Shown here: positions 1 through 64,000 of the stretch, in pieces
Numbering within the stretch: position 1 is the first letter of the stretch
Layout of the letters: every line of letters begins with the position of its first letter
Origin: Lentibacter algarum
Lineage (GTDB): Bacteria; Pseudomonadota; Alphaproteobacteria; Rhodobacterales; Rhodobacteraceae
Assembly (NCBI RefSeq): GCF_018860975.1
Contig: NZ_JAHKQI010000008.1
Span: 597,635 to 661,634 of the forward strand
Direction of reading: 5' to 3'
Length of the DNA stretch: 64,000 nt
Notes under the pieces: model-generated
The model's database searches: none
What the model was told of the DNA's origin: nothing
Seen by the model: the letters and a program-made list of their open reading frames with translations, nothing else
Position numbers and translations under genes: made by a program

Positions 1-80
1 TGCTGGAAGACTTCGGCCTCATCGAGGGCGCCAACTCCGACCCGCAAACCTATGTTGTTGAAAAAGCCTTTTTGGATTAA
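1..80 (+). CDS. C-terminal end of an unknown gene (5' truncated)
   Basis: An open frame with codons starting at base 3 runs from the window edge to a TAA at 78-80. It encodes about 25 residues ending in VVEKAFLD. The frame looks coding because it is GC-rich in third positions, and the next gene starts inside its last 29 bases, which is typical of translational coupling. Too little is present to name a family. An end of a periplasmic binding protein or of an enzyme would both fit. Confidence 0.5.
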   Translation, partial: LEDFGLIEGANSDPQTYVVEKAFLD

Positions 81-393
81 CGCAGCCATTCTCGCGTGCC
101 TTGCCGGCCTAGCAGTTGCCGAACCTGTCCCTCTCTCGGAATGGACAGCGCAAAAATGCGTTCTTTATACAGAAGGCTGGAACTGGGTTTTGGAAACACA
201 AGACCTGTCCGGCGCGCGCTCGGAGTTCCTAAGCGAACACCAAAGCTTCATCGACGCAGGCTGCGATCACGCAATCGAAATTTGCCCTTTGAGCAAAGGT
301 GATCTGGCCTTGGCCAACCTGCTCACGCTCATTTCAATGAACGAAGGCATGGCGAGCACCTTCGTGCCCTTTGCTTGCGAAATGAATGACTAG
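52..393 (+). CDS. small secreted cysteine-containing protein, unknown function
   Basis: This 113-residue protein begins with a clear signal peptide: a basic MLLKK start, a hydrophobic stretch at about residues 8-22, and an AVA-E cleavage site. The mature part of about 90 residues has four cysteines (36, 71, 78, 109), enough for two disulfides, so it is probably a folded periplasmic protein. I do not recognise the family. The start overlaps the end of the upstream gene by 29 bases, which suggests the two are co-transcribed. A strong hairpin follows the stop codon, so the transcript probably ends here. Confidence 0.7.
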   Translation: MLLKKPFWINAAILACLAGLAVAEPVPLSEWTAQKCVLYTEGWNWVLETQDLSGARSEFLSEHQSFIDAGCDHAIEICPLSKGDLALANLLTLISMNEGMASTFVPFACEMND

Positions 394-394
394 G

Positions 395-431
395 CAAAAA
401 AAAGCCCCGCTCAAACAAGCGAGGCTTTTTC
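395..431. terminator. bidirectional Rho-independent terminator
   Basis: The arms AGCCCCGCT and AGCGAGGCT form a 9-bp stem with one G-T type mismatch. An A-run lies on the left and a T-run on the right, so the structure can terminate both the rightward small secreted gene and the leftward alanine-rich gene. The two genes converge on it. Confidence 0.85.
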
Positions 432-451
432 TGTGTCTCTAAAGGACTGGC

Positions 452-1345
452 TTACATGCCAAGTGCTTCTTTAACTTTCGCCAAAATCGCTTGAAGCGCT
501 TCAGGGTTTTCCTGAGCTTTCTTAAGCCCGGCTTTCAAAACACCTTTTTGAACCGTGCCGACTTTGTCTGAACTGTCGATCATTTCGCTAACTTTATCGA
601 GGTCGAAACCATCGGCTGTCAGCAAGTCTGCCATCGAGCCCGTGCCCTCTTCAGCCGCTTCAGTTGCAGCGTCTGTCGCTGCGTCTGTCGCCGCTTCTGT
701 GGTTGTATCAGTGGCCGCATCTGTCGCGGCTTCCGCTGCATCCGAGGCTGCTTCTGTCGTTGCTTCAACCGCGTCGCTTGCTGTCTCTGTCGCGGCTTCT
801 GCTGCGTCCGAGGCTGCTTCTGTCGTCGCTTCAACCGCGTCGCTGGCTGTCTCTGTCGCGGCTTCCGCTGCGTCCGAGGCTGCTTCTGTCGTCGCTTCAA
901 CCGCGTCGCTGGCTGTCTCTGTCGCGGCTTCTGCTGCGTCCGAGGCTGCTTCTGTCGTTGCTTCAACCGCGTCGCTGGCTGTCTCTGTTACCGCTTCCGC
1001 TGCGTCCGAGGCGGCTTCTGTGGTTGCTTCAACCGCGTCGCTGGCTGTTTCTGTTACCGCTTCTGCTGCGTCCGAGGCTGCTTCTGTGGTTGCTTCAACT
1101 GCATCGCCAGCCGCTTCTGCCGCATCGCCTGCTGTTTCAGTCGCAGTCTCAACCGCTGTCTCAACTGCATCAGAAACCGCATCAGCTGCACCTTCAGCTG
1201 CGTCTGTAACAGCTTCAACAGGCGCCGCTTCGGTTACTGTCTCGGTGACTGACTCAACAGCTTCGCTAACATCTTGGCCCGAGTAGACAAAATAGCCCAC
1301 ACCCAAAACGATCACTGCAAGTACGACCCATAGTAAATTCTTCAT
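452..1345 (-). CDS. membrane-anchored alanine-rich 11-residue-repeat protein
   Basis: The 297-residue product has an N-terminal membrane anchor (about residues 4-21, LLWVVLAVIVLGVGYFVY), a long low-complexity region at about 25-235, and a compact C-terminal segment of about 60 residues rich in Leu, Lys and Asp that ends VKEALGM. The middle consists of A, E, T, D, S and V only. It repeats a 22-residue unit made of two 11-residue halves of the form ASDAxEAxTEx, which predicts a long acidic amphipathic helix like the 11-mers of LEA proteins. No cysteine or enzymatic motif is visible. It is probably a structural or stress-related envelope protein. The opposite strand is open by repeat symmetry and is a shadow. 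The gene stands alone, divergent from infC. Confidence 0.75.
   Translation of the reverse strand: MKNLLWVVLAVIVLGVGYFVYSGQDVSEAVESVTETVTEAAPVEAVTDAAEGAADAVSDAVETAVETATETAGDAAEAAGDAVEATTEAASDAAEAVTETASDAVEATTEAASDAAEAVTETASDAVEATTEAASDAAEAATETASDAVEATTEAASDAAEAATETASDAVEATTEAASDAAEAATETASDAVEATTEAASDAAEAATDAATDTTTEAATDAATDAATEAAEEGTGSMADLLTADGFDLDKVSEMIDSSDKVGTVQKGVLKAGLKKAQENPEALQAILAKVKEALGM
750..1110. repeat. 66-bp tandem repeat (five full copies plus a partial)
   Basis: Units begin at 750, 816, 882, 948 and 1014, with a partial unit from 1080. Copies differ by a few silent or conservative changes, for example gtcgttgct against gtggttgct and gtcgcg against gttacc. The unit is a multiple of three, so copy-number change would lengthen or shorten the encoded helix without a frameshift. 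Confidence 0.9.
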
Positions 1346-1471
1346 AACTCTTTCCCCTTAAGGTATGACGCACACCAAACAACCGGGTGCGCCTTCCACG
1401 TGCCACATGCCGCAGGCTGCATAAAGACACAAGGGGGAATGGCACCACAATAAGCTCATTTCAGCCGATTG

Positions 1472-1488
1472 CGGGGTTGTAACCCCCG
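1472..1488. other. hairpin in the infC leader
   Basis: GGGGTT-GT-AACCCC forms a perfect 6-bp stem about 60 bases before the infC start. No T-run follows, so a simple terminator is unlikely. It could be a leader structure that affects infC expression. Confidence 0.4.
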
Positions 1489-1531
1489 ATTTGCAAGTTT
1501 ACCTTGCGCCATAAGACATTGGTTCATAACA

Positions 1532-1548
1532 AAAGGAAGAAAACCATA
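1532..1548 (+). promoter_or_regulatory. Shine-Dalgarno and ATA start codon of infC
   Basis: An AAGGAAG element sits about six bases before ATA (1546-1548), which is in frame with the IF-3 sequence [11 protein letters not shown]. The alternative TTG at 1504 has no such element and would add 14 basic residues that the family does not usually have. IF-3 rejects non-canonical start codons, and in E. coli infC uses ATT for autoregulation. The same logic fits an ATA start here. Confidence 0.7.
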
Positions 1549-2100
1549 GCCCGCAGACCTCATAACGCGCCTCCGCAGCGCGACACTGGCCCCCGCGTCA
1601 ATGACCGCATCACCAGCTCCGAAATTCGCCTGATTGGCGCAGAGGGCGAAAACGTCGGCGTGGTCAGTCCCGCCGAAGCTATGCGCATGGCAAACGAGGC
1701 TGATCTCGATCTGGTTGAAATCTCACCAAATGCAAGCCCGCCCGTGTGTAAGATCATGGACTTCGGCAAGTTCAAATATGAGCAGCAAAAGCGTGAAGCC
1801 GAAGCTCGCAAAAAGCAGAAGACCATCGAGATCAAAGAGGTCAAGTTCCGGCCCAACACCGACATCAATGACTATAACGTCAAGATGCGCAATGTGGTTA
1901 AGTTTCTTGAGAACGGCGACAAGGTGAAGATCACCCTGCGCTTTCGTGGCCGCGAAATGGCTCACCAGAACCTCGGCCGCGAGTTGCTCGAGCGCGTTGC
2001 CGCCGACGTAACCGATGCTGCCCTTGGCAAAATCGAGAACTTCCCGAAGATGGAAGGCCGCCAGATGGTTATGTTGATCGGCCCGACCGCCAGCAAGTAA
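1546..2100 (+). CDS. infC: translation initiation factor IF-3
   Basis: IF-3 binds the 30S subunit, prevents premature 50S joining and checks the start codon and initiator tRNA. The N-terminal domain follows a short basic leader and contains VNDRI and [14 protein letters not shown] lysine-rich linker ([15 protein letters not shown]) leads to the C-terminal domain, with KEVKFRP and [16 protein letters not shown]. With the ATA start the product is 184 residues, a normal IF-3 length. A TTG 42 bases upstream is in frame but lacks a ribosome site. No rpmI or rplT follows, unlike in E. coli. The next gene is convergent beyond a hairpin. Confidence 0.93.
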
Positions 2101-2122
2101 GCCAGACAGCACCAAGAACACA

Positions 2123-2150
2123 AACGGCCTCCGCAGCAGCGAAGGCCGTT
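2123..2150. terminator. hairpin terminator between infC and the YeeE pair
   Basis: AACGGCCT and AGGCCGTT form a perfect 8-bp stem with an 11-12-base loop, followed by ATCTGTTTATT. It lies between convergent genes and is likely a shared terminator, although the T-tract is interrupted. Confidence 0.65.
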
Positions 2151-2166
2151 ATCTGTTTATTGCGCC

Positions 2167-2751
2167 CTACTCGGCCGCTACCGCCATTGCACCGCCACCG
2201 ATCCGCTCCGGCAGAACAAAGGCGATGACAATGAACGCCGCGCCGAGAATAATGCCAAGCACATCACCCGACATCGCCATCAGCCCGTCATAGCCCGCAT
2301 CGGGAACCGTGCCGAGCGTCACTTTGCCGCCCGCTATGTTGTCGAGCAAACCGCTGGCCTTCCAGGCCGGATATGTCACCATATAGGCCGCCGATCCGAG
2401 CAGGCCACCGGCGATAAACACCCAGGCATCCTTACGACCAGAGGCCGCAGCACATACGCCGGTTCCCGGGCAATAACCCGCCGCCGCCCAGCCAACACCC
2501 AGCAGCAAGCCGCCTATGAACACGCCGACATATGCCGCCTTCACGCTCATGTGGCCAACATCAACGAGGCCGATCATCTGGCCTGCAAACATCAGAACCG
2601 AGCCAGTGCCGATCGCTGTCAAAATGGTTTTCATCAAGTTGAGATTGGTCAGCGCCAACATCTTGCCGATCCAGTTCGGGCTGGTCGCGCCGATCCGGTC
2701 AAGCACCGCGCCAAAGGCGGCACCAATTATGATTGCTAAAACAAGTGACAT
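2167..2751 (-). CDS. YeeE/YedE family membrane protein (sulfur import), downstream half
   Basis: This 194-residue integral membrane protein starts at MSLVLAIIIGAAFGAVLDR. An AAGGAG site precedes that ATG and only one base separates it from the stop of the partner gene. An earlier ATG in frame would add an Arg/Cys-rich leader that does not look like a membrane-protein start. It contains the family's cysteine motif in GYCPGTGVCAAASGRKD. YeeE/YedE proteins carry thiosulfate or other sulfur species across the membrane, and split pairs are common in alphaproteobacteria. The partner immediately upstream supplies the other half of the pore. The exact substrate cannot be read from the sequence. Confidence 0.85.
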   Translation of the reverse strand: MSLVLAIIIGAAFGAVLDRIGATSPNWIGKMLALTNLNLMKTILTAIGTGSVLMFAGQMIGLVDVGHMSVKAAYVGVFIGGLLLGVGWAAAGYCPGTGVCAAASGRKDAWVFIAGGLLGSAAYMVTYPAWKASGLLDNIAGGKVTLGTVPDAGYDGLMAMSGDVLGIILGAAFIVIAFVLPERIGGGAMAVAAE

Positions 2752-2752
2752 C

Positions 2753-3304
2753 TCAGTTCTCCTTTCTGTACATAAACATCGCCACAGGCACAGCCGAGGC
2801 AAAGGCCCCCGCCGCAAAGATGTAGCCGGACAATGAGGTTTGCATCATGCCGCTCATCATGTGGCCCGAGGTACAACCGCCCGCCAAACGCGCGCCGTAA
2901 AGAGCAATGAAACCGCCTGCAAAAGCAACGGCATAGCGCTTCATTTGTGTGTCACCAAAGCTGTTGCGCCAAATTTGCGGAATGCTGCGCTCATCCGCGC
3001 TCAATCCGCCCTTGGCCATGTTCGAGGCAAACGCACCGAGCATCATCGCCAGCACGAAAACGAACGAATAGTTCAGCGGATTGGCGACAGACTTGGCGTA
3101 TTTGCCGTCTGATTTCGCCAGATAAGCGTTGGTCGAGGTATAGCCCTCTTCGGTTTTTGTTACCAATTCGCTGTTCACAGCATCGCCGATGATCCCGTCA
3201 AGAATGACAAACTGCGTGCTCACGCCGATAGGCTTGACTAGCAGCACCGCTAGAAAAAACACCAACCCGAGCAGCACACCGCCAAGCTTCCAATCTAAAG
3301 TCAT
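2753..3304 (-). CDS. YeeE/YedE family membrane protein (sulfur import), upstream half
   Basis: The product is 183 residues with about five hydrophobic segments, starting MTLDWKLGGVLLGLVFF after an AAAGGAA ribosome site. Longer in-frame starts exist but would overlap the operator-like palindrome upstream. The motif ARLAGGCTSGHMMSGMMQ is the cysteine-containing signature of YeeE/YedE transporters (GGCTSGH). It is the first gene of a two-gene leftward operon with the 2167-2751 gene. The operator just upstream resembles those of SqrR/BigR-type sulfide-sensing repressors, which fits a role in reactive sulfur handling. Confidence 0.87.
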   Translation of the reverse strand: MTLDWKLGGVLLGLVFFLAVLLVKPIGVSTQFVILDGIIGDAVNSELVTKTEEGYTSTNAYLAKSDGKYAKSVANPLNYSFVFVLAMMLGAFASNMAKGGLSADERSIPQIWRNSFGDTQMKRYAVAFAGGFIALYGARLAGGCTSGHMMSGMMQTSLSGYIFAAGAFASAVPVAMFMYRKEN

Positions 3305-3320
3305 GGTCTGTTCCTTTCCA

Positions 3321-3342
3321 TATATTCCAGTAATTGAATATA
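3321..3342. promoter_or_regulatory. SqrR/BigR-type operator upstream of the YeeE pair
   Basis: TATATTC (3321-3327) and GAATATA (3336-3342) form a perfect 7-bp inverted repeat with an 8-base spacer. This matches the ATTC-N8-GAAT pattern known for ArsR-family persulfide/sulfide repressors in Rhodobacter and relatives. It ends 17 bases before the ATG of the upstream YeeE gene, a position suited to repression. No ArsR-family gene is seen in this window, so the repressor would be encoded elsewhere. Confidence 0.6.
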
Positions 3343-3404
3343 AAAAATCATGAGCCCCGACTTTGATCTGCATCAACTCAAGAAACCGATGTCGAAACCT
3401 CACT

Positions 3405-3480
3405 ATTGTTTCCATTTGCGAAAAAGTGTCAGCAAAGATTGACGCTGAATCGCGTAAATGGCATAAATTGTGGAAACAAT
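3405..3480 (+). promoter_or_regulatory. sigma70-like promoter bracketed by a 10-bp inverted repeat
   Basis: TTGACG (3439-3444), a 17-base spacer and CATAAA (3462-3467) form a plausible rightward promoter for the glycosyltransferase cluster. ATTGTTTCCA (3405-3414) and its exact reverse complement TGGAAACAAT (3471-3480) flank it. One arm is upstream of the -35 and the other near the expected start point. Paired operators are one reading; a chance repeat is possible. Confidence 0.45.
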
Positions 3481-3568
3481 AACGTGCTAAAAAGCTGAAA
3501 AGGCAGGCACTTCAGAGCGGCGGTCAACAGATGTTTTCTACAACCAGCACAATGGCGGGACGCACATA

Positions 3569-4600
3569 ATGCGCATCACGGCCCTCACCTGCGTCAAAAA
3601 CGAAGGCCCGTTCCTGCTTGAGTGGATCGCCTTCAACCGTATCATCGGCGTTACCGACTTTTTGTTCTATCACAACGACTGTTCTGATGGCACCGAGCGC
3701 TTGCTTGAGAAGCTGCAAGAGCACGAGATCGTCAACGCGCTGCCGAACCCTGCCGAGGGGCGGCACTTTCAAATGGAAGCGCTAAAAAAGTCGCGCCGCC
3801 AACCCGTTGTCAAAAATGCTGACTGGGTCTGGATCGCCGATGTTGACGAGTTTCTCAACATTCATGTCGGCGATCACACCATCCCTGCCCTGATCAAAGC
3901 CTGCAAAAATCCGCAGTGTATTTCGATCACATTTCAGTTCATGGCCAACAACGGTGTCGAAGCCTTTGAAGACCGCCCCGTGATCGAGCAGTTCATGCAT
4001 TCTCACAATCCTGACATCTGGACAGGTGAGACAGCGATTGAAGTTAAGTCTCTGGTTCGCAAAGATTTTCCGTTAAACTATTATGGCGCTCACCGGCCGT
4101 TTCACAAGGAAGATGTGCCGCGCCGCAAGCAGCCCTCATGGAAAGACGGCTCCGGCCGCGACGTTCCGATCCAGTTTGTCAAACGCGTCAACAAACGCCG
4201 TATCCGCAAGTTTCCGGCCAAAGGCGTGCGCGATCACGCGACGCTCAATCACTATGCCCTGCGCTCGCTAGACAGCTATCTGGTCAAAAACGACCGCGGC
4301 GATGTCAATCGCGAGTTTCGCGAATTTGACGACACCTACTGGCGCGACCGCAACGACCCCTCCTATCTTGACGACAGCATCCTGCGATACTCCGAGCCGC
4401 TCAAAGCCGAGATGGACCGCCTCAAAGCCCTGCCCGGCATCGCGGCCTTGCATGATGAGTGCGTGGCCCTGCACCGTGCCAAGCTCGACGAACTCATGGC
4501 ACAAGAAACATACCGCGAAATGCGCAAACAACTGCAAGCCGCGCCGCCCTACGGAGCGCTGGAAACAGAAGTGCGCACGCTCGTCGGCCTGCCTGTATGA
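3569..4600 (+). CDS. glycosyltransferase family 2 (Glyco_tranf_2_4-like)
   Basis: The 343-residue cytoplasmic protein starts MRITALTCVKNEGPFLLEWI, the typical opening of this GT subgroup. ADVDEF at about 90-95 carries the DxD-type metal/nucleotide-sugar site. NHYALRSLDSYLVKNDRG at about 226-243 is a C-terminal signature shared with the two related domains in this cluster (5252-7612 and 8315-9364). It probably transfers a sugar to a surface glycan or protein; donor and acceptor are unknown. It is the first gene of a tightly packed rightward cluster and overlaps the sulfotransferase gene by four bases (ATGA). Confidence 0.82.
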   Translation: MRITALTCVKNEGPFLLEWIAFNRIIGVTDFLFYHNDCSDGTERLLEKLQEHEIVNALPNPAEGRHFQMEALKKSRRQPVVKNADWVWIADVDEFLNIHVGDHTIPALIKACKNPQCISITFQFMANNGVEAFEDRPVIEQFMHSHNPDIWTGETAIEVKSLVRKDFPLNYYGAHRPFHKEDVPRRKQPSWKDGSGRDVPIQFVKRVNKRRIRKFPAKGVRDHATLNHYALRSLDSYLVKNDRGDVNREFREFDDTYWRDRNDPSYLDDSILRYSEPLKAEMDRLKALPGIAALHDECVALHRAKLDELMAQETYREMRKQLQAAPPYGALETEVRTLVGLPV

Positions 4601-5250
4601 GTGACTTCAAAATCATAAACCTTGGCCTGCCAAAAACAGGTACAACAACGCTCACCCGTGCTTTGCGTCGCGCGTGTATCCCAACGGTTGACTGGAAGGT
4701 TCACAAACGCCAGACGCCTGACGAGAGCCTGCATGGGCAGCACCTCGGCACGCTGATGTATCGCGACTATTTTGACAGTGGTGACCCGCTCAAGCGCCTC
4801 ACAAAATGGCGTGCATTCAATGAGTTAAGCCATGCTGGCCTCAAACACTCGCTTTGGCCGCAAACCGACTGGGGCCTGCTGAGTGCGATCCTCAAACATC
4901 ACCCCGACACGCGGTTTATGCTCAACACCCGTGACCCCGAAAGAACCGCTGCTTCAATCATCCGCTGGGGCAACCTTGGCTCATTGCGCCTGCCCAACAC
5001 CAATGTTCCGGGCTTGCCCAAGGGCTACGGCGAACAATCCCATATCGCGCGCTGGATCGAAGCTCACTATGCCTTTGTGCGTCGCGTGTTTTCCGGTGCC
5101 GACAACTTCCTCGAGTTTGACATTACCGACAGCGACGCTCCGAAGAAGATCGGGGCATTCCTTGATACCAAGCTGCCTTGGTGGGGCCGTGCAAACGCCC
5201 GCCCCGAAGCCGACACTCCGATGCTCCAGCCAGAAATGACAGATAACTAG
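4597..5250 (+). CDS. sulfotransferase family protein
   Basis: The 217-residue product begins MSDFKIINLGLPKTGTTTLT. PKTGTT is the PAPS 5'-phosphosulfate-binding loop of sulfotransferases. The later stretch RFMLNTRDPERTAASIIRW matches the 3'-phosphate-binding region, with conserved Arg and Ser. I chose ATG 4597, which overlaps the previous stop, rather than the longer in-frame start at 4459 that lies inside the glycosyltransferase gene. It probably sulfates a glycan made by the neighbouring transferases. The frame closes one base before the next gene, so the cluster is likely a single transcript. Confidence 0.82.
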   Translation: MSDFKIINLGLPKTGTTTLTRALRRACIPTVDWKVHKRQTPDESLHGQHLGTLMYRDYFDSGDPLKRLTKWRAFNELSHAGLKHSLWPQTDWGLLSAILKHHPDTRFMLNTRDPERTAASIIRWGNLGSLRLPNTNVPGLPKGYGEQSHIARWIEAHYAFVRRVFSGADNFLEFDITDSDAPKKIGAFLDTKLPWWGRANARPEADTPMLQPEMTDN

Positions 5251-5251
5251 T

Positions 5252-7612
5252 ATGCGTATTCACCTCCTCATTGGCCCCACGCCTGAAAGCTCCGACAGGT
5301 TCCGCACGATCCTCAAGAAAAAGTCGGCCCTGCTCGAGAAGTCGGCCATCATGTGCCCGGACTGGAACCATATCCGTCTCTACATGGCCTGTGCCGATGA
5401 AGATGCCATAGGCGTTGTGCGCTTCAAACGCGGCTTTGCGACAGCGCTGGCGCAAAAGGCGTTGTATGACGAGATCGAATTGCAACTCAAACGCGCTGTG
5501 GAAGAAAACAAACCTGACATTCTGGTGCTGGCAAACGGGCAGATCGGCTCAATGTTACACACGAAGAGTGAGCTGCAACGCCTTAAAAAGCTTCTAAATT
5601 CTGTATCCGATGATATCCGCATCACAGCTCATGTCGACGCCCAGACACGCGTGCTCGCACCGCTCTATTCCTCCAAAGTCATGGAAGGTCGCAGCCGCCC
5701 GCTTGATGTCGAGTTCGCCTTGGCCAAGAGCCGCAAGGGGTGGTGGAAACATGCGCTTGAACTGCGCGAAGAGAACCAGCCCTACTACGGCCTCTTCAAC
5801 GACATCCAACACCCCGCTCCCTGGCTTGACTACGAGGCCATGCTTGCTGCTTGGGAAGACGTGTTCGGTGAAAACACCGTGTTCCTTCGCCCGCTTGATC
5901 GCACGCGCCTCCTGTCCGAGGACGCGCCATCCGAACTTAACGAAATTCTTGAAACCGATATCACCCTTGGCAAAGTTGAAGCCGGCAAGCCCGAGGGGTT
6001 GCATTCGGCTGCCTCCGTAGGCCGCGTGCGGCAGTTCAACGACATCCTTATCAAGTATATGCAAGCCAAGGCGTTTTTCACCCCGCGTGACTTATGGCGC
6101 AACATGACAAGCCATTTGCGCCAGAACGGTGCCCCCATTTCTGCGGGGTCTCTCTTCGAAATCTCTGACAAGTTCGCACCTGCAAACGCCCGCCTTATCA
6201 AGCGTTTTCCTACGCTGAAGGCCTGCCTGACACCCGATGCCCCGCTTGAAAGCTGGGTCGAAGACGACGGCGGCAAAGGCTATCGCGCCAGCCAATATCT
6301 CACCGCTTTTGCACACCAGATCCGCAACAACTCAACACCCGTGGCCGAGCTTGAGGCCGAGGCCGCAAAAGCCACAGAAGGGAGCTCGCATTTTGACGAT
6401 TTGATCGCCAACGAGCACAACGGTGATCAGTCAAAAGACGCGCGCCAAAAGCTGCTCGACAAGCTCAAGGTTAACCACCAGATCGTGCTGTCAACGCATA
6501 TCAGGCCGCACAACGACGTTGGCCGCGTCAATGAAGAAGATCCCGGCTCGCCCTATTCTGAAGTCCCGATACGCGAGCTTCCGGACGGCAACAGCGGCAA
6601 TGTCATTGTTGGCTGCATGAAAAACGAAGCGCCCTATATCGTCGAGTGGATCGCCTATCACCGTGCGATGGGCGTCGACAATTTTGTCATCTACACCAAC
6701 GGCTGCGAAGACAGCACGACAGATGTGCTGGATCGGCTGCAAGAAATGGGCATTGTCCAACATCGCGACAACACCGACTGGCGCGGAAACTCGCCGCAGC
6801 AGTTCGCCCTTAACAGCTCGCTCAAAGAGCCGGTTATTCAAAACGCCGAGTGGATCATTCACATTGATGTCGACGAGTTCATCAATGTGCGCACAGGCAA
6901 CGGCACGCTTGAAGACCTCTTCAAAGCCACTGGCAAAGCCACCAACATCGCGATGACATGGCGGCTGTTTGGCCACAATGGCGTTACCAAACTGTCAAAC
7001 GACTTTGTGATTGACCAGTTCGACACCTGCGCCCCGAAATATTGCCCGAAGCCGCACACGGTCTGGGGCTTCAAGTCGATGTTCAAGAACATGCAGGCCT
7101 ATAAAAAAATATCCTGTCACCGTCCCAACCAGATCATCGACGAAAAGCGGGATCAGGTGAAATGGGTCAACGGTTCGGGCAAGGATGTCACCGAAGATTA
7201 CATCAAAGGCGGTTGGAGAAGTTCCAAGAAAACAGTCGGTTACGACTTGGTGCAGCTCAATCACTATGCCCTGCGGTCGGCTGAGAGCTTCCTGATCAAA
7301 CGCCAGCGTGGCCGCGCATTGCACGTCGATCGCTCCATCGGGCTCAACTACTGGATCCGCATGGACTGGTGCGATTTCAAAGACAACACCATCAAGCGCA
7401 ACTCCGAGCGCACCCGCGCCGAGTATGAGCGCCTCATGAGCGACCCCGCCCTGAAAAAAGCCCATGACGACGGGCTTGAGTGGCACAAAGCCAAGGCCGA
7501 AGACCTGCACAGCCAGCCAGAGTTTCAGGAGCTCTACGCACAGGCACTCAACGTCAAGCTGTCAGAAACCGAGCGGGTGGCCTATGCCCTCGCCCTCGAT
7601 ATGGAAAGCTGA
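5252..7612 (+). CDS. fusion: degenerate sulfotransferase-like domain plus family 2 glycosyltransferase
   Basis: This 786-residue protein has two parts. Residues 1 to about 400 resemble sulfotransferase-like proteins in layout: a MRIHLLIGPTP start, a stretch around RITAHVDAQTRVLAPLYSSK, and WLDYEAMLAAWEDVFGEN. The PAPS loop PKTGTT is replaced by PTPESSD, so catalysis is doubtful. From about residue 448 (VIVGCMKNEAPYIVEWIAYH) it is a family 2 glycosyltransferase with DVDEF at about 539 and NHYALRSAESFLIKRQRG near 673. It may couple acceptor binding to glycosylation. It starts one base after the sulfotransferase stop. Two separate ancestral genes joined by fusion is the simplest origin. Confidence 0.75.
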   Translation: MRIHLLIGPTPESSDRFRTILKKKSALLEKSAIMCPDWNHIRLYMACADEDAIGVVRFKRGFATALAQKALYDEIELQLKRAVEENKPDILVLANGQIGSMLHTKSELQRLKKLLNSVSDDIRITAHVDAQTRVLAPLYSSKVMEGRSRPLDVEFALAKSRKGWWKHALELREENQPYYGLFNDIQHPAPWLDYEAMLAAWEDVFGENTVFLRPLDRTRLLSEDAPSELNEILETDITLGKVEAGKPEGLHSAASVGRVRQFNDILIKYMQAKAFFTPRDLWRNMTSHLRQNGAPISAGSLFEISDKFAPANARLIKRFPTLKACLTPDAPLESWVEDDGGKGYRASQYLTAFAHQIRNNSTPVAELEAEAAKATEGSSHFDDLIANEHNGDQSKDARQKLLDKLKVNHQIVLSTHIRPHNDVGRVNEEDPGSPYSEVPIRELPDGNSGNVIVGCMKNEAPYIVEWIAYHRAMGVDNFVIYTNGCEDSTTDVLDRLQEMGIVQHRDNTDWRGNSPQQFALNSSLKEPVIQNAEWIIHIDVDEFINVRTGNGTLEDLFKATGKATNIAMTWRLFGHNGVTKLSNDFVIDQFDTCAPKYCPKPHTVWGFKSMFKNMQAYKKISCHRPNQIIDEKRDQVKWVNGSGKDVTEDYIKGGWRSSKKTVGYDLVQLNHYALRSAESFLIKRQRGRALHVDRSIGLNYWIRMDWCDFKDNTIKRNSERTRAEYERLMSDPALKKAHDDGLEWHKAKAEDLHSQPEFQELYAQALNVKLSETERVAYALALDMES

Positions 7613-7616
7613 GAAC

Positions 7617-8330
7617 ATGGACGGACAAGCCAGCCCGAAGTCAAAGTTCAAAATGGTCGCCTCGCGGGGCATCCTCGTGCCGCGTGACCCTGCCATTATG
7701 ACACCCAAGCTGCGGCGCAAACTGCGCATGGATGCCTATGAAGCGAAGGAAGCGCAGATAGTGCTAAAATGCGTCTCCAAGGGCGACACCGTGCTCGAGC
7801 TTGGCGGCGGCATCGGCTATATCTCGACGTTGATCGCCAAGAAACGCGATGTTGCTGCGGTTCACAGCTTTGAGGCCAACCCGCATCTCGCGCCCTTTCA
7901 CGCCCAGATGCACGCCGCCAACGGTGTGACAACTGTCACAACCCACAACGCCCTGCTCGCCCCGCGCAAAGGCAAACCGCAGCCGTTCTATGTGCGCGAA
8001 GATTTCCTCGCCTCTTCGCTTGAGGAAGAGATCGACGGCATGCCTGTCAAGTCGGTTGAAGAGGTGGAAGTGCGCGGCCTTAACGCCGTGTTCAAAGAGC
8101 TCAAGCCTGATATTCTGGTTTGTGACATCGAAGGCGCTGAAGCGACGCTGCTGCCGCACCTCAAATACGCCGGCCTGCGCGCCGCGATTATTGAGCTGCA
8201 CCCGCAGTGGATCGGCGCCGAAGGCGTGCGCTCGGTGTTTGACGCCATGCATGCCATAGGGCTTACATATTTTCCGCAGTGGTCAGATCAGAAAGTCGTT
8301 TGCTTTCGTAAGGCATGGAAAACAAAGTGA
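7617..8330 (+). CDS. FkbM family methyltransferase
   Basis: The 237-residue product has the SAM-binding motif I in DTVLELGGGIGYISTLIA and the FkbM features SFEANPHLAPF, DILVCDIEGAEATLLPHL and a C-terminal IIELHPQWIG. FkbM-type enzymes O-methylate sugars or other small groups. I chose ATG 7617, four bases after the previous stop. The longer start at 7464 would overlap the fusion gene and encode a Ser/Pro-rich non-homologous leader. It probably methylates the same glycan that the neighbouring transferases build. Its end overlaps the next gene by 16 bases. Confidence 0.85.
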   Translation: MDGQASPKSKFKMVASRGILVPRDPAIMTPKLRRKLRMDAYEAKEAQIVLKCVSKGDTVLELGGGIGYISTLIAKKRDVAAVHSFEANPHLAPFHAQMHAANGVTTVTTHNALLAPRKGKPQPFYVREDFLASSLEEEIDGMPVKSVEEVEVRGLNAVFKELKPDILVCDIEGAEATLLPHLKYAGLRAAIIELHPQWIGAEGVRSVFDAMHAIGLTYFPQWSDQKVVCFRKAWKTK

Positions 8331-9364
8331 AGTTTCTCGCTGTCCTGACAGTTCGCAACGAGGCTGCCTTCCTGCTCGAGTGGCTCGCGCATCATCAGGC
8401 GGTTGGCTTCACCGACTTTCTGGTGCTCTCTAACGACTGCGACGATGGCACCGACGCGATGCTTGATCGCTTGGCCGAGCTTGGCCACATCACGCATATA
8501 CGCAACGACGGCCCCTATGACAAAGGCGGCATCCAGTTCACCGGCCTCAAACGTGCCGACAAGCTTGATATTGTGCGCGAGGCAGACTGGATACTCGCGT
8601 TTGATGTCGACGAGTTTGTCAACATCCACACCGGGGATCATACCCTGCCCGCATTGCTCTCGGCCTTGCCTGATGCCACGGCGATCACTCTGACGTGGCG
8701 GTTGTTTGGTAGCTCCGACATTGCACGCTATGAAGACAGGCCCGTGACTGAGCAATTCACCCGGGCCGCCCCTGAAGTCATGCACTGGCCCTGGCGCTCG
8801 GCGATGTTCAAAACCCTCTATAAAAACAACGGCCTATACGGTAAAATTGGTGTGCACCGTCCGCGCCAGCCCGACAAGGCCCGCCTTGACGAGGCTCAGT
8901 GGTATGACGGTGAAGGCCGCCTGCTTGAAGAGCAGTTCAAAACCCGGCGGATTTTCTCGAACTATGGTCAGCCCAACTACGGCCTTGTGCAACTCAACCA
9001 CTATCCGCTCGGATCACTTGAGAGCTTTGTTGTCAAAGCCGCGCGCGGGCGGGCTGTTCACTCAGATCACATGCTTGACGTCGACTATTGGGTCGAGCGT
9101 AATTACAACACCGATATCGACACCTCGGTGCAGGCCCTTGCCCCCGAAATGCAAGCCCGCCTTGCCCCCCTTCGGGCCGACATCACCCTCGAACAACTGC
9201 ACCATGATGCGGTGGAGTGGCGCCGCGCCAAGTTTCTGAAATTGCTGGAAGAAGAACCCTACCGCGCCCTGTTCGGCCGGCTCTTGCAAACCCCTCCCAC
9301 ACGCCCCGTCGCGCCGGAGATGGCCATGCTGATGCGCAAAAGCGCTTTGAAGGGCAAGAAATAG
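8315..9364 (+). CDS. glycosyltransferase family 2 (Glyco_tranf_2_4-like)
   Basis: The 349-residue product is a paralogue of the 3569-4600 product and of the C-terminal domain of the 5252-7612 product. It begins MENKVKFLAVLTVRNEAAFL, has AFDVDEF at about 95-101, and shares NHYPLGSLESFVVKAARG near 229-246. All three contain a GVHRPRQ/AHRPFHK/CHRPNQ segment before the C-terminal third. The acceptor is unknown. The start lies inside the FkbM methyltransferase gene, consistent with coupled translation at the end of a single transcript. Confidence 0.82.
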   Translation: MENKVKFLAVLTVRNEAAFLLEWLAHHQAVGFTDFLVLSNDCDDGTDAMLDRLAELGHITHIRNDGPYDKGGIQFTGLKRADKLDIVREADWILAFDVDEFVNIHTGDHTLPALLSALPDATAITLTWRLFGSSDIARYEDRPVTEQFTRAAPEVMHWPWRSAMFKTLYKNNGLYGKIGVHRPRQPDKARLDEAQWYDGEGRLLEEQFKTRRIFSNYGQPNYGLVQLNHYPLGSLESFVVKAARGRAVHSDHMLDVDYWVERNYNTDIDTSVQALAPEMQARLAPLRADITLEQLHHDAVEWRRAKFLKLLEEEPYRALFGRLLQTPPTRPVAPEMAMLMRKSALKGKK

Positions 9365-9461
9365 GCATCGAATAGACCCAGAGCCTCCCCATTTCTGCCA
9401 GAATTCTCCGCTATCCCTCCCTCAAAGACGCCGGAAAAACCGCGCGAAGAGGATAGAGCTG

Positions 9462-10424
9462 ATGCAGGACGACACACAAACAACCGACAATTCGCTCGAC
9501 AATTCGTTGGCCGATATGCCCAAGCGCGACTGGCTATTGGCCTTCTCCGGCATCGCCGAAGAGCACGGCCACTTTCAGCCCCTTGGCAAAAGCCACTTCT
9601 CGTCTTTCATCGAGGGCGGTGAGATCTTGCTCGTCACTTTCGAGAGCTACGAGAACATCCAACGTATTTCGCCCAAAGCGCACCCGCTGGGCTGGGAGAT
9701 TGCCAAAGTTCTCGGCTGGTCCACGCTCAACATCATTTCTGACGGCCAATCGTGGTATCGCGACGCCGACATCTACAGCTATTTCGATGATCTGATCGAT
9801 GATGGTTTCTTTGAAGAGTTCGACTCGGTGCTGTTTTATGGCGCAGGCGCAGCAGGTTACGCGGCGGCGGCTTATTCTGTCGCTGCGCCCGGAGCACGTG
9901 TTCTAGCCTTGCAGCCTCAAGCCACGCTTGATCCACGCGTCACCGAATGGGACGATCGCTACCCCCGTCAACGCCGCCATGACTGGACAAGCCGCTATGG
10001 TTTTGCACCCGACATGATAGACGGAGCCCAGGAAGCCTTCGTGCTCTATGACCCGCAAGAAACCGAGGATGCCATGCACGCTGCACTCTACACGCGTCCA
10101 AATGTGCACAAACTGCGCATGCCCAACGCGGGCGGCGCCTTGCAGTTCTCCCTGCGCAACATGAAAGTTCTCTCGCGCATTATCGCGCTTGCCGGCACAG
10201 GTCAGCTCACCCCCGAGATATTTGCCAAACTTTACCGCGCCCGCCGCGATGACCGCAACTATCTGCGCTCGCTTCTGCGTCGCCTGGAAGACCAGGGCCG
10301 CACCAAGCTTGCGCATGTGCTATGCACGAATGCAGTCGCGCGGCTTGAAAATGCTCCCGCCTTCGAGCGCCGCCTGAAGTTTCTCAGCCAAAAACTGGAA
10401 GAATCCTTACCGCACGAAAGCTAA
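9462..10424 (+). CDS. alpha/beta-hydrolase-like protein lacking an obvious catalytic triad
   Basis: The 320-residue protein has a central segment, [20 protein letters not shown] at about 123-142, that looks like the nucleophile elbow and following helix of an alpha/beta hydrolase. Alanine stands where the Ser of GxSxG would be. The later [14 protein letters not shown], where a catalytic His is expected, has no His. Similar roseobacter proteins are sometimes labelled PAPS reductase, but I see no motif supporting that. It lies 97 bases after the glycosyltransferase cluster and may belong to it. It may be a binding protein rather than an enzyme. The N terminus is acidic and probably disordered. 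Confidence 0.6.
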
Positions 10425-10465
10425 AGCCCTTCCCCCGCCCGCGCGATTTGTGTAATCGCGGGAGT

Positions 10466-11506
10466 ATGACACAAACGCTTACGCTCCGCCGCCCCGATGA
10501 CTGGCACCTGCACCTGCGCGACGACGCGATGCTGCAAGCCGTGCTGCCCGAAACCACCCGACACTTCGCCCGCGCGATCATCATGCCAAATCTGGTGCCG
10601 CCGGTGGTCACAATGGCCGATGCCCAAAGCTACAAAGCCCGCATCAAAGCCGCGATGCCCCAAGGCAGCCGCTTCACCCCGCTGATGACTTTGTATCTCA
10701 CCGAAAACACCGAGGCCGACGATCTTGCCGCCGCCTACAGCTCAGGCCTGATCTCGGCCGTAAAGCTTTACCCCGCCGGCGCAACGACCAACTCCGCCTC
10801 AGGCGTTGCCAACTTTGACAAGGTGCGCCCCGTGCTCGAGCGCATGGCCGAAATCGGCTGCCCGCTCTTGGTTCATGGCGAAGTCACTGACCACGACATC
10901 GACATATTTGACCGCGAAGCCGTGTTCATCGACCGCGTGCTCGACCCGATCCGCCGCGCCACGCCCGCGCTAAAGGTGGTGATGGAGCACATCACAACCA
11001 AAGACGGCGCCGACTACGTGCGCGCCAACCCCGAGCGCCTCGGCGCGACAATAACAGTCCAACACCTTATGCTCGACCGCAATCACATGCTGGTCGGCGG
11101 CATGCGCCCGCACTACTACTGCCTGCCGATCCTCAAGCGCCGCGAGCACCGCGAGGCGCTGCTTTCTGCCGCAACATCCGGCGATAAGCGCTTCTTTCTC
11201 GGCACCGACAGCGCCCCACACGCCACCCACGCCAAGGAATCCGAGTGCTGCTCTGCGGGTTGCTTCACAGCTCCGGTCGCGCTCGCTTGCCTCGCCCAAA
11301 CGTTCGACGACGCAGGCGCTCTGGACAGGCTCGAAGGCTTCGCATCGCTCAACGGCCCCGGCTTTTACGGCTTGCCGCCTAACGAGGACAGCATCACCCT
11401 GACAAAATCAGAAAGCCCTGCAAATCTGCCCAAACAGGTCGAAAACGGTTCAGACCCGATCACAGTCTTTGACCCGGGATCACCCGTCTATTGGTCAGTC
11501 ACCTAA
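10466..11506 (+). CDS. pyrC: dihydroorotase (class II)
   Basis: PyrC closes N-carbamoyl-aspartate to dihydroorotate in pyrimidine synthesis. The sequence begins [20 protein letters not shown], containing the metal-binding Hx[12 protein letters not shown] at about 95-105 carries the lysine that is carboxylated to bridge the two zinc ions, and FLGTDSAPH near 246 holds the catalytic Asp. The length, 346 residues, is normal for the class II enzyme. I chose ATG 10466; a TTG at 10448 is in frame but adds residues not found in the family. pyrE follows 77 bases downstream, making a pyrimidine pair. Confidence 0.95.
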
Positions 11507-11583
11507 CCCTTTTTCTTGTTTCAAATATCCCCGCCGGAGGCATCCGAGCTCACCACTAAGGCCCCGTCTCAAAGGAAAGCGCC

Positions 11584-12261
11584 ATGATCCCGACAAGCCA
11601 CCCCTCGCCTGAAGAAATCGCCCGCCTCACCGCGCGTATGCTGCTCGAAATCGGCGCAGTCAACTTCAACACCGACGCGCCTTACACGCTGGCTTCCGGT
11701 TTGCCCTCACCAAGCTACATCGACTGCCGTAAGCTGATCAGCTTCCCGCGTATCCGCTCAACCTTGATGGATTTTCTCACCGTCACCGTCATGCGCAACG
11801 CGGGTTTCGAGGCTTTCGACAACATCGCAGGCGGCGAAACAGCCGGCATCCCCTTTGCCGCACTTGTTGCCGAGCGTATGGCTTTGCCGATGTCCTATGT
11901 GCGCAAAAAGCCCAAAGGATACGGCAAAAATTCTCGCATCGAGGGCGCCATGAGCGAGGGCGAGCGCGTGCTGCTGGTCGAAGACCTGACAACAGACGGC
12001 GGCTCCAAGCTCAGCTTCGTTGACGCCATCCGCGACACCGGCGCAACCTGCGCGCATACCGCCGTCATTTTCTATTACGACATCTTCCCGGAAACGCCCA
12101 AAACCCTTGGCGATCACGGCGTCACACTGCATCACCTTTGCACTTGGTGGGACGTGCTCAAAGAGGCCCGTGCCCAGAAATCTTTCACCGAAGAGACACT
12201 GTCTGAAGTCGAGAAATTTCTGCGTGATCCGCGTAAGTGGCAAGAGGCCAACAAGAAATAA
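11584..12261 (+). CDS. pyrE: orotate phosphoribosyltransferase
   Basis: PyrE joins orotate and PRPP to give OMP. The 225-residue product contains the PRPP-binding signature in [19 protein letters not shown] at about 122-140 and [17 protein letters not shown], which holds the flexible-loop lysines. A GGAAAGCGCC site precedes the ATG. It follows pyrC directly, and the two probably share a transcript, giving two steps of UMP synthesis. The C-terminal tail is charged and ends EANKK. Confidence 0.95.
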
Positions 12262-12263
12262 AC

Positions 12264-12384
12264 TTTTCCACAGACGGGCCACTGTGCTCTGCCGCGGAAT
12301 CACCGGACTACACTTCATTTTGCGGCTACGCGCACTCATGCTACACTATCTAGCGAGGCTTTGGTAAGCAGGCCGTTATCCACA
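12264..12384. promoter_or_regulatory. DnaA-box-like sites upstream of dnaB
   Basis: TTATCCACA at 12376-12384 is an exact match to the consensus DnaA box. TTTTCCACA at 12264-12272, just after the pyrE stop, differs by one base. A further CTTATCCCG lies at about 12387. The sites sit in the 223-base gap before dnaB and could let DnaA influence helicase expression. An origin is not supported: there are too few boxes, and no AT-rich unwinding region or usual origin neighbours. Confidence 0.5.
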
Positions 12385-12484
12385 GGCTTATCCCGCAGAC
12401 AATCCCCAGTTTTTTCCAGATGGGGTTTTGCCTGCGATATTGGTATCAAGACCGAACAACAAAAACGGGCGAGGCAGAGCAAAG

Positions 12485-13969
12485 ATGAACGAGATCACAG
12501 CATTCAATCCAACAGGTGCCGAAGTCAGCACCCCCGAAACTGTGCCGCATTCAATCGAGGCCGAACAACAACTTCTCGGCGCGCTGCTGACCAACAATGA
12601 TGTCTACGACAAGATCGCCAGCATCATCAATCCCAAGCATTTTTACGACCCGCTGCACAGCCGCATCTTTGAAACAGCCGCCGCGCGTATTGCCAAAAAC
12701 AACCTCGCCTCACCCGTCACCCTGAAGGCCTTTTTTGAGGATGACGAAGGCCTCAAGGAAGCCGGAGGCACAGGCTATCTTGCCCGCCTCGCAGGTGCCG
12801 CGATCTCGGCCTTCGCCGTGCGCGACTATGCCCAGCTGATCTATGATCTCGCCATCCGCCGCGACTTGATTGCACTCGGTCAGGAGATCAGCTCAAAGGC
12901 CGCCAAGGTTGATGTAAGCTCCGAACCGCGAGAGCAGATCGTCGAGGCAGAGCAGCAGCTCTACAAACTTGCCGAGCAAGGACAGACAGAAAGCGGATTT
13001 CAGAGCTTTCTCAAAGCTGTAACCGACGCAGTTAATGTCGCCAATGCCGCCTATCAGCGCGACGGCGGCCTCGCGGGCGTCTCCACAGGCCTCTCGGATA
13101 TGGACAACATGCTCGGCGGTTTGCACAAGTCCGACTTGCTCATTCTCGCAGGGCGCCCGTCTATGGGCAAAACCTCGCTGGCAACCAATATCGCCTTTAA
13201 CGTCGCTAAAGCCTATAAGCGCGGCAAGCTCGCTGACGGGGCTGAAGGCGCGGTTGATGGCGGGGTCGTCGGCTTCTTCTCACTGGAGATGAGCGCCGAG
13301 CAGCTCGCGGGTCGTATCCTCGCCGAGGCCTCCGAGATCAGCTCGCACAAGATCCGCCAAGGTGACATGGACGAGGTCGAGTTCCGCCGCTTTGTTGATG
13401 CCGCCAAGTCACTTGAAGCCTGCCCGCTGTATATCGACGACACAGCTGCCATCCCGATTGCGCAACTTGCCGCCCGCGCCCGCCGCCTCAAGCGCACACA
13501 CGGGCTTGATGTCTTGATCATCGACTATCTGCAACTGGTGCGCGGCACCGCCGAAAACCGTGTGCAAGAAATCGGTGAGATCTCGATGGGCCTCAAGGCC
13601 ATCGCCAAAGAGCTGCAAATTCCGGTGATCGCGCTCTCGCAGCTCTCACGACAGGTCGAGAGCCGCGAAGACAAGCGCCCGCAGCTCTCTGACCTTCGCG
13701 AATCCGGCTCGATCGAGCAAGACGCCGACGTTGTGATGTTTGTGTATCGCGGCGAATACTACAAAGAACGCGAAAAGCCCTCTGATCACGAGCTCGACAA
13801 AATGGCCGAGTGGCAAGACGAGATGTCGCGCCTGCATGGCAAGGCCGAGGTGATCATCGGCAAGCAGCGTCACGGCCCCATCGGCACGGTCGAGCTCTCC
13901 TTTGAGGCGCAGTTCACCCGCTTTGGCAACCTCGCAAAAGCGTGGCAAGGCGGCGGCGAAGATTTTTAG
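12485..13969 (+). CDS. dnaB: replicative DNA helicase DnaB
   Basis: DnaB is the hexameric 5'-3' helicase of the replication fork. The 494-residue product has the N-terminal DnaB domain (HSIEAEQQLLGALL), then the RecA-like core with Walker A GRPSMGKTSLATN near 221 and Walker B VLIIDYLQLV near 341. DLRESGSIEQDADVV matches the H4 DNA-binding region. I chose ATG 12485, giving MNEITAFNPTGAE; the ORF extends 57 bases upstream without a better ribosome site. DnaA-box-like sites precede it. No intein is present in the P-loop region. Confidence 0.96.
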   Translation: MNEITAFNPTGAEVSTPETVPHSIEAEQQLLGALLTNNDVYDKIASIINPKHFYDPLHSRIFETAAARIAKNNLASPVTLKAFFEDDEGLKEAGGTGYLARLAGAAISAFAVRDYAQLIYDLAIRRDLIALGQEISSKAAKVDVSSEPREQIVEAEQQLYKLAEQGQTESGFQSFLKAVTDAVNVANAAYQRDGGLAGVSTGLSDMDNMLGGLHKSDLLILAGRPSMGKTSLATNIAFNVAKAYKRGKLADGAEGAVDGGVVGFFSLEMSAEQLAGRILAEASEISSHKIRQGDMDEVEFRRFVDAAKSLEACPLYIDDTAAIPIAQLAARARRLKRTHGLDVLIIDYLQLVRGTAENRVQEIGEISMGLKAIAKELQIPVIALSQLSRQVESREDKRPQLSDLRESGSIEQDADVVMFVYRGEYYKEREKPSDHELDKMAEWQDEMSRLHGKAEVIIGKQRHGPIGTVELSFEAQFTRFGNLAKAWQGGGEDF

Positions 13970-13981
13970 AACAGGTAGTTT

Positions 13982-15229
13982 ATGTCCGAAGCTTTCAACA
14001 AAGAACTCGAAACCCGCCTGATCCGCTATTGCAAGATCGACAGCCAGTCAGACGCCAGCGTCGCCAGCAGCCCGAGCACGGAAATTCAGCTTGATATGCA
14101 GCGGTTGCTGGTGGACGAGCTCAAGGAGATCGGCGCTCAGGATGTGACGCTGACAGCCTACGGCGCGGTGCTCGCAACCCTCCCGAGCACGGCTGGCAAC
14201 AAAGCCCCGACACTTGGCTTGCTCGCCCATGTCGACACCGCACCGCAGTTTAACGCCAGCGGAGTTAAGCCAGTGGTGCACCGCAGCTATAACGGCGGTG
14301 ACATTACCTTTGCAGACGCGCCCGAGCTGACACTTTCACCCGAGAACTCGCCGTACCTATCCGGCAAGCAAAATCATGATATCATTACAGCTTCCGGGAC
14401 AACACTCTTGGGCGCCGACGACAAATCAGGCGTTGCAGTGATCATGACAGCCGCCAGACACTTGCTGGCCAACCCCGAGATCAAGCACGGCAAAATCCGC
14501 CTCGCTTTTACGCCCGATGAAGAGATCGGCCGAGGCGTTCACCCTGACTTGCCCAAAGATCTGGCCGCCGATTTCGCCTATACATTTGACGGCGGCAAAG
14601 TCGGTGAGATCGAGTATGAGAGCTTCTCTGCTGATGGCGCGAAAGTCACCATCGAGGGTGTGTCTATTCACCCGGGCACAGCCAAAGACACGATGGTCAA
14701 CGCGCTGCACCTCGCGTCCAAAATCATCATGACCCTGCCACATGTGAGCATGACGCCCGACACAACTTCAGGCCGCGACGGTTTTATCATGGTCACCGAC
14801 ATGACAGGCAACGCCGCCACAGCCGAGCTGACGTTCATCCTGCGTGACTTTGAGCTCGACGGGCTCGCAGCCAAGGGCGCATTGCTGCAATCGGTCTGCG
14901 ACACGGTGCAACTCAGCGAGCCGCGCGCGCAAATCGGCTGCGCAATCAAGCCACAGTATCGCAACATGCGCTACTGGCTTGAAAAAGACATGACGCCGGT
15001 TGAACTCGCCCATAAAGCCGCCAAAGAGATCGGCCTCACACCCGTATCAAACCCCATCCGTGGCGGCACCGACGGTTCGCGCCTGACAGAACTCGGCGTG
15101 CCCTGCCCCAATATCTTCACCGGCATGCAAGAGTTGCACGGCCCGCTTGAGTGGATCTCGGTGCAAGATATGAACATCGCCACAGAAATGTGCCTCAAAC
15201 TGGTGCAGTTGGCAGGCAAGAACAGCTGA
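13982..15229 (+). CDS. pepT: peptidase T (tripeptidase)
   Basis: PepT is a cytoplasmic dizinc aminopeptidase of the M20 family that releases N-terminal residues from tripeptides. The 415-residue product contains LLAHVDTAPQFN (first metal His and Asp), LLGADDKSGVAVIM (bridging Asp), FTPDEEIGRGV (catalytic and metal Glu) and a C-terminal GGTDGSRLTELGVPCPN. Its length fits the family. It starts 12 bases after dnaB, with a short GGTAG element, and may be partly co-transcribed. Confidence 0.95.
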   Translation: MSEAFNKELETRLIRYCKIDSQSDASVASSPSTEIQLDMQRLLVDELKEIGAQDVTLTAYGAVLATLPSTAGNKAPTLGLLAHVDTAPQFNASGVKPVVHRSYNGGDITFADAPELTLSPENSPYLSGKQNHDIITASGTTLLGADDKSGVAVIMTAARHLLANPEIKHGKIRLAFTPDEEIGRGVHPDLPKDLAADFAYTFDGGKVGEIEYESFSADGAKVTIEGVSIHPGTAKDTMVNALHLASKIIMTLPHVSMTPDTTSGRDGFIMVTDMTGNAATAELTFILRDFELDGLAAKGALLQSVCDTVQLSEPRAQIGCAIKPQYRNMRYWLEKDMTPVELAHKAAKEIGLTPVSNPIRGGTDGSRLTELGVPCPNIFTGMQELHGPLEWISVQDMNIATEMCLKLVQLAGKNS

Positions 15230-15323
15230 CACGGGCTAAACTTGGCCCAAACTGTAGAACTGCCATTCTTCTGCCTTAGTTGCTCGTTACGAAACAATGA
15301 GCAGCAAAGGTAAGGATTGAAAA

Positions 15324-16553
15324 ATGCCATCGGTCAACACAGGTCTGGGTGGCCCTACGGGGCACGGCGAGAACAACTTTCTCTCCTCTTCACTGACAAC
15401 CGGAAACTATGATGATGGCTCGATCCTGGTTGATATCACCTCGGTCTTCGGCGCCGGTGGTATCGACTTTTTCGGCACCAGTTACACCAGCCTCTACATC
15501 AACTCCAATGGCCTCATCACCTTCACTGGCCCGAACACGACCTATAACGGCACTGACTTGGCTTCGCTCAATCAACCCGCGATCGCCCCCTTCTGGACAG
15601 ATGTAAACATCACCGGCGGCAACGCCTCGGGCACCAACAACATCTACTGGGATCTTGACCCAGCCAACGGCACATTCACCGTCACATGGTATGAGGTGGA
15701 GCCCTACAGCGGCAGCGGCACCGACACATTCCAGATGGTGCTGTCTGATCTCGGCGGCGGCACTTGGGGGGTCGAGTTTATCTATGAAGATATCGGCTTT
15801 ACCAACGGCTACGGCGCTCAGGCACAAGTCGGCGTAACCGACGGCGGCAGCAACGACTATATTGTTCCCGGCTCTGGCAACGCCACGGCCCTGTCAAACT
15901 ATGACACCGCCGACCTTGACTCAGACAGCCCGGACGGAACTTGGGATATGTTCATGAACAACGGCACTGTGGTGTGTTTTGTTCAAGGCACACTGATCGA
16001 AACCGACACGGGCTATCGGCCGGTCGAATGGCTGCGCGAAGGCGACATGATCCGCACCGCCGACAACGGGTTTCAACCGCTCAAAGCCGCGCTCAACTCG
16101 CGGTTTGTTGCCGGTGAGCGCACACAACCCGTCTGCATCAAGGCCGGCTGTCTTGCCAACACGCGCGATCTCTCGGTGTCGCCCAATCATCGCATCCTGA
16201 TCAACGACAGTCTCTGCGAGATCTTGTTCGGAGAGCGTGAAGTCTTTGTTTTAGCGAAGCATTTGCTTGGTCTGCCCGGCATCGATACGTCAGAATTGCC
16301 CTATGCACAGGTGTCTTACTATCACTTGCTGCTTGATCAACACGAGGTGATCTTTGCCAATGAGCAGCCAACCGAGAGTTTCTTTACCGGTGAAATGGCC
16401 GAGCTTACCTTGGGCAACACCGCGCCGAGAATGCAAAGCGCCATTGCACTGCTAGAGCCTGAGCAAGAAACCGCACGTATGACGCTAAAATCCTATGAAG
16501 CACATATCCTGATCGAGGCGATGCGTTCCGCCACGCAAGAACACGCCGCCTAA
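15324..16553 (+). CDS. NIDO-like plus Hint-domain extracellular protein
   Basis: The 409-residue product has no classical signal peptide. Residues 1 to about 210 resemble a nidogen-like (NIDO) domain: SLYINSNGLITF, followed by NQPAIAPFWTDVNI and an aromatic-rich beta region. From VVCFVQGTLIETDTGYRPVE at about residue 213 it carries a Hint_2 (hedgehog/intein) domain with the conserved Cys start, WLREGDMIRTADNG and SVSPNHRILI. Hint proteins of this type in Rhodobacteraceae are often secreted by type I systems and may self-process at that Cys. No secretion genes adjoin it. It stands alone between pepT and alr with its own AAGGTAAGGA ribosome site. Confidence 0.8.
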   Translation: MPSVNTGLGGPTGHGENNFLSSSLTTGNYDDGSILVDITSVFGAGGIDFFGTSYTSLYINSNGLITFTGPNTTYNGTDLASLNQPAIAPFWTDVNITGGNASGTNNIYWDLDPANGTFTVTWYEVEPYSGSGTDTFQMVLSDLGGGTWGVEFIYEDIGFTNGYGAQAQVGVTDGGSNDYIVPGSGNATALSNYDTADLDSDSPDGTWDMFMNNGTVVCFVQGTLIETDTGYRPVEWLREGDMIRTADNGFQPLKAALNSRFVAGERTQPVCIKAGCLANTRDLSVSPNHRILINDSLCEILFGEREVFVLAKHLLGLPGIDTSELPYAQVSYYHLLLDQHEVIFANEQPTESFFTGEMAELTLGNTAPRMQSAIALLEPEQETARMTLKSYEAHILIEAMRSATQEHAA

Positions 16554-16622
16554 CTGCCTCTCCTTTGGCTGAATGTTGCGTATTCCCCTTGACGGCACGC
16601 GCCCCTCTGCGGACAAGACCTC

Positions 16623-17660
16623 ATGGTCAATTCAATACTCACAGTCGATCTTGATGCGCTGGTTCGCAACTACCGCGCCTTGCAAGAACTTAGCAGCAAC
16701 GAAACCGGCGCCGTGGTTAAGGCCGACGGATACGGTTTAGGCCTTGGGCGTGTGGCCCGCAGCCTTGCCAAAGCGGGCGCGCGGCAGTTTTTTGTTGCCA
16801 CGGCCAGCGAGGGCGCCGAGCTGCGCCGCGAGCTGGGTGATGGCCCCTCAATCAGCCTTTTCGCCGGTCACATGGCTGGCGACAGCGACATGATCAATGA
16901 TCTCTCGCTCACGCCGATGATCAACTCCATCGAGCAGTTGCAGCGGCACTTGCAAGCCCTGCCCAAAGCGCCGTTTGGCGTGCAGCTAGACACAGGGATG
17001 AACCGCCTCGGCATGGAGCCCGCTGAATGGTCGGCGCTGCGCGACATCGTCTTGCCGCAGAACCCGACACTGCTGATGAGTCACCTCGCCTGCGCCGACG
17101 CGCCCGACCATGCGATGAACGCTCAGCAACTGCAGTCCTTTCGCGAAATGACCGACGACACAGGTATCCCCCGATCGCTTTCGGCAACCGGCGGCATCTT
17201 GCTTGGCGCCGACTATCATTTTGACGTCACCCGCCCCGGCATCGGCCTCTATGGCGGTCTTCCCTATGCTGACGCGCTGCCTGTCGCCTACCTCGAGCTG
17301 CCGGTGATACAGGTGCGCGAGGTGGCCGAAAGAGAAAGTGTCGGCTATGGCAATGCCTATATTGCCGAGCAACCGCGCCGTGTTGCCACACTTTCGGCAG
17401 GCTACGCCGACGGGCTTATCCGCGCCATGTCAGGTAAAGCCCGCACCTTCTACGGGCAGACAGAATGCCCCGTGCTTGGCCGCGTCTCGATGGACAGCAT
17501 CAGCGTCGACATCACCCGCCTTTCCGACACGCCCGCCTCGCTCACCCTTTTGGGCCGCCAGCAATCCGTTGATACCCTCGCGGACGCAGCCGGCACCATC
17601 GGCTATGAAATTCTCACATCCCTCGGGGCGCGCTACACGCGGCGCTATTCAGGCGGTTAA
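16623..17660 (+). CDS. alr: alanine racemase
   Basis: This PLP enzyme interconverts L- and D-alanine for peptidoglycan. [11 protein letters not shown] near 30-40 contains the PLP lysine, and [15 protein letters not shown] near 255-269 is the conserved C-terminal barrel-to-domain junction. [11 protein letters not shown] holds the second-domain catalytic region. The length of 345 residues is slightly short but normal. mlaE starts at the base after its stop codon. A catabolic dadX role cannot be excluded, but no dadA is nearby. Confidence 0.92.
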
Positions 17661-18446
17661 ATGGCCACAGTTCTTACCCCCCTCGCCGCAATCGGCGCTA
17701 CCGTGCTTGGCCTGCTCGCCGCAGTTGGCCGCGTCGCTCTCTTCGCCTTAGAGACGGTTACACACCTCTTTCGCCCGCCGTTTTATGGCCGCGAGTTTCT
17801 CTCGGCGTTGGTGCAAATCGGCTGGCTTTCGCTTCCGGTTGTCGGCCTCACAGCCTTGTTCACCGGTGGCGCTCTGGCCTTGCAAATCTACTCCGGAGGT
17901 GCGCGCTTCAACGCCGAGGAGGTCGTGCCCTCCATCGTCGCCATCGGCATGGTGCGCGAGCTCGGCCCTGTGCTTGGTGGCCTCATGGTGGCCGCGCGTG
18001 TGACAAGCTCGATCGCCGCCGAAATTGGCACTATGAAAGTCACCGAGCAGATCGACGCCCTGGTGACGCTCTCCACCCATCCGATGAAATACCTCACCCT
18101 GCCCCGCGTGCTTGCCGCAACGCTTTCGGTGCCCGTGCTCGTGGCTGTTGGCGACGCTATCGGCATCTTCGGCGGCTACATCATCGGCGTGACAAGGCTT
18201 GGCTTTAACGAAGCCGCCTACCTCAAAAACACCGTCGACTTCCTGCAAATGTGGGACATCACCTCAGGCCTGCTCAAAGGCGCGGCCTTTGGCTTCATCG
18301 TCGCCACGATGGGCTGCTACTATGGCATGAACTCGGGCCGCGGAGCCCAGGGCGTTGGCCGCGCTACAAAATCCGCTGTCGTCGCCGCCAGCGTCATGAT
18401 CCTCGCCGCCAACTACCTGCTGACAGAGTTGTTTTTCACGTCATGA
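17661..18446 (+). CDS. mlaE: MlaE-type ABC permease (phospholipid trafficking)
   Basis: This 261-residue membrane protein belongs to the MlaE permease family, which with MlaF moves phospholipids between inner and outer membranes to maintain asymmetry. Motifs visible are GLTALFTGGALALQIYSGG, VPSIVAIGMVRELGPVLGGL and AAEIGTMKVTEQIDALVTL, the last being the family's coupling region. About five hydrophobic segments are present. The start codon directly follows the alr stop. A 202-base gap then separates it from mlaF, unusual because these genes normally touch. No mlaD or mlaB is seen nearby. Confidence 0.9.
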   Translation: MATVLTPLAAIGATVLGLLAAVGRVALFALETVTHLFRPPFYGREFLSALVQIGWLSLPVVGLTALFTGGALALQIYSGGARFNAEEVVPSIVAIGMVRELGPVLGGLMVAARVTSSIAAEIGTMKVTEQIDALVTLSTHPMKYLTLPRVLAATLSVPVLVAVGDAIGIFGGYIIGVTRLGFNEAAYLKNTVDFLQMWDITSGLLKGAAFGFIVATMGCYYGMNSGRGAQGVGRATKSAVVAASVMILAANYLLTELFFTS

Positions 18447-18652
18447 GATCGCAAGCACCTACCCGCACGGAATCAAGGCCGCAGGCCGCCGTGCATCGCA
18501 GACGCGCCCTCACGCGGCGGCGATTGGCCACTGTCATCACACGACAGAAAGTTTACACAGGTTCTGCGACCATAAACTGCCAAACACCCAACTTGCATCG
18601 CCCCCACGCGCGCCTGCAATACACGGCTTACACTTCAAGGGTTGCACCATGA
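18443..18652 (+). CDS. doubtful 69-residue ORF between mlaE and mlaF
   Basis: An open frame runs from an ATG overlapping the mlaE stop to a TGA overlapping the mlaF start, so both junctions read ATGA. The product is Arg-rich with no hydrophobic segment (it starts MRSQAPTRTESRPQ). It uses AGA, AGG, CGA and ATA codons that its neighbours avoid, which argues against a real gene. It may simply be degraded sequence, or a leader read by ribosomes coupling mlaE to mlaF. Confidence 0.2.
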   Translation: MRSQAPTRTESRPQAAVHRRRALTRRRLATVITRQKVYTGSATINCQTPNLHRPHARLQYTAYTSRVAP

Positions 18653-19395
18653 TCACCCTCACAAACGTTCACAAATCCTTCGGCCCCAAGCATGTCCTGC
18701 AAGGCGTTGACCTGACCATCGACAAAGGCACCTCAATGGTCATCATCGGCGGCTCGGGCACTGGCAAGTCGGTTATGCTCAAGTCTGTTCTCGGTCTCGT
18801 CACCCCTGACAGCGGCGAAATCACCGTTGGCGGCAACAATGTGCAATCCGGCGATCGCGACGCATTCCTCGCCCGTTTCGGGATGCTCTTCCAAGGCGGC
18901 GCACTGTTTGACAGCTTGCCTGTCTGGCAAAACGTCAGCTTCCGCCTGCTGCGCGGCGCGCTCAAACGCCCGCACAAGGAAGCCCGCGAGATCGCCATTG
19001 AAAAGCTCCGCCGCGTCGGCCTTACCCCCGAAACCGCCGATCTCTACCCCTCCGAGCTCTCCGGAGGCATGCAAAAGCGCGTCGGCCTCGCCCGCGCTAT
19101 TGCGGCGGAACCCGAGATCATCTTCTTTGACGAGCCAACCACTGGCCTTGATCCGATCATGTCCGGTGTCATCAACGAGCTGATCCGTGAGATCGTCGTG
19201 GAAATGGGCGCCACCGCGATGACCATCACCCACGACATGTCATCTGTGAGGGCCATCGCCGACAACATCGCTATGCTCCATGACGGCGTGATCAAATGGA
19301 CAGGGCCCGTCAAAGACATGGACGACAGCAAAGATCCCTACCTTGAGCAGTTCATCCATGGCCGCGCCGAAGGCCCGATCGAAGCCGTGCGCTAG
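18649..19395 (+). CDS. mlaF: MlaF-type ABC ATPase (phospholipid trafficking)
   Basis: The 248-residue ATPase shows Walker A GGSGTGKSVMLKS at about 35-47, the signature LSGGMQKRVGLARAIA, and Walker B EIIFFDEPTTGLDP with the H-loop ITHD. The MlaF-type sequence between Walker A and signature includes FGMLFQGGALFDSLPVWQNV. It powers the MlaE permease just upstream. MlaD, the periplasmic lipid-binding partner, is missing from this window and must be encoded elsewhere if the system is complete. Confidence 0.92.
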   Translation: MITLTNVHKSFGPKHVLQGVDLTIDKGTSMVIIGGSGTGKSVMLKSVLGLVTPDSGEITVGGNNVQSGDRDAFLARFGMLFQGGALFDSLPVWQNVSFRLLRGALKRPHKEAREIAIEKLRRVGLTPETADLYPSELSGGMQKRVGLARAIAAEPEIIFFDEPTTGLDPIMSGVINELIREIVVEMGATAMTITHDMSSVRAIADNIAMLHDGVIKWTGPVKDMDDSKDPYLEQFIHGRAEGPIEAVR

Positions 19396-19809
19396 ATGTG
19401 CGGCGGTGGCGATGATCCTTTTCCAACAATTGTTGAGGCAACCGGCATGCGCGTAAATGATCTCCTCGAACTTACGTTTCTCAGTGCTGCTCCGCTTGGC
19501 ATTGCTGTTTCGCTGGCAGCGGGTGTCATAATCTTTCGTGGCCCGGCGCGACTGCTCAGCATCGCCGCACTGCTCACCGGCGCATTGGGGCTGGTTGTGG
19601 CTTTGGACATCCTGCCTCTCAATTATCGACAGGCCCACATCAGCCGAAACTCCGACCTCGCTGCGCTGCTCTTTCTTCTGTCTTTGGTTTTGTTCTACTG
19701 GCGCGTCACTTATCATCCAAATCCGAGAAAATGGATCACGCTCCCTGCGACAATCGGCATTTGCATCAGCTTGTTTTGCACCCTGTTTCTGACATTTGAC
19801 ATTATCTAA
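19396..19809 (+). CDS. small polytopic membrane protein, unknown
   Basis: The 137-residue product starts directly after the mlaF stop. An internal ATG at 19447 (MRVNDLLELTF) is an alternative start. There are about four hydrophobic segments: LGIAVSLAAGVIIF, LLSIAALLTGALGLVVAL, LAALLFLLSLVLFYW and LPATIGICISLFCTLFL. I do not recognise the family. The position right behind mlaF suggests co-transcription. Third-codon GC is lower than in neighbours, so it may be poorly conserved. Confidence 0.5.
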   Translation: MCGGGDDPFPTIVEATGMRVNDLLELTFLSAAPLGIAVSLAAGVIIFRGPARLLSIAALLTGALGLVVALDILPLNYRQAHISRNSDLAALLFLLSLVLFYWRVTYHPNPRKWITLPATIGICISLFCTLFLTFDII

Positions 19810-19860
19810 ACCTTACAACAACGCGCGCACCGTTAAGCCGCCCCAACCGCTAAAACTGTC

Positions 19861-19902
19861 TGCACTGGTATATGCACTGCGGTATGCACTGAAATATGCA
19901 CG
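19861..19902. repeat. 12-bp tandem repeat (about 3.5 copies)
   Basis: TGCACTGGTATA, TGCACTGCGGTA, TGCACTGAAATA and TGCACGCA run in tandem in the 227-base gap before the PqiA-like gene. The TGCACTG core is constant. No protein need be involved. It may be a multi-copy regulator site or simple slippage product. Confidence 0.6.
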
Positions 19903-20036
19903 CAGCTCACAGCCCCCTTCAGAGCCGTTAACACTTAGGGTGAAACTCGCAAATTTTCTCCCCACAAGCACCCATTGCCGCAAGCGAACCCCGCACTTAG
20001 CTGTTAAACAGCGACAAACTGATCGGAGACACCGAC

Positions 20037-20501
20037 GTGCAAAATATCCTACGCCTCGCCAACCTCGCCTTGCTGGTTCTGTTCCCCATCGCCTGGTTTG
20101 CGCCGTTGATGAAAGCCGGCCTTTTGCCGCTGTTCAGCCTCAAGGAAATCTCGGTGATCACCGGCCTGCAATCCCTCTGGGGGAGCGACGTTTTCCTCGC
20201 GCTTGCAGTCACGTTCTTTGCACTTTTTGCGCCGTATATCAAAACCTTGGGCCTCGCACTTGTGCAGTTTGATCTGCTCAAGCCAAGCACCCTCCCGGTG
20301 CTCTCGATACTGGGCAAACTGGCGATGGCCGATATCTTCCTGATCGCGCTCTACATCACATTGGCAAAAGGCATCGGCGTGGGCCGTCTAGAAACAGCTT
20401 GGGGCCTCTATCTCTTCACAGCCTGCATCATATCATCACTGGTGATCTCGATGCTGACGAAACAGTCAGAGACAAAAATCGCATCTGTTTCTGATTCGTG
20501 A
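20037..20501 (+). CDS. PqiA-like membrane protein (single domain)
   Basis: The 154-residue product starts at GTG with a GGAG element eight bases upstream. It has four hydrophobic stretches (LALLVLFPIAWFAP, VFLALAVTFFALFAPYI, ADIFLIALYITLAKG, LYLFTACIISSLVISML) and a KLAMADIFLIA segment, which resemble one half of paraquat-inducible protein A. E. coli PqiA has two such halves and cysteine motifs that are absent here. PqiA proteins act with MCE proteins in envelope lipid transport, so the location near mlaEF fits. The function is inferred from family resemblance only. Confidence 0.6.
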   Translation: MQNILRLANLALLVLFPIAWFAPLMKAGLLPLFSLKEISVITGLQSLWGSDVFLALAVTFFALFAPYIKTLGLALVQFDLLKPSTLPVLSILGKLAMADIFLIALYITLAKGIGVGRLETAWGLYLFTACIISSLVISMLTKQSETKIASVSDS

Positions 20502-20576
20502 ACAATCATCGGCTTCAACAGTCTATTTCTCATCTACGACGCTATTTCGCATCTTTTCCCCTGCCATTTACCTCAA

Positions 20577-20600
20577 ATATAGGCATAATCTTGCCTATAT
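20577..20600. promoter_or_regulatory. 24-bp hyphenated palindrome, candidate operator
   Basis: ATATAGGCA (20577-20585) and TGCCTATAT (20592-20600) are exact reverse complements around TAATCT. The element lies 28 bases before the ATG of the following membrane/coiled-coil gene, where a repressor would act. No T-run follows, so a terminator is unlikely. I do not recognise the motif. Confidence 0.55.
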
Positions 20601-20628
20601 CCTGCTATTTGGTTTCTGGGGGGAAATC

Positions 20629-21399
20629 ATGAAGACCTTTTTGCACGCATTGCGCGTCATATCATTTCTCTTTCATCGCCTCGCTTTTGCGCTCGTGGTG
20701 CTTGCTGCTCTGGCGGCCGTAACAGCGACAGTTCTGGCGCTTCTCGGGCTGCTTCCATGGCTTGAGCTTTCGCTCGCCTTTGGCGGCGAACCCCTCGTAA
20801 ACGCTGGGGTTTGGGTGCAATCAGGCGTCACGGCCTTGCTGCTGATGCTGGCGTTTTTCGTGCCCTCGACAAAACGCATCCTGACGCTTGAAAACTCGCA
20901 TCGTTCCTTCCAGCTCGGAATGCATGATGTGGCCCGTGCCTATCACTATGCCCATGCAGCCGACCGCGCCGATGCTTTCCAGCTCTCAAGCGAGTTTGAT
21001 TCGGTTCGCGAGCGTCTCGTCTACTTACGCCAGCACCCTGATCTCGGCTCTTTGGAGCCGGACGTGCTCGAAGCCGCCGCCCAGATGAGCCATATCTCGA
21101 AAGAACTCTCCGACACCTACTCTGATGAGGCCTTGGCCCGTGCACGCGATTTCCTGCGGCAGCGTCAGAGCGAGGTCGAGCGCTTCAACTCGCGGCTTGA
21201 TCAAGCGAAGGTTGTTGCCACCGAGCTTAAGCACTGGCTGCACGAAGTCGAGTTGGAAGAAAGCGTAGCCGCATCACAGCTAGAGCGCCTGCGCGACGAG
21301 CTGCGTGAGGTCCTGCCCGAGCTTGGAACACAGATTGTTCTCGAGGCACAGGTTGAAGCCGAAGAGAACATTGCCCGCCTACCCCGCGCGGCCGAGTAA
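20629..21399 (+). CDS. two-TM coiled-coil protein, often labelled DNA repair protein, unknown
   Basis: The 256-residue product starts after a GGGGGG-AAATC ribosome site. It has two transmembrane segments (about 19-45 and 59-81) and a cytoplasmic, heptad-rich helical region from about 95 to the end, with Leu/Glu/Arg patterns such as LRQRQSEVERFNSRLDQAK. No enzymatic motif appears. Similar roseobacter proteins beside radA are sometimes called DNA repair proteins, apparently from gene order only. It precedes radA by 63 bases. A role in membrane or envelope organisation would fit the sequence better. Confidence 0.6.
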   Translation: MKTFLHALRVISFLFHRLAFALVVLAALAAVTATVLALLGLLPWLELSLAFGGEPLVNAGVWVQSGVTALLLMLAFFVPSTKRILTLENSHRSFQLGMHDVARAYHYAHAADRADAFQLSSEFDSVRERLVYLRQHPDLGSLEPDVLEAAAQMSHISKELSDTYSDEALARARDFLRQRQSEVERFNSRLDQAKVVATELKHWLHEVELEESVAASQLERLRDELREVLPELGTQIVLEAQVEAEENIARLPRAAE

Positions 21400-21462
21400 C
21401 TTTTAGTGAAAAAAATGCGGCTAGTGTTTGACGATGCCCCGACTCTCAGGCATCAAAAATAA

Positions 21463-22827
21463 ATGGCAAAAAAACTCAATTACGTCTGCAATGCATGCGG
21501 TGCAAGCACCACAAAATGGGCCGGACAATGCGATTCGTGCGGTGAATGGAACACCATCAGCGAAGAAAAGCCGCTAACGTCCTCGTCATCGTCCAAGGCT
21601 ATTGGGGCAAAACGTGGTGGGCGTGTCGCTCTCACGGCGCTCGATACGCACGAGACACCGCCGCCGCGCACCCGCAGTCTGATGGACGAACTTGACCGCG
21701 TTTTGGGCGGCGGCCTTGTGCCTTCATCCGCGATCCTTGTCGGCGGTGACCCGGGCATTGGCAAGTCCACTTTGTTATTGCAAGCCGCTGCAATGTTTTC
21801 ATCTAATGGTTTGAAAACAATATATATTTCTGGCGAAGAAGCTGCTGCTCAAGTTCGGATGCGCGCGCAACGACTGGGCCTGAAAGACGCACCGGTGCAG
21901 CTCGGCGCCGAGACAAACCTGCGCGATATTCTCACCACGCTGGAAGAAGAAAAACCGCAGCTCGCCATCATCGATTCCATCCAGACGATGTGGGTTGATA
22001 CCGTCGATTCCGCTCCTGGCTCCGTCTCGCAAGTGCGCGCCGCAGCACATGAACTCACCAGCTTTGCCAAGCGCAAAGGCATTTCGGTGATCCTTGTTGG
22101 TCATGTCACAAAAGACGGCCAGATCGCCGGTCCGCGCGTGGTTGAACACATGGTTGATACAGTGCTCTATTTTGAGGGCGAACGCGGGCATCAGTTCCGC
22201 ATTTTGCGCGCCGTCAAAAACCGTTTTGGGCCCGCCGACGAGATCGGTGTGTTCGAGATGACAGGCGGCGGATTGCAAGAAGTTCGCAACCCTTCAGCCC
22301 TGTTCCTGAGCGAGCGCGGCACGCCCTCGCCCGGTTCTGTGGTATTTTCGGGCATCGAAGGCACGCGGCCAGTTCTGGTTGAATTTCAAGCGCTTGTGTC
22401 CCCAAGCCCGCACAGTCAGGCCCGCCGGACAGTCGTTGGATGGGACAGTTCACGCCTTGCAATGATCCTGGCTGTGTTGGAAGCGCGCGTTGGCATTCCC
22501 TTTGCCGGGCTGGATGTATACCTCAACGTTGCTGGCGGCCTTAAGGTTTCCGAGCCCGCCGCTGACCTCGCCGTCGCCGCTGCGCTGCTCTCTGCCCGTG
22601 AAGACGCCGCCTTGCCCGAAGGCGCGATCGTTTTTGGCGAATTGAGCCTCTCAGGGGCACTCAGAAACGTCAGCCAGACAGAAAACCGGTTGAAAGAAGC
22701 ACAAAAGCTTGGTTTCACGACCGCAATTATGCCAAAGGGTGAGAAGACCCCGAAAGTGGCAGGTATCGGAACCCGAGGGTTTGATGATCTGACAGGTTTC
22801 GTCGGCGAGATTTTCGGTGCAGGTTAG
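21463..22827 (+). CDS. radA: DNA repair protein RadA
   Basis: RadA (Sms) is a RecA-related branch-migration helicase. The 454-residue product has an N-terminal zinc finger, CNACGASTTKWAGQCDSCGEW, then Walker A GGDPGIGKSTLLLQ near 89-102 and the RadA-specific KNRFGPADEIGVFEM near 248-262. The C-terminal Lon-like domain includes GLDVYLNVAGGLKVSEPAAD. The length matches the family. cvpA follows 20 bases later, so the two genes are likely an operon. Confidence 0.95.
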   Translation: MAKKLNYVCNACGASTTKWAGQCDSCGEWNTISEEKPLTSSSSSKAIGAKRGGRVALTALDTHETPPPRTRSLMDELDRVLGGGLVPSSAILVGGDPGIGKSTLLLQAAAMFSSNGLKTIYISGEEAAAQVRMRAQRLGLKDAPVQLGAETNLRDILTTLEEEKPQLAIIDSIQTMWVDTVDSAPGSVSQVRAAAHELTSFAKRKGISVILVGHVTKDGQIAGPRVVEHMVDTVLYFEGERGHQFRILRAVKNRFGPADEIGVFEMTGGGLQEVRNPSALFLSERGTPSPGSVVFSGIEGTRPVLVEFQALVSPSPHSQARRTVVGWDSSRLAMILAVLEARVGIPFAGLDVYLNVAGGLKVSEPAADLAVAAALLSAREDAALPEGAIVFGELSLSGALRNVSQTENRLKEAQKLGFTTAIMPKGEKTPKVAGIGTRGFDDLTGFVGEIFGAG

Positions 22828-22847
22828 CGCCACAAAGGAGCGACAAG

Positions 22848-23429
22848 ATGGATGGATTTACAATAGTTGACGGTGTCGTCGCACTGATCGTTGTGGTCTC
22901 GGCCTTGCTGGCTTACTCACGCGGACTTGTGCGCGAAGGCCTTGCGATTGCTGGCTGGATACTGGCGGCGATTATGGCCTTTATCTTCGCCCCTCAACTT
23001 GAGCCATTGGTCAAGGAAGTCCCGGTTGTCGGCGGGTTTATCTCTGACAGTTGCGAGCTGTCTATGATCGCGGCCGCCGCAGCTATCTTTGCCATTGTGC
23101 TGGTCATTGCGTCATTGTTTACGCCGTTGTTTTCCTCGCTTATCCAGCGCTCGGCCCTTGGCGGGCTTGACCAAGCCCTCGGCTTTTTGTTCGGCGTTGC
23201 GCGTGGTGTGTTGCTGGTCGCAATCGCTTTCTTCGTTTATGAAACTGTGATCACCTCACAAAACATCACCGCCATCGACGACAGCCGCTCAGCGCGGGTT
23301 TTCGGCCGCATGACTGGCCGCATCGAACAACGTGACCCCGAGCAAGCGCTCGGCTGGATTACCCAGCAATATGAAGAGCTTGTCAGCGGATGTTCAGCCC
23401 CTGCGGACGAAGTCGAAGCAACAGAGTAA
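22848..23429 (+). CDS. cvpA: CvpA family protein
   Basis: The 193-residue product is an integral membrane protein with about four hydrophobic segments. FTIVDGVVALIVVVSALLAY at 4-23 and RGLVREGLAIAGWILAAI are typical CvpA features, and LGGLDQALGFLFGVARG marks the third segment. CvpA is needed for colicin V production in E. coli and is tied to envelope stress tolerance; the molecular function is not settled. It usually precedes purF, as here, 132 bases downstream. The C-terminal tail is acidic. Confidence 0.9.
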   Translation: MDGFTIVDGVVALIVVVSALLAYSRGLVREGLAIAGWILAAIMAFIFAPQLEPLVKEVPVVGGFISDSCELSMIAAAAAIFAIVLVIASLFTPLFSSLIQRSALGGLDQALGFLFGVARGVLLVAIAFFVYETVITSQNITAIDDSRSARVFGRMTGRIEQRDPEQALGWITQQYEELVSGCSAPADEVEATE

Positions 23430-23561
23430 CGCGGGCGACCAAAAGCTCACAGGCACAAACCACAAACACAAGTTACAAGTTTTGTGATCGTTTCGTGACA
23501 TCGTGCTGCCGCCCCCGTATGAAGAGCCTAACGTTGATCTCAAGATTCGGAGCTGCCCGCT

Positions 23562-25052
23562 GTGACGAAATCGCCGATGTCCCTTGCTGACGCCCCAAAG
23601 TTCTACGCTCATCCGTTTGACGACAACAAACTCAAAGAAGAGTGCGGCATATTTGGCGTCACAGGCGTCACCGATGCCGCAAACTTTGTTGCACTCGGGT
23701 TGCATGCCCTCCAACACCGAGGGCAAGAGGCAGGCGGCATCGTCAGCCACGATCCGGAAGATGGCTTCAACTCCGCCCGCCGCTTTGGCTATGTGCGTGA
23801 CAATTTCACCAAGCAATCTTTGATGGAAACCCTCCCTGGCCCACTGGCGATCGGCCATGTGCGCTATTCAACCGCTGGCTCCAAAGGTGCTGCGATCCGC
23901 GATGTGCAGCCTTTCTTTGGCGAGTTCTCGATGGGCGGCGCAGCGGTTGCCCACAACGGCAATATCACCAACGCCGAAGCCCTGCGCCGTGAGCTCACCG
24001 AGCGTGGCAGCATCTTTTCAAGTTCGTCAGACAGCGAGTGCATCATTCACCTGATGGCCCGAAGCCTGCAACGTAACATCCCCGAGCGCATGGAAGACGC
24101 TCTGCGACGCGTTGAAGGTGCGTTCTCGATCGTTGCCATGACCCGCACCAAGCTGATCGGCGTGCGTGATGCGCTCGGCGTGCGTCCGCTTGTGCTTGGC
24201 AAGCTAGGCGATGGCTACGCTCTCAGCTCAGAAACCTGCGCACTTGATATCATCGGTGCAGAGTATGTCCGCGAGATCGAACCCGGCGAGATGGTTGTCA
24301 TCACGGGTGACGAGATCGAAAGCAGCTACCCTTTCCGCAAGCAGTCACCGCGTTTCTGCATTTTTGAGCATGTCTATTTCTCGCGCCCTGACAGCATCAT
24401 CGGCGGTCAATCCGTCTATGAAACCCGCCGTCAGATCGGGGTTGAGCTGGCCCGCGAGGCCCCTGTCGACGCTGACTTGGTCTGCCCTGTGCCTGACTCC
24501 GGCACGCCTGCCGCGATCGGGTTTTCACAGGAAAGCGGCATCCCCTACGCGATGGGCATCATCCGCAATCAATACATGGGCCGCACGTTTATTGAGCCAA
24601 CAGAGCAGATCCGCAACATGGGTGTGCGCCTCAAGCTCAACGTCAACCGTGCTCTGATCAAGGGCAAACGGGTGATCCTCGTTGACGACAGCGTTGTGCG
24701 CGGCACCACTTCGCGCAAGATCAAAGAGATGATCCTCGACGCAGGGGCCGCCGAAGTTCACTTCCGAATAGCCTCTCCACCCACGGCATGGCCTTGTTTT
24801 TACGGGGTCGACACGCCACAGCGCGAAAAGCTTTTGGCCGCGACCATGACTGAGGAAGAGATGCGCGAGCACCTGAATGTTGACAGCCTCAAGTTCATCT
24901 CGCTCGACGGTCTTTACCGCGCGGTGGGCGAGGCCAAGGGCCGCAAAGCCAGCTGCCCGCAATATTGCGATGCCTGCTTTAGCGGCGAGTACCCTGTCAC
25001 ACCAGCCGACATGATCGAAAAAGGTTTTGTGCTGAAAACAGCGGCTGAATAG
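23562..25052 (+). CDS. purF: amidophosphoribosyltransferase
   Basis: PurF makes phosphoribosylamine from PRPP and glutamine, the first step of purine synthesis. A propeptide of about 27 residues precedes the catalytic Cys in EECGIFGVTG. The PRPP site VILVDDSVVRGTTSRK lies near 368-383. Four cysteines, in FCIFEHVYFSRPDS, TAWPCFYGVD and YCDACFSGEYP, match the [4Fe-4S] ligands of the B. subtilis-type enzyme. The start is GTG 23562 or ATG 23577. The length of about 496 residues fits. Confidence 0.95.
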   Translation: MTKSPMSLADAPKFYAHPFDDNKLKEECGIFGVTGVTDAANFVALGLHALQHRGQEAGGIVSHDPEDGFNSARRFGYVRDNFTKQSLMETLPGPLAIGHVRYSTAGSKGAAIRDVQPFFGEFSMGGAAVAHNGNITNAEALRRELTERGSIFSSSSDSECIIHLMARSLQRNIPERMEDALRRVEGAFSIVAMTRTKLIGVRDALGVRPLVLGKLGDGYALSSETCALDIIGAEYVREIEPGEMVVITGDEIESSYPFRKQSPRFCIFEHVYFSRPDSIIGGQSVYETRRQIGVELAREAPVDADLVCPVPDSGTPAAIGFSQESGIPYAMGIIRNQYMGRTFIEPTEQIRNMGVRLKLNVNRALIKGKRVILVDDSVVRGTTSRKIKEMILDAGAAEVHFRIASPPTAWPCFYGVDTPQREKLLAATMTEEEMREHLNVDSLKFISLDGLYRAVGEAKGRKASCPQYCDACFSGEYPVTPADMIEKGFVLKTAAE

Positions 25053-25181
25053 GCGGATTACCACACAAACAGGCGCGGATCGGCTGTTTTCTGCTGCATT
25101 GCAGCATTCTCGCGCTCCGGCTCTTTCTCTCCTTGTCACTTGCCCCTAAGTGCCTCTCTTGCACCTGCAAAGAGACACACC

Positions 25182-25436
25182 ATGACGCCCGACATAAACG
25201 AAGAAACAGCCCAAGCAGCAACTCAAAAAGACCAACTCGCACTTGGTAGCCTGCGTTTGCTTGGCGTCGTGATCCGCCCGAGCGAGTCCGAGGCCCTGCT
25301 GCGCGCTCCTGATGGACGCACGCTCATGGTCAAATCCGGTGAAGACACGCCGTTCGGGCGTGTTCAAGCGGTTGGTGACGACTTTGTGCTCGTCGACACT
25401 GGCGTCAAAACCCGCCGTCTTTCGCTGCCTGCTTAA
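25182..25436 (+). CDS. small conserved-looking protein, unknown
   Basis: The 84-residue product starts MTPDINEETAQAATQK. A compact beta-rich second half, RPSESEALLRAPDGRTLMVK then SGEDTPFGRVQAVGDDFVLV, resembles the small domain of pilus/secretion proteins such as PilP or GspC, but this is only a similarity of pattern. The first half is polar and probably disordered. There is no signal peptide, so it would be cytoplasmic. It sits between purF and a short-chain dehydrogenase. The frame extends upstream to 25140, but no ribosome site supports that. Confidence 0.55.
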   Translation: MTPDINEETAQAATQKDQLALGSLRLLGVVIRPSESEALLRAPDGRTLMVKSGEDTPFGRVQAVGDDFVLVDTGVKTRRLSLPA

Positions 25437-25478
25437 GGCCCTGTTGCCAAGCCTCAAGCGCTGATCTAAACCAAGCCC

Positions 25479-26120
25479 ATGACAAAGATAGCTCTCATCA
25501 CCGGTGCCTCTCGCGGGCTGGGCGCAGGCCTTGCCGAAGCCCTTTCCAAGACACATCATATCGTCGCGGTCGGGCGCACCACAGGCGCGCTGGAAGAACT
25601 GGATGACCGTATCCAAGCTGCCGGAGGCCAAGCCACATTGGCGCCAATGGACATTATCAACCCCGATGCCATGGCGCAGCTCTGCCGCTCGATCTATGAT
25701 CGTTGGAGCACAGTTGATGTCTGGGCGCATACCGCTGTGCACGCTGCCCCCCTGTCACCTGCCGATCATATCGACGCCAAAGACTGGGGTAAATCGGTTG
25801 ATATCAACATCGCCGCCACAGGCCGGTTGATCAGCTATATCGCCCCGCTCCTCACTTCCGAGAGCCACGCGCTGTTTTTTGAAGACGACCACCCCGCCGA
25901 AAAGTTCTTTGGTGCGTATGGCGCAACCAAATCTGCGCAATCCGCCCTCGTGCGAAGCTGGGCCGCTGAGACCGCCAAGATCGGCCCCAACGTGCACCTG
26001 CTCAAGCCTGCTCCGATGGCCACAGCCCTGCGCGCACGTTTCTTCCCCGGCGAAGACCGCGATTTGCTTGCCAAACCCCGCAATGAGGCTATGCGCCTGC
26101 TGGCAGCGCTCGACCTCTGA
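25479..26120 (+). CDS. short-chain dehydrogenase/reductase
   Basis: The 213-residue product has the N-terminal NAD(P)-binding motif in [18 protein letters not shown] and the catalytic YGATKSA (Y-x-x-x-K) near 147-153. The usual catalytic Ser appears as LTSESHAL. The length is slightly short for the family. The substrate is unknown. It stands between the small 25182-25436 gene and surE, all on the same strand, so partial co-transcription is possible. Confidence 0.88.
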
Positions 26121-26223
26121 GAAACTGTCGCATAAACGACTCTATCTGAGGCGCGTCTGCATGCGCCTTCTTGCCCTGTTGGCTAGGCTCTTCTATGCAG
26201 GGTTAAACCTACAGGGACAGCTC

Positions 26224-27003
26224 ATGCGCATACTTCTTACCAATGATGACGGCATAAATGCACCGGGGCTCAAGTCTCTTGAAAAAATCGCGTGGGATCT
26301 CTGCGGCCCCGACGGAGAAGTCTGGGTTGTGGCACCTGCTTTTGAGCAATCCGGCGTTGGTCACTGCATCAGCTACACACATCCTATGATGATCTCGAAG
26401 ATGGGCAAACAGCGCTTTGCAGCAGAAGGCAGCCCTGCCGACTGCGTGCTCGCAGGCCTTCACCACGTCATGCCAGAGCGGCCAGACTTGGTGCTTTCTG
26501 GGGTTAACCGTGGCAACAACTCTGCTGAAAACACACTTTACTCTGGCACAATCGGCGGTGCGCTTGAGGCAGCCTTGCAAGGCGTTCCTGCAATGGCCTT
26601 GTCGCAATACCTCGGCCCGGACAACTACGAGATCGACAACCCCTTTGAGGCCTCCGAAGTCTATGGCGGCGAGCTGATCAAAAAGATACTGCGCGCCGAC
26701 CCAAAAGAGCAGTCGGGCTATCGGTTGTTTTACAACATCAACTTCCCGCCCGTTCCGGCCAGTGGCGTTCTCGGCACGCGCGTCGCAAAGCAAGGCTTTC
26801 GCGAAGGTACCAATTTCTCGGTGGAGCCACATGCCTCTCCCTCGGGGCGCAAGTTTTTGTGGATCAAGGGCGGCAATCAGCGAATCAAAACCGGTGCTGG
26901 CACCGACGCACAGCTAAACCTTGATGGCTATATTTCGGTAACGCCCATGCGCGCCGACCTGACAGCCCATGATGCGCTCGACGCGCTCGCAGGCATTGAA
27001 TGA
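26224..27003 (+). CDS. surE: 5'/3'-nucleotidase SurE
   Basis: SurE is a metal-dependent phosphatase acting on nucleoside monophosphates, important in stationary-phase survival. [15 protein letters not shown] carries the Asp pair that binds the metal; EQSGVGH and [20 protein letters not shown] carry the Ser and Asn ligands. The product is 259 residues, normal. I chose ATG 26224 over a long upstream extension in frame. It overlaps pcm by four bases, the classic surE-pcm pairing. Confidence 0.95.
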
Positions 27004-27668
27004 TGACCACTGGCAAGCAGTTTGAGCATGATCTTGCCGAACAGAAAATGCAGTTTCTATTCACCCTGCGCTCAAAAGGCGTCACTGACAAACGCGTGCT
27101 CGGCGCAATGGAAAAGATCGACCGCGGGTTGTTTGTGCGCGGCACCTTTGCTGAACGTGCCTATGAGGACACCCCCCTGCCGATCGCATGCGGACAAACG
27201 ATCAGCCAGCCTTCGGTTGTCGGGCTGATGACTCAAGCTCTGGAAGTTGGGCCGCGCGACAAGGTGCTCGAAGTCGGCACCGGCTCTGGCTATCAAGCCG
27301 CCATTTTGAGCCAACTGGCTAGGCGTGTATACACTGTCGAGCGACACCGCCGTCTTGTGCGCACAACGCAGGAACTGTTTGAAAAACTCGACCTGACGAA
27401 TGTGATTGGTATGGCTTCTGACGGAAGCTACGGGTTGCCCGAGCAAGCACCGTTTGATCGCATCATCGTGACCGCCGCCGCAGAAGATCCGCCCGGCCCA
27501 CTCTTGGCCCAGCTCAAAGTTGGCGGTATTATGGTGGTGCCGGTCGGGCAGTCGGACGCGGTGCAAAGCCTGATTAAGGTCACACGTCATGAGCATGGCT
27601 TTGACTATAACGAGCTTCGCCCTGTGCGATTTGTGCCGTTGCTTGAAGGGCTTGGTAAAGACGCGTAA
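27000..27668 (+). CDS. pcm: protein-L-isoaspartate O-methyltransferase
   Basis: Pcm repairs isoaspartyl residues in damaged proteins using SAM. The 222-residue product has [19 protein letters not shown], the substrate-binding region, and the SAM motif [17 protein letters not shown] near 84-100. [14 protein letters not shown] is the family's third motif. ATG 27000 and ATG 27003 are adjacent. The start overlaps the surE stop, so translation is probably coupled. An M23-family gene follows 69 bases downstream, as in the enterobacterial pcm-nlpD order. Confidence 0.95.
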
Positions 27669-27737
27669 AGGCTGCTAGGTTGCAGCAATGTATTTGGTTA
27701 GAGCTCCGGTCAACAGGAGCCAAACGAGGACTTCGAG

Positions 27738-28937
27738 ATGAAAACAGGTTTTGCCATTCGGCTACTATCGGGCGCTGCGGCGCTGGCGCTTCTAGCTGGC
27801 TGCGACGAGCCGCTTGATCTGGACTTGCGCGGCAAGTTTGACAGCGCGTTTGACACATCGGATGCAGCGCGCAACGCCACGGCCAACCGCCCCAAACCCG
27901 ACAATCGCGGCATCATCTCTTATCCCAACTACCAGGTTGCCGTTGCCCAACGCGGCGATACGCTGGCGACAGTGGCTGCGCGCATCAACTTTGATGCCGT
28001 GGAATTGGCGCGCTACAACGGTATGCAAACCAACGACAGCCTGCGCGCTGGTGAGGTGATCGCCCTGCCGCGCCGTGTGGCAGAGCCCTCCCCTGCAACC
28101 GGCGCTGTTACGACCGGCCCGATCAAGCCGGCTCCGGTTGATATCAGCACCTTAGCTGGTGATGCGATTGACAGCGCTGACGCCAGCAAACCAGCGACCG
28201 CGCCGAAAGGCCAAACCGGTATCGAGCCTATTCGCCACAAAGTCGTGCGGGGAGAAACCGCCTTTACTGTCTCGCGGCTTTACAATGTATCTGTCCGCTC
28301 GCTGGCGGACTGGAACGGCCTTGGTTCCGAGTTCACCATCCGTGAGGGACAGTATCTGCTGATCCCGACAGCGCTTTCTGAACCGCCAAAAAGGACACAA
28401 CAAAAGTCCTCAAGTGACAAGGCCACGACCTTGCCAGGTAACGGTTCGCCCACGCCGGTGCCGCCAAGTGCGGTTAAACCTTTGCCTGCCCCCGAAGCGG
28501 CGAAACCTACCGCGTCTGCTGCCAAGTCAGAAGGCGTACCCGCAAAGACGCCCGATTTGAGTGCATCGCAGAGCAAACCTACTAATTCCGGCAAGTTTGC
28601 ATATCCGGTGCGTGGTAAGATTATTCGGGAGTATTCAAAGGGCAAAAACGAAGGCATCGACATCGCCGCACCGGCTGGCACGGCGATCGGCGCGGCCTCG
28701 TCAGGAACTGTGGCCGCGATCACTTCTGATGCCGACCAAGTGCCTATTATTGTTGTAAAACACCCCGATAATCTGCTGACGGTTTACGCCAATGTCGGCA
28801 CGATCAATGTCAAGAAGGGCGATAAGGTGCGCCGTGGACAGAGCCTTGCCAAGGTGCGCTCGGGTGACAGCGCCTATGTGCATTTCGAAGTGCGTAAGGG
28901 TTTCGAGAGCGTCGATCCGATGCCTTACTTGCAATAA
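27738..28937 (+). CDS. LysM/degenerate LytM lipoprotein, NlpD-like
   Basis: The 399-residue product begins with a lipoprotein signal ending in LALLAGC, so it is probably anchored in a membrane facing the periplasm. Two LysM modules follow, near 60-105 and 165-215. A Ser/Pro/Lys-rich linker leads to a C-terminal M23/LytM fold from about residue 283. Catalytic residues look lost: the H of HxxxD is N in NEGIDIAAPAG, and the YAH motif is YANV. This matches NlpD/EnvC-type activators of amidases rather than active endopeptidases. The pcm neighbour supports an NlpD equivalent. It probably controls daughter-cell separation. Confidence 0.87.
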   Translation: MKTGFAIRLLSGAAALALLAGCDEPLDLDLRGKFDSAFDTSDAARNATANRPKPDNRGIISYPNYQVAVAQRGDTLATVAARINFDAVELARYNGMQTNDSLRAGEVIALPRRVAEPSPATGAVTTGPIKPAPVDISTLAGDAIDSADASKPATAPKGQTGIEPIRHKVVRGETAFTVSRLYNVSVRSLADWNGLGSEFTIREGQYLLIPTALSEPPKRTQQKSSSDKATTLPGNGSPTPVPPSAVKPLPAPEAAKPTASAAKSEGVPAKTPDLSASQSKPTNSGKFAYPVRGKIIREYSKGKNEGIDIAAPAGTAIGAASSGTVAAITSDADQVPIIVVKHPDNLLTVYANVGTINVKKGDKVRRGQSLAKVRSGDSAYVHFEVRKGFESVDPMPYLQ

Positions 28938-28943
28938 AGATTG

Positions 28944-28987
28944 CGCCGCGCTTCGCGCGTCGCGATAGCTCGGGGCTTCGCCCCTCG
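28944..28987. repeat. two GC-rich hairpins in a convergent gap (REP-like or terminator)
   Basis: CGCGC-TTC-GCGCG is followed closely by GGGGC-TTC-GCCCC. They lie just after the NlpD-like gene, in the 141-base gap to the convergent DUF815 gene. No T-run follows, so a REP-type mRNA end is as likely as a terminator. Confidence 0.45.
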
Positions 28988-29078
28988 CTTCCATTCAAAC
29001 TAATGTAACGGTAACGACTTCAGCTGCCTGTCTGCGCTTAGAGCGTTGAATGGATATTTTTCCAAGAAAAAGAGCGGC

Positions 29079-29927
29079 TTAAAGCGAGACACCTGTGCGG
29101 CCTGCAAGGTCGGTGACATACTGCCATGCGACACGGCCCGAGCGCGCTCCGCGGGTTGCTTGCCACTCGATGGCCTCGGCGCGCAGGTTGTCTTCGCTGA
29201 TAGAAATGCCAAAGTGGTCGCAATAGCGGCGAATCATTAGAAGGTATTCATCTTGGTCGCAGGGATGAAACCCAAGCCAAAGGCCAAAACGATCTGACAA
29301 CGAAACTTTTTCCTCAACTGCCTCCGAAGGATTGATGGCAGAGCCGCGTTCGTTTTCGATCATGTCGCGAGGCATCAGGTGTCTGCGATTTGAAGTGGCG
29401 TAGAAAATGACGTTCTCGGGCCGCCCTTCTATCCCCCCGTCCAACACCGCTTTCAGCGATTTGTAGTGTTGGTCATCATGGCTGAAGCTGAGATCATCAC
29501 AAAACAACAGGAAGCGCTCGGAGCTGGCCCGCAGCAGGTTGAGCAAGCGTGTGACGCTGGGAAGGTCTTCGCGTTGCAGCTCGACCACTTTGAGCGGCAG
29601 GCCCTCGGAGATGACTTGCGCGTGCACCGCCTTGACCAGAGAACTTTTGCCCATACCGCGCGCGCCCCAAAGCAAAGCGTTGTTGGCGGGCAAGCCACGG
29701 GCGAACTGACGGGTGTTTTCAAGCAACGTGTCGCGTGATCGGTCAACGCCAATAAGCAGTGAAAGATCAATGCGAGACACCTTGGAAACCGGCTGCAAAT
29801 GGTCAGGTGCTACGTGCCATACAAAGGCATCAGCCGTCCCGAAGTCTGGCGCAGGTTGCGGCGGAGGGCTGATACGTTCAAGCGCCTCGGCAATGCGCTT
29901 TCGTGTGGCAAGCGTTTCGAACTCCAT
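29079..29927 (-). CDS. DUF815 ATP-binding protein
   Basis: The 282-residue product is an AAA-type ATPase of the DUF815 group. Walker A LLWGARGMGKSSLVKAV lies near 83-99 and Walker B-like FLLFCDDLSFSHDD near 138-151. NVIFYATSNRRHLMPRDMI is the sensor-1 region typical of the family, and LSDRFGLWLGFHPC contains an arginine-finger-like segment. No signal peptide is present. The function is not established. It starts at the tatC stop (TGATG overlap), so it is translated from the tat transcript. A link with Tat export is only suggested by this order. Confidence 0.88.
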   Translation of the reverse strand: MEFETLATRKRIAEALERISPPPQPAPDFGTADAFVWHVAPDHLQPVSKVSRIDLSLLIGVDRSRDTLLENTRQFARGLPANNALLWGARGMGKSSLVKAVHAQVISEGLPLKVVELQREDLPSVTRLLNLLRASSERFLLFCDDLSFSHDDQHYKSLKAVLDGGIEGRPENVIFYATSNRRHLMPRDMIENERGSAINPSEAVEEKVSLSDRFGLWLGFHPCDQDEYLLMIRRYCDHFGISISEDNLRAEAIEWQATRGARSGRVAWQYVTDLAGRTGVSL

Positions 29928-30874
29928 CAGCCTTTATCTGCCTCGTCGGCTTCCTCGTCGAATTCTTTCATCAGCGGGTCGTCGAACTCTTCTTCATCAT
30001 CAAAGTAGCCCTCTTCACGCAACCGGTTGTTACGAACCGTTTCGACGCGGCGCACCAGTAAGATCGAAACTTCGTAAAGGCCGTAAACCACTGTGAACAA
30101 GATCAGTTGCGTTACGACATCAGGCGGCGTGACCAATGCTGCGAGCACCAGAATGCCGACCATTGCATACTTGCGAACGGCGCCAAGACCATCAGCGCTG
30201 ACAAGGCCGGCCTTGCCCATAAGCGTCAGCAACACTGGCAGCTGGAAGCAGAGACCGAACGCCATGATGAACTTGAGCGTAATGTCGAGACTCTCGTTCA
30301 CCTTACCGAGAAAGGTGATCTCAAGACCTGTTTCGGTGGTTGGCACTGTGGCCACATCCGGAGGTATGTCACCCGCTGCGCCCGCGAGTAGGCTGGCAAA
30401 AATCGAGCTAACATCCGCGAAGCCGAGGAAAAAATCCATCGCCAGAGGTGTGACAACGAACTGCGCAAAAGACGCCCCGAGGATGAACATCAACGGTGAT
30501 GCAAGGATGAAGGGCAGGAAAGCCCCCTGCTCGTTTTTGTAAAGGCCGGGAGCAACAAAGCGCCACATCTGAAAGGCGATGACAGGGAAAGCCAGCGCAA
30601 AGCCAAAAACCATCGAAATGCGGAACAGCGTAAACAGGTATTCTTGCGGCGAGGTGAAGATCAGCGTCGGGTTAGGATCACCCATTTCGCGCAGAACCCG
30701 CACGATGGGTTCCACCAGAAAATCAAGGATCGGCTCGGCGACGGTGAAGGCAAGGATGATGCCAACAACAAAGGCCAGAACCGAGCGGATAAGCCGCGTG
30801 CGCAGCTCGGCGAGATGCTCAATCAAGGGCGCGCTAGAGCTGTCAACCTCGTCTGGCGTGTCGGTCTGGCTCAT
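29927..30874 (-). CDS. tatC: Sec-independent protein translocase TatC
   Basis: TatC is the multi-spanning receptor for twin-arginine signal peptides. The 315-residue product begins with an acidic leader, then LIEHLAELRTRLIRSVLAFV, the diagnostic TatC N terminus. GFALAFPVIAFQMWRFVAPG carries the conserved cytoplasmic-loop region. Six hydrophobic segments are seen. An acidic C-terminal tail (FDDEEEFDDPLMKEFDEEAD) makes it longer than the E. coli protein, as is common in this family of bacteria. It overlaps tatB by four bases. Confidence 0.96.
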   Translation of the reverse strand: MSQTDTPDEVDSSSAPLIEHLAELRTRLIRSVLAFVVGIILAFTVAEPILDFLVEPIVRVLREMGDPNPTLIFTSPQEYLFTLFRISMVFGFALAFPVIAFQMWRFVAPGLYKNEQGAFLPFILASPLMFILGASFAQFVVTPLAMDFFLGFADVSSIFASLLAGAAGDIPPDVATVPTTETGLEITFLGKVNESLDITLKFIMAFGLCFQLPVLLTLMGKAGLVSADGLGAVRKYAMVGILVLAALVTPPDVVTQLILFTVVYGLYEVSILLVRRVETVRNNRLREEGYFDDEEEFDDPLMKEFDEEADEADKG

Positions 30875-31464
30875 GCTTTATCTTTCGCAGATGGCTTGGA
30901 GGTGCTCTTTTTAGCGGTCGCTTTGGGGGCGGCAGATTTCTTTGCCGCTGTTTTCTTGGCTGCAGGCTTTTTGGCGTTTGTCGCCTTGCTCGCAGGCTTT
31001 TTTGCTGTTGTTTTCTTCGCAGCCGTTTTTTTCTTAGGTGCTGCCTTCTTGGCCTCGGCCGCTTCACGGGCGGCATGGGCCTCGCGGACTTCCTTGGCTT
31101 GGCGCGCCGCAGCGGCGTTGGCCGTGGCTTCCTGAATTTTCAGCTTATCAAGTTTGCGCTGCTCTGAAAGCTTGCCAGTCTCGCTGTCCGGATCCCATGA
31201 CTTAAGATCATCAACAGCTTCATTGATACCATCAAGCCCCATCTGCTTCGGATCGCTCATCTTGCGAAGCGAAGCGGCGGTTTCCTTTATACCAGCTTCA
31301 TCAGCCGCGGCGTTCATAGCCGAGGAAAACTCCCGCGCCATGCCCTTCATGCGGCCAACAAACTCACCCACTTTGCGAAACAAAACAGGCAGATCTTTGG
31401 GGCCAACCACAATCAGCGCGACAACGCCGACGACCAGCATCTCGGTCATGCCAAGATCAAACAC
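30871..31464 (-). CDS. tatB: Sec-independent protein translocase TatB
   Basis: The 197-residue product starts MFDLGMTEMLVVGVVALIVV, an N-terminal membrane helix followed by GPKDLPVLFRKVGEFVGRMK, the TatB hinge and amphipathic helix. The C-terminal half is a long Lys/Ala tail (KKTAAKK-type repeats), probably disordered and basic. TatB works with TatC in signal peptide recognition. It lies six bases after tatA and overlaps tatC, forming one operon. Confidence 0.95.
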   Translation of the reverse strand: MFDLGMTEMLVVGVVALIVVGPKDLPVLFRKVGEFVGRMKGMAREFSSAMNAAADEAGIKETAASLRKMSDPKQMGLDGINEAVDDLKSWDPDSETGKLSEQRKLDKLKIQEATANAAAARQAKEVREAHAAREAAEAKKAAPKKKTAAKKTTAKKPASKATNAKKPAAKKTAAKKSAAPKATAKKSTSKPSAKDKA

Positions 31465-31470
31465 GGGCGC

Positions 31471-31686
31471 TTAGGCCTTGTCTTTTTCTTCTGACGGCGT
31501 GACGTCTTTTGCATCTTCGGCCATTTGGCTTTCGATCTCTTCAGAGCCGTCCTTGATGCCGCGCTTGAACGAGGTGATGCCTTTTCCGACTTCGCCCATT
31601 AGCCCGCTGATCTTGCCACGTCCGAAAAGGACAAGCACGACAATCGCGATCAGAACGAGACCCATTGGGCCGATGTTGTTAAGCAT
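31471..31686 (-). CDS. tatA: Sec-independent protein translocase TatA
   Basis: The 71-residue product starts [20 protein letters not shown], a single membrane helix, followed by [20 protein letters not shown], the FGRGK hinge and amphipathic helix of TatA. The tail is acidic. TatA oligomers form the transport pore with TatBC. An in-frame ATG 54 bases upstream would add a non-homologous leader. It is the first gene of the leftward tatABC-DUF815 operon. Confidence 0.95.
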
Positions 31687-31883
31687 GAATTTTCTCCCAT
31701 TTGTGAGCGCCACAGGACGCCCGAACATCTGTGTTAACAAACTATCTAAGGGCTAAGGACGTCAGTGAAAAGATGCAAAGACCCATAAAGCCTTGAAATT
31801 TGCGTTCAAACAGCAACTTTTGCCACTGCACATGTCGTCGATCCTCTCTTGCGGCCCCCCGACAAAGGGACTAGCCAAGCTTC

Positions 31884-33179
31884 ATGACAGAGACAAACAC
31901 CCCCTCCGCACCGGCGTCTGACAGCCGCGCCAAGCGCAATGTAATAATCCTTGTGATGGCGCAGGCGTTCCTGGGTAGCCAAATGCCGATGATCTTCACA
32001 ATCGGCGGTCTGGCCGGTCAGTCATTGGCGTCAAACATCTGTTTCGCGACGCTGCCGATCTCGATGATCGTTCTCGGCTCGATGATCGCAGCGACGCCGC
32101 TCAGCGCATTTATGCAAAGCCACGGTCGGCGCGCAGGCTTTATGCTCGGCGCAACTTGCGGCGCTGCCGGTGCGGCGGTGTGCGCCTATGCGCTGACGAT
32201 CGGCTCGTTTCCGGTGTTTCTGCTCGGCAGTTTGCTGACTGGTGGCTATATGTCGGCGCAGGGTTTTTACCGCTTCGCTGCCTCTGACACCGCCTCGCCT
32301 GCCTTCCGCCCGAAAGCGATTTCCTATGTCATGGCTGGTGGCTTGCTCTCAGCTATTATCGGCCCTCAACTTGGCAACTACTCGTCTTTTGCTTACGGTG
32401 CAGTGCCTTTTGTCGGCACATATCTCGCGGTCATGGCGCTCAACATCGTTGGCTCGCTGCTGTTTATGTTCCTCGACATTCCAAAGCCGGACGCCCCTGC
32501 CGAGGGCGCACCTAAAGGCCGCTCGCGAATTGAGTTGCTCAAAACGCCGGCTATTGCCGTGTCGATCATTGCCGCGATGGTGTCTTATGCATTGATGAAC
32601 CTAGTGATGACCTCCACACCGCTGGCGGTTGTCGGGTGTGGTGTCGGAGGAGAAACCAGCATTCCCGACTGGCTTATTGCTGTCGTCCCCGAAGGCAGTG
32701 CCCGCGAGCGTTTTCAGTTTATTGCGGGATACGTTGTCACAGCGCATGTGCTGGCTATGTATATTCCGAGTTTCTTCACTGGGCACCTGATCGCCCGGTT
32801 CGGCACCAGAAAGATCGTCGCAACAGGTTTGATGATCCTTGCTGGCGCGGGCATCGTAGGGCTTGCCGGTGTTACGCTTGAGCATTTCTTTCTGGCGCTG
32901 GTGCTGCTTGGCATCGGCTGGAACTTCGGCTTTATCGGCGCGACAACCATGCTTGCTGGCTCCCACAGTGAAAGCGAACGCGGGCGTTTGCAGGGCATGA
33001 ACGATCTGATCGTCTTCGGCGGCGTCTTCGTGGCGTCACTGGCGTCGGGTGGGCTGATGAACTGCTCGGGCACTTCGGCGCAAGCTGGCTGGACCTCTGT
33101 GAACCTCGCGATGGCACCGTTCCTGATGTTGGCAGGTGGCGCGCTTATCTGGCTCGCAATGCGCCCGAAGCAGGACTAA
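31884..33179 (+). CDS. MFS transporter
   Basis: This 431-residue protein has about 12 hydrophobic segments and starts MTETNTPSAPASDSRAKRNV, a polar cytoplasmic leader. GRRAGFMLGATCGAAGAAV near 75-93 resembles the loop 2-3 motif of MFS carriers, and the second half includes RFGTRKIVATGLMILAGAG, the symmetry-related motif. No substrate can be assigned. It diverges from tatA across 197 bases. The next gene is convergent and overlaps its end by four bases. Confidence 0.85.
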   Translation: MTETNTPSAPASDSRAKRNVIILVMAQAFLGSQMPMIFTIGGLAGQSLASNICFATLPISMIVLGSMIAATPLSAFMQSHGRRAGFMLGATCGAAGAAVCAYALTIGSFPVFLLGSLLTGGYMSAQGFYRFAASDTASPAFRPKAISYVMAGGLLSAIIGPQLGNYSSFAYGAVPFVGTYLAVMALNIVGSLLFMFLDIPKPDAPAEGAPKGRSRIELLKTPAIAVSIIAAMVSYALMNLVMTSTPLAVVGCGVGGETSIPDWLIAVVPEGSARERFQFIAGYVVTAHVLAMYIPSFFTGHLIARFGTRKIVATGLMILAGAGIVGLAGVTLEHFFLALVLLGIGWNFGFIGATTMLAGSHSESERGRLQGMNDLIVFGGVFVASLASGGLMNCSGTSAQAGWTSVNLAMAPFLMLAGGALIWLAMRPKQD

Positions 33180-33964
33180 AGCTGTTTTAACATTGCCATG
33201 CGCGCGAGACGCAAGCGGGACATTGCTGCGGATTGGCCGAGTGATCCGTTGAGAATACCTTCAGGGTGTTTCGCAGCGAGGGCAAGGACAGGAGCCGCCT
33301 TCCAGCCCGAAAGCAACACCTGCTTTGCCTGGTTGGAGGGCTTGGCAGAGCGAAGGGCCTGGAGCTTGTTGAGCCCGCTTTTTGCCAGAGCTTTCAAGGC
33401 CGTTACGCTTTCGTCCGGTAAGGGAGCGCGGCCTGCGGCCTTTAGAGTTGGCACAGCCAAAAACCACCCGGCCAGCCCAAAGGCCTGAGCCCCAAGAGCG
33501 AGCGGTTCACTGTCAGCGAGCGCGACCTCACCTGCCTGCCTAAGTGCGGTCGCCAGCAGTGGTGTTGATGTGTCGTTAAGATGTTGCCAAAGCGCGGCAT
33601 CGCTGCTGAACCCGTCAAAGTAAATGTCCCAACGACGTGCCTCGATCATCGTTTGCAGTTGCTGGGCGTCAGCCCGTGTGAGCAGCGCTGCCAGAGGCGT
33701 CGTCACCTCATGGCGTCGCACAGGCTTGCCCTCAATGATCTCGCCGAGAGCGTCATGCCACCACTGAAGGCGCATCTCGGCGATCATCGCCTCGCCTGTC
33801 ACCCAAGGGGCGCGCGCGACTTCGGCGTTGAAGGCATAGAGCGGTAACAGTTTTTCGCGTATGCTTAAGGGCGTGGCCATAAGGGCCCGAAAGCGGTCTG
33901 GATCAGCTTTGAACACGATCTCGGCACAAGCAGGCAGGCTGTCGTTTGGATCGTCAAAGCTCAC
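33176..33964 (-). CDS. squalene/phytoene synthase-fold protein, NDUFAF6-like
   Basis: The 262-residue product contains LPLYAFNAEVARAPW and MIAEMRLQWWHDALGEI, typical of the squalene/phytoene synthase superfamily. The Asp-rich motifs for diphosphate binding are not preserved: the region around RRWDIYFDGF lacks the DxxxD spacing. It resembles NDUFAF6, the complex I assembly factor, more than a true synthase. Its role is therefore probably non-catalytic. It follows the alpha/beta hydrolase gene with an 11-base overlap. Confidence 0.75.
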   Translation of the reverse strand: MSFDDPNDSLPACAEIVFKADPDRFRALMATPLSIREKLLPLYAFNAEVARAPWVTGEAMIAEMRLQWWHDALGEIIEGKPVRRHEVTTPLAALLTRADAQQLQTMIEARRWDIYFDGFSSDAALWQHLNDTSTPLLATALRQAGEVALADSEPLALGAQAFGLAGWFLAVPTLKAAGRAPLPDESVTALKALAKSGLNKLQALRSAKPSNQAKQVLLSGWKAAPVLALAAKHPEGILNGSLGQSAAMSRLRLARMAMLKQL

Positions 33965-34940
33965 TCAAGTATTCCCGGATAAAAGCAGCGGTGCGCGCAT
34001 CATCTACGATATCGAGGTGACGAACGCCATCAACAACTTTGTACTGCCCCTTGTCAGTCGCCGCCGTCATCAGGGGCTCATAGCCCTCCGCTCTAAAGGC
34101 CTCGTCCTCGCGGCCAACAACGAGCAGGAACTTCGGCAGAAGCGCCACATCGTTGAGGTAGTCACTGCGCGGGGCATATGAGGTGTTAAGCCGCCAACTG
34201 TAGGCCGTTGTGGCGTAGCCGCCCTGATCGCTTTCGAGCACTTGCTGAGGCAGGCCAAACTGGATCATCATCAGGTGGTCCAGCGCGTGAATGCCAAGTT
34301 TATTGAGCATCGAAAGGCCTATGATGCGGCGCAACAGCACCCGCGTCCAGCCGCCGGAATTGGGCCTAGTCACCGGCGCATCGTGCTTGAGAAACGGCGC
34401 AAGCAGCACTGCCCCGTCGATCATTTTGCGATGTTCACCGCCCGCAAAACGCACCACAAGCCCGCCCCCGGAGGAGTGCCCAAGCAAGACAACCTTGCGT
34501 TCAGTTTCACCGATCAAATCGGCGATATCGTCCTCAAACTGGCCGATATAGTCGATGTCTCCGCGCCGCTTTGGCGTCAGGCCGTGCCCCCGCAACGTCA
34601 GCGCCTTCACTTCGGCAACATCCCGCAGGCCCCAAGCGAGCGCATCAAATTGCCCGCCGTGCCAGCCAGAACCGTGCAGCATGATGACCAGCGGCAGGCG
34701 CGCGGCCTCGTTGGTTTTGACATGCGTAAAGCTCAGCTTGGTTCCGTCACGAGCGGCGAATGTCGCGCGTCTGAAATCATCACTGTCAGGCGCCTCAAAA
34801 TCGCGCGCCATGGTGTTGCTAAAATCAAGCCCTTCACGTTCCGGCATATCTGTCGTGCCTTGCGATACGATCATAGCAATTGCAACCGCGACGTAGCCAA
34901 TAGCCAAACTTGCCAGTAATTTCATTGCACTATAGATCAT
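33954..34940 (-). CDS. alpha/beta hydrolase (lipase/lysophospholipase-like)
   Basis: The 328-residue product has an N-terminal hydrophobic segment (about 8-26, LASLAIGYVAVAIAMIVSQ) acting as a membrane anchor or signal. IMLHGSGWHGGQFDALAW is the oxyanion-hole region, and VVLLGHSSGGGLVVRFAGG near 151-169 is the nucleophile elbow with Ser. GVRHLDIVDD near the end holds the expected His, and VVGREDEAF the acid. The substrate is unknown, but a lipid or ester is likely. The gene overlaps the upstream HTH gene by four bases, so that regulator probably controls it. Confidence 0.85.
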   Translation of the reverse strand: MIYSAMKLLASLAIGYVAVAIAMIVSQGTTDMPEREGLDFSNTMARDFEAPDSDDFRRATFAARDGTKLSFTHVKTNEAARLPLVIMLHGSGWHGGQFDALAWGLRDVAEVKALTLRGHGLTPKRRGDIDYIGQFEDDIADLIGETERKVVLLGHSSGGGLVVRFAGGEHRKMIDGAVLLAPFLKHDAPVTRPNSGGWTRVLLRRIIGLSMLNKLGIHALDHLMMIQFGLPQQVLESDQGGYATTAYSWRLNTSYAPRSDYLNDVALLPKFLLVVGREDEAFRAEGYEPLMTAATDKGQYKVVDGVRHLDIVDDARTAAFIREYLSEL

Positions 34941-35146
34941 TCATCATCTCCTAGATAAAACACATCTTCTACTGGCACACCGAGTTCGGCTGCCAGTTTA
35001 AGTGCCAGTAAAGCTGACGGAATAAACACGCGGTTCTCGATGGTGTTTATAGTTTTGCGGCTAACGCCCACGGCTTCGGCGAGTTGTGCTTGCGTGTGTC
35101 CCGCCTCTGATCGCAACTCTTTGAGCCGGTTGAAAAGCCTGCTCAT
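34937..35146 (-). CDS. small HTH (XRE-type) transcriptional regulator
   Basis: The 69-residue product MSRLFNRLKELRSEAGHTQA is almost entirely one helix-turn-helix domain of the Cro/CI type (YozG-like), with QAQLAEAVGVSRKTINTIEN as helices 2-3. The start at ATG 35146 has a GAGGGCGGG element before it; longer upstream readings lack homology. It overlaps the hydrolase start by four bases, forming a small operon. TGTAAC-type repeats just upstream are candidate autoregulatory sites. Confidence 0.88.
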   Translation of the reverse strand: MSRLFNRLKELRSEAGHTQAQLAEAVGVSRKTINTIENRVFIPSALLALKLAAELGVPVEDVFYLGDDE

Positions 35147-35174
35147 CTGCCCGCCCTCTTTCGATAGTTTTTGA

Positions 35175-35248
35175 TGTAACTTGCATGGCGCATCCCCATG
35201 TAACCTACAGGTGACATATTGCACCACAAGTGTAACGTCAAGGTTACC
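35175..35248. promoter_or_regulatory. TGTAAC-type operator repeats upstream of the HTH gene
   Basis: TGTAACCT-AC-AGGTGACA (35199-35216) and TGTAACGT-CA-AGGTTACC (35231-35248) are near-palindromic sites with the same 8-2-8 layout. A half-site TGTAACTT lies at 35175-35182. They fall between the HTH start and the end of cimA, overlapping the cimA stop. The HTH protein is the likely binder. This is inferred from position and symmetry only. Confidence 0.55.
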
Positions 35249-36869
35249 CCCGAGCGAGCTTTCCAGTCGCGCGCAAAAGCTTCCAGTTGATCGCATCAAG
35301 CAGCGCATCAAAGCTCGCGTCGACGATGTTTGGCGATACCCCGACCGTGCTCCAACGCTGGCCTTGGCTGTCTTCACTGTCGATGATCACGCGGGTTACC
35401 GCCTCAGTGCCGCCTTGGGTAATTCTCACTTTGAAATCAACAAGGTGCATATCAGAGATCATCTCACTGTAGTGGCCCAGGTCTTTTGAAAGCGCCTTGG
35501 AAAGCGCATTCACGGGGCCACGATCAGAGCCCGTCTCATCATGGCTTTCACTCACCGACAGCCGCTTTTCGCCATCAACCTTGACCACGACAACCGCCTC
35601 GGAGAGCGAGATCATCTTGTTATACTTGTTCTTGCGGCGTTCAACGCTGACACGGTAGCGTTTCACCTCGAAAAACTCCGGCATTTGCCCCAAAATACGC
35701 CGCGCCAGCAGCTCAAAACTCGCCTGCGCGCTGTCATAAGTATAGCCCAGAGCCTCGCGTTCCTTGATCTCATCAAGGATTTGCTGCAATGCCGGATCGC
35801 TCTTGGCAACCTCTAGCCCCGCATCAGCAAGCCGTTTGCGCAGGTTGCTTTGACCCGCCTGGTTTGACATCGGAATGATGCGCGTATTGCCGACGACTTC
35901 GGGCTTGATGTGCTCGTATGTGCTCGGGTCTTTTAAAATCGCGCTCGCATGCAGCCCCGCTTTATGCGCAAAGGCACTCGCACCTACATAAGGCGCCTGC
36001 CGCTGAGGCACACGATTAAGGATATCATCCAGCTTGCGGCTGACTTGCGTGAGGCCTTCCAGCGCTTCAAGGCTAATGCCTGTCTCAAAGGTGCTGGCGT
36101 AGGGCTCCTTGAGCAGCAGCGTCGGAATGAGCGTCGTCAGGTTGGCATTGCCACAGCGCTCCCCGAGGCCGTTCAACGTTCCTTGCACCTGCCGCGCACC
36201 TGCGTCGATCGCGGCCAGAGAGCAAGCCACTGCGTTCTCGGTGTCGTTATGCGTATGTATGCCAAGCTTGCTGCCTTTGATGCCTGCTTTGATCACCGCC
36301 TGAGTGATCTCGAACACCTCATGCGGCAATGTCCCGCCGTTGGTGTCGCATAGCACAAGCCAGTTTGCGCCAGCCTCTTCGGCGGCTTTCAGGCATTCAA
36401 TCGCATAAGCCGGATTGGCCTTATAGCCATCAAAGAAATGCTCGGCATCAAACAACGCCTCACGCCCCTGCGCCACAATATGGGCCATACTCGCGCGGAT
36501 GTTCTCGGCGTTTTCCTCAAGGCTAATACCCAGCGCCGTGACTACATGAAACTCATGGGTTTTCCCCACAAGGCAAACATGTTCGGTGCCCGCATTCAGC
36601 ACTTCAGCCAGCACATCGTCGTTCTCTGCCGAGCGCCCTGCGCGTTTGGTCATCCCGAAGGCGGTGAACTTAGCGCGGGTCTTCGGAGCTTCATTAAAAA
36701 AGTCGCTGTCCGTCGGGTTCGCCCCGGGCCAGCCGCCTTCAATGTAATCCACCCCTAGCGCATCAAGCATCTCTGCAATCTGGTGTTTTTCAGGAGTCGA
36801 GAACTGCACACCCTGCGTCTGCTGCCCGTCCCGCAACGTAGTGTCGTAAATGTAAAGCCGCTCAGTCAT
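35244..36869 (-). CDS. cimA: citramalate synthase
   Basis: CimA condenses pyruvate and acetyl-CoA to (R)-citramalate, allowing threonine-independent isoleucine synthesis. The 541-residue product begins MTERLYIYDTTLRDGQQTQG, the DRE-TIM metallolyase start. NGLGERCGNANLTTLIP and KLGIHTHNDTENAVACSLAA hold the conserved His and Asn metal ligands, and the C-terminal part (from about 415) is the LeuA dimerisation/regulatory domain. Length and the DGQQ form favour CimA over LeuA. It lies downstream of cysS on the same strand after an unusual 180-base gap. Confidence 0.92.
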   Translation of the reverse strand: MTERLYIYDTTLRDGQQTQGVQFSTPEKHQIAEMLDALGVDYIEGGWPGANPTDSDFFNEAPKTRAKFTAFGMTKRAGRSAENDDVLAEVLNAGTEHVCLVGKTHEFHVVTALGISLEENAENIRASMAHIVAQGREALFDAEHFFDGYKANPAYAIECLKAAEEAGANWLVLCDTNGGTLPHEVFEITQAVIKAGIKGSKLGIHTHNDTENAVACSLAAIDAGARQVQGTLNGLGERCGNANLTTLIPTLLLKEPYASTFETGISLEALEGLTQVSRKLDDILNRVPQRQAPYVGASAFAHKAGLHASAILKDPSTYEHIKPEVVGNTRIIPMSNQAGQSNLRKRLADAGLEVAKSDPALQQILDEIKEREALGYTYDSAQASFELLARRILGQMPEFFEVKRYRVSVERRKNKYNKMISLSEAVVVVKVDGEKRLSVSESHDETGSDRGPVNALSKALSKDLGHYSEMISDMHLVDFKVRITQGGTEAVTRVIIDSEDSQGQRWSTVGVSPNIVDASFDALLDAINWKLLRATGKLARG

Positions 36870-36880
36870 GTGCTTGCCCC

Positions 36881-37021
36881 TTGTCTGGGCAGTGCCCGAA
36901 CCGCATGGGGCGGCTCTCTGTCAGGCAATCTGGTATCACAGCCACAGGCGCCGGATACTTGGTCAGCCCTCCGCCAAAAGCGCCCGCCCCGTGGGGGGCG
37001 GTTCGGGCGCTGCCCAGACAA
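36881..37021. repeat. 24-bp inverted repeat in the cysS-cimA gap (MITE-like or RNA structure)
   Basis: The left arm at 36881-36904 (starting TTGTCTGGGCAGTGCCCGAA) and the right arm at 36998-37021 are reverse complements with one mismatch (T/C in the middle). GGGGCGG-type sequence extends the homology inward on both sides, and each arm contains a smaller GGGC-N3-GCCC palindrome. The central 93 bases hold no gene. Mobile miniature element, REP-type repeat or a long stem in the cysS-cimA transcript are all possible. Confidence 0.65.
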
Positions 37022-37049
37022 GCTGGGCGGTTGTGTTTAAAAGGAAAAC

Positions 37050-38405
<1,356 letters not shown>

Positions 38406-38584
38406 AGCGCCCTCGTGCACACGGGTTGTCCGATGGCGGGCTTAGCAACTTCAACTCAGATATGAAACAAAGAACAGCGGCCCGCGTGATCAACTCAGCA
38501 GGTGATAATGCAGGTAATAATGCAAATTACAGATTTGTATCCGGTGTTCATAGGCATAGCCCTAGCGCGCCTGAACCGCTCCGG

Positions 38585-39838
38585 TCAAGTGTCTTGCATC
38601 CTGGCAAAGCCCTTTGCCAGCGCGCGCCACCCCCAGACACCAAGCGCCAGAGCTCCTAATCCCGCGGCAAAAAAAGGCATGGTCAGCGCCCATCCCCGCG
38701 GCAACACACTCTCTCCCCCGCGCACAACAAGCCCCGAGGCGATCATACCAATCGGCATCATTCCCCATGCAAACATCCTGTAAAGCGCATTCACACGCCC
38801 CATCAGCTCGTCAGGAATACATCGCTGGCGGTAAGACACAGAAACCGTGTTCCAAACCACCCCGAAGAACTCAAACACAGTGAGAACAATAGCCAGCGCC
38901 AGAGGACTGGGCAAAAACGCAATACAAAGGTAAATCGGCCCCGAAACAATCAGCGATAGCTGTGCTGTCTTCATCGGCCCCAGTGCTTTGACGATGTGCT
39001 CACCGACAAAGCCCGCAATGATCCCGCCTAACGCCCCCCCTGCCAGCACAAGGCCATAGACCCGCACAGTCGCCTCAAGGTTCTCCTGCACATGCAGCAC
39101 CAAGGCGATGTGAGACATATGGAAAAACAGGTTCCATAAACCCGTGATCAGCGCCAGCGCCATCAGCAAAGGCGCACCGCGTAGAAACTGCCAAGCCTCG
39201 CTCAGCTCAACGCGCCAATGCCCGCCAAACTGCCGCTCCGGCTTGAACCGCCCGGTAATGCGCCACACCAGCGAAACAGCCGCCAAGTAGGCCAGCGCAT
39301 TTACAAACATCGGCAGAGGCAGCGCCCAAGCGATCAGGAATGCGCCAACCACAGGCCCGAGCAACACATTGCCGATCAGTTCGACACTCCACAGCCGCCC
39401 ATTGGCACGCTCAAGCATATCATGCTCGACAATTGCAGGCAGCATGGTTTGCGCGGCGTTATCGCGAAACACCTCAGCCGCACCAACAACCAAGGCGGCA
39501 GTGAGCAAAGTCCAGTAAAGCCAGGGCGTTGATATCCCCCTCATTGGCGCCTCTCCCAAGGGAAGCGCACTCCATACAGCGACTCCAGCCAAGGCAAAGC
39601 CCACAAAGCGCAAAGCATCCATGCCAAAAATCAACCGTCGCCGATCGACGCGGTCGGTGATGATCCCTGCGGGCACAGCAAAGACAAACCAAGGCAGGCG
39701 CAGCGCCACCGACACAAGCGCAATCAACAACGGGTCGCGCGTCAGCAGCGAGGCAATCCATGCCCACGCCACCATCGCGATACCATCTGCAAGATTGGTA
39801 AAGCCGCTGGCAATCACAAAGCGCTGAAATCTGTTCAT
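38585..39838 (-). CDS. MFS transporter (EntS/MFS_3-like)
   Basis: The 417-residue membrane protein starts MNRFQRFVIASGFTNLADGI, a typical opening of the MFS_3 group with an early NLADG motif. GIITDRVDRRRLIFGMDALR near 59-78 is the loop 2-3 motif, and RRCIPDELMGRVNALYRM-like residues near 347 match the conserved second-half loop. Members export siderophores, drugs or lipids; no specific substrate is visible. The ORF extends 288 bases upstream, but that part overlaps the divergent aminotransferase leader and is not homologous. The two genes diverge with 100 bases between starts. Confidence 0.85.
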   Translation of the reverse strand: MNRFQRFVIASGFTNLADGIAMVAWAWIASLLTRDPLLIALVSVALRLPWFVFAVPAGIITDRVDRRRLIFGMDALRFVGFALAGVAVWSALPLGEAPMRGISTPWLYWTLLTAALVVGAAEVFRDNAAQTMLPAIVEHDMLERANGRLWSVELIGNVLLGPVVGAFLIAWALPLPMFVNALAYLAAVSLVWRITGRFKPERQFGGHWRVELSEAWQFLRGAPLLMALALITGLWNLFFHMSHIALVLHVQENLEATVRVYGLVLAGGALGGIIAGFVGEHIVKALGPMKTAQLSLIVSGPIYLCIAFLPSPLALAIVLTVFEFFGVVWNTVSVSYRQRCIPDELMGRVNALYRMFAWGMMPIGMIASGLVVRGGESVLPRGWALTMPFFAAGLGALALGVWGWRALAKGFARMQDT

Positions 39839-39938
39839 GCCCGCAGAAGACAGCAATCTCGCAGCCTTCGCAATTGACAAACAGCAAGCCCCGTGTTCCC
39901 GATGCCCGCAACACATCCTTTTGCTAATGAGGCCCGCC

Positions 39939-41111
39939 ATGCGCATGTCAGACAAACTCAAATCAATCGCAGGTGAAGGCGGCGACGGCTGGGAGCTGTT
40001 CCTGCGCGCCCGTGGGATGATCGCCTCTGGCACCCCTGTCACCGAGCTGACCATCGGCGAGCACGACATACGCACCGCCGCCCCCGTTTTGCAGGCCATG
40101 CACGAGGCCGCAAAGGCTGGCAACACCGGCTATGCTATCATGCATGGGCAGATGACCCTGCGCGAGGCCGTTGCCGCACGTGTGCAAGCCCGCACAGGTG
40201 TGCCAACAACATATGAGAACGTGTTAATCACCCCTGGCGGGCAGTCTGCCCTTTTCGCTGCGCATATCGCCAGCTTGGACAATGGGCAAACCGCGCTTTA
40301 CATGGACCCGTTCTACGCCACCTACCCCGGAACTATCCGTGCAGTGGGGGCCGTTGATAAGCCAGTGCCCGCCCGCGCCGAACACGCCTTTCAGCCCCAA
40401 CGCGCCGATCTGGAAGCCGCGATCAACGAGAGCACCCGCACGCTGCTGATCAACTCGCCCAACAACCCGACAGGCGTGATCTACACGCCTGAAACCATGC
40501 AGATGATCGCCGATGTCGTGCAGGCGCATGGCCTCACGCTGATTTCCGATGAAGTCTACGACACCCAGATATGGGAGGGCGTTCACATCTCACCGCGCTC
40601 GCTTGAAGGCATGGCCGACCACACGCTGGTTGTTGGCTCCATGTCAAAAAGCCACGCCATGACAGGCTCGCGCTGCGGCTGGCTGGTTGGCCCAGCGGAT
40701 GTGATCGATAAACTGGTCGATCTTTCGACTGTCACTACATACGGCGTGCCGGGTTATATCCAAGACGCCGCCCTCTTCGCGCTTGAGCAAGGCGAAAGCT
40801 TTGAAGAAGAGATCGCCGCCCCGTTCAAACGCCGCCGTGAAGTGACTTTGAAAGCCTTGGCCTCCCAGAATATCCTCACCCCTGTCCCCACAGCGGGCGC
40901 AATGTATGTGATGCTCGACGTGCGCCAAACCGGCCTCACCGGTGAAGAGTTCGCCAACCGTTTGCTGGACGAGCGCCACATCGCCGTCATGCCCGGTGGA
41001 TCGTTCGGAAACGAGGCCGCAGGCCATGTGCGTGTGGCTATGACAATCGAGGACAGCGCCTATGAGGCCGCTCTCAAAGATATCTGTTCATTTGCCGCTG
41101 CCTTAGCGTGA
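39939..41111 (+). CDS. class I/II PLP-dependent aminotransferase
   Basis: The product has 390 residues from ATG 39939; ATG 39945 is also possible. LLINSPNNPTGVIYTPE near 168-184 holds the conserved Asn and Pro of fold type I aminotransferases. LVVGSMSKSHAMTGSRCGWL near 228-247 has the PLP lysine, and FGNEAAGHVRVAMT holds the substrate-binding Arg. The exact substrate is unknown; it resembles the aspartate/aromatic type. The next gene overlaps the stop by four bases (GTGA). Confidence 0.9.
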   Translation: MRMSDKLKSIAGEGGDGWELFLRARGMIASGTPVTELTIGEHDIRTAAPVLQAMHEAAKAGNTGYAIMHGQMTLREAVAARVQARTGVPTTYENVLITPGGQSALFAAHIASLDNGQTALYMDPFYATYPGTIRAVGAVDKPVPARAEHAFQPQRADLEAAINESTRTLLINSPNNPTGVIYTPETMQMIADVVQAHGLTLISDEVYDTQIWEGVHISPRSLEGMADHTLVVGSMSKSHAMTGSRCGWLVGPADVIDKLVDLSTVTTYGVPGYIQDAALFALEQGESFEEEIAAPFKRRREVTLKALASQNILTPVPTAGAMYVMLDVRQTGLTGEEFANRLLDERHIAVMPGGSFGNEAAGHVRVAMTIEDSAYEAALKDICSFAAALA

Positions 41112-41881
41112 GCAAAGACAGAGGCAGAGACAGAGACAGAGACGGCGGTGATATCTACGACCCCGCCTTTGTTGCAGGGCTGTTTGATCGCTGCTCATCA
41201 AACTACCGCCGTTGGAGCGCTGTGAGTTCGTTTGGCTTTGTCTGGCTGTGGCGCAAGCAATGCGTGGGCCTCCTACCCGTGGAGAACCACCAAGGCGCTG
41301 TTGTTGTTGACCTGATGGCAGGCACCGGCGAAGTCTGGCCTCATCTGCTGAAGCGTTTGCCTAAGCTTGGCACCATCACCGCGCTTGATATCTCGCATCG
41401 CATGCATACCGAGGCCGTTGAGCGCTTGCATGGAGCCTATGCCGAGAAGATCACCCACATCGAGGCCGATGCACTGCAAACCGATCTGCCGCAAAACCAC
41501 GCCGACCTTGTGGTCTCAACCTTCGGCCTCAAAACCTTCAACGCCGAGCAGCAGACCGTCTTGGCCAAACAAATCGCCCGCATCCTCAAGCCCGGTGGTC
41601 GTTTTGCTCTCATCGAAGCGTCTGACCCGAAGGGCTGGGTGCTGCGCCCGTTCTACCGCCTCTACCTTGACCGCCTCTTGCCCAAGATCGAAAGCCTGTT
41701 CCTGAAGGGCGCCAATGATTTCAGCATGATAGGCACCTACACGCGCAACTACTCAAACAGTTCGTACATGGCCGACGTCCTGCGCACGGCGGGGTTGGGC
41801 GTGGTTTGCAAAAAACACTTCTTCGGCTGCGCAACAAGCGTCGCGGGGCATAAGCCGCACCCGCATCAAAGCCAACCCTGA
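41108..41881 (+). CDS. SAM-dependent methyltransferase (UbiE/COQ5-like)
   Basis: The 257-residue product starts at GTG with an odd RDRDRD leader encoded by a hexanucleotide repeat. The Rossmann motif VVVDLMAGTGEVWPHLLK near 65-82 and ARILKPGGRFALIEASDPKG near 161-180 are typical of class I methyltransferases. YTRNYSNSSYMADVLRTAG near 219-237 fits the UbiE-like C-terminal cap. The substrate is unclear, perhaps a quinone precursor or lipid. Translation is coupled to the aminotransferase. Confidence 0.8.
   Translation: MSKDRGRDRDRDGGDIYDPAFVAGLFDRCSSNYRRWSAVSSFGFVWLWRKQCVGLLPVENHQGAVVVDLMAGTGEVWPHLLKRLPKLGTITALDISHRMHTEAVERLHGAYAEKITHIEADALQTDLPQNHADLVVSTFGLKTFNAEQQTVLAKQIARILKPGGRFALIEASDPKGWVLRPFYRLYLDRLLPKIESLFLKGANDFSMIGTYTRNYSNSSYMADVLRTAGLGVVCKKHFFGCATSVAGHKPHPHQSQP
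41125..41143 (+). repeat. CAGAGA hexanucleotide repeat in the methyltransferase 5' end
   Basis: Three perfect CAGAGA units followed by C encode part of the RDRDRD leader. Length change by one unit would add or remove two residues in frame, so the leader probably varies between strains. Confidence 0.7.
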
Positions 41882-42036
41882 TAGCTGAACGCCGCATGGC
41901 CAGTTATGCCAGATATGCCGACAAAACGACATTTCGCCGGGGACCGTATGACGATGACGAGGTTAGAGTGGTCATTGGCTTCAAGCACTCCGAGAGGCAT
42001 GTCGCAACGCCTCCCGGATGATCTTATGGGCTATTG

Positions 42037-44031
42037 TCAGAACGTCTTCGCCAAAGTGAACTTGAAGTTTCGCCCCGGGGCTGTGCGTGTCGCGAGGTGC
42101 GGCGTGTATTCCTTGTCGAAAATGTTCTCGACACCAAAACGCATCTCTGTGCCTTCAAGAACACCGGATTGCGGTTTGTAAGTTGCACGCAGGTTGTGCG
42201 TCACATTCGAGGCGCTTGGCGTGGATGACCGCGTCATCTTTTTGTTTGCGACAACTTCCCAGCTCAGGTCGAGTTCGTCGTCCCACTTTTTGCCGACGGT
42301 CAAACGAAGCTGATCGGCGGGGATGCCTTCCCAGTCACCACCCGGCGCAGGGCTAATGTATTCGCCACGCTGGATATTGAGGTTGGCGTCAAAATAGACA
42401 CCCGAAGCAAGGCTGTAAGCCGCTTCAACCTCAAAGCCTTTCAGCTCGGCCGAGCCGAGAGGCGTGAATGTGCCCGCAACATTATACGAGGTGATGTCGT
42501 AAAACTTGGTCTTGTAGACATTGGCCTTGAAAGCAAAGTCGTCGCCCTCGGTGAACACATCGAGGTTGTCAAAGGAGAAGCCAAGCTCAAAGGTCGTCGC
42601 TTTCTCGCTTTGTGTCATGTAGGCCGGAGTTCCCAAGTCGTCGATGATCGGCATGCTTTCGGAGTAAGCGGCCGAGCCGAAAATGCCGAAGCCGTTGTCA
42701 AACTTGTAGAATGCCGACAAGCCGCCCATGAGGACATCGTTGCTATAGGACACAGTGCCGTCACCGATCGACTGACTTTCAAAGCGCAGCGCGGGTGTCA
42801 GTGTCAGGCGCTCACCGATTGACATATCATCGACGATGAACAGCGCGATGCGGTCATCCGTGCCGCCGGCCGCTGAGGAGGCGTCGAGCCGCTCTTTGCG
42901 CTTGAACTCAACACCGGTGCGCAAATTGTGCGAAACAGACCCAGTTTCAAACAGCGCGGTGTTTTTGACTGTGAGCTTGGTTGTTTCATACCGGTGGTCT
43001 GCATCGACAAGCGGCTGCAAGAATGGCCAGCTTGGCCCGCCCTCGAGCGGCGAACTGCCGGCAACATAGCTCTGGTCGATTTGTTGGTCTGAGTAAGACA
43101 AGATAACATCTAGGTCGATCAGGTCATTGTCATAGGGGTTGTATTTGTATCCCAAAGTCGCGGTGCGCGAATGCGTTTGCCTGTCAACATTACCAAACTG
43201 CCCGCCTGTTGTTTCAAACGAGTCATACGGCACATCTTTGGAGTCGGAGTTGGTGTCGGTCAGCGAGAAAGTCACTGCGTGATCACCGTCGCCAAATGTC
43301 TTCTTGGCTTTGATCTGCCAGCTTGGGAGCGAGAAAGAGGAGTTGCCGATTGTCGCACCTGCGCCATCGGTTTGGTCGTTTTGGGTTGTGTAGGTGTAGT
43401 TGCCGAGTACCTCAAAGTCTTCAGCGACCTGCCAAGCAAAGATTGACGAGCTCGACATGCCGTCGCCGTTGCTTGAGAACTGCACGCTTTGGCGAAGCCG
43501 GAACCCCGGGGCGCCACCCGTGAAGTCGGACGCATCTTTGGTTTCAAGCCGCACCATGCCGCCGATTGCACCTGAGCCAAACTCGAATGTGCCGGCCATG
43601 CCGCGGACAACGTCAACCGACTTGTAGAGGGCCGGGTCAGTGTAGAGCTGCGTGCCGATCCGGTAGAGCTCTTCTGCGCCGACGTCGGCATCATCAACCT
43701 GAATGATAACCTTCTGGTCCGAACCATAAGTTGAGTTGGCCCCAAAACCACGAATGTTGATGCCCGAGCCTTGTGGCGTCTGGCCGTTGATCAGGGTCAC
43801 ACCGGGAACAGAGTCAACAAGCTCGGCAACTGTGCTGGCTTGACGGTCATCCATTTCGCTTTGATCAACCGTGGTCGCGGCGGTCGCGGTATCCGTTTGG
43901 ACCTCACGTTTGGTTTTGCCAAGAATAACCTCATCAAGGTCGGTGGCGTAGTCTTGTGCAAAGGCCGGCAGTGTCAGAAGCACAGCTGTGCTGCACAACA
44001 ATGAGGCTTTCGCGAATCTCTGAATTCGCAT
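42037..44031 (-). CDS. hmuR: TonB-dependent haem receptor
   Basis: The 664-residue outer membrane protein begins with a signal peptide (MRIQRFAKASLLCSTAVLLT...AFAQ). The plug domain includes STVAELVDSVPGVTLINGQ and GINIRGFG near 90-97. The C terminus ends in Phe (NFKFTLAKTF), as in outer membrane barrels. Haem specificity is inferred from its position opposite hmuSTUV. An FRAP-type motif was not found, and a catechol siderophore receptor is an alternative. It is the single leftward gene of the haem locus, with its promoter overlapping the iron box. Confidence 0.88.
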   Translation of the reverse strand: MRIQRFAKASLLCSTAVLLTLPAFAQDYATDLDEVILGKTKREVQTDTATAATTVDQSEMDDRQASTVAELVDSVPGVTLINGQTPQGSGINIRGFGANSTYGSDQKVIIQVDDADVGAEELYRIGTQLYTDPALYKSVDVVRGMAGTFEFGSGAIGGMVRLETKDASDFTGGAPGFRLRQSVQFSSNGDGMSSSSIFAWQVAEDFEVLGNYTYTTQNDQTDGAGATIGNSSFSLPSWQIKAKKTFGDGDHAVTFSLTDTNSDSKDVPYDSFETTGGQFGNVDRQTHSRTATLGYKYNPYDNDLIDLDVILSYSDQQIDQSYVAGSSPLEGGPSWPFLQPLVDADHRYETTKLTVKNTALFETGSVSHNLRTGVEFKRKERLDASSAAGGTDDRIALFIVDDMSIGERLTLTPALRFESQSIGDGTVSYSNDVLMGGLSAFYKFDNGFGIFGSAAYSESMPIIDDLGTPAYMTQSEKATTFELGFSFDNLDVFTEGDDFAFKANVYKTKFYDITSYNVAGTFTPLGSAELKGFEVEAAYSLASGVYFDANLNIQRGEYISPAPGGDWEGIPADQLRLTVGKKWDDELDLSWEVVANKKMTRSSTPSASNVTHNLRATYKPQSGVLEGTEMRFGVENIFDKEYTPHLATRTAPGRNFKFTLAKTF

Positions 44032-44126
44032 GAGTGTCCCTTCCAAATCTTAACGAATTAAGGCTGGCGGGAGGCTGGCGTCTTCGTCTTCATGCGCCCG
44101 TTTCATCGGGCAATGCAGGTTTGCTA

Positions 44127-44155
44127 TTGATCCTGACTATTTTTGTCAATAATAA
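44127..44155. promoter_or_regulatory. iron-responsive box within divergent hmuR/hmuS promoters
   Basis: TGACTATTTTTGTCA (44134-44148) fits the TGA-N9-TCA iron-Rhodo box. Rightward, TTGATC (44127-44132), a 17-base spacer and TAATAA (44150-44155) form an hmuS promoter with the box in the spacer. Leftward, TTGACA (44149-44144) followed 17 bases on by TAGCAA is an hmuR promoter whose -35 overlaps the box. Occupancy by an iron-sensing repressor (RirA/Rrf2-type in Rhodobacteraceae) would shut off both. Confidence 0.7.
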
Positions 44156-44247
44156 CTTCCTCAGAAAATCAGGCGCACCAGCGAGTTGTATCCAAGCGAT
44201 ACCCAGCCAGACGCACCCCTCAAAATGCTTTGAAAAGGAGAGCTCTC

Positions 44248-45300
44248 ATGGGAGCGACTACAACCATTTCCGCGGGTGAAATAAAGGCCGCCCGCCTTGA
44301 AGAACCCAAGATGCGCGACCGTGACTTCGCCGACAAAATCGGCATCTCCGAAGGCCAGCTTGTGGCGGCACATGTTGGTGAAACAGCGACACGAATCACG
44401 GCTGATATGGATATTCTCATGCCTGCCCTTACGCGGCTTGGTGAGGTCATGGCGCTCACCCGCAACGAAAGCTGCGTGATCGAGAAGGTCGGCGTCTATG
44501 ATAACTACCGCGGCGGCGAGCACGCCTGTCTGATCGTCAACGGCGAGATGGATCTGCGGATGTTCCCCAAGCGTTGGGTGCACGGCTTTGCGATCGAACA
44601 CGAGACTGAGAAAGGCATGCGCCGCACCATTCAGATTTTTGATGCCGCTGGTGATGCGACCCACAAAGTCTTTATGCGCGAAGGCTCGAATGTGGATGCT
44701 TGGGCCAGCGTCGTCGCAGAACTGCGCATTGACGACCAGAGCAACACTTTGAATGTCGAGCCGCGTCAGCCGGTTGAAGATGCCAAGGGCGACCCTGCGA
44801 AAGCCGACAAACTGCGCGAAGAATGGGACAAGATGACCGATACCCATCAGTTCCTGATGATGACCCGCAGGCTCAAGTTCAACCGTCTCGGGGCCTACCG
44901 CGTTGCGGGCGAGGGCTATGTGCGCAAGCTTGACACCACGGCTGTCGAAATACTGCTCAACAAGGCCGCCGAAACAGAAACGCCGATCATGGTTTTCGTC
45001 GGCAACCAAGGCTGCATCGAGATTCACACCGGCCCTGTTAAGCGCATCGTCGAGATGGGCCCGTGGATCAACGTGCTTGATCCGGGCTTTGATCTGCACC
45101 TGCGCAAAGACCATATCGCCGAAGTTTACGCTGTGAAGAAGCACACCAAGCGCGGTGACGCGATTTCGGTTGAGGTGTTCGGCGCAGACGGCTCTTTGAT
45201 CACGCAGGTGTTCGGCGTTCTGGCGCAGGAAGGGGCTGCTGAACAGTGGAACGCGCTTGTCGCCGCACTTCCTGATGCAAACACGGAAGATGCAGCATGA
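44248..45300 (+). CDS. hmuS: haemin-degrading factor HmuS
   Basis: The 350-residue cytoplasmic protein starts MGATTTISAGEIKAARLEEP after a strong AAAAGGAG site. It shows the two-fold repeat of the HemS/ChuS family: GEVMALTRNESCVIEKVGVY in the first half and AETETPIMVFVGNQGCIEIH in the second. HemS-family proteins store or degrade haem after uptake, releasing iron. The upstream in-frame ATG at 44143 lies in the iron-box promoter and is not used. It overlaps hmuT by four bases. Confidence 0.93.
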   Translation: MGATTTISAGEIKAARLEEPKMRDRDFADKIGISEGQLVAAHVGETATRITADMDILMPALTRLGEVMALTRNESCVIEKVGVYDNYRGGEHACLIVNGEMDLRMFPKRWVHGFAIEHETEKGMRRTIQIFDAAGDATHKVFMREGSNVDAWASVVAELRIDDQSNTLNVEPRQPVEDAKGDPAKADKLREEWDKMTDTHQFLMMTRRLKFNRLGAYRVAGEGYVRKLDTTAVEILLNKAAETETPIMVFVGNQGCIEIHTGPVKRIVEMGPWINVLDPGFDLHLRKDHIAEVYAVKKHTKRGDAISVEVFGADGSLITQVFGVLAQEGAAEQWNALVAALPDANTEDAA

Positions 45301-46166
45301 CACGGCTACACCCACTATTTTTGCTGCAGGTTGTGACAAGTCTCGCGATCTTTTTGTTCATCGCGACAACAGCTTGGGCGAACGAAAAGCCTAGCCGTAT
45401 TGTCTCGATCGGTGGCTCGATCACCGAAATCATCTATGCCTTGGGCGAGGAAGACCGCCTTGTGGCCCGCGACACGACATCAAACCACCCGTCAGTTGCC
45501 ACCGCGCTGCCTGATGTGGGTTATATCCGTCGGCTCTCGCCTGAGGGGCTCTTGTCGGTCAACCCTGATCTGATCATCGCGCGAGAGGGCGCAGGGCCGC
45601 TGGAAACGATGGAACTCATGCGCGAAGCGGAAATTGATTTGGCCGAGATTCCGCATGGGTTTACGGCAAAGGATGTGGCACTGAAAATCACATCGGTTGC
45701 TGACGCCTTGGGTGTGCCTGACAAAGGCGCGGCTCTGGCAGACAAGGTGACGGCCGAAATAGAGACCGCACACGCATCTGTTGGCGAAGGCGCGCCAAAG
45801 CGCGTGCTCTTTGTCCTGTCGATTGCGGGCGGCAACATCACTGCGGCTGGTGACAACACAGAAGCCGGGGCTATCATCGAGATGGCAGGCGGCGTGAATG
45901 CGCTCAAAGGTGTTGAAGGCTACAAGCAGATGTCGCCCGAGGCTGTGGCGACGAGCAACCCTGACGTGATCCTGGTGATGGATCGCGGGGGCGACCACGG
46001 CATTAGCCTTGAAGGCATCAAGGCGCACCCTGCCCTGTCAACAACGCCAGCCGCCATGAACGATGCTCTGGTAAAGCTTGACGGTATGCTGATCCTCGGG
46101 TTTTCGGTGCGCACTGGCGAGGCCGTTGCGAGCCTTTCTCAGGCGCTTGCGACGGTCGGAGAGTAA
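45297..46166 (+). CDS. hmuT: haem ABC transporter substrate-binding protein HmuT
   Basis: The 289-residue product has a signal peptide ending near ATTAWA-NEKPS and the periplasmic-binding features PSRIVSIGGSITEIIYALGE and LLSVNPDLIIAREGAGPLE. It presents haem to the inner-membrane HmuUV transporter. The ATG overlaps the hmuS stop, and hmuU follows three bases after its stop, so the genes form one operon. Confidence 0.94.
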   Translation: MTRLHPLFLLQVVTSLAIFLFIATTAWANEKPSRIVSIGGSITEIIYALGEEDRLVARDTTSNHPSVATALPDVGYIRRLSPEGLLSVNPDLIIAREGAGPLETMELMREAEIDLAEIPHGFTAKDVALKITSVADALGVPDKGAALADKVTAEIETAHASVGEGAPKRVLFVLSIAGGNITAAGDNTEAGAIIEMAGGVNALKGVEGYKQMSPEAVATSNPDVILVMDRGGDHGISLEGIKAHPALSTTPAAMNDALVKLDGMLILGFSVRTGEAVASLSQALATVGE

Positions 46167-46169
46167 GCC

Positions 46170-47249
46170 ATGAGCCTTGCGTTGCAAGACAACATAGGCG
46201 TCACGACCGTCGCTGGAGATAGAACCCGGCGCGCGCGGCAACTGACGTGGTTTCTGGCGCTTTTGCTTGCTGGTGGCATGCTGCTCAGCCTCGCCGTTGG
46301 GGCTTCGGGCACATCGCTTTGGAGCGGTGTGTTTGACCTCGTCACAGGGCAAGATCTTGCCCTTCGCGACAAGGTGGTTCTGCTCGACATACGCCTGCCC
46401 CGTACGCTGATGGGCGTGTTGGTGGGCGCTGCTCTGGCCGTGTCGGGCGCTGTCATGCAAGGGCTGTTTCGCAACCCGCTTGCCGACCCTGGACTCGTTG
46501 GCGTCAGCGCAGGCGCGGGGCTTGGCGCGATCATCGCGATCGTTCTTGGCGGGCTGCTTCCTGCGGTGGTGACAGATAAACTCGGCTACTATCTTGTGCC
46601 CGTGGCCGCCTTCGCGGGCAGCTGGGCTTCAACGCTTGTTCTCTACCGTGTTGCAACACGCAAGGGGCGCACTTCGGTTGCAACGATGCTGCTCGCAGGC
46701 ATCGCACTTGGTGCAATAGCGGGGGCCATATCCGGCCTGCTCGTCTACAAGGCCGACGATGCGCAGCTGCGCACCCTCACCTTTTGGGGCATGGGCTCGC
46801 TTGCTGGCGCGACTTGGACAAAACTGCTGGCGGCAACTCCTCTCATTGTGGCCGCACTTGCTGTTTCACCCTTCCTTGCGCGCGGCTTGAACGGGCTTGC
46901 CCTGGGCGAAGCTGCGGCCTCGCATATGGGCATCTCTGTGCAACTCACCAAAAACGTGTCGATCCTTATGGTGGCAGCCGCAACTGGCGCAGCCGTCGCT
47001 GTCAGCGGCGGTATCGGATTTGTCGGCTTGGTGGTGCCGCATCTGCTGCGTCTGATGGTCGGGCCTGATCACAAGTATCTGTTGCTCAACTCGGCTCTGC
47101 TTGGCGCTGCCTTGCTGCTCGTGGCCGATGTGATCTCACGGATCGTGATTGCACCAGCCGAACTGCCAATCGGCATTGTCACCGCGACGCTGGGTGGGCC
47201 GTTTTTCCTCTGGATCCTGCTGCGTCAGCGCGGCCTGTTGGACATGTAA
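46170..47249 (+). CDS. hmuU: haem ABC transporter permease HmuU
   Basis: This 359-residue FecCD-type permease has about nine hydrophobic segments. LPRTLMGVLVGAALAVSGAV near 75-94, GLFRNPLADPGLVGVSAGAG and GGIGFVGLVVPHLLRLMVG near 280-298 are conserved family regions. A long polar N terminus precedes the first membrane segment. It works with HmuT and HmuV. The stop is three bases before hmuV. Confidence 0.95.
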   Translation: MSLALQDNIGVTTVAGDRTRRARQLTWFLALLLAGGMLLSLAVGASGTSLWSGVFDLVTGQDLALRDKVVLLDIRLPRTLMGVLVGAALAVSGAVMQGLFRNPLADPGLVGVSAGAGLGAIIAIVLGGLLPAVVTDKLGYYLVPVAAFAGSWASTLVLYRVATRKGRTSVATMLLAGIALGAIAGAISGLLVYKADDAQLRTLTFWGMGSLAGATWTKLLAATPLIVAALAVSPFLARGLNGLALGEAAASHMGISVQLTKNVSILMVAAATGAAVAVSGGIGFVGLVVPHLLRLMVGPDHKYLLLNSALLGAALLLVADVISRIVIAPAELPIGIVTATLGGPFFLWILLRQRGLLDM

Positions 47250-47252
47250 GCC

Positions 47253-48038
47253 ATGCTGAAAGCTCAGAATATAACTGTCAGCCTCGGCAAATCCGAGATC
47301 CTGCATGACGTTTCGTTTGAAGCCAAACCGGCACAGCTTACCGCGATAGTCGGGCCGAACGGATCGGGCAAAACAACGCTGCTTCGAGCGATGACAGGTG
47401 ATGCCGAATATTCCGGCACGGTCGAACTCAACGGCCACGACATCAAAACCGCCCGCGCATGGGAGCTTGCTTCAGAGCGCGCCGTGCTGCCACAGGCGAC
47501 GCCGCTGGCCTTCCCATTTACCGTGCTTGAAGTTGTTCGCCTCGGCCTTAACAGCGGTGTTACGGCTGACAAAGGCGGGCTTGTTATGCGGGCCTTGCGG
47601 CGCGTCGGCCTAGCGGGCTTTGAGGGCCGCTTTTACCAAGAACTTTCAGGCGGTGAGCAGCAGCGCGTTCAGCTCGCCCGCGTGCTGTCGCAAGTCTGGG
47701 AGCCTGTCACTGACGATACCCCGCGCTGGCTGTTTCTAGATGAGCCGGTTTCGGCGCTTGATATCGGCCATCAACTGCAAGTCATGCAGATAGCCAAAGA
47801 CTACGCAGATGCGGGCGGCGGTGTGGTTGCAGTGATGCACGACCTGAACCTCACAGCCATGTTCGCCGACAGCATCGCGCTCATCAGCGAGGGCCGTGTG
47901 CTGCGCCAAGCCGCACCCGAAGCTGTGCTGCAAGACGAGCTTCTGAGCCGCGCCTACCAATGTTCGGTGCGCGTTAACACCCCTCCCGCTGACGGCACCT
48001 ATCTGTTGCCTCACGCAGCCTCATTTGCGGCAGAATGA
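47253..48038 (+). CDS. hmuV: haem ABC transporter ATPase HmuV
   Basis: The 261-residue ATPase shows Walker A GPNGSGKTTLLRA near 35-47, the signature LSGGEQQRVQLARVL, and Walker B WLFLDEPVSALD with the H-loop VMHD. YQCSVRVNTPPADGTYLLPH at the end is typical of HmuV. It powers HmuU. The stop codon is one base before the ATG of the VOC-family gene. Confidence 0.95.
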   Translation: MLKAQNITVSLGKSEILHDVSFEAKPAQLTAIVGPNGSGKTTLLRAMTGDAEYSGTVELNGHDIKTARAWELASERAVLPQATPLAFPFTVLEVVRLGLNSGVTADKGGLVMRALRRVGLAGFEGRFYQELSGGEQQRVQLARVLSQVWEPVTDDTPRWLFLDEPVSALDIGHQLQVMQIAKDYADAGGGVVAVMHDLNLTAMFADSIALISEGRVLRQAAPEAVLQDELLSRAYQCSVRVNTPPADGTYLLPHAASFAAE

Positions 48039-48039
48039 T

Positions 48040-48402
48040 ATGCATGATTTACAAGCAATCCCGATCCTTTTGACACCCGATCCAGCGGCAACAGAGGCCT
48101 TTGGAAAACAGGCCGGCTTTGACGTTGAAGTTTTCGGAGATAACCACCTGATCTTTCGCGGCCATTCTATCGAGTTGCACTATTCTTTCACAACGCGACC
48201 CGACGTTTGCTCGGAAACCAGTTGCTACATTCGCGGTGTCGACATCTTGCAGATATTTGAAACGCTCAAAGCCAGTGGCATTGCCAACCTTTCAGAGATC
48301 GTCACGCGCCCTTGGGGCATGGCAGAGTTCTACCTGCATGACCCGCATGGCAACCTGCTCAAGTTTGGCATGAGCACTGATGAGTTGCCTGAACCCCACT
48401 AG
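48040..48402 (+). CDS. VOC (glyoxalase/bleomycin resistance) family protein in the haem operon
   Basis: The 120-residue product is a small VOC-fold protein: MHDLQAIPILLTPDPAATEA, then GHSIELHYS near 40-48, and EFYLHDPHGNLLKFG near 96-110, containing the usual DPxGN motif. ATG 48040 is preferred over an upstream TTG inside hmuV because it starts one base after the hmuV stop. Members include dioxygenases, thiol transferases and antibiotic-binding proteins. Its placement between hmuV and exbB suggests a role tied to haem or iron handling, which is inference. Confidence 0.78.
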   Translation: MHDLQAIPILLTPDPAATEAFGKQAGFDVEVFGDNHLIFRGHSIELHYSFTTRPDVCSETSCYIRGVDILQIFETLKASGIANLSEIVTRPWGMAEFYLHDPHGNLLKFGMSTDELPEPH

Positions 48403-48422
48403 CACCTGAAGGAGGCCACGAT

Positions 48423-49097
48423 ATGAGCCCTGACCTAACTGCCCGCCTAACGGCTGCACTCGACTTCTTGGTTAAGGGCGGCCCGGCCATTTGGGCGATC
48501 GCCGCCCTGTCTGTCATCACCCTGGCTTTGATCTTGTTCAAGATCTGGCGCTTGGCACTTCTCGGGGCCTGGGCAAAAAACAAGACCGAACACGCTGTCA
48601 CGCTCTGGGAAGCGGACGACGTGCAGGGCGCAAAGGCGCTGATAGCAAACCGTCACTCAATGCGAGCAACTGTGGCGCGCACGGCGTTTGAGGCGCGCAC
48701 GTCAGAGAGATTTACAGATGCCGAAGCGCGAGAAGAAATCGCACGGGTTGCGAAAAACACCCTTGCCAATGCGCGCACCGGTTTGCGCGGGCTTGACCTG
48801 ATCACAACCATTGCTCCGCTGCTCGGCCTGCTTGGCACGGTCTTGGGGATGATCGAAGCTTTCCAAGCCCTGCAAGACGCCGGCTCTCGTGCTGACCCTG
48901 CCGCATTGGCGGGCGGCATTTGGGAAGCCTTGCTCACAACTGCGGCAGGCATGGCTGTGGCCATCCCTGCGGGCATTGCGCTGACATGGTTTGAAAGCGT
49001 GATCGACCGCGCGCAACGAGACATGGAAGACAGCATTACCCGCGTGCTGACACGCCACCCCAAGGCAAAAACCGAAGCCTTGAAAGCAGCCGAGTAA
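48423..49097 (+). CDS. exbB: ExbB/TolQ family proton channel
   Basis: The 224-residue membrane protein has an N-terminal hydrophobic segment and two further segments, with LDLITTIAPLLGLLGTVLGM near 121-140 and LLTTAAGMAVAIPAGIALTW near 175-194, the MotA/TolQ/ExbB core. With ExbD it uses proton flow to energise TonB. A GAAGGAGG ribosome site precedes it. It is followed by two exbD genes and tonB, giving a dedicated energy module for the haem receptor. Confidence 0.93.
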   Translation: MSPDLTARLTAALDFLVKGGPAIWAIAALSVITLALILFKIWRLALLGAWAKNKTEHAVTLWEADDVQGAKALIANRHSMRATVARTAFEARTSERFTDAEAREEIARVAKNTLANARTGLRGLDLITTIAPLLGLLGTVLGMIEAFQALQDAGSRADPAALAGGIWEALLTTAAGMAVAIPAGIALTWFESVIDRAQRDMEDSITRVLTRHPKAKTEALKAAE

Positions 49098-49101
49098 CCT
49101 C

Positions 49102-49479
49102 ATGCAGCTCGGCCCCTCCCCCACACGACGCAAGCCCAGCCTCACGCCGATGATCGACGTGGTGTTCCTCTTGCTGGTGTTTTTCATGCTGGCCTCGCGG
49201 TTCGGGCAGGATGTCGAGATCAACCTGCCGCTGACGGCCGCTTCCGACAAGCCATATACAGGGCCACCAAGGTTGATCGAAGTGCTGCCTTCGGCGGTGA
49301 AGCTGAATGGCGTTGAACTCGCCCCGGATGTGCTGGTCGCCGAGCTTGGACAGATGATGCTATCTCACACCGACGCGATCATCCTGCGGCCGCGAGAGGA
49401 AGCCGAGCTGCAACGCATCGTCGAAGTGATGGAAGCGCTTTCAAAGGCGGGTTACGAAACCCTTGTGTTGGTGGAATGA
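49102..49479 (+). CDS. exbD: ExbD/TolR family protein (first copy)
   Basis: The 125-residue product has one membrane helix, PMIDVVFLLLVFFMLASRFG near 16-35, containing the conserved Asp of the proton path, then a periplasmic domain. It pairs with ExbB. The gene follows exbB by four bases and overlaps the second exbD by four bases. Confidence 0.92.
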   Translation: MQLGPSPTRRKPSLTPMIDVVFLLLVFFMLASRFGQDVEINLPLTAASDKPYTGPPRLIEVLPSAVKLNGVELAPDVLVAELGQMMLSHTDAIILRPREEAELQRIVEVMEALSKAGYETLVLVE

Positions 49480-49862
49480 GCATGGATTTGTCTCCCCCTA
49501 CGAAACGCAAGAACCGCGAGAGTGTTGTTCCAATGATCAACGTGGTGTTCCTGCTGCTGATCTTTTTCCTGATGACCGCCCAAATCGCCCCGCCCGAGCC
49601 GTTTGAAGTGACGCCGCCACAGTCGAGCGCCGAGGCCCCTGCGGAGGGCAAACATATCCTGTATATGTCTGCGAGCGGCGAGCTGGCGATGGGCGATTTG
49701 CGCGGTGATGCTGTGTTTGAGGGCTTGCGTAATCTTGGCGAAAACGAGCCTTTGATGATCAGGGCAGATCAGGCCCTGAAAGCGAATGAAATTGCCAAGC
49801 TATTGCCCAAGCTCGCCAGCCACGGCGTGCGCCATGTCAAACTAGTGTCGAGGATGAGGTAA
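49476..49862 (+). CDS. ExbD/TolR family protein (second copy, Asp replaced)
   Basis: The 128-residue product aligns in layout with the first ExbD, with helix PMINVVFLLLIFFLMTAQIA near 20-39. The proton-carrying Asp appears as Asn (PMIN against PMID), which may make it a structural partner that cannot carry protons. The start overlaps the first exbD stop. tonB follows four bases after it. Confidence 0.88.
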   Translation: MSMDLSPPTKRKNRESVVPMINVVFLLLIFFLMTAQIAPPEPFEVTPPQSSAEAPAEGKHILYMSASGELAMGDLRGDAVFEGLRNLGENEPLMIRADQALKANEIAKLLPKLASHGVRHVKLVSRMR

Positions 49863-49865
49863 CTC

Positions 49866-50750
49866 ATGCGTGCTCTTCTGGAGATCATATCTTTCGGTGC
49901 CATTGCGCTTGCGGCGCATCTGGCTATCTGGCCAGCACCCGACGAAACATCGCTGGAAAGCGCAGGCAGCGCGGGCAACGAGCTTCTGACGATCAGCGCA
50001 TCCACGGCCTCTGTCGCGCAGATGGTAGAGGCATGGGACAAGCCGCCAGAAGTTGCGCAGATTGCCGAACCCGATGTCGCCCCCCCCGAGACACCAGAGG
50101 TGCAGCAAGCTGCCATGCCGCAGCCTCAGGCTTCCCAGCCGCCTCGGGCAATGCCGACGATCAAACTGCCCGAGTTGTCTCCCTCGGCTGACGCGCCTGC
50201 GCTTCCGACCTACGAAAAGCCGAAACCAAGGCCCAAGCCAACCCCGAAGCCAACCCCGAAGCCCGTGCAAAAGGCGACCCCAAAGCCGCGCCCCAAACCG
50301 GCGGTTCAGCCTAAGCCAAAACCCGCGGCGCAGCCCAAAGCAAAGCCCGCGGCGCAGCCCAAAAAGGCGCATAAGCCCGCTGTTCAGTCTACGGCGCGTA
50401 AGGCGCAGGGCACCGGCGGAAACACCGTAAAAGGCAACAACCGAAAGGCCCGAACGGCTACACTTTCCAAATCAAAACGCAACTCTTTACTGGGCAAATG
50501 GGGTGGGCAGATCCGGGCTCGCGTTGCCCGCCGCTCGCCCAGAGGAGTCGGCCGTGGCAAGGCGGTTGTGAGGATCACGGTCTCGGCAGATGGCTCGCTG
50601 ATCTCTGCGCGCCTTGCCAAGTCGTCCGGCAACAACAAAATTGACAAACTGGCGCTTCACGCCGTCAAGCGCGCTGGCCGCTTCCCCGCCGCACCAAAGC
50701 AACTGGGCATAAGCAAACACACGTTCAACCTGCCGATCGTCTCGAAATAG
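49866..50750 (+). CDS. tonB: TonB energy-transducing protein
   Basis: The 294-residue product has an N-terminal membrane anchor (LEIISFGAIALAAHLAIWP), a Pro/Lys-rich rod with PKPTPKPTPKP-type repeats at about 115-180, and a C-terminal TonB domain from about 218: RVARRSPRGVGRGKAVVRIT, then LIS-ARLAKSSGNNKIDKLAL, and FNLPIVSK. It spans the periplasm to drive the haem receptor. It ends the hmuSTUV-VOC-exbB-exbD-exbD-tonB unit. Confidence 0.93.
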   Translation: MRALLEIISFGAIALAAHLAIWPAPDETSLESAGSAGNELLTISASTASVAQMVEAWDKPPEVAQIAEPDVAPPETPEVQQAAMPQPQASQPPRAMPTIKLPELSPSADAPALPTYEKPKPRPKPTPKPTPKPVQKATPKPRPKPAVQPKPKPAAQPKAKPAAQPKKAHKPAVQSTARKAQGTGGNTVKGNNRKARTATLSKSKRNSLLGKWGGQIRARVARRSPRGVGRGKAVVRITVSADGSLISARLAKSSGNNKIDKLALHAVKRAGRFPAAPKQLGISKHTFNLPIVSK

Positions 50751-50804
50751 AGTGACCGATCAACAGATCTACTCTTACTGGTTTACCGCGTCGGCGCGAG
50801 AAGG

Positions 50805-50963
50805 CTCAGTCGGGCGGCACGGCATGCTCTTTCCTTCATCGGTTACATGTTCGTTCGCGACCTGATTGAAGCGGCGTCAGGGCGTGGTTTTGGTGAAGTT
50901 GTCTCTGATCTGGTCAGCAAGCCGCTCGGGTTGACGCGCGCAGAGCTTGCCAGCGGCCTCTGA
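50805..50963 (+). pseudogene. remnant of a class C beta-lactamase-fold serine hydrolase
   Basis: In the 224-base gap after tonB a frame reads IGYMFVRDLIEAASGRGFGE and then VVSDLVSKPLGLTRAEL before TGA at 50961-50963. This resembles the IGY...LIE..SG..F...V...I..PLG segment of beta-lactamase/DD-peptidase-fold enzymes. The SxxK active-site part is absent, and the upstream frame is not homologous. It is therefore a decayed fragment of a gene once located between tonB and the ChaN-like gene. Confidence 0.5.
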
Positions 50964-50974
50964 AGGATGGCTCT

Positions 50975-51757
50975 TCAGTCTTTCTTGAAAGCGAGACAAG
51001 GGTCTTCGCGCTCAGCCACCGGCGCGCTGACAACTTTGTCAAACACACCCTCAGTGCTTCTTCCGTCTTCGATCTGCCCGAGCGAGAAGACTGTCAGATC
51101 AGGCTTCACACGCGCGAGATAGACAGCCAAGCCGCGGTCTTTTCTGGCGTGGCCATTGCCGGTGATGACAGCAATAGGCCCGCCTGTTTCTTCAAAAGCC
51201 TGCGCCACAGAGCGCGCCAAAGCCGCATCGCGCAGCCTTTGAAGGCTGACAAGGACAGGCAGCATTTCGGCTGGCATCGCGTCGCAGTGAGCAGCAAGCT
51301 GGTCGGCTTCACGGGCCTCTTGCTCGGCTTCTGGCAAGGCCAGATCAAGCCCGTAGGTTGCGGCCTCTGCGCCGAATGTCTCGGCAACACCGGCTTTCAT
51401 GGCGGCTTGCATAGCGGGCCTATCAAGCAGGGAGCCATAAAGCTTGGCATCTGGTGCGGCTTCGATAATCGGCCAATACATCTCGGCCTCCTCGCTTGCA
51501 CGGCCCCACCAATCTAGCTGGGTAAGCAAGGCCGCTTTGTCATGGCGTATATCTGCGCTCACGCCCTCGGCGGCTTCGGTTGAGAACATCTCAAAAACCA
51601 GTGCTTTCGGGGCAAGGCCGGAAACCCATTCTGCCTGCGTGGCGTGGTGGTGCGGGTTGTCATGCAGTTCTCCGAGCAACACCACATCGGCTTGCGGGAA
51701 GTTCTCGGCACTCGGGGCGGTCGCAGCAAAGGCGAGTAAAATAGTTAGGTATTTCAT
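50975..51757 (-). CDS. ChaN-like haem-regulated protein
   Basis: The 260-residue product starts with a weak signal peptide (MKYLTILLAFAATAPSA) and contains VVLLGELHDNPHHHATQ near 25-41, the His-rich signature of the ChaN family, with EMFSTEAAEG and a C-terminal VITGNGHARKDRGLAVYL. Campylobacter ChaN is an iron-regulated lipoprotein that binds haem, so the role fits the adjoining haem locus. No lipobox Cys is seen here, so it is probably periplasmic rather than lipid-anchored. It converges on tonB. Confidence 0.82.
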   Translation of the reverse strand: MKYLTILLAFAATAPSAENFPQADVVLLGELHDNPHHHATQAEWVSGLAPKALVFEMFSTEAAEGVSADIRHDKAALLTQLDWWGRASEEAEMYWPIIEAAPDAKLYGSLLDRPAMQAAMKAGVAETFGAEAATYGLDLALPEAEQEAREADQLAAHCDAMPAEMLPVLVSLQRLRDAALARSVAQAFEETGGPIAVITGNGHARKDRGLAVYLARVKPDLTVFSLGQIEDGRSTEGVFDKVVSAPVAEREDPCLAFKKD

Positions 51758-51758
51758 A

Positions 51759-51770
51759 GCACATATGTGC
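51759..51770. promoter_or_regulatory. perfect palindrome at the ChaN-like gene start
   Basis: GCACATATGTGC is a perfect 12-bp palindrome one base upstream of the ATG (on the minus strand). It could be an operator, or could form a hairpin in the mRNA that hides the start. The only purine-rich ribosome-like sequence lies further upstream. Confidence 0.35.
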
Positions 51771-51895
51771 AGCGCCTCTTTGCAAACTTCAAGTCACTTT
51801 TTGGCATTCACCGAAATGAACCAAACGGTGTGGAGCGCGTTGAAAAACCTCTGTCGGCTAGAGCCAAAAATCGGTGCGCCCCTGCCCTTGCCTGT

Positions 51896-51943
51896 GCCAG
51901 TGCCCGCGCCAGTGCCAGTGCCAGTGCCAGTGCCAGTGCCAGT
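51896..51943. repeat. GCCAGT hexanucleotide tandem repeat
   Basis: Six perfect GCCAGT copies occupy 51908-51943, preceded by GCCAGT and a variant GCCCGC at 51896-51907. The array is in non-coding DNA between the ChaN-like gene and the LacI-type regulator. Slippage could change its length between strains. Confidence 0.85.
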
Positions 51944-52095
51944 GAATGGTGTCTTTTCTATCCGATCTCAGCCCTTGCGGGGCCAAATAGGCCTGCAAGC
52001 CAGAAACCCTGGCCAGATCCGGCATTTGCTCGCTCGCAAAACCGAAAAGAAGTGTGGTCATCTTCCTCACATTGAAAGCTTACATGGATTCTCAA

Positions 52096-52117
52096 GAATT
52101 TTGCGCGCGGCAAATTC
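52096..52117. promoter_or_regulatory. candidate operator upstream of the LacI-type regulator gene
   Basis: GAATTT (52096-52101) and AAATTC (52112-52117) flank a GC-rich centre, TGCGCGCGGC. The core TTTTGCGCGCG also occurs upstream of the binding-protein gene at 53251-53261. This is consistent with one LacI-family protein acting on both promoters. Confidence 0.55.
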
Positions 52118-52192
52118 CGTTCTTTACACAACGCTCGAACCCACGCATCATTGTGGAATGAGAAATAAGCCTACCAACGGAAGGATTTGCCT

Positions 52193-53224
52193 GTGAGCAA
52201 TCCGAAAATCAAAAACATGGAAGAGTTTGCTGCTGTAAGCGGTATCTCCCGCCCGACGATCTCAAAATACTTCAACGACCCCGAAAGTGTCCGGGCATCT
52301 ACACGCGAGAAGATCGAGGCGGCGCTCAAAAATCACAACTACCGGCCGAATATCTATGCGGTCAATCAGAACCGTCGACACACCAAGAACATAGGGCTTG
52401 TGGTGCCGAACCTGACCGATCCGTTCTTTGCAAGCATTGCCCGCACGATTGAAGGATTGATCGTTAAGGCGGGCTTCAATCCGCTGTTGCTTAGCTCCCA
52501 TGGCGGGCCGAGACAGGAGATTTCCAATCTCGACAGTCTGCGCTCGATAAAGCCGGCTGCTGTCTTGCTGGCGCCTCTGGGGCGCGCGTCACTGGCCGAT
52601 GAAGTGGCGGCTTTCGCGCGTGAAGTGCCGACAGTGCTCTTTGATGCAAACCTTGAGGGGATTGGCGAGGCATTCTTCGGGTCGGATAACGACCATAGCA
52701 TCAACTTGATCGTCGAATACCTGTGTCGTTCCGGAGAACCACCGATGTTCTTCGAATTGAAGACGCCGATCAATCCTAATGCTGTCAAACGGCGCAATGC
52801 CTATGTTGCGGCAATGGAGCGGCTCAACCACAAGCCACATCTGATTCAGGTCGATGGCCAGGGCTGGAACTTCGAAGAGATCGGTTTTAGCGAGGGCGAG
52901 CGTCGGGTGATTGGCCGGTCGCTTCCGACCAACACGATCCTATGCTCAAATGATCGCCTAGCAATAGGATTGCTTTCTGCGGCTTATGAAAACGGCGTTC
53001 ATGTCGGGTTGGGCAGCGGCGCATCCCTGCGCATTGCAGGGCATGACGACCACCCGTTTTCGCGGTTCACCTGCCCCGGTTTGACCACGGCATCCCAAGA
53101 CTACAATGCCATCGCCACCCGCAGCGTCGACACGATTTTGTCTCTGATCGAATCGGCAGAGCGCATGGACGTGCGCGAAGAAACCCTGTTCGAAGGCAGG
53201 CTGGTTATGCGCGGGTCCGCGTAA
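52193..53224 (+). CDS. LacI family transcriptional regulator
   Basis: The product has 343 residues from GTG 52193, which has GGAAGGA seven bases before it; a TTG two codons upstream is weaker. The N-terminal HTH reads EEFAAVSGISRPTISKYFND, and the LacI-type hinge follows around YRPNIYAVNQNRRHTKNIGL. The ligand domain begins LVVPNLTDPFFASIARTIEG and resembles periplasmic sugar-binding folds. It precedes the polyol operon, so it probably represses it in the absence of inducer. Shared operator-like sites occur before its own gene and before the binding-protein gene. Confidence 0.9.
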   Translation: MSNPKIKNMEEFAAVSGISRPTISKYFNDPESVRASTREKIEAALKNHNYRPNIYAVNQNRRHTKNIGLVVPNLTDPFFASIARTIEGLIVKAGFNPLLLSSHGGPRQEISNLDSLRSIKPAAVLLAPLGRASLADEVAAFAREVPTVLFDANLEGIGEAFFGSDNDHSINLIVEYLCRSGEPPMFFELKTPINPNAVKRRNAYVAAMERLNHKPHLIQVDGQGWNFEEIGFSEGERRVIGRSLPTNTILCSNDRLAIGLLSAAYENGVHVGLGSGASLRIAGHDDHPFSRFTCPGLTTASQDYNAIATRSVDTILSLIESAERMDVREETLFEGRLVMRGSA

Positions 53225-53250
53225 GTCACTCAATTGCTTGAATGTTAATA

Positions 53251-53279
53251 TTTTGCGCGCGTAAATATTTACATTGACG
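53251..53279. promoter_or_regulatory. candidate LacI operator and -35 of the polyol operon
   Basis: TTTGCGCGCGTAAA (53252-53265) is nearly palindromic about CGCG, with one mismatched pair. TTGACG follows at 53274-53279 and could be the -35. A clear -10 is not seen, although TAGCCT lies 18 bases on. The operator is 72 bases before the ATG of the binding-protein gene. Confidence 0.5.
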
Positions 53280-53336
53280 CGAATAAATTTCTAGTGCTAG
53301 CCTAAGCTAGGGAGAAATCAATCTCGGGAGGATTTT

Positions 53337-54635
53337 ATGAATTTCTTGCAGAACACGGCCCTTGGCCTCACGCTTGGCATGGCCGCATCATCATTTGCAT
53401 TGGCCGATGATCATGCGAAAGAACTGACAATCGCGATCGTCAACAACGGTCACATGATCAACATGCAAAAAGTTGCTGAAGCTTACACGGCTGAAACCGG
53501 CGTTGCGCTGAACTGGGTCTCACTTGAAGAAGGCGTTCTGCGCGAGCAGGTCACGTCGGACACAGCGACTGGCGGCGGCCAGTATGACATCATCAACATC
53601 GGCATGCAGGAAGCGCCTATCTGGGGTGCCGCAGGCTGGGTCGAGCCGCTGAAATTCGGCGCCGACTACGATGTTGAAGACATCCTGCCAGCCATGCGCG
53701 AAGGCCTCTCACATGAAGGCACGCTCTATGCTGCGCCTTTCTACGGTGAGTCCTCGATGGTCATGTATCGCAAAGACCTGACAGATGCCGCTGGCGTGAC
53801 AATCGCTGACAACGACAGCTGGGACAACGTGAAGGCGGCTGCGGCTGCGATGCACGATCCTGACAACGGTGTTTACGGTGCTTGCCTTCGTGGCAAGCCC
53901 GGTTGGGGCGACAACATGGCCTTCATCACGACTGTGGTGAACTCCTTTGGCGGCGCATGGTTTGACAAAGACATGAAGCCCGCGCTCGACAGCGCCGAGT
54001 GGAAAGCCGCGATCAACTTCTATGTTGATCTGCTCGGAAACTACGGCCCTCCCGGCTCGGAAGGCAACTCGTTCAACGAGATCCTCGCGCTTTACAACGA
54101 AGGCAAATGTGGCCTGTGGATCGACGCCACAATCGCGGCCTCCTTCCTTGAAGTTGACGGCGTGGCCTACGCCCAGTCGCCAAACGCAGGCAACCCTGTC
54201 GGCGCAAACTGGCTTTGGGCTTGGGCGATGGCCATTCCTGCCGGATCACCCAACGCGCAAGAGGCTTCAAAGTTCATCGAATGGGCAACCTCTAAAGACT
54301 ACGTTCAGGCCGTTGGCAACCACCCCGACTTCGGCTGGGGCTCGGTTCCAACCGGTCAGCGCGCGTCAACATATGCGATCCCCGAGTTCAAAGCCGCTGC
54401 GGCCTTCGCAGACGCTGAAATGGCTGCGATCAACTCTGCCGCACCCGGCGCAACAGACCTGAAGCCATATGTCGGCGTTCAGTTTGCTGCGATCCCCGAG
54501 TTCCCGGAAGTTGGCTCAGCTGTGGCACAGGAAATGGCTGCGGCCTTGTCTGGTGCCAAATCGGTTGATGACGCTCTAGCTGCGGCTCAGGAAGCCGCGC
54601 TGTCGATCATGACCGAAGCAGGTTATTACGAGTAG
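53337..54635 (+). CDS. smoE: polyol ABC transporter substrate-binding protein
   Basis: The 432-residue periplasmic protein has a signal peptide (MNFLQNTALGLTLGMAASSF...ALADD). It follows the extracellular solute-binding family 1 pattern: TIAIVNNGHMINMQKVAEAY, YDIINIGMQEAPIWGAAGWV, and FYGESSMVMYRKDL near 137-150. SmoE-like proteins bind sorbitol or mannitol. Downstream permeases, an ATPase, a mannitol-type dehydrogenase and a fructokinase support a hexitol substrate. The AGGAG site is strong. A stable hairpin after the stop may keep this mRNA segment abundant. Confidence 0.88.
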   Translation: MNFLQNTALGLTLGMAASSFALADDHAKELTIAIVNNGHMINMQKVAEAYTAETGVALNWVSLEEGVLREQVTSDTATGGGQYDIINIGMQEAPIWGAAGWVEPLKFGADYDVEDILPAMREGLSHEGTLYAAPFYGESSMVMYRKDLTDAAGVTIADNDSWDNVKAAAAAMHDPDNGVYGACLRGKPGWGDNMAFITTVVNSFGGAWFDKDMKPALDSAEWKAAINFYVDLLGNYGPPGSEGNSFNEILALYNEGKCGLWIDATIAASFLEVDGVAYAQSPNAGNPVGANWLWAWAMAIPAGSPNAQEASKFIEWATSKDYVQAVGNHPDFGWGSVPTGQRASTYAIPEFKAAAAFADAEMAAINSAAPGATDLKPYVGVQFAAIPEFPEVGSAVAQEMAAALSGAKSVDDALAAAQEAALSIMTEAGYYE

Positions 54636-54645
54636 CCTTTTTATC

Positions 54646-54674
54646 GGAGAGATCCGGCTCAGTCGGGTCTCTCC
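54646..54674 (+). terminator. intercistronic hairpin after the binding-protein gene
   Basis: GGAGAGATCCG and CGGGTCTCTCC form an 11-bp stem with one G-U pair and a 7-base loop, followed by ACCTATTTTCTG. Between a binding-protein gene and its permease genes, such a hairpin usually acts as a partial terminator or mRNA stabiliser that raises binding-protein levels. Confidence 0.75.
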
Positions 54675-54791
54675 ACCTATTTTCTGCCTGTCGCTTGCAC
54701 ATCTGTGCCCAAATAGCGACACTCAAAACCTCATTCACCACCTCACCCGCTAGGGCAACACGCAACCATCGTTTTGCTTGGAGGATAGATT

Positions 54792-55730
54792 ATGTCTGAC
54801 AGAAAGCTGCCCCGGCTCTTGCAAACACCAGCGGTTCTGCTGCTTCTGGTTTGGATGCTGGTCCCCCTCGGGATGACCTTGTATTTTTCGTTCATCCGCT
54901 ATGTGCTCAACAACCTGCGCCGCCCTGAGTGGACAACACCGAGCCCAAGCAACTGGCGTGGATTTGGCAATTACGAGTTTGTTCTCAACTCGAAAGACTT
55001 CCTGCTCGCGATCCAGAACAGCTTGTTCATCGTTTGCAGTATCTTGTTCCTCACCATCATTCTGGGAATCCTGATTGCGGTTCTGATCAACAAAAGCTTT
55101 CCCGGGCAAGGCATTGTGCGGGTTCTGCTGATCTCGCCGTTTTTCGTTATGCCCGCGGTGAATGCCGTGCTCTGGATCAACATGATCCTTGATCCGGTGC
55201 TTGGCTTGCAAGGGATCGCCGTTGCCGGACTGAACGACCTCATCGAAGGCTTGAGGCAAATGCCCGTTTTGGGCGGATTCTTCTCGCTATGGCCCCAGTT
55301 CGAGCCGATCTCGTTTCGCGCCACGCAAACTTCAGCCATTGCGGTTATCATGATGGTGACATGGCAATGGACACCCTTTGCGGTTCTTATTCTTATGACC
55401 TCGCTGCAATCGGAAGATCAGCAGCAAAAGGAAGCCGCCGTACTGGATGGCGCAAGCACCTGGTCACAGTTTCGCTTTCTCACCCTGCCGCATCTGGGCC
55501 GCCCGATCGCGATTGTGGTGATGATCCAGGCAATCTTTCACCTTTCACTCTATGCCGAGATCGAAATTGTCAGCCGCGGCAACGGCAACAAGAACCTGCC
55601 CTACCTGATCGGTGAGTTTGCCAACAACAACATCGGCGCCGCCAGCGCCACGGGCATCTTCGCCGTAATCCTCGCCAACATCGTCGCGATCTTCCTGCTG
55701 CGCATGGTTGGCAAGACCTTGATGGAATAG
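54792..55730 (+). CDS. smoF: polyol ABC transporter permease
   Basis: The 312-residue permease has six hydrophobic segments. The first is LLQTPAVLLLLVWMLVPLGM near 9-28. DQQQKEAAVLDGASTWSQFR near 213-232 is the EAA loop that contacts the ATPase, and it fits the MalF-type group. It starts after GCTTGGAGG. The second permease gene follows 11 bases later. Substrate assignment rests on the operon. Confidence 0.9.
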   Translation: MSDRKLPRLLQTPAVLLLLVWMLVPLGMTLYFSFIRYVLNNLRRPEWTTPSPSNWRGFGNYEFVLNSKDFLLAIQNSLFIVCSILFLTIILGILIAVLINKSFPGQGIVRVLLISPFFVMPAVNAVLWINMILDPVLGLQGIAVAGLNDLIEGLRQMPVLGGFFSLWPQFEPISFRATQTSAIAVIMMVTWQWTPFAVLILMTSLQSEDQQQKEAAVLDGASTWSQFRFLTLPHLGRPIAIVVMIQAIFHLSLYAEIEIVSRGNGNKNLPYLIGEFANNNIGAASATGIFAVILANIVAIFLLRMVGKTLME

Positions 55731-55741
55731 GAGCGCAAATC

Positions 55742-56575
55742 ATGGCAATCGTTGCACAATCCTCAAAGGTCAGCCGATATGGCCGTCCCGTCTTGGCATG
55801 GGGTGTCGGGCTGTTGTTCTTCTTCCCGATCTTCTGGATGGTTTTGACCAGCTTCAAAACCGACGCCGACGCGGTGAAGCCCGAGCACCTGATCTTCTTC
55901 ACGCCGACGCTTGAGAACTATCTCAACATGACGGAAAACTACGACTACTGGCGCTTTGCCCGCAATTCGGTGATCACCGCCGTTTCGGCCACGATCTTCA
56001 CGCTTTTCGTCAGCATCCCCGCGGCCTATGCGATGGCATTTAACCCAAGTCGTCACACCAAAGACGTGCTGATGTGGATGCTCTCAACCAAGATGCTTCC
56101 GGCCGCCGCTGTGCTGTATCCGATGATCTTTCTCGCCAAGGGTATCGGGCTCTATGACACGCATATTCTGGTCATCACGGTGCTCAGCTTGATCAACTTG
56201 CCAATCGCGGTCTGGATGCTCTTCACCTACTTCAAAGAGATCCCCAAGGACATCATCGAAGCGGGGAAGATGGATGGCGTCAACACATGGGGCGAGATCA
56301 AGGAGATACTCATCCCGCTGGCTTGGGGCGGCATCGCCTCGACGGCCCTGCTGGTCTTCATCTTCTGCTGGAACGAGGCCTACTGGACTGTCCGCCTCAC
56401 AACCATCGACGCGGCGACGCTTTCAAAGCTCATCGAAGGCAACCGCGCGCCTGAAGGGCTGTTCTTTGGCCGCCTCTCCGCCGTCTCAACAGCCGCCGTC
56501 GGGCCGATCGTGGTGCTTGGCTGGTTTTGTCAGAAACAACTTGTCCAAGGCTTGACCTTTGGCGCCGTAAAATAG
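55742..56575 (+). CDS. smoG: polyol ABC transporter permease
   Basis: The 277-residue MalG-type permease has six hydrophobic segments. YFKEIPKDIIEAGKMDGVNT near 163-182 is the EAA loop. It forms the transmembrane pore with the 54792-55730 product. The gene is followed nine bases later by the ATPase gene, with a GGGAAA element between them. Confidence 0.9.
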   Translation: MAIVAQSSKVSRYGRPVLAWGVGLLFFFPIFWMVLTSFKTDADAVKPEHLIFFTPTLENYLNMTENYDYWRFARNSVITAVSATIFTLFVSIPAAYAMAFNPSRHTKDVLMWMLSTKMLPAAAVLYPMIFLAKGIGLYDTHILVITVLSLINLPIAVWMLFTYFKEIPKDIIEAGKMDGVNTWGEIKEILIPLAWGGIASTALLVFIFCWNEAYWTVRLTTIDAATLSKLIEGNRAPEGLFFGRLSAVSTAAVGPIVVLGWFCQKQLVQGLTFGAVK

Positions 56576-56584
56576 GGAAATATC

Positions 56585-57589
56585 ATGGGACGTATTGTGC
56601 TTGATCAAGTCTCCAAAAGTTTTGGCGATGTTGAGGTTATTCCGCCGCTTAATCTGACCATCGAAGACGGTGAGTTTGCAGTCTTCGTCGGCCCCTCGGG
56701 CTGCGGCAAGTCAACGCTGTTGCGGATGATTGCAGGTCTGGAAGAGCTGACCTCTGGCAGCATCGCGATTGACGACCAAGACGTCACAGCCGTGCCCCCT
56801 TCCAAGCGGGGGTTGGCGATGGTGTTTCAGTCATATGCGCTCTACCCGCATATGACGGTGCGCAAAAACATCGGCTTCCCTTTGCGGATGGAAAAGATGC
56901 CTCAGGCCGAGATCGACAAGCGTGTCGAGGCCGCCGCCTTGTCGTTGAACCTAACCGACTATCTTGACCGCAAACCAGGTCAGCTTTCGGGCGGTCAACG
57001 TCAACGTGTTGCCATTGGCCGTGCCATTGTCCGTGATCCTTCCGCCTTCCTGTTTGACGAGCCGCTCTCAAACCTTGATGCCGCCCTGCGTGTTGGAATG
57101 CGGCTTGAGATCAGTGAAATGCACGAGCGCATGAAAACCACGATGATCTATGTGACCCATGACCAGGTTGAAGCCATGACCATGGCCAACAAAATCGTGG
57201 TGCTGCAAGCCGGCGTGATCGAGCAGATCGGCTCGCCGCTTGACCTCTATCACAAGCCGCAAAACGTGTTTGTCGCAGGCTTCATCGGCTCGCCCAAGAT
57301 GAACATTTTCTCCGGTCCCGAAGCCGAAAAATTCGGTGCGCATACCATCGGCATTCGCCCCGAGCACACCGATGTCAGCATGACAAGCGGCACCTGGATA
57401 GGGCGCGTTGGCGTCGCTGAACATCTGGGGTCTGACACGTTTATCCACGTTCACGACACGGGTCTTGCCGGCATGATCACAGTGCGCATCACCGGCGATG
57501 TCTCGGTCAAACATGGCGATACGATCTATCTAACCCCGCAAGCGGAACAAATTCACAAGTTTGACGCCGCCGGAATGCGGATCGAGTGA
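56585..57589 (+). CDS. smoK: polyol ABC transporter ATPase
   Basis: The 334-residue ATPase has Walker [17 protein letters not shown] near 38-53, the signature [16 protein letters not shown] near 135-150, and Walker [13 protein letters not shown] with the H-loop VTHD. The MalK-like C-terminal regulatory domain begins around residue 240 ([13 protein letters not shown]). It energises the two permeases encoded just upstream. The dehydrogenase gene follows 78 bases downstream. Confidence 0.93.
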
Positions 57590-57667
57590 AGACACCAAAG
57601 CGGGCGACACAGTCGAGGCAAGACACCGGATAAGACCATGAGAGACCTGCGGCAGGGACCTAAACTT

Positions 57668-59134
57668 ATGAAACTGAACAATGCGACACTGAGCGATTTG
57701 CCAGAGGCCATCTTGCGCCCGCGCTATGACAGAGCGGGTCTGAAAGCAGGCATTGTTCACATCGGTCTTGGCAATTTTCACCGGGCGCATCAAGCTTGGT
57801 ATTTGCACCGTCTGATGCAACAAGGCGAAGCGCTTGATTGGGCGATCATTGGCGCTGGTGTAAGGCCCTATGACGCCGACATGCGAGAAAAGCTTCTCTC
57901 GCAGGATTGCCTGACAACTCTAATTGCACTCGACCCCTCGTCATCCTCCGTCGAGGTGACCGGCTCGATGATCGACTATTTGCCAATAGAAGAAAACAAC
58001 AACACCTTGATCCAAAGGATGGCGCAACCAGACATTCGCATTGTGGCACTGACCGTGACGGAGGGCGGGTATTTCATTGACCCCGCCACCAAGGAACTTC
58101 ACGCGGCCCACCCCGACATTGTGCATGACAGCCAACATCCGACAGTGCCCCGAACGGCCTTCGGTGCGATCATCGCGGCCCTACGTCTGCGCCGCGACAC
58201 CGATGCGGGCCCCTTCACCTGCCAATGCTGTGACAACTTGCTTGGCAATGGCAATGTGCTGCGCAAAACGGTGGTGTCTTTGGCCCGTCTGTCTGATCCG
58301 GATCTGGCAAGCTGGATTGATGCCAACTGCAGCTTTCCCAACGCGATGGTTGACAGCATCGTTCCGGCGACTGGCCCGAATGAGTTGGCTCTGGTGCAAC
58401 AGTTGGGCATTGATGATCAGGCCCCTGTGACCCACGAGAAGTTCCGCCAATGGGTGATCGAAGACGACTTCTGCGCCGGGCGACCTGACTGGGACAAGGT
58501 CGGCGCGACATTCACCGACAAAGTCCACGACTATGAAGCGATGAAAATTCGCATCCTGAATGGTGGGCATCAGGTGATCGCCACACCAGCCGAGGTTCTC
58601 TCGGTCAAGACCATCGCGGAAGGTGTAGAGCACGATCTCATCGGTCGGCTGTTCCTCAAAGTTGCCTCCGAAGAGATAGCGCCACTCGTGAACCCTGTCT
58701 TGGGCATGACACCGGCGGAGTATGTCACTTTGATCCATGGCCGGTTCTCGAACCCGCAGATTGTCGACACCACGCGCCGTGTTGCCTTTGACGGATCCTC
58801 GCGCCATCCCGGCTTTGTGATACCTTCCATTCTCGATGGCTTGGCAAAAGGCACACCGCTCCAAGGCCTCGCCCTTGTCGAGGCCGCCTGGGCAAGAATG
58901 TGTTACGGCAGCCGTGAAGATGGCAGCACCATCGAACCCAATGACCCCAATTGGGCGCAGTTGAATGCGACAGCCATTGCGGCGCGAGAGGACTCAAAAG
59001 TCTGGCTTGAGATGCGCCAGATATATGGCAATCTGGCAGAAGAGCCGAAGTTCGCGGCCCCTTTCAAAGCATGGCTCGACCTGATCTGGGCCGAAGGCCT
59101 TGAACAGGCGATTGCCACCTACCTGAGCGCCTAG
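57668..59134 (+). CDS. mtlK: mannitol 2-dehydrogenase (long-chain polyol dehydrogenase)
   Basis: This NAD-dependent enzyme oxidises mannitol to fructose. The 488-residue product has IVHIGLGNFHRAHQAWYLH near 28-46, the Rossmann and polyol dehydrogenase signature, and KIRILNGGHQVIATPAEVLS near 290-309, which includes the catalytic-region K and N of this family. I chose ATG 57668 (MKLNNATLSDLPEAILRP), which fits family starts; an in-frame ATG at 57638 would add ten residues. The fructose product would be handled by the fructokinase gene downstream. Confidence 0.92.
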   Translation: MKLNNATLSDLPEAILRPRYDRAGLKAGIVHIGLGNFHRAHQAWYLHRLMQQGEALDWAIIGAGVRPYDADMREKLLSQDCLTTLIALDPSSSSVEVTGSMIDYLPIEENNNTLIQRMAQPDIRIVALTVTEGGYFIDPATKELHAAHPDIVHDSQHPTVPRTAFGAIIAALRLRRDTDAGPFTCQCCDNLLGNGNVLRKTVVSLARLSDPDLASWIDANCSFPNAMVDSIVPATGPNELALVQQLGIDDQAPVTHEKFRQWVIEDDFCAGRPDWDKVGATFTDKVHDYEAMKIRILNGGHQVIATPAEVLSVKTIAEGVEHDLIGRLFLKVASEEIAPLVNPVLGMTPAEYVTLIHGRFSNPQIVDTTRRVAFDGSSRHPGFVIPSILDGLAKGTPLQGLALVEAAWARMCYGSREDGSTIEPNDPNWAQLNATAIAAREDSKVWLEMRQIYGNLAEEPKFAAPFKAWLDLIWAEGLEQAIATYLSA

Positions 59135-59173
59135 GCCCGTTTGAGGTGACAGAACCATTTGTGCGAAACGGGC
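59135..59173. terminator. inverted repeat between mtlK and the fructokinase gene
   Basis: GCCCGTTT (59135-59142) and AAACGGGC (59166-59173) are perfect 8-bp complements with a 23-base loop, followed by TTTGCCC. A partial terminator or mRNA-stabilising stem is likely. Confidence 0.5.
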
Positions 59174-59204
59174 TTTGCCCAAACTTGGAAGTTGAGAGAT
59201 TCGA

Positions 59205-60131
59205 ATGATCTTATGCTGTGGTGAGGCGTTGATAGATATGATTCCGGAGCCGACGCTTTCCGGTGTAGATGGATTTGTACCCAGAGCTGGCGGGGCGATA
59301 TTCAATACCGCCATCGGACTGGGGCGGCTGACGTGTCGCGTGGGTTTGCTAAGCGGCATCTCGACGGACATGTTTGGCCAACAACTGATCGCAGAGCTCG
59401 CGGCGAGTCATGTGGATACCAGCGCTGTTGTTCGTTCAGACCGCCCGACCACATTGGCATTTTTGACGTTGAACGAAGGTCAGGCGTCATACGCGTTCTT
59501 TGATGAAAACTCTGCTGGCCGAATGATCACCGAACAGGAATTCCCCGATGATATCGACGGTGTTGATGCGCTGTTTTTTGGCGGTATCAGCCTGGCTTGC
59601 GAACCGGCTGCGGAAGCCTACCGAAAATTTGCGCAAACCCATGAACGCGATTGTGTCGTGATGGTTGACCCAAACATCCGACCCGGCTTCATCTCGGACG
59701 AAAACGTGTTTCGCAACCGGTTGGCACAGATGTTTATGCTGGCAGATATTGTCAAAGTTTCCGAGGAAGACTTGGATTGGATCTTCCCGAATGTGGAGCC
59801 GCGCGAAGACAAGATCGCAAAGCTGCAAGCCTTGGGGCCCTCTGTCGTTATCCTGACTTTGGGCAGTCAGGGAGCCGAAGCATGGATAGATGGCGGGACA
59901 TCCGTGTCTGTCTCAAGCCGCAAGGTTCCGGTCGTTGATACGGTGGGCGCGGGAGACACATTCAATGCCGGCGTGCTTGCGTATTTGTCAGAAGCGAGCT
60001 TGCTAACCAAAGCAACAATCGGCTCGATTGCAAAAGCTGATATCGCGGCGGCTATGGAATTCGGCGCCCGCGTCGCAGCCGTCAATGTCAGCCGTGCAGG
60101 TGCGGCCCCCCCGTGGCGCCACGAAATCTGA
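59205..60131 (+). CDS. PfkB family carbohydrate kinase, probable fructokinase
   Basis: The 308-residue product begins MILCCGEALIDMIPEP and has FVPRAGGAIFNTAIGLGRL, the sugar-binding Gly-Gly region. VDTVGAGDTFNAGVLAYL near 247-264 is the PfkB signature with the catalytic Asp of GAGD. Given the mannitol dehydrogenase upstream it likely phosphorylates fructose to fructose-6-phosphate, linking the operon to glycolysis. It is the last gene of the polyol operon. Confidence 0.88.
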   Translation: MILCCGEALIDMIPEPTLSGVDGFVPRAGGAIFNTAIGLGRLTCRVGLLSGISTDMFGQQLIAELAASHVDTSAVVRSDRPTTLAFLTLNEGQASYAFFDENSAGRMITEQEFPDDIDGVDALFFGGISLACEPAAEAYRKFAQTHERDCVVMVDPNIRPGFISDENVFRNRLAQMFMLADIVKVSEEDLDWIFPNVEPREDKIAKLQALGPSVVILTLGSQGAEAWIDGGTSVSVSSRKVPVVDTVGAGDTFNAGVLAYLSEASLLTKATIGSIAKADIAAAMEFGARVAAVNVSRAGAAPPWRHEI

Positions 60132-60144
60132 CAAGGGGTTTCAC

Positions 60145-60200
60145 CGGCATAGCGGCACGGCGGCATAGCGGCACGGCGGCACAGCGGTACGGCGGCATAC
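60145..60200. repeat. 16-bp tandem repeat with an 8-bp sub-unit
   Basis: CGGCATAGCGGCACGG occurs at 60145-60160 and 60161-60176, then a variant CGGCACAGCGGTACGG at 60177-60192 and a partial CGGCATAC. The 8-base unit CGGCAYRG repeats about seven times. It lies between the convergent fructokinase and dioxygenase genes. Confidence 0.85.
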
Positions 60201-60302
60201 AATCTTACGCTGTTGGGCCTAAACCCGCCATTCGCCGCTCAGCGCAGCCAGTGTCCGTGCGTCTCACTTCAAACACTGCGCGTAAGCAAGCCCCTTCACA
60301 AC

Positions 60303-61145
60303 TCAGTCAATAAAGCTATCGCCGCGTTGCCCTGCGCGCGCGTGGTGGATCGGCAGCGTGCGCCCATAAAGCTGCTCGGTGCGCTCGACGCTGCCGACCA
60401 TGTTGGCCTCTTCCACATAAGAGAAGATCGCCACATAGCGGCGGCGCGCGCCCTTAAGCGGCGCAACTCGGTGCAACGAATATCGCCCCCGAAACAGCTG
60501 CAGGTCACCGGGTTCCAGCTCAAGCACCGTCACCTTGTCGGATGTCCCCGCCAGCACCTTTGAAACTTCTTCAAAGTTCTCGTCATCCTCGCGAATGCCC
60601 GGCGCATACTCAAACGCGCCGCCCTCTTCGGCGTTCTGAATGGCGAGCGTCACGGTGAAGTTGTTGGTGTCAAAATGCCAGGGAAAGCCGTTGCCCTCGT
60701 CGGCCATGTTGACAATCACATCAGCCAGCGGATCAGCGTAGCGAAAGAACTTCTCTTCCTGCAAACAGTCCTGAATGAAGCTGTCGAAGCCGTCAAAGTC
60801 ATGCACCTTGCGCAACGCGCCATCACTGGCAAAGTTATCCGCCGGAATGAAGGCATTGGAACGCTCGTAAAACTGCCGCCGCGGGTCACTTTCGGGCAAG
60901 TCGGGGTTGTCCTGTGTAAAGTATGCATTGGTGCGACTAAACGAGCGGTGCCCCTGCTCGGCTACCCCGTCGGCCTCTGCCGTCAGCGCAGCAATACCCT
61001 TGGCAGTCAAAAAACCCTTGAGCACAGCGCAGCCGTCGCGCGCCAGTTTCTCTCGCACATCTGCCAGAACACGCGCCCGTGCCTCGCCATCCTGATGAAA
61101 AGGGTAGCTCTCAAGGTTGATAAGATCTGAACCGGAAATAGTCAT
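60303..61145 (-). CDS. phytanoyl-CoA dioxygenase/Fe(II)-2OG-like oxygenase
   Basis: The 280-residue product shows the facial triad of Fe(II)/2-oxoglutarate oxygenases: FPWHFDTNNFTVTLAIQN near 153-170 (H-x-D) and RGRYSLHRVAPLKGARRRYV near 218-237 (distal His and Arg). FYERSNAFIPADN and LELEPGDLQLF are also typical. The substrate is unknown; halogenase, amino-acid hydroxylase or lipid oxygenase would all fit. It converges on the fructokinase gene across a tandem repeat. rpiB, on the same strand, lies upstream. Confidence 0.8.
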   Translation of the reverse strand: MTISGSDLINLESYPFHQDGEARARVLADVREKLARDGCAVLKGFLTAKGIAALTAEADGVAEQGHRSFSRTNAYFTQDNPDLPESDPRRQFYERSNAFIPADNFASDGALRKVHDFDGFDSFIQDCLQEEKFFRYADPLADVIVNMADEGNGFPWHFDTNNFTVTLAIQNAEEGGAFEYAPGIREDDENFEEVSKVLAGTSDKVTVLELEPGDLQLFRGRYSLHRVAPLKGARRRYVAIFSYVEEANMVGSVERTEQLYGRTLPIHHARAGQRGDSFID

Positions 61146-61236
61146 AATCGCCTCCTCAGTTACAGGAAGCTTCGGGCAATTCTGGCGCTCAATCTGTGCT
61201 GTTCACGACATGGGTTCAGTCAAAAACCGCCACAAG

Positions 61237-61686
61237 CTAGCTCTCAATCGCGGTAATCATATCAACCCGCGTGGCGTGGCGCCCGCCTTCAAACTCGGCT
61301 GTCAGAAACGCCGTAACAACCTCAAGCGCGATCTCGACACCGACAACGCGCGCCCCGATTGACAGCATGTTGGCGTTGTTGTGCTCGCGGATCATCCGTG
61401 CCGAGAAGGTGTCACTGCACACACCGCAACGAATGCCCTCAACCTTGTTGGCCGCCATCATGATGCCCTGCCCCGTGCCACAAAGAATGACCCCCAAAGC
61501 GCAGTCACCTGAAGCTACAAGCCGCGCTGCTGCTTCGCCGTGTTTGGGGTAATGCGTGCTCTCGGGCGTGGTCGGGCCGATATCAACCGCCTCAAACCCG
61601 AGCTTGCCGATATGCGCGGCGATAAGACCGCGCAGCTCGATCGCGGCGTGATCACTTGAAAGGGCAATGCGTTTGTTGGCAGTCAT
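61237..61686 (-). CDS. rpiB: ribose-5-phosphate isomerase B
   Basis: RpiB interconverts ribose-5-phosphate and ribulose-5-phosphate. The 149-residue product starts MTANKRIALSSDHAAIELRG, with the conserved DHA. GVILCGTGQGIMMAANKVEG near 65-84 carries the active-site Cys and the Asn of the LacA/RpiB family. It starts at ATG 61686; a longer in-frame start overlaps the divergent TPM gene leader. It may also act on other aldoses. Confidence 0.93.
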   Translation of the reverse strand: MTANKRIALSSDHAAIELRGLIAAHIGKLGFEAVDIGPTTPESTHYPKHGEAAARLVASGDCALGVILCGTGQGIMMAANKVEGIRCGVCSDTFSARMIREHNNANMLSIGARVVGVEIALEVVTAFLTAEFEGGRHATRVDMITAIES

Positions 61687-61798
61687 GGCTGGCTCCGGCT
61701 GAAAGGGTTTGATGTCTGCCTGTCTGTCAAGTTCATACGCTCTTCGCAAGCACTCAAAGCTGGGCTATACAACCTCAGTACCAACGAGTGAGGCCAAA

Positions 61799-62653
61799 AT
61801 GCGTATTTTCCTTCAAACCCTGTTCTTTTTGTGCCTCAGCCTTCCTGCCCTTGCACAAGAACTCCCCGAGCGCCTCACGCCCTTCGTCAGCGACTACGCA
61901 GGCCTGCTCACGCCGGAGCAAAACGCCGAAATCACCGCACAGTTGCAAACTCTGCGCCGCAAGGACAACATCGCCATGAATGTGGTGATCATGAACAACC
62001 GCGCCGCCTATGGCAGTGATGCCAGCCTAGAGGCCTTCGCCACGCGGCTGTTTGACACCTGGGGCATCGGCGACGCCTCGCGCAACGAAGGCATCCTGTT
62101 TCTGGTTCTGCTGGAGGATCGCGAAACCCGCATCGAACTTGGGAAGTCATATGCCCACAGCTGGGACGGAACCGCCGCCCGTGTGCTTGACCGCGACGTG
62201 CTTCCGCATTTTAAGAACGGCGAATACGCCCGCGGGATCAGCGCCGGAACGGCCGAGATCATCGCGACAATCGCCCTGCCCCATAAGGCCGGAAGTGAAG
62301 CGCCCACGTCAAAACATGACTGGGTTGGTTTCCTCATCATGACGCTCATGTTCTCGGTCTTTGGCTTTATTTTCGTGCCGCTCTTGTTTGGCAAGCGCCT
62401 GCGCGACGGCTACACCCGCCTGTCTCGTTGCCCAAACTGCCGCAAACGCGGGTTGCACACGCAGCGTAAGACCAAGCGCAAACCAACCCGCCATAAGCGC
62501 GGTGAAAAGAGGCGCACTGTCTCCTGCGGGTATTGCGACTTTTCAGAAACTCAAAGCTGGTCAACTTCCTTTAGCTCCAGCAGTTCCTCCTCCAGCGGTT
62601 CCAGCTCCGGCGGCGGCTCCTCGGGTGGCGGCGGCGCATCAGGAAGCTGGTGA
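61799..62653 (+). CDS. TPM-domain membrane protein with zinc ribbon and Ser/Gly tail
   Basis: The 284-residue product has a signal peptide (MRIFLQTLFFLCLSLPALAQ) and a TPM domain (about 25-150; DYAGLLTPEQNAEITAQLQT, IELGKSYAHSWDG). A membrane segment lies at about 175-198. After it come four cysteines in zinc-ribbon spacing (CPNCRKRG...CGYC) separated by a basic stretch, then a Ser- and Gly-rich tail. TPM proteins are periplasmic and have been linked to respiratory-complex assembly and repair. Here the Zn ribbon and tail would be cytoplasmic. The start ATG 61799 has GTGAGG ahead of it. Confidence 0.8.
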   Translation: MRIFLQTLFFLCLSLPALAQELPERLTPFVSDYAGLLTPEQNAEITAQLQTLRRKDNIAMNVVIMNNRAAYGSDASLEAFATRLFDTWGIGDASRNEGILFLVLLEDRETRIELGKSYAHSWDGTAARVLDRDVLPHFKNGEYARGISAGTAEIIATIALPHKAGSEAPTSKHDWVGFLIMTLMFSVFGFIFVPLLFGKRLRDGYTRLSRCPNCRKRGLHTQRKTKRKPTRHKRGEKRRTVSCGYCDFSETQSWSTSFSSSSSSSSGSSSGGGSSGGGGASGSW

Positions 62654-62674
62654 TACTCTGAAAACGACAGAATG

Positions 62675-62742
62675 TCGCAGGTAGGCCAGAACAGCCCACC
62701 TTTGCACGGCTTAATCAAGTCAGGCAAATCGTAGGTAGGCCA
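62675..62742. repeat. direct repeats with hairpin before the mttB-family gene
   Basis: TCGCAGGTAGGCCA (62675-62688) and TCGTAGGTAGGCCA (62729-62742) are 14-bp near-identical direct repeats 54 bases apart. The first also forms a hairpin, AGGTAGGC...GCCCACCT (62679-62701), with one mismatch. A regulatory site for the following gene or a REP-type repeat are both possible. The rest of the 217-base gap shows nothing clear. Confidence 0.4.
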
Positions 62743-62870
62743 ATGCAAGTGCCATTCTGCAAGATCAACTTGGTGATCATCACTATCGGAGCCGAGCGTG
62801 GCCGTGCCGCGCGTGGGGGGCCTAAGCGCGTTCTTCGCCCTTAACTCAACTCCCACGAAAGCTTCGCGAT

Positions 62871-64000
62871 ATGACAGATCTCTCGCCAAACCGCCCCGCC
62901 CGTACAGGTGGCCGTAGCGCCCGCCGCGCCGCCCGTGCCGCTCCGCTTGCTGCCGAAACACGGCCCATCCGTGCAGGGCTTTCCGGCGGTCAATACAAGC
63001 CCCTCTCTGACGCCGATGTGCTCAAAATTCACAACGCGGCCCTTGAAGCGCTCGAAACCATCGGCCTTGCCGACGCGCCGGAAAGCGGCATCAAACTGCT
63101 CACCGAAGCCGGCGCAATCTTGGGCGATGATGGCCGCATCCGCTTTCCCCGCGCTCTGGTTGAAGACATGCTCGCCAAGTCCTGCAAGGCCGTCACCTTA
63201 CATGGCCGCACGCCAGAACATGATCTCGAGCTGTCCGGCACCCGCGTGCACTACGGCACCGCAGGCGCAGCCGTGAACCTCGTTGAACCCGATGGCCGCG
63301 AATACCGCCACAGCACCGTGCAAGACCTGCATGATGCCGCACGCATCGCACAACAGCTTGACAACATTCACTTTATTCAAAGACCAATGGTCTGCCGCGA
63401 TATCCTTGATAACCTCGAGATGGATTACAACACCATCTATGCCTGCTGCTCTGGCAGCACCAAGCACATCGGCACGTCCTTCACCGAGCCTGACTTTGTC
63501 GGCCCTGCCCTTGAAATGCTGCATATGATCGCCGGTGGCGAAGACGCTTGGCGCGCCCGCCCTTTCGTGAGCAATTCAAACTGTTTCGTCGTGCCGCCAA
63601 TGAAGTTCGCAACCGAAGCCTGCGAAGTCATGGAAGCCTGCATTCGCGGCGGTATGCCGGTGTTGCTCCTCTCGGCTGGCATGGCCGGTGCAACCGCCCC
63701 TAGCACCATCGCCGGTGCTATCGTGCAAGCCTGCGCCGAGTGCCTCGCCGGCATCGTCTACGTCAACGCCCTCTCGCCCGGTCACCCTGCTATCTTCGGC
63801 ACATGGCCCTTCGGCCTCGATCTGCGCACAGGCGCGATGACAGTTGGCTCGGGCGAGCAAGCTCTGCTCTCGGCGGGCTGCTCACAAATGCACAAGTTCT
63901 ACGGCATCCCCGGTGGCGCAGCGGCGGGCGCTTCCGACAGCAAACTGCCCGACATGCAAGCCGGGTGGGAGCAAATGTGCTCAAGCGTCATGGCGGGGCT
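62871..64000 (+). CDS. trimethylamine methyltransferase (MttB) family protein, 3' truncated by the window
   Basis: The open frame runs 376 codons from ATG 62871 to the window edge with no stop. MttB-family enzymes move a methyl group from a quaternary or tertiary amine to a corrinoid protein. GTSFTEPDFVGPALEMLHMI near 203-222, ACIRGGMPVLLLSAGMAGAT near 257-276 and IPGGAAAGASDSKLPDMQAG near 346-365 are family regions. No in-frame TAG is seen through the ASDSK region, so this is a non-pyrrolysine homologue (MtgB/MtxB-like). Substrates such as glycine betaine are possible. The first 35 residues are Arg/Ala-rich. Confidence 0.88.
   Translation, partial: MTDLSPNRPARTGGRSARRAARAAPLAAETRPIRAGLSGGQYKPLSDADVLKIHNAALEALETIGLADAPESGIKLLTEAGAILGDDGRIRFPRALVEDMLAKSCKAVTLHGRTPEHDLELSGTRVHYGTAGAAVNLVEPDGREYRHSTVQDLHDAARIAQQLDNIHFIQRPMVCRDILDNLEMDYNTIYACCSGSTKHIGTSFTEPDFVGPALEMLHMIAGGEDAWRARPFVSNSNCFVVPPMKFATEACEVMEACIRGGMPVLLLSAGMAGATAPSTIAGAIVQACAECLAGIVYVNALSPGHPAIFGTWPFGLDLRTGAMTVGSGEQALLSAGCSQMHKFYGIPGGAAAGASDSKLPDMQAGWEQMCSSVMAG

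Follow-up and report, generated by a model that had tools for sequence, protein, structure and literature searches.

The open reading frame at 5252-7612 of the window (the whole 64,000-nucleotide stretch of Lentibacter algarum DNA that was analysed) encodes a protein of 786 residues, its coordinates and sequence verified, that is confirmed to consist of two domains: an N-terminal domain (N-domain) with a sulfotransferase fold and a C-terminal GT92-type glycosyltransferase (GT) domain. The residue comparisons described below leave very little doubt that the N-domain is catalytically dead, and what was once an enzyme seems to have been put to new use as an auxiliary module, most likely a sugar-binding one. 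The parts of this fusion and its neighbours in the window are as follows.

3569-4600, + strand: GT_A, stand-alone GT92-type glycosyltransferase (PF13704, 65 bits; PF01697, 39.5 bits; conserved synteny).
4597-5250, + strand: ST217, intact 217-residue sulfotransferase with LPKTGTT (PF17784, Sulfotransfer_4, 39.6 bits, cut-off 22.8).
5252-6421, + strand: N-terminal pseudo-sulfotransferase domain, residues 1-390, with a sulfotransferase-like core at residues 1 to ~335 (AlphaFold, VIA-align, hhalign).
5276-5299, + strand: degenerate 5'-phosphosulfate loop (P-loop), residues 9-16, PTPESSDR replacing PKTGTT (alignment of 78 homologues).
5540-5542, + strand: Q97, site of an invariant Glu in intact relatives that is a candidate catalytic base (alignment; catalytic role suggested by topology).
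5636-5662, + strand: lost 3'-phosphate-binding motif, from D129 to P137, in place of Arg and Ser respectively (alignment).
6422-6586, + strand: linker, residues 391-445 (2 of 55 positions invariant).
6587-7609, + strand: GT92-type glycosyltransferase domain (residues 446-710) and C-terminal helices, with a DVD motif at 539-541 (PF13704, PF01697, GalS1 match).
7611-8330, + strand: FkbM-family methyltransferase, found in some loci only (TIGR01444, 52.4 bits, cut-off 37.7; synteny).
8315-9364, + strand: GT_B, stand-alone GT92-type glycosyltransferase (PF13704, 85.2 bits; synteny).
9462-10424, + strand: orf320, conserved 320-residue protein, present in nearly all loci (synteny).

Both fold and sequence show the N-domain to be homologous to PAPS-dependent sulfotransferases. 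The AlphaFold model of the N-domain, built with 78 homologues as input, has a pLDDT of 93.3 and a pTM of 0.90 (88.3 and 0.78 for the full-length fusion). VIA-align superimposes it on the sulfotransferase 3rnl with Z 14.0 (235 residues aligned, rmsd 3.8), on NDST1 entries with Z 12.8-13.6 (1nst, 13.5) and on 3-OST enzymes with Z 12.3-13.2; the top 16 chains are all sulfotransferases, and the best unrelated fold reaches Z 7.9. The first five Foldseek matches are likewise sulfotransferases, with weak E-values of 7e-3 to 2e-2. At the level of sequence, hhalign pairs the N-domain profile with that of 12 motif-bearing relatives over residues 1-336 (probability 99.9%, E 1.6e-34), the 12-member profile itself retrieves 3rnl (E 2e-4), and the N-domain profile retrieves a paralogue from the same genome, L112 (E 4e-9), a 407-residue open frame with PKTGST and YLRRQ...S motifs. 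Chance similarity to sulfotransferases was rejected on the hhalign E-value, the Z of 14.0 and the retrieval of this paralogue. Searched as a single sequence against Pfam, NCBIfam and PDB sequences, the N-terminal 433 residues gave no credible match (best scores for the N-domain: AroM, E 0.12; SilE, E 0.18; 4chm, E 0.94), and hmmsearch of two profiles (A1 and A4) against the PDB returned chance matches only; the missing Pfam match carries no weight, because Pfam also misses the motif-intact L112. The first-pass annotation of this DNA had read a sulfotransferase-like plan in the first ~400 residues, fused to a glycosyltransferase, and had proposed structure prediction as a check; the model, which is sulfotransferase-like, and the profiles agree with that reading and limit the core to residues 1 to ~335, the stretch from there to ~400 being a helical tail and linker outside it.

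The residues that bind PAPS have been lost across the family. Residues 1-15 of the fusion protein are MRIHLLIGPTPESSD, and in an ungapped alignment to L112 (MKAVVHFGMPKTGST) TPESSD at positions 10-15 takes the place of PKTGST, in keeping with the annotated replacement of the PKTGTT loop by PTPESSD. When 78 fusion homologues were compared with 12 motif-bearing intact relatives, the P-loop Lys at position 11 was found in none of the fusions and in all 12 relatives; the 3'-phosphate Arg at position 129 was again in 0/78 (D in 67, E in 4) versus 12/12; the Ser at position 137, eight residues from that Arg, was present in 3 fusions as against 10 of the relatives; and position 97 was Gln in 76/78 fusions and Glu in every intact relative. 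This Glu closes the second core strand and would, by inference from topology, be the catalytic base of the intact enzymes. Position 11 is Arg in two divergent members, which lack the motif's Thr residues, and the P-loop replacement varies from fusion to fusion with no shared substitute motif. R16 is kept in 78/78 of the first set yet lost in several more divergent members, so that the former PAPS pocket is not conserved throughout as a ligand site. Conservation of the PAPS loop in close homologues, which would have spoken against inactivity, was looked for and found in none of the 78; the domain inferred in the annotation to be inactive has thus lost its PAPS residues family-wide and not in one strain, and a local mutation of this strain is ruled out as the cause. 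The C-terminal half is apparently active as a glycosyltransferase. It matches Glyco_tranf_2_4 (PF13704, 80.9 bits) and GT92 (PF01697, 55 bits, gathering score 23), residues 443-730 of the full-length model superimpose on GalS1 (8d3t; Z 17.9, rmsd 3.3, 232 aligned), and D539-V-D541 (the DxD motif) and several His are invariant in 78 homologues.

The fusion spans many genera of the Rhodobacteraceae. The N-domain profile matches 77 of 295 sampled genomes of the family, of which 76 hold true fusions; the remaining match, L125 in G130, is a motif-bearing sulfotransferase that stands alone. Sampling across the class showed the complete N-domain in this family only, with nothing elsewhere but partial matches to motif-bearing sulfotransferases. 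A contig scan with the single N-domain sequence found no relatives, whereas a scan with the N-domain alignment yielded 220 loci, of which 80 were retained, nearly all of them encoding the same fusion at 770-811 residues. In the tree, 29 sampled fusion N-domains are split from 17 intact ones by a 100/100 branch; one fusion clade is consistent with a single loss of function, and the N-domain was probably inactivated once and then retained.

Codon comparisons indicate that the N-domain is under purifying selection: in 12 pairs, w (Nei-Gojobori) is 0.085-0.183 in the N-domain, compared with 0.05-0.12 in the GT domain, values that are approximate, some pairs being near synonymous saturation. Of the two domains the N-domain diverges faster, with 21 of 390 positions invariant versus 109 of 265 in the GT domain. 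Ordinary pseudogene decay is ruled out by a w of ~0.1 and by intact open reading frames in nearly all loci. Two fusion copies are interrupted, one by a stop after 59 codons (L104, from an Ascidiaceihabitans MAG) and one by a frameshift close to residue 88 (L152, from G288); each may reflect decay or an error of sequencing.

The neighbouring ST217, with LPKTGTT and 39.6 bits to Sulfotransfer_4, is the intact sulfotransferase that the first-pass annotation took it to be, and its motif residues are kept in other genomes as well (K13 in 76/77, R112 in 76/77, S120 in 77/77). The gene order in the 80 loci, which is strongly conserved, is GT_A - ST217 - fusion - (FkbM) - GT_B - orf320, usually followed by pyrC - pyrE - dnaB; orf320 has no Pfam, NCBIfam or PDB sequence match above cut-off. 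ST217 adjoins the fusion in 76 of the 80 loci, and in 60 of these 76 pairs its stop overlaps the start of the fusion by 1 or 4 nt (the two are 1 nt apart in the window), which suggests translational coupling. Among the 295 genomes ST217 occurs in 72, the fusion in 76 and both in 70 (Fisher p 7e-57, counting 77 matches, a value that overstates independence since the genomes are related). ST217 is presumed to be a partner in the same pathway as the fusion, the product of which is inferred to be a sulfated, perhaps methylated surface glycan on which ST217 acts. In three genomes, G005 (L118), G044 (L117) and G138 (L155), ST217 lies far from the fusion and has itself been fused to another domain of sulfotransferase type; in L117 and L118 a gene resembling cell-wall amidases lies upstream of this double protein. 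The P-loop of the added domain is HRTGSS, intact-looking, in G044 and PCAGTEE, degenerate, in G005, where it is possibly another dead sulfotransferase domain. Upstream of the locus in the window, 2167-3415 (- strand) encodes two adjacent YeeE/YedE-like membrane proteins with weak likeness, below curated cut-offs, to selenium or thiosulfate transporters, and 452-1345 (- strand) encodes a 297-residue protein made mostly of Ala/Thr/Glu-rich repeats (AAEAxTETASDAVEATTEAASD).

What the dead domain does can be approached through the genomes that break the association with ST217. The earlier annotation proposed, as alternatives, acceptor binding and a scaffold that recruits the active enzyme. In such a scaffold the dead domain would dock ST217, perhaps by a surface of the kind used in sulfotransferase dimerisation, and the glycan made by the GT domain would be handed straight to sulfation. 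The adjacency and gene overlaps, the presence of the fusion in 70 of the 72 ST217-bearing genomes and the retention of ST217 even where it has been relocated are all in its favour, although adjacency is expected of any common pathway. Six genomes, however, have the fusion without detectable ST217 (E up to 1e-15): G027, G058, G110, G213, G219 and G288. In these, GT_A is followed by the fusion with no ST217 between, and, apart from G288 with its frameshifted fusion, they keep 18-21 of the 21 N-domain signature residues, R16 and W191 among them (20 in G027, 18 in G058, and 21 in G110, G219 and G213, the last of which belonged to the set that defined the signature and so gives no independent score). 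This is no worse than the 12-21 kept by ST217-bearing members that have diverged to a similar degree. The reverse case, ST217 without the fusion, was found in only two of the 295 genomes, in one with an in-frame stop and in the other near a contig end. The imbalance agrees with ST217 working on what the fusion makes, and with an N-domain role that does not need ST217; the signature retained in ST217-less lineages suggests that the N-domain works with the GT domain to which it is joined. Going by these genomes, recruitment of ST217 cannot be the sole role of the N-domain. In a residual-distance (mirror-tree) comparison the N-domain follows its own GT domain no more closely than it follows GT_A and ST217, a result confounded by evolutionary rate and clade structure. 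Such tracking would fit a role in protein contact, contrary to acceptor binding, and the correlation of 0.45-0.55 between N-domain and ST217 can be counted for the scaffold; this correlation becomes weaker inside the Lentibacter/Sulfitobacter clade (p 0.075), and the N-domain correlates about equally or better with GT_A (0.76, falling to 0.48 without that clade, fast-evolving proteins tending to correlate best). Taken together, docking of ST217 for direct hand-over appears improbable, if still worth considering. A stronger version, in which the pseudo-sulfotransferase would be a docking and allosteric platform that couples GT92 extension and sulfation in one complex, is doubtful; if true, a dead relative of the sulfotransferases would serve as receptor for a live one.

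Acceptor binding would fit the evidence at least as well as recruitment. We consider the chances even that the N-domain is an acceptor-binding module for the GT92 domain, a reading favoured because GalS1, a plant beta-1,4-galactan synthase whose N-terminal CBM95 binds the RG-I backbone (PMC11062476) and is joined to a GT92 domain, offers a functional precedent. A purely structural part, in which the N-domain would stabilise, dimerise or anchor the GT domain and bind neither glycan nor ST217, could draw on the pTM of 0.78 for the full-length model, which suggests a fixed domain arrangement, on the low share of invariant positions in the N-domain and on the homodimers formed by the GalS1 stem (PMC11062476); it is nevertheless unlikely, as GT_A and GT_B manage without such a domain and many signature residues are polar or charged (N39, R42, R57, R60, E107, R147, D193, R258, R345), seemingly beyond what packing needs. 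That the N-domain has stayed catalytic, using another donor or unusual motifs, is very improbable: purifying selection and family-specific conserved residues (for example Q97, and R16 in most members) would suit it, but the P-loop differs between members and no replacement motif is shared, an acid replaces the 3'-phosphate Arg in 71/78 fusions, and 76/78 carry the amide Gln in place of the Glu proposed as base. Under acceptor binding, the fusion would be a glycosyltransferase of two domains, presumably cytoplasmic. Its N-domain, once a PAPS-dependent sulfotransferase, would have lost donor binding and catalysis and survive as a non-catalytic auxiliary module; the old acceptor cleft would most likely be retained and would hold or position the glycan during its extension by the GT92 domain, and sulfation of the same glycan would fall to ST217, the separate intact enzyme encoded just upstream.

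To our knowledge, few catalytically dead sulfotransferases have been documented. A search of the open-access literature for pseudo- or inactive sulfotransferase domains returned only the sulfotransferase-like domain of DSEL and an unrelated mention, and no published description of the fusion protein or its locus was found there. The present case is a dead sulfotransferase domain that is widespread (220 loci in one collection), selected, joined to a glycosyltransferase and placed beside a genuine sulfotransferase. It allows the conversion of a donor-binding fold into a glycan-handling module to be tested, and it marks a conserved locus, probably for a sulfated glycan, in the roseobacters, which are abundant marine bacteria.

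Several known systems resemble the fusion in part. The fusion shares its fold over residues 1-330 with PAPS-dependent carbohydrate sulfotransferases (3-OST, NDST, 3rnl) and differs from them in being without the Lys or Thr motif of the 5'-phosphosulfate-binding loop, the 3'-phosphate-binding Arg and the Glu at the candidate base position. L142, from the alphaproteobacterial family f117 (G514), is a larger protein that begins with a domain of the same sulfotransferase subfamily, but its KTGST and LRRQ motifs are intact and its C-terminal region is without a Pfam match, so that it has no GT92 assignment; elsewhere, an open frame of G020 (L123, L138) contains two tandem intact sulfotransferase domains. 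In DSEL (dermatan sulfate epimerase 2) a sulfotransferase-like domain is joined to another carbohydrate-modifying domain (PMC4920151), but this protein is vertebrate, and its sulfotransferase-like domain is C-terminal and joined to an epimerase. GalS1 (PDB 8d3t, 8d3z) has a known product and a CBM95 as its own N-terminal module, whereas that of the fusion is a sulfotransferase fold with no CBM95; it is the best match to the GT domain, and like the fusion it combines an N-terminal non-catalytic module with a C-terminal GT-A catalytic domain.
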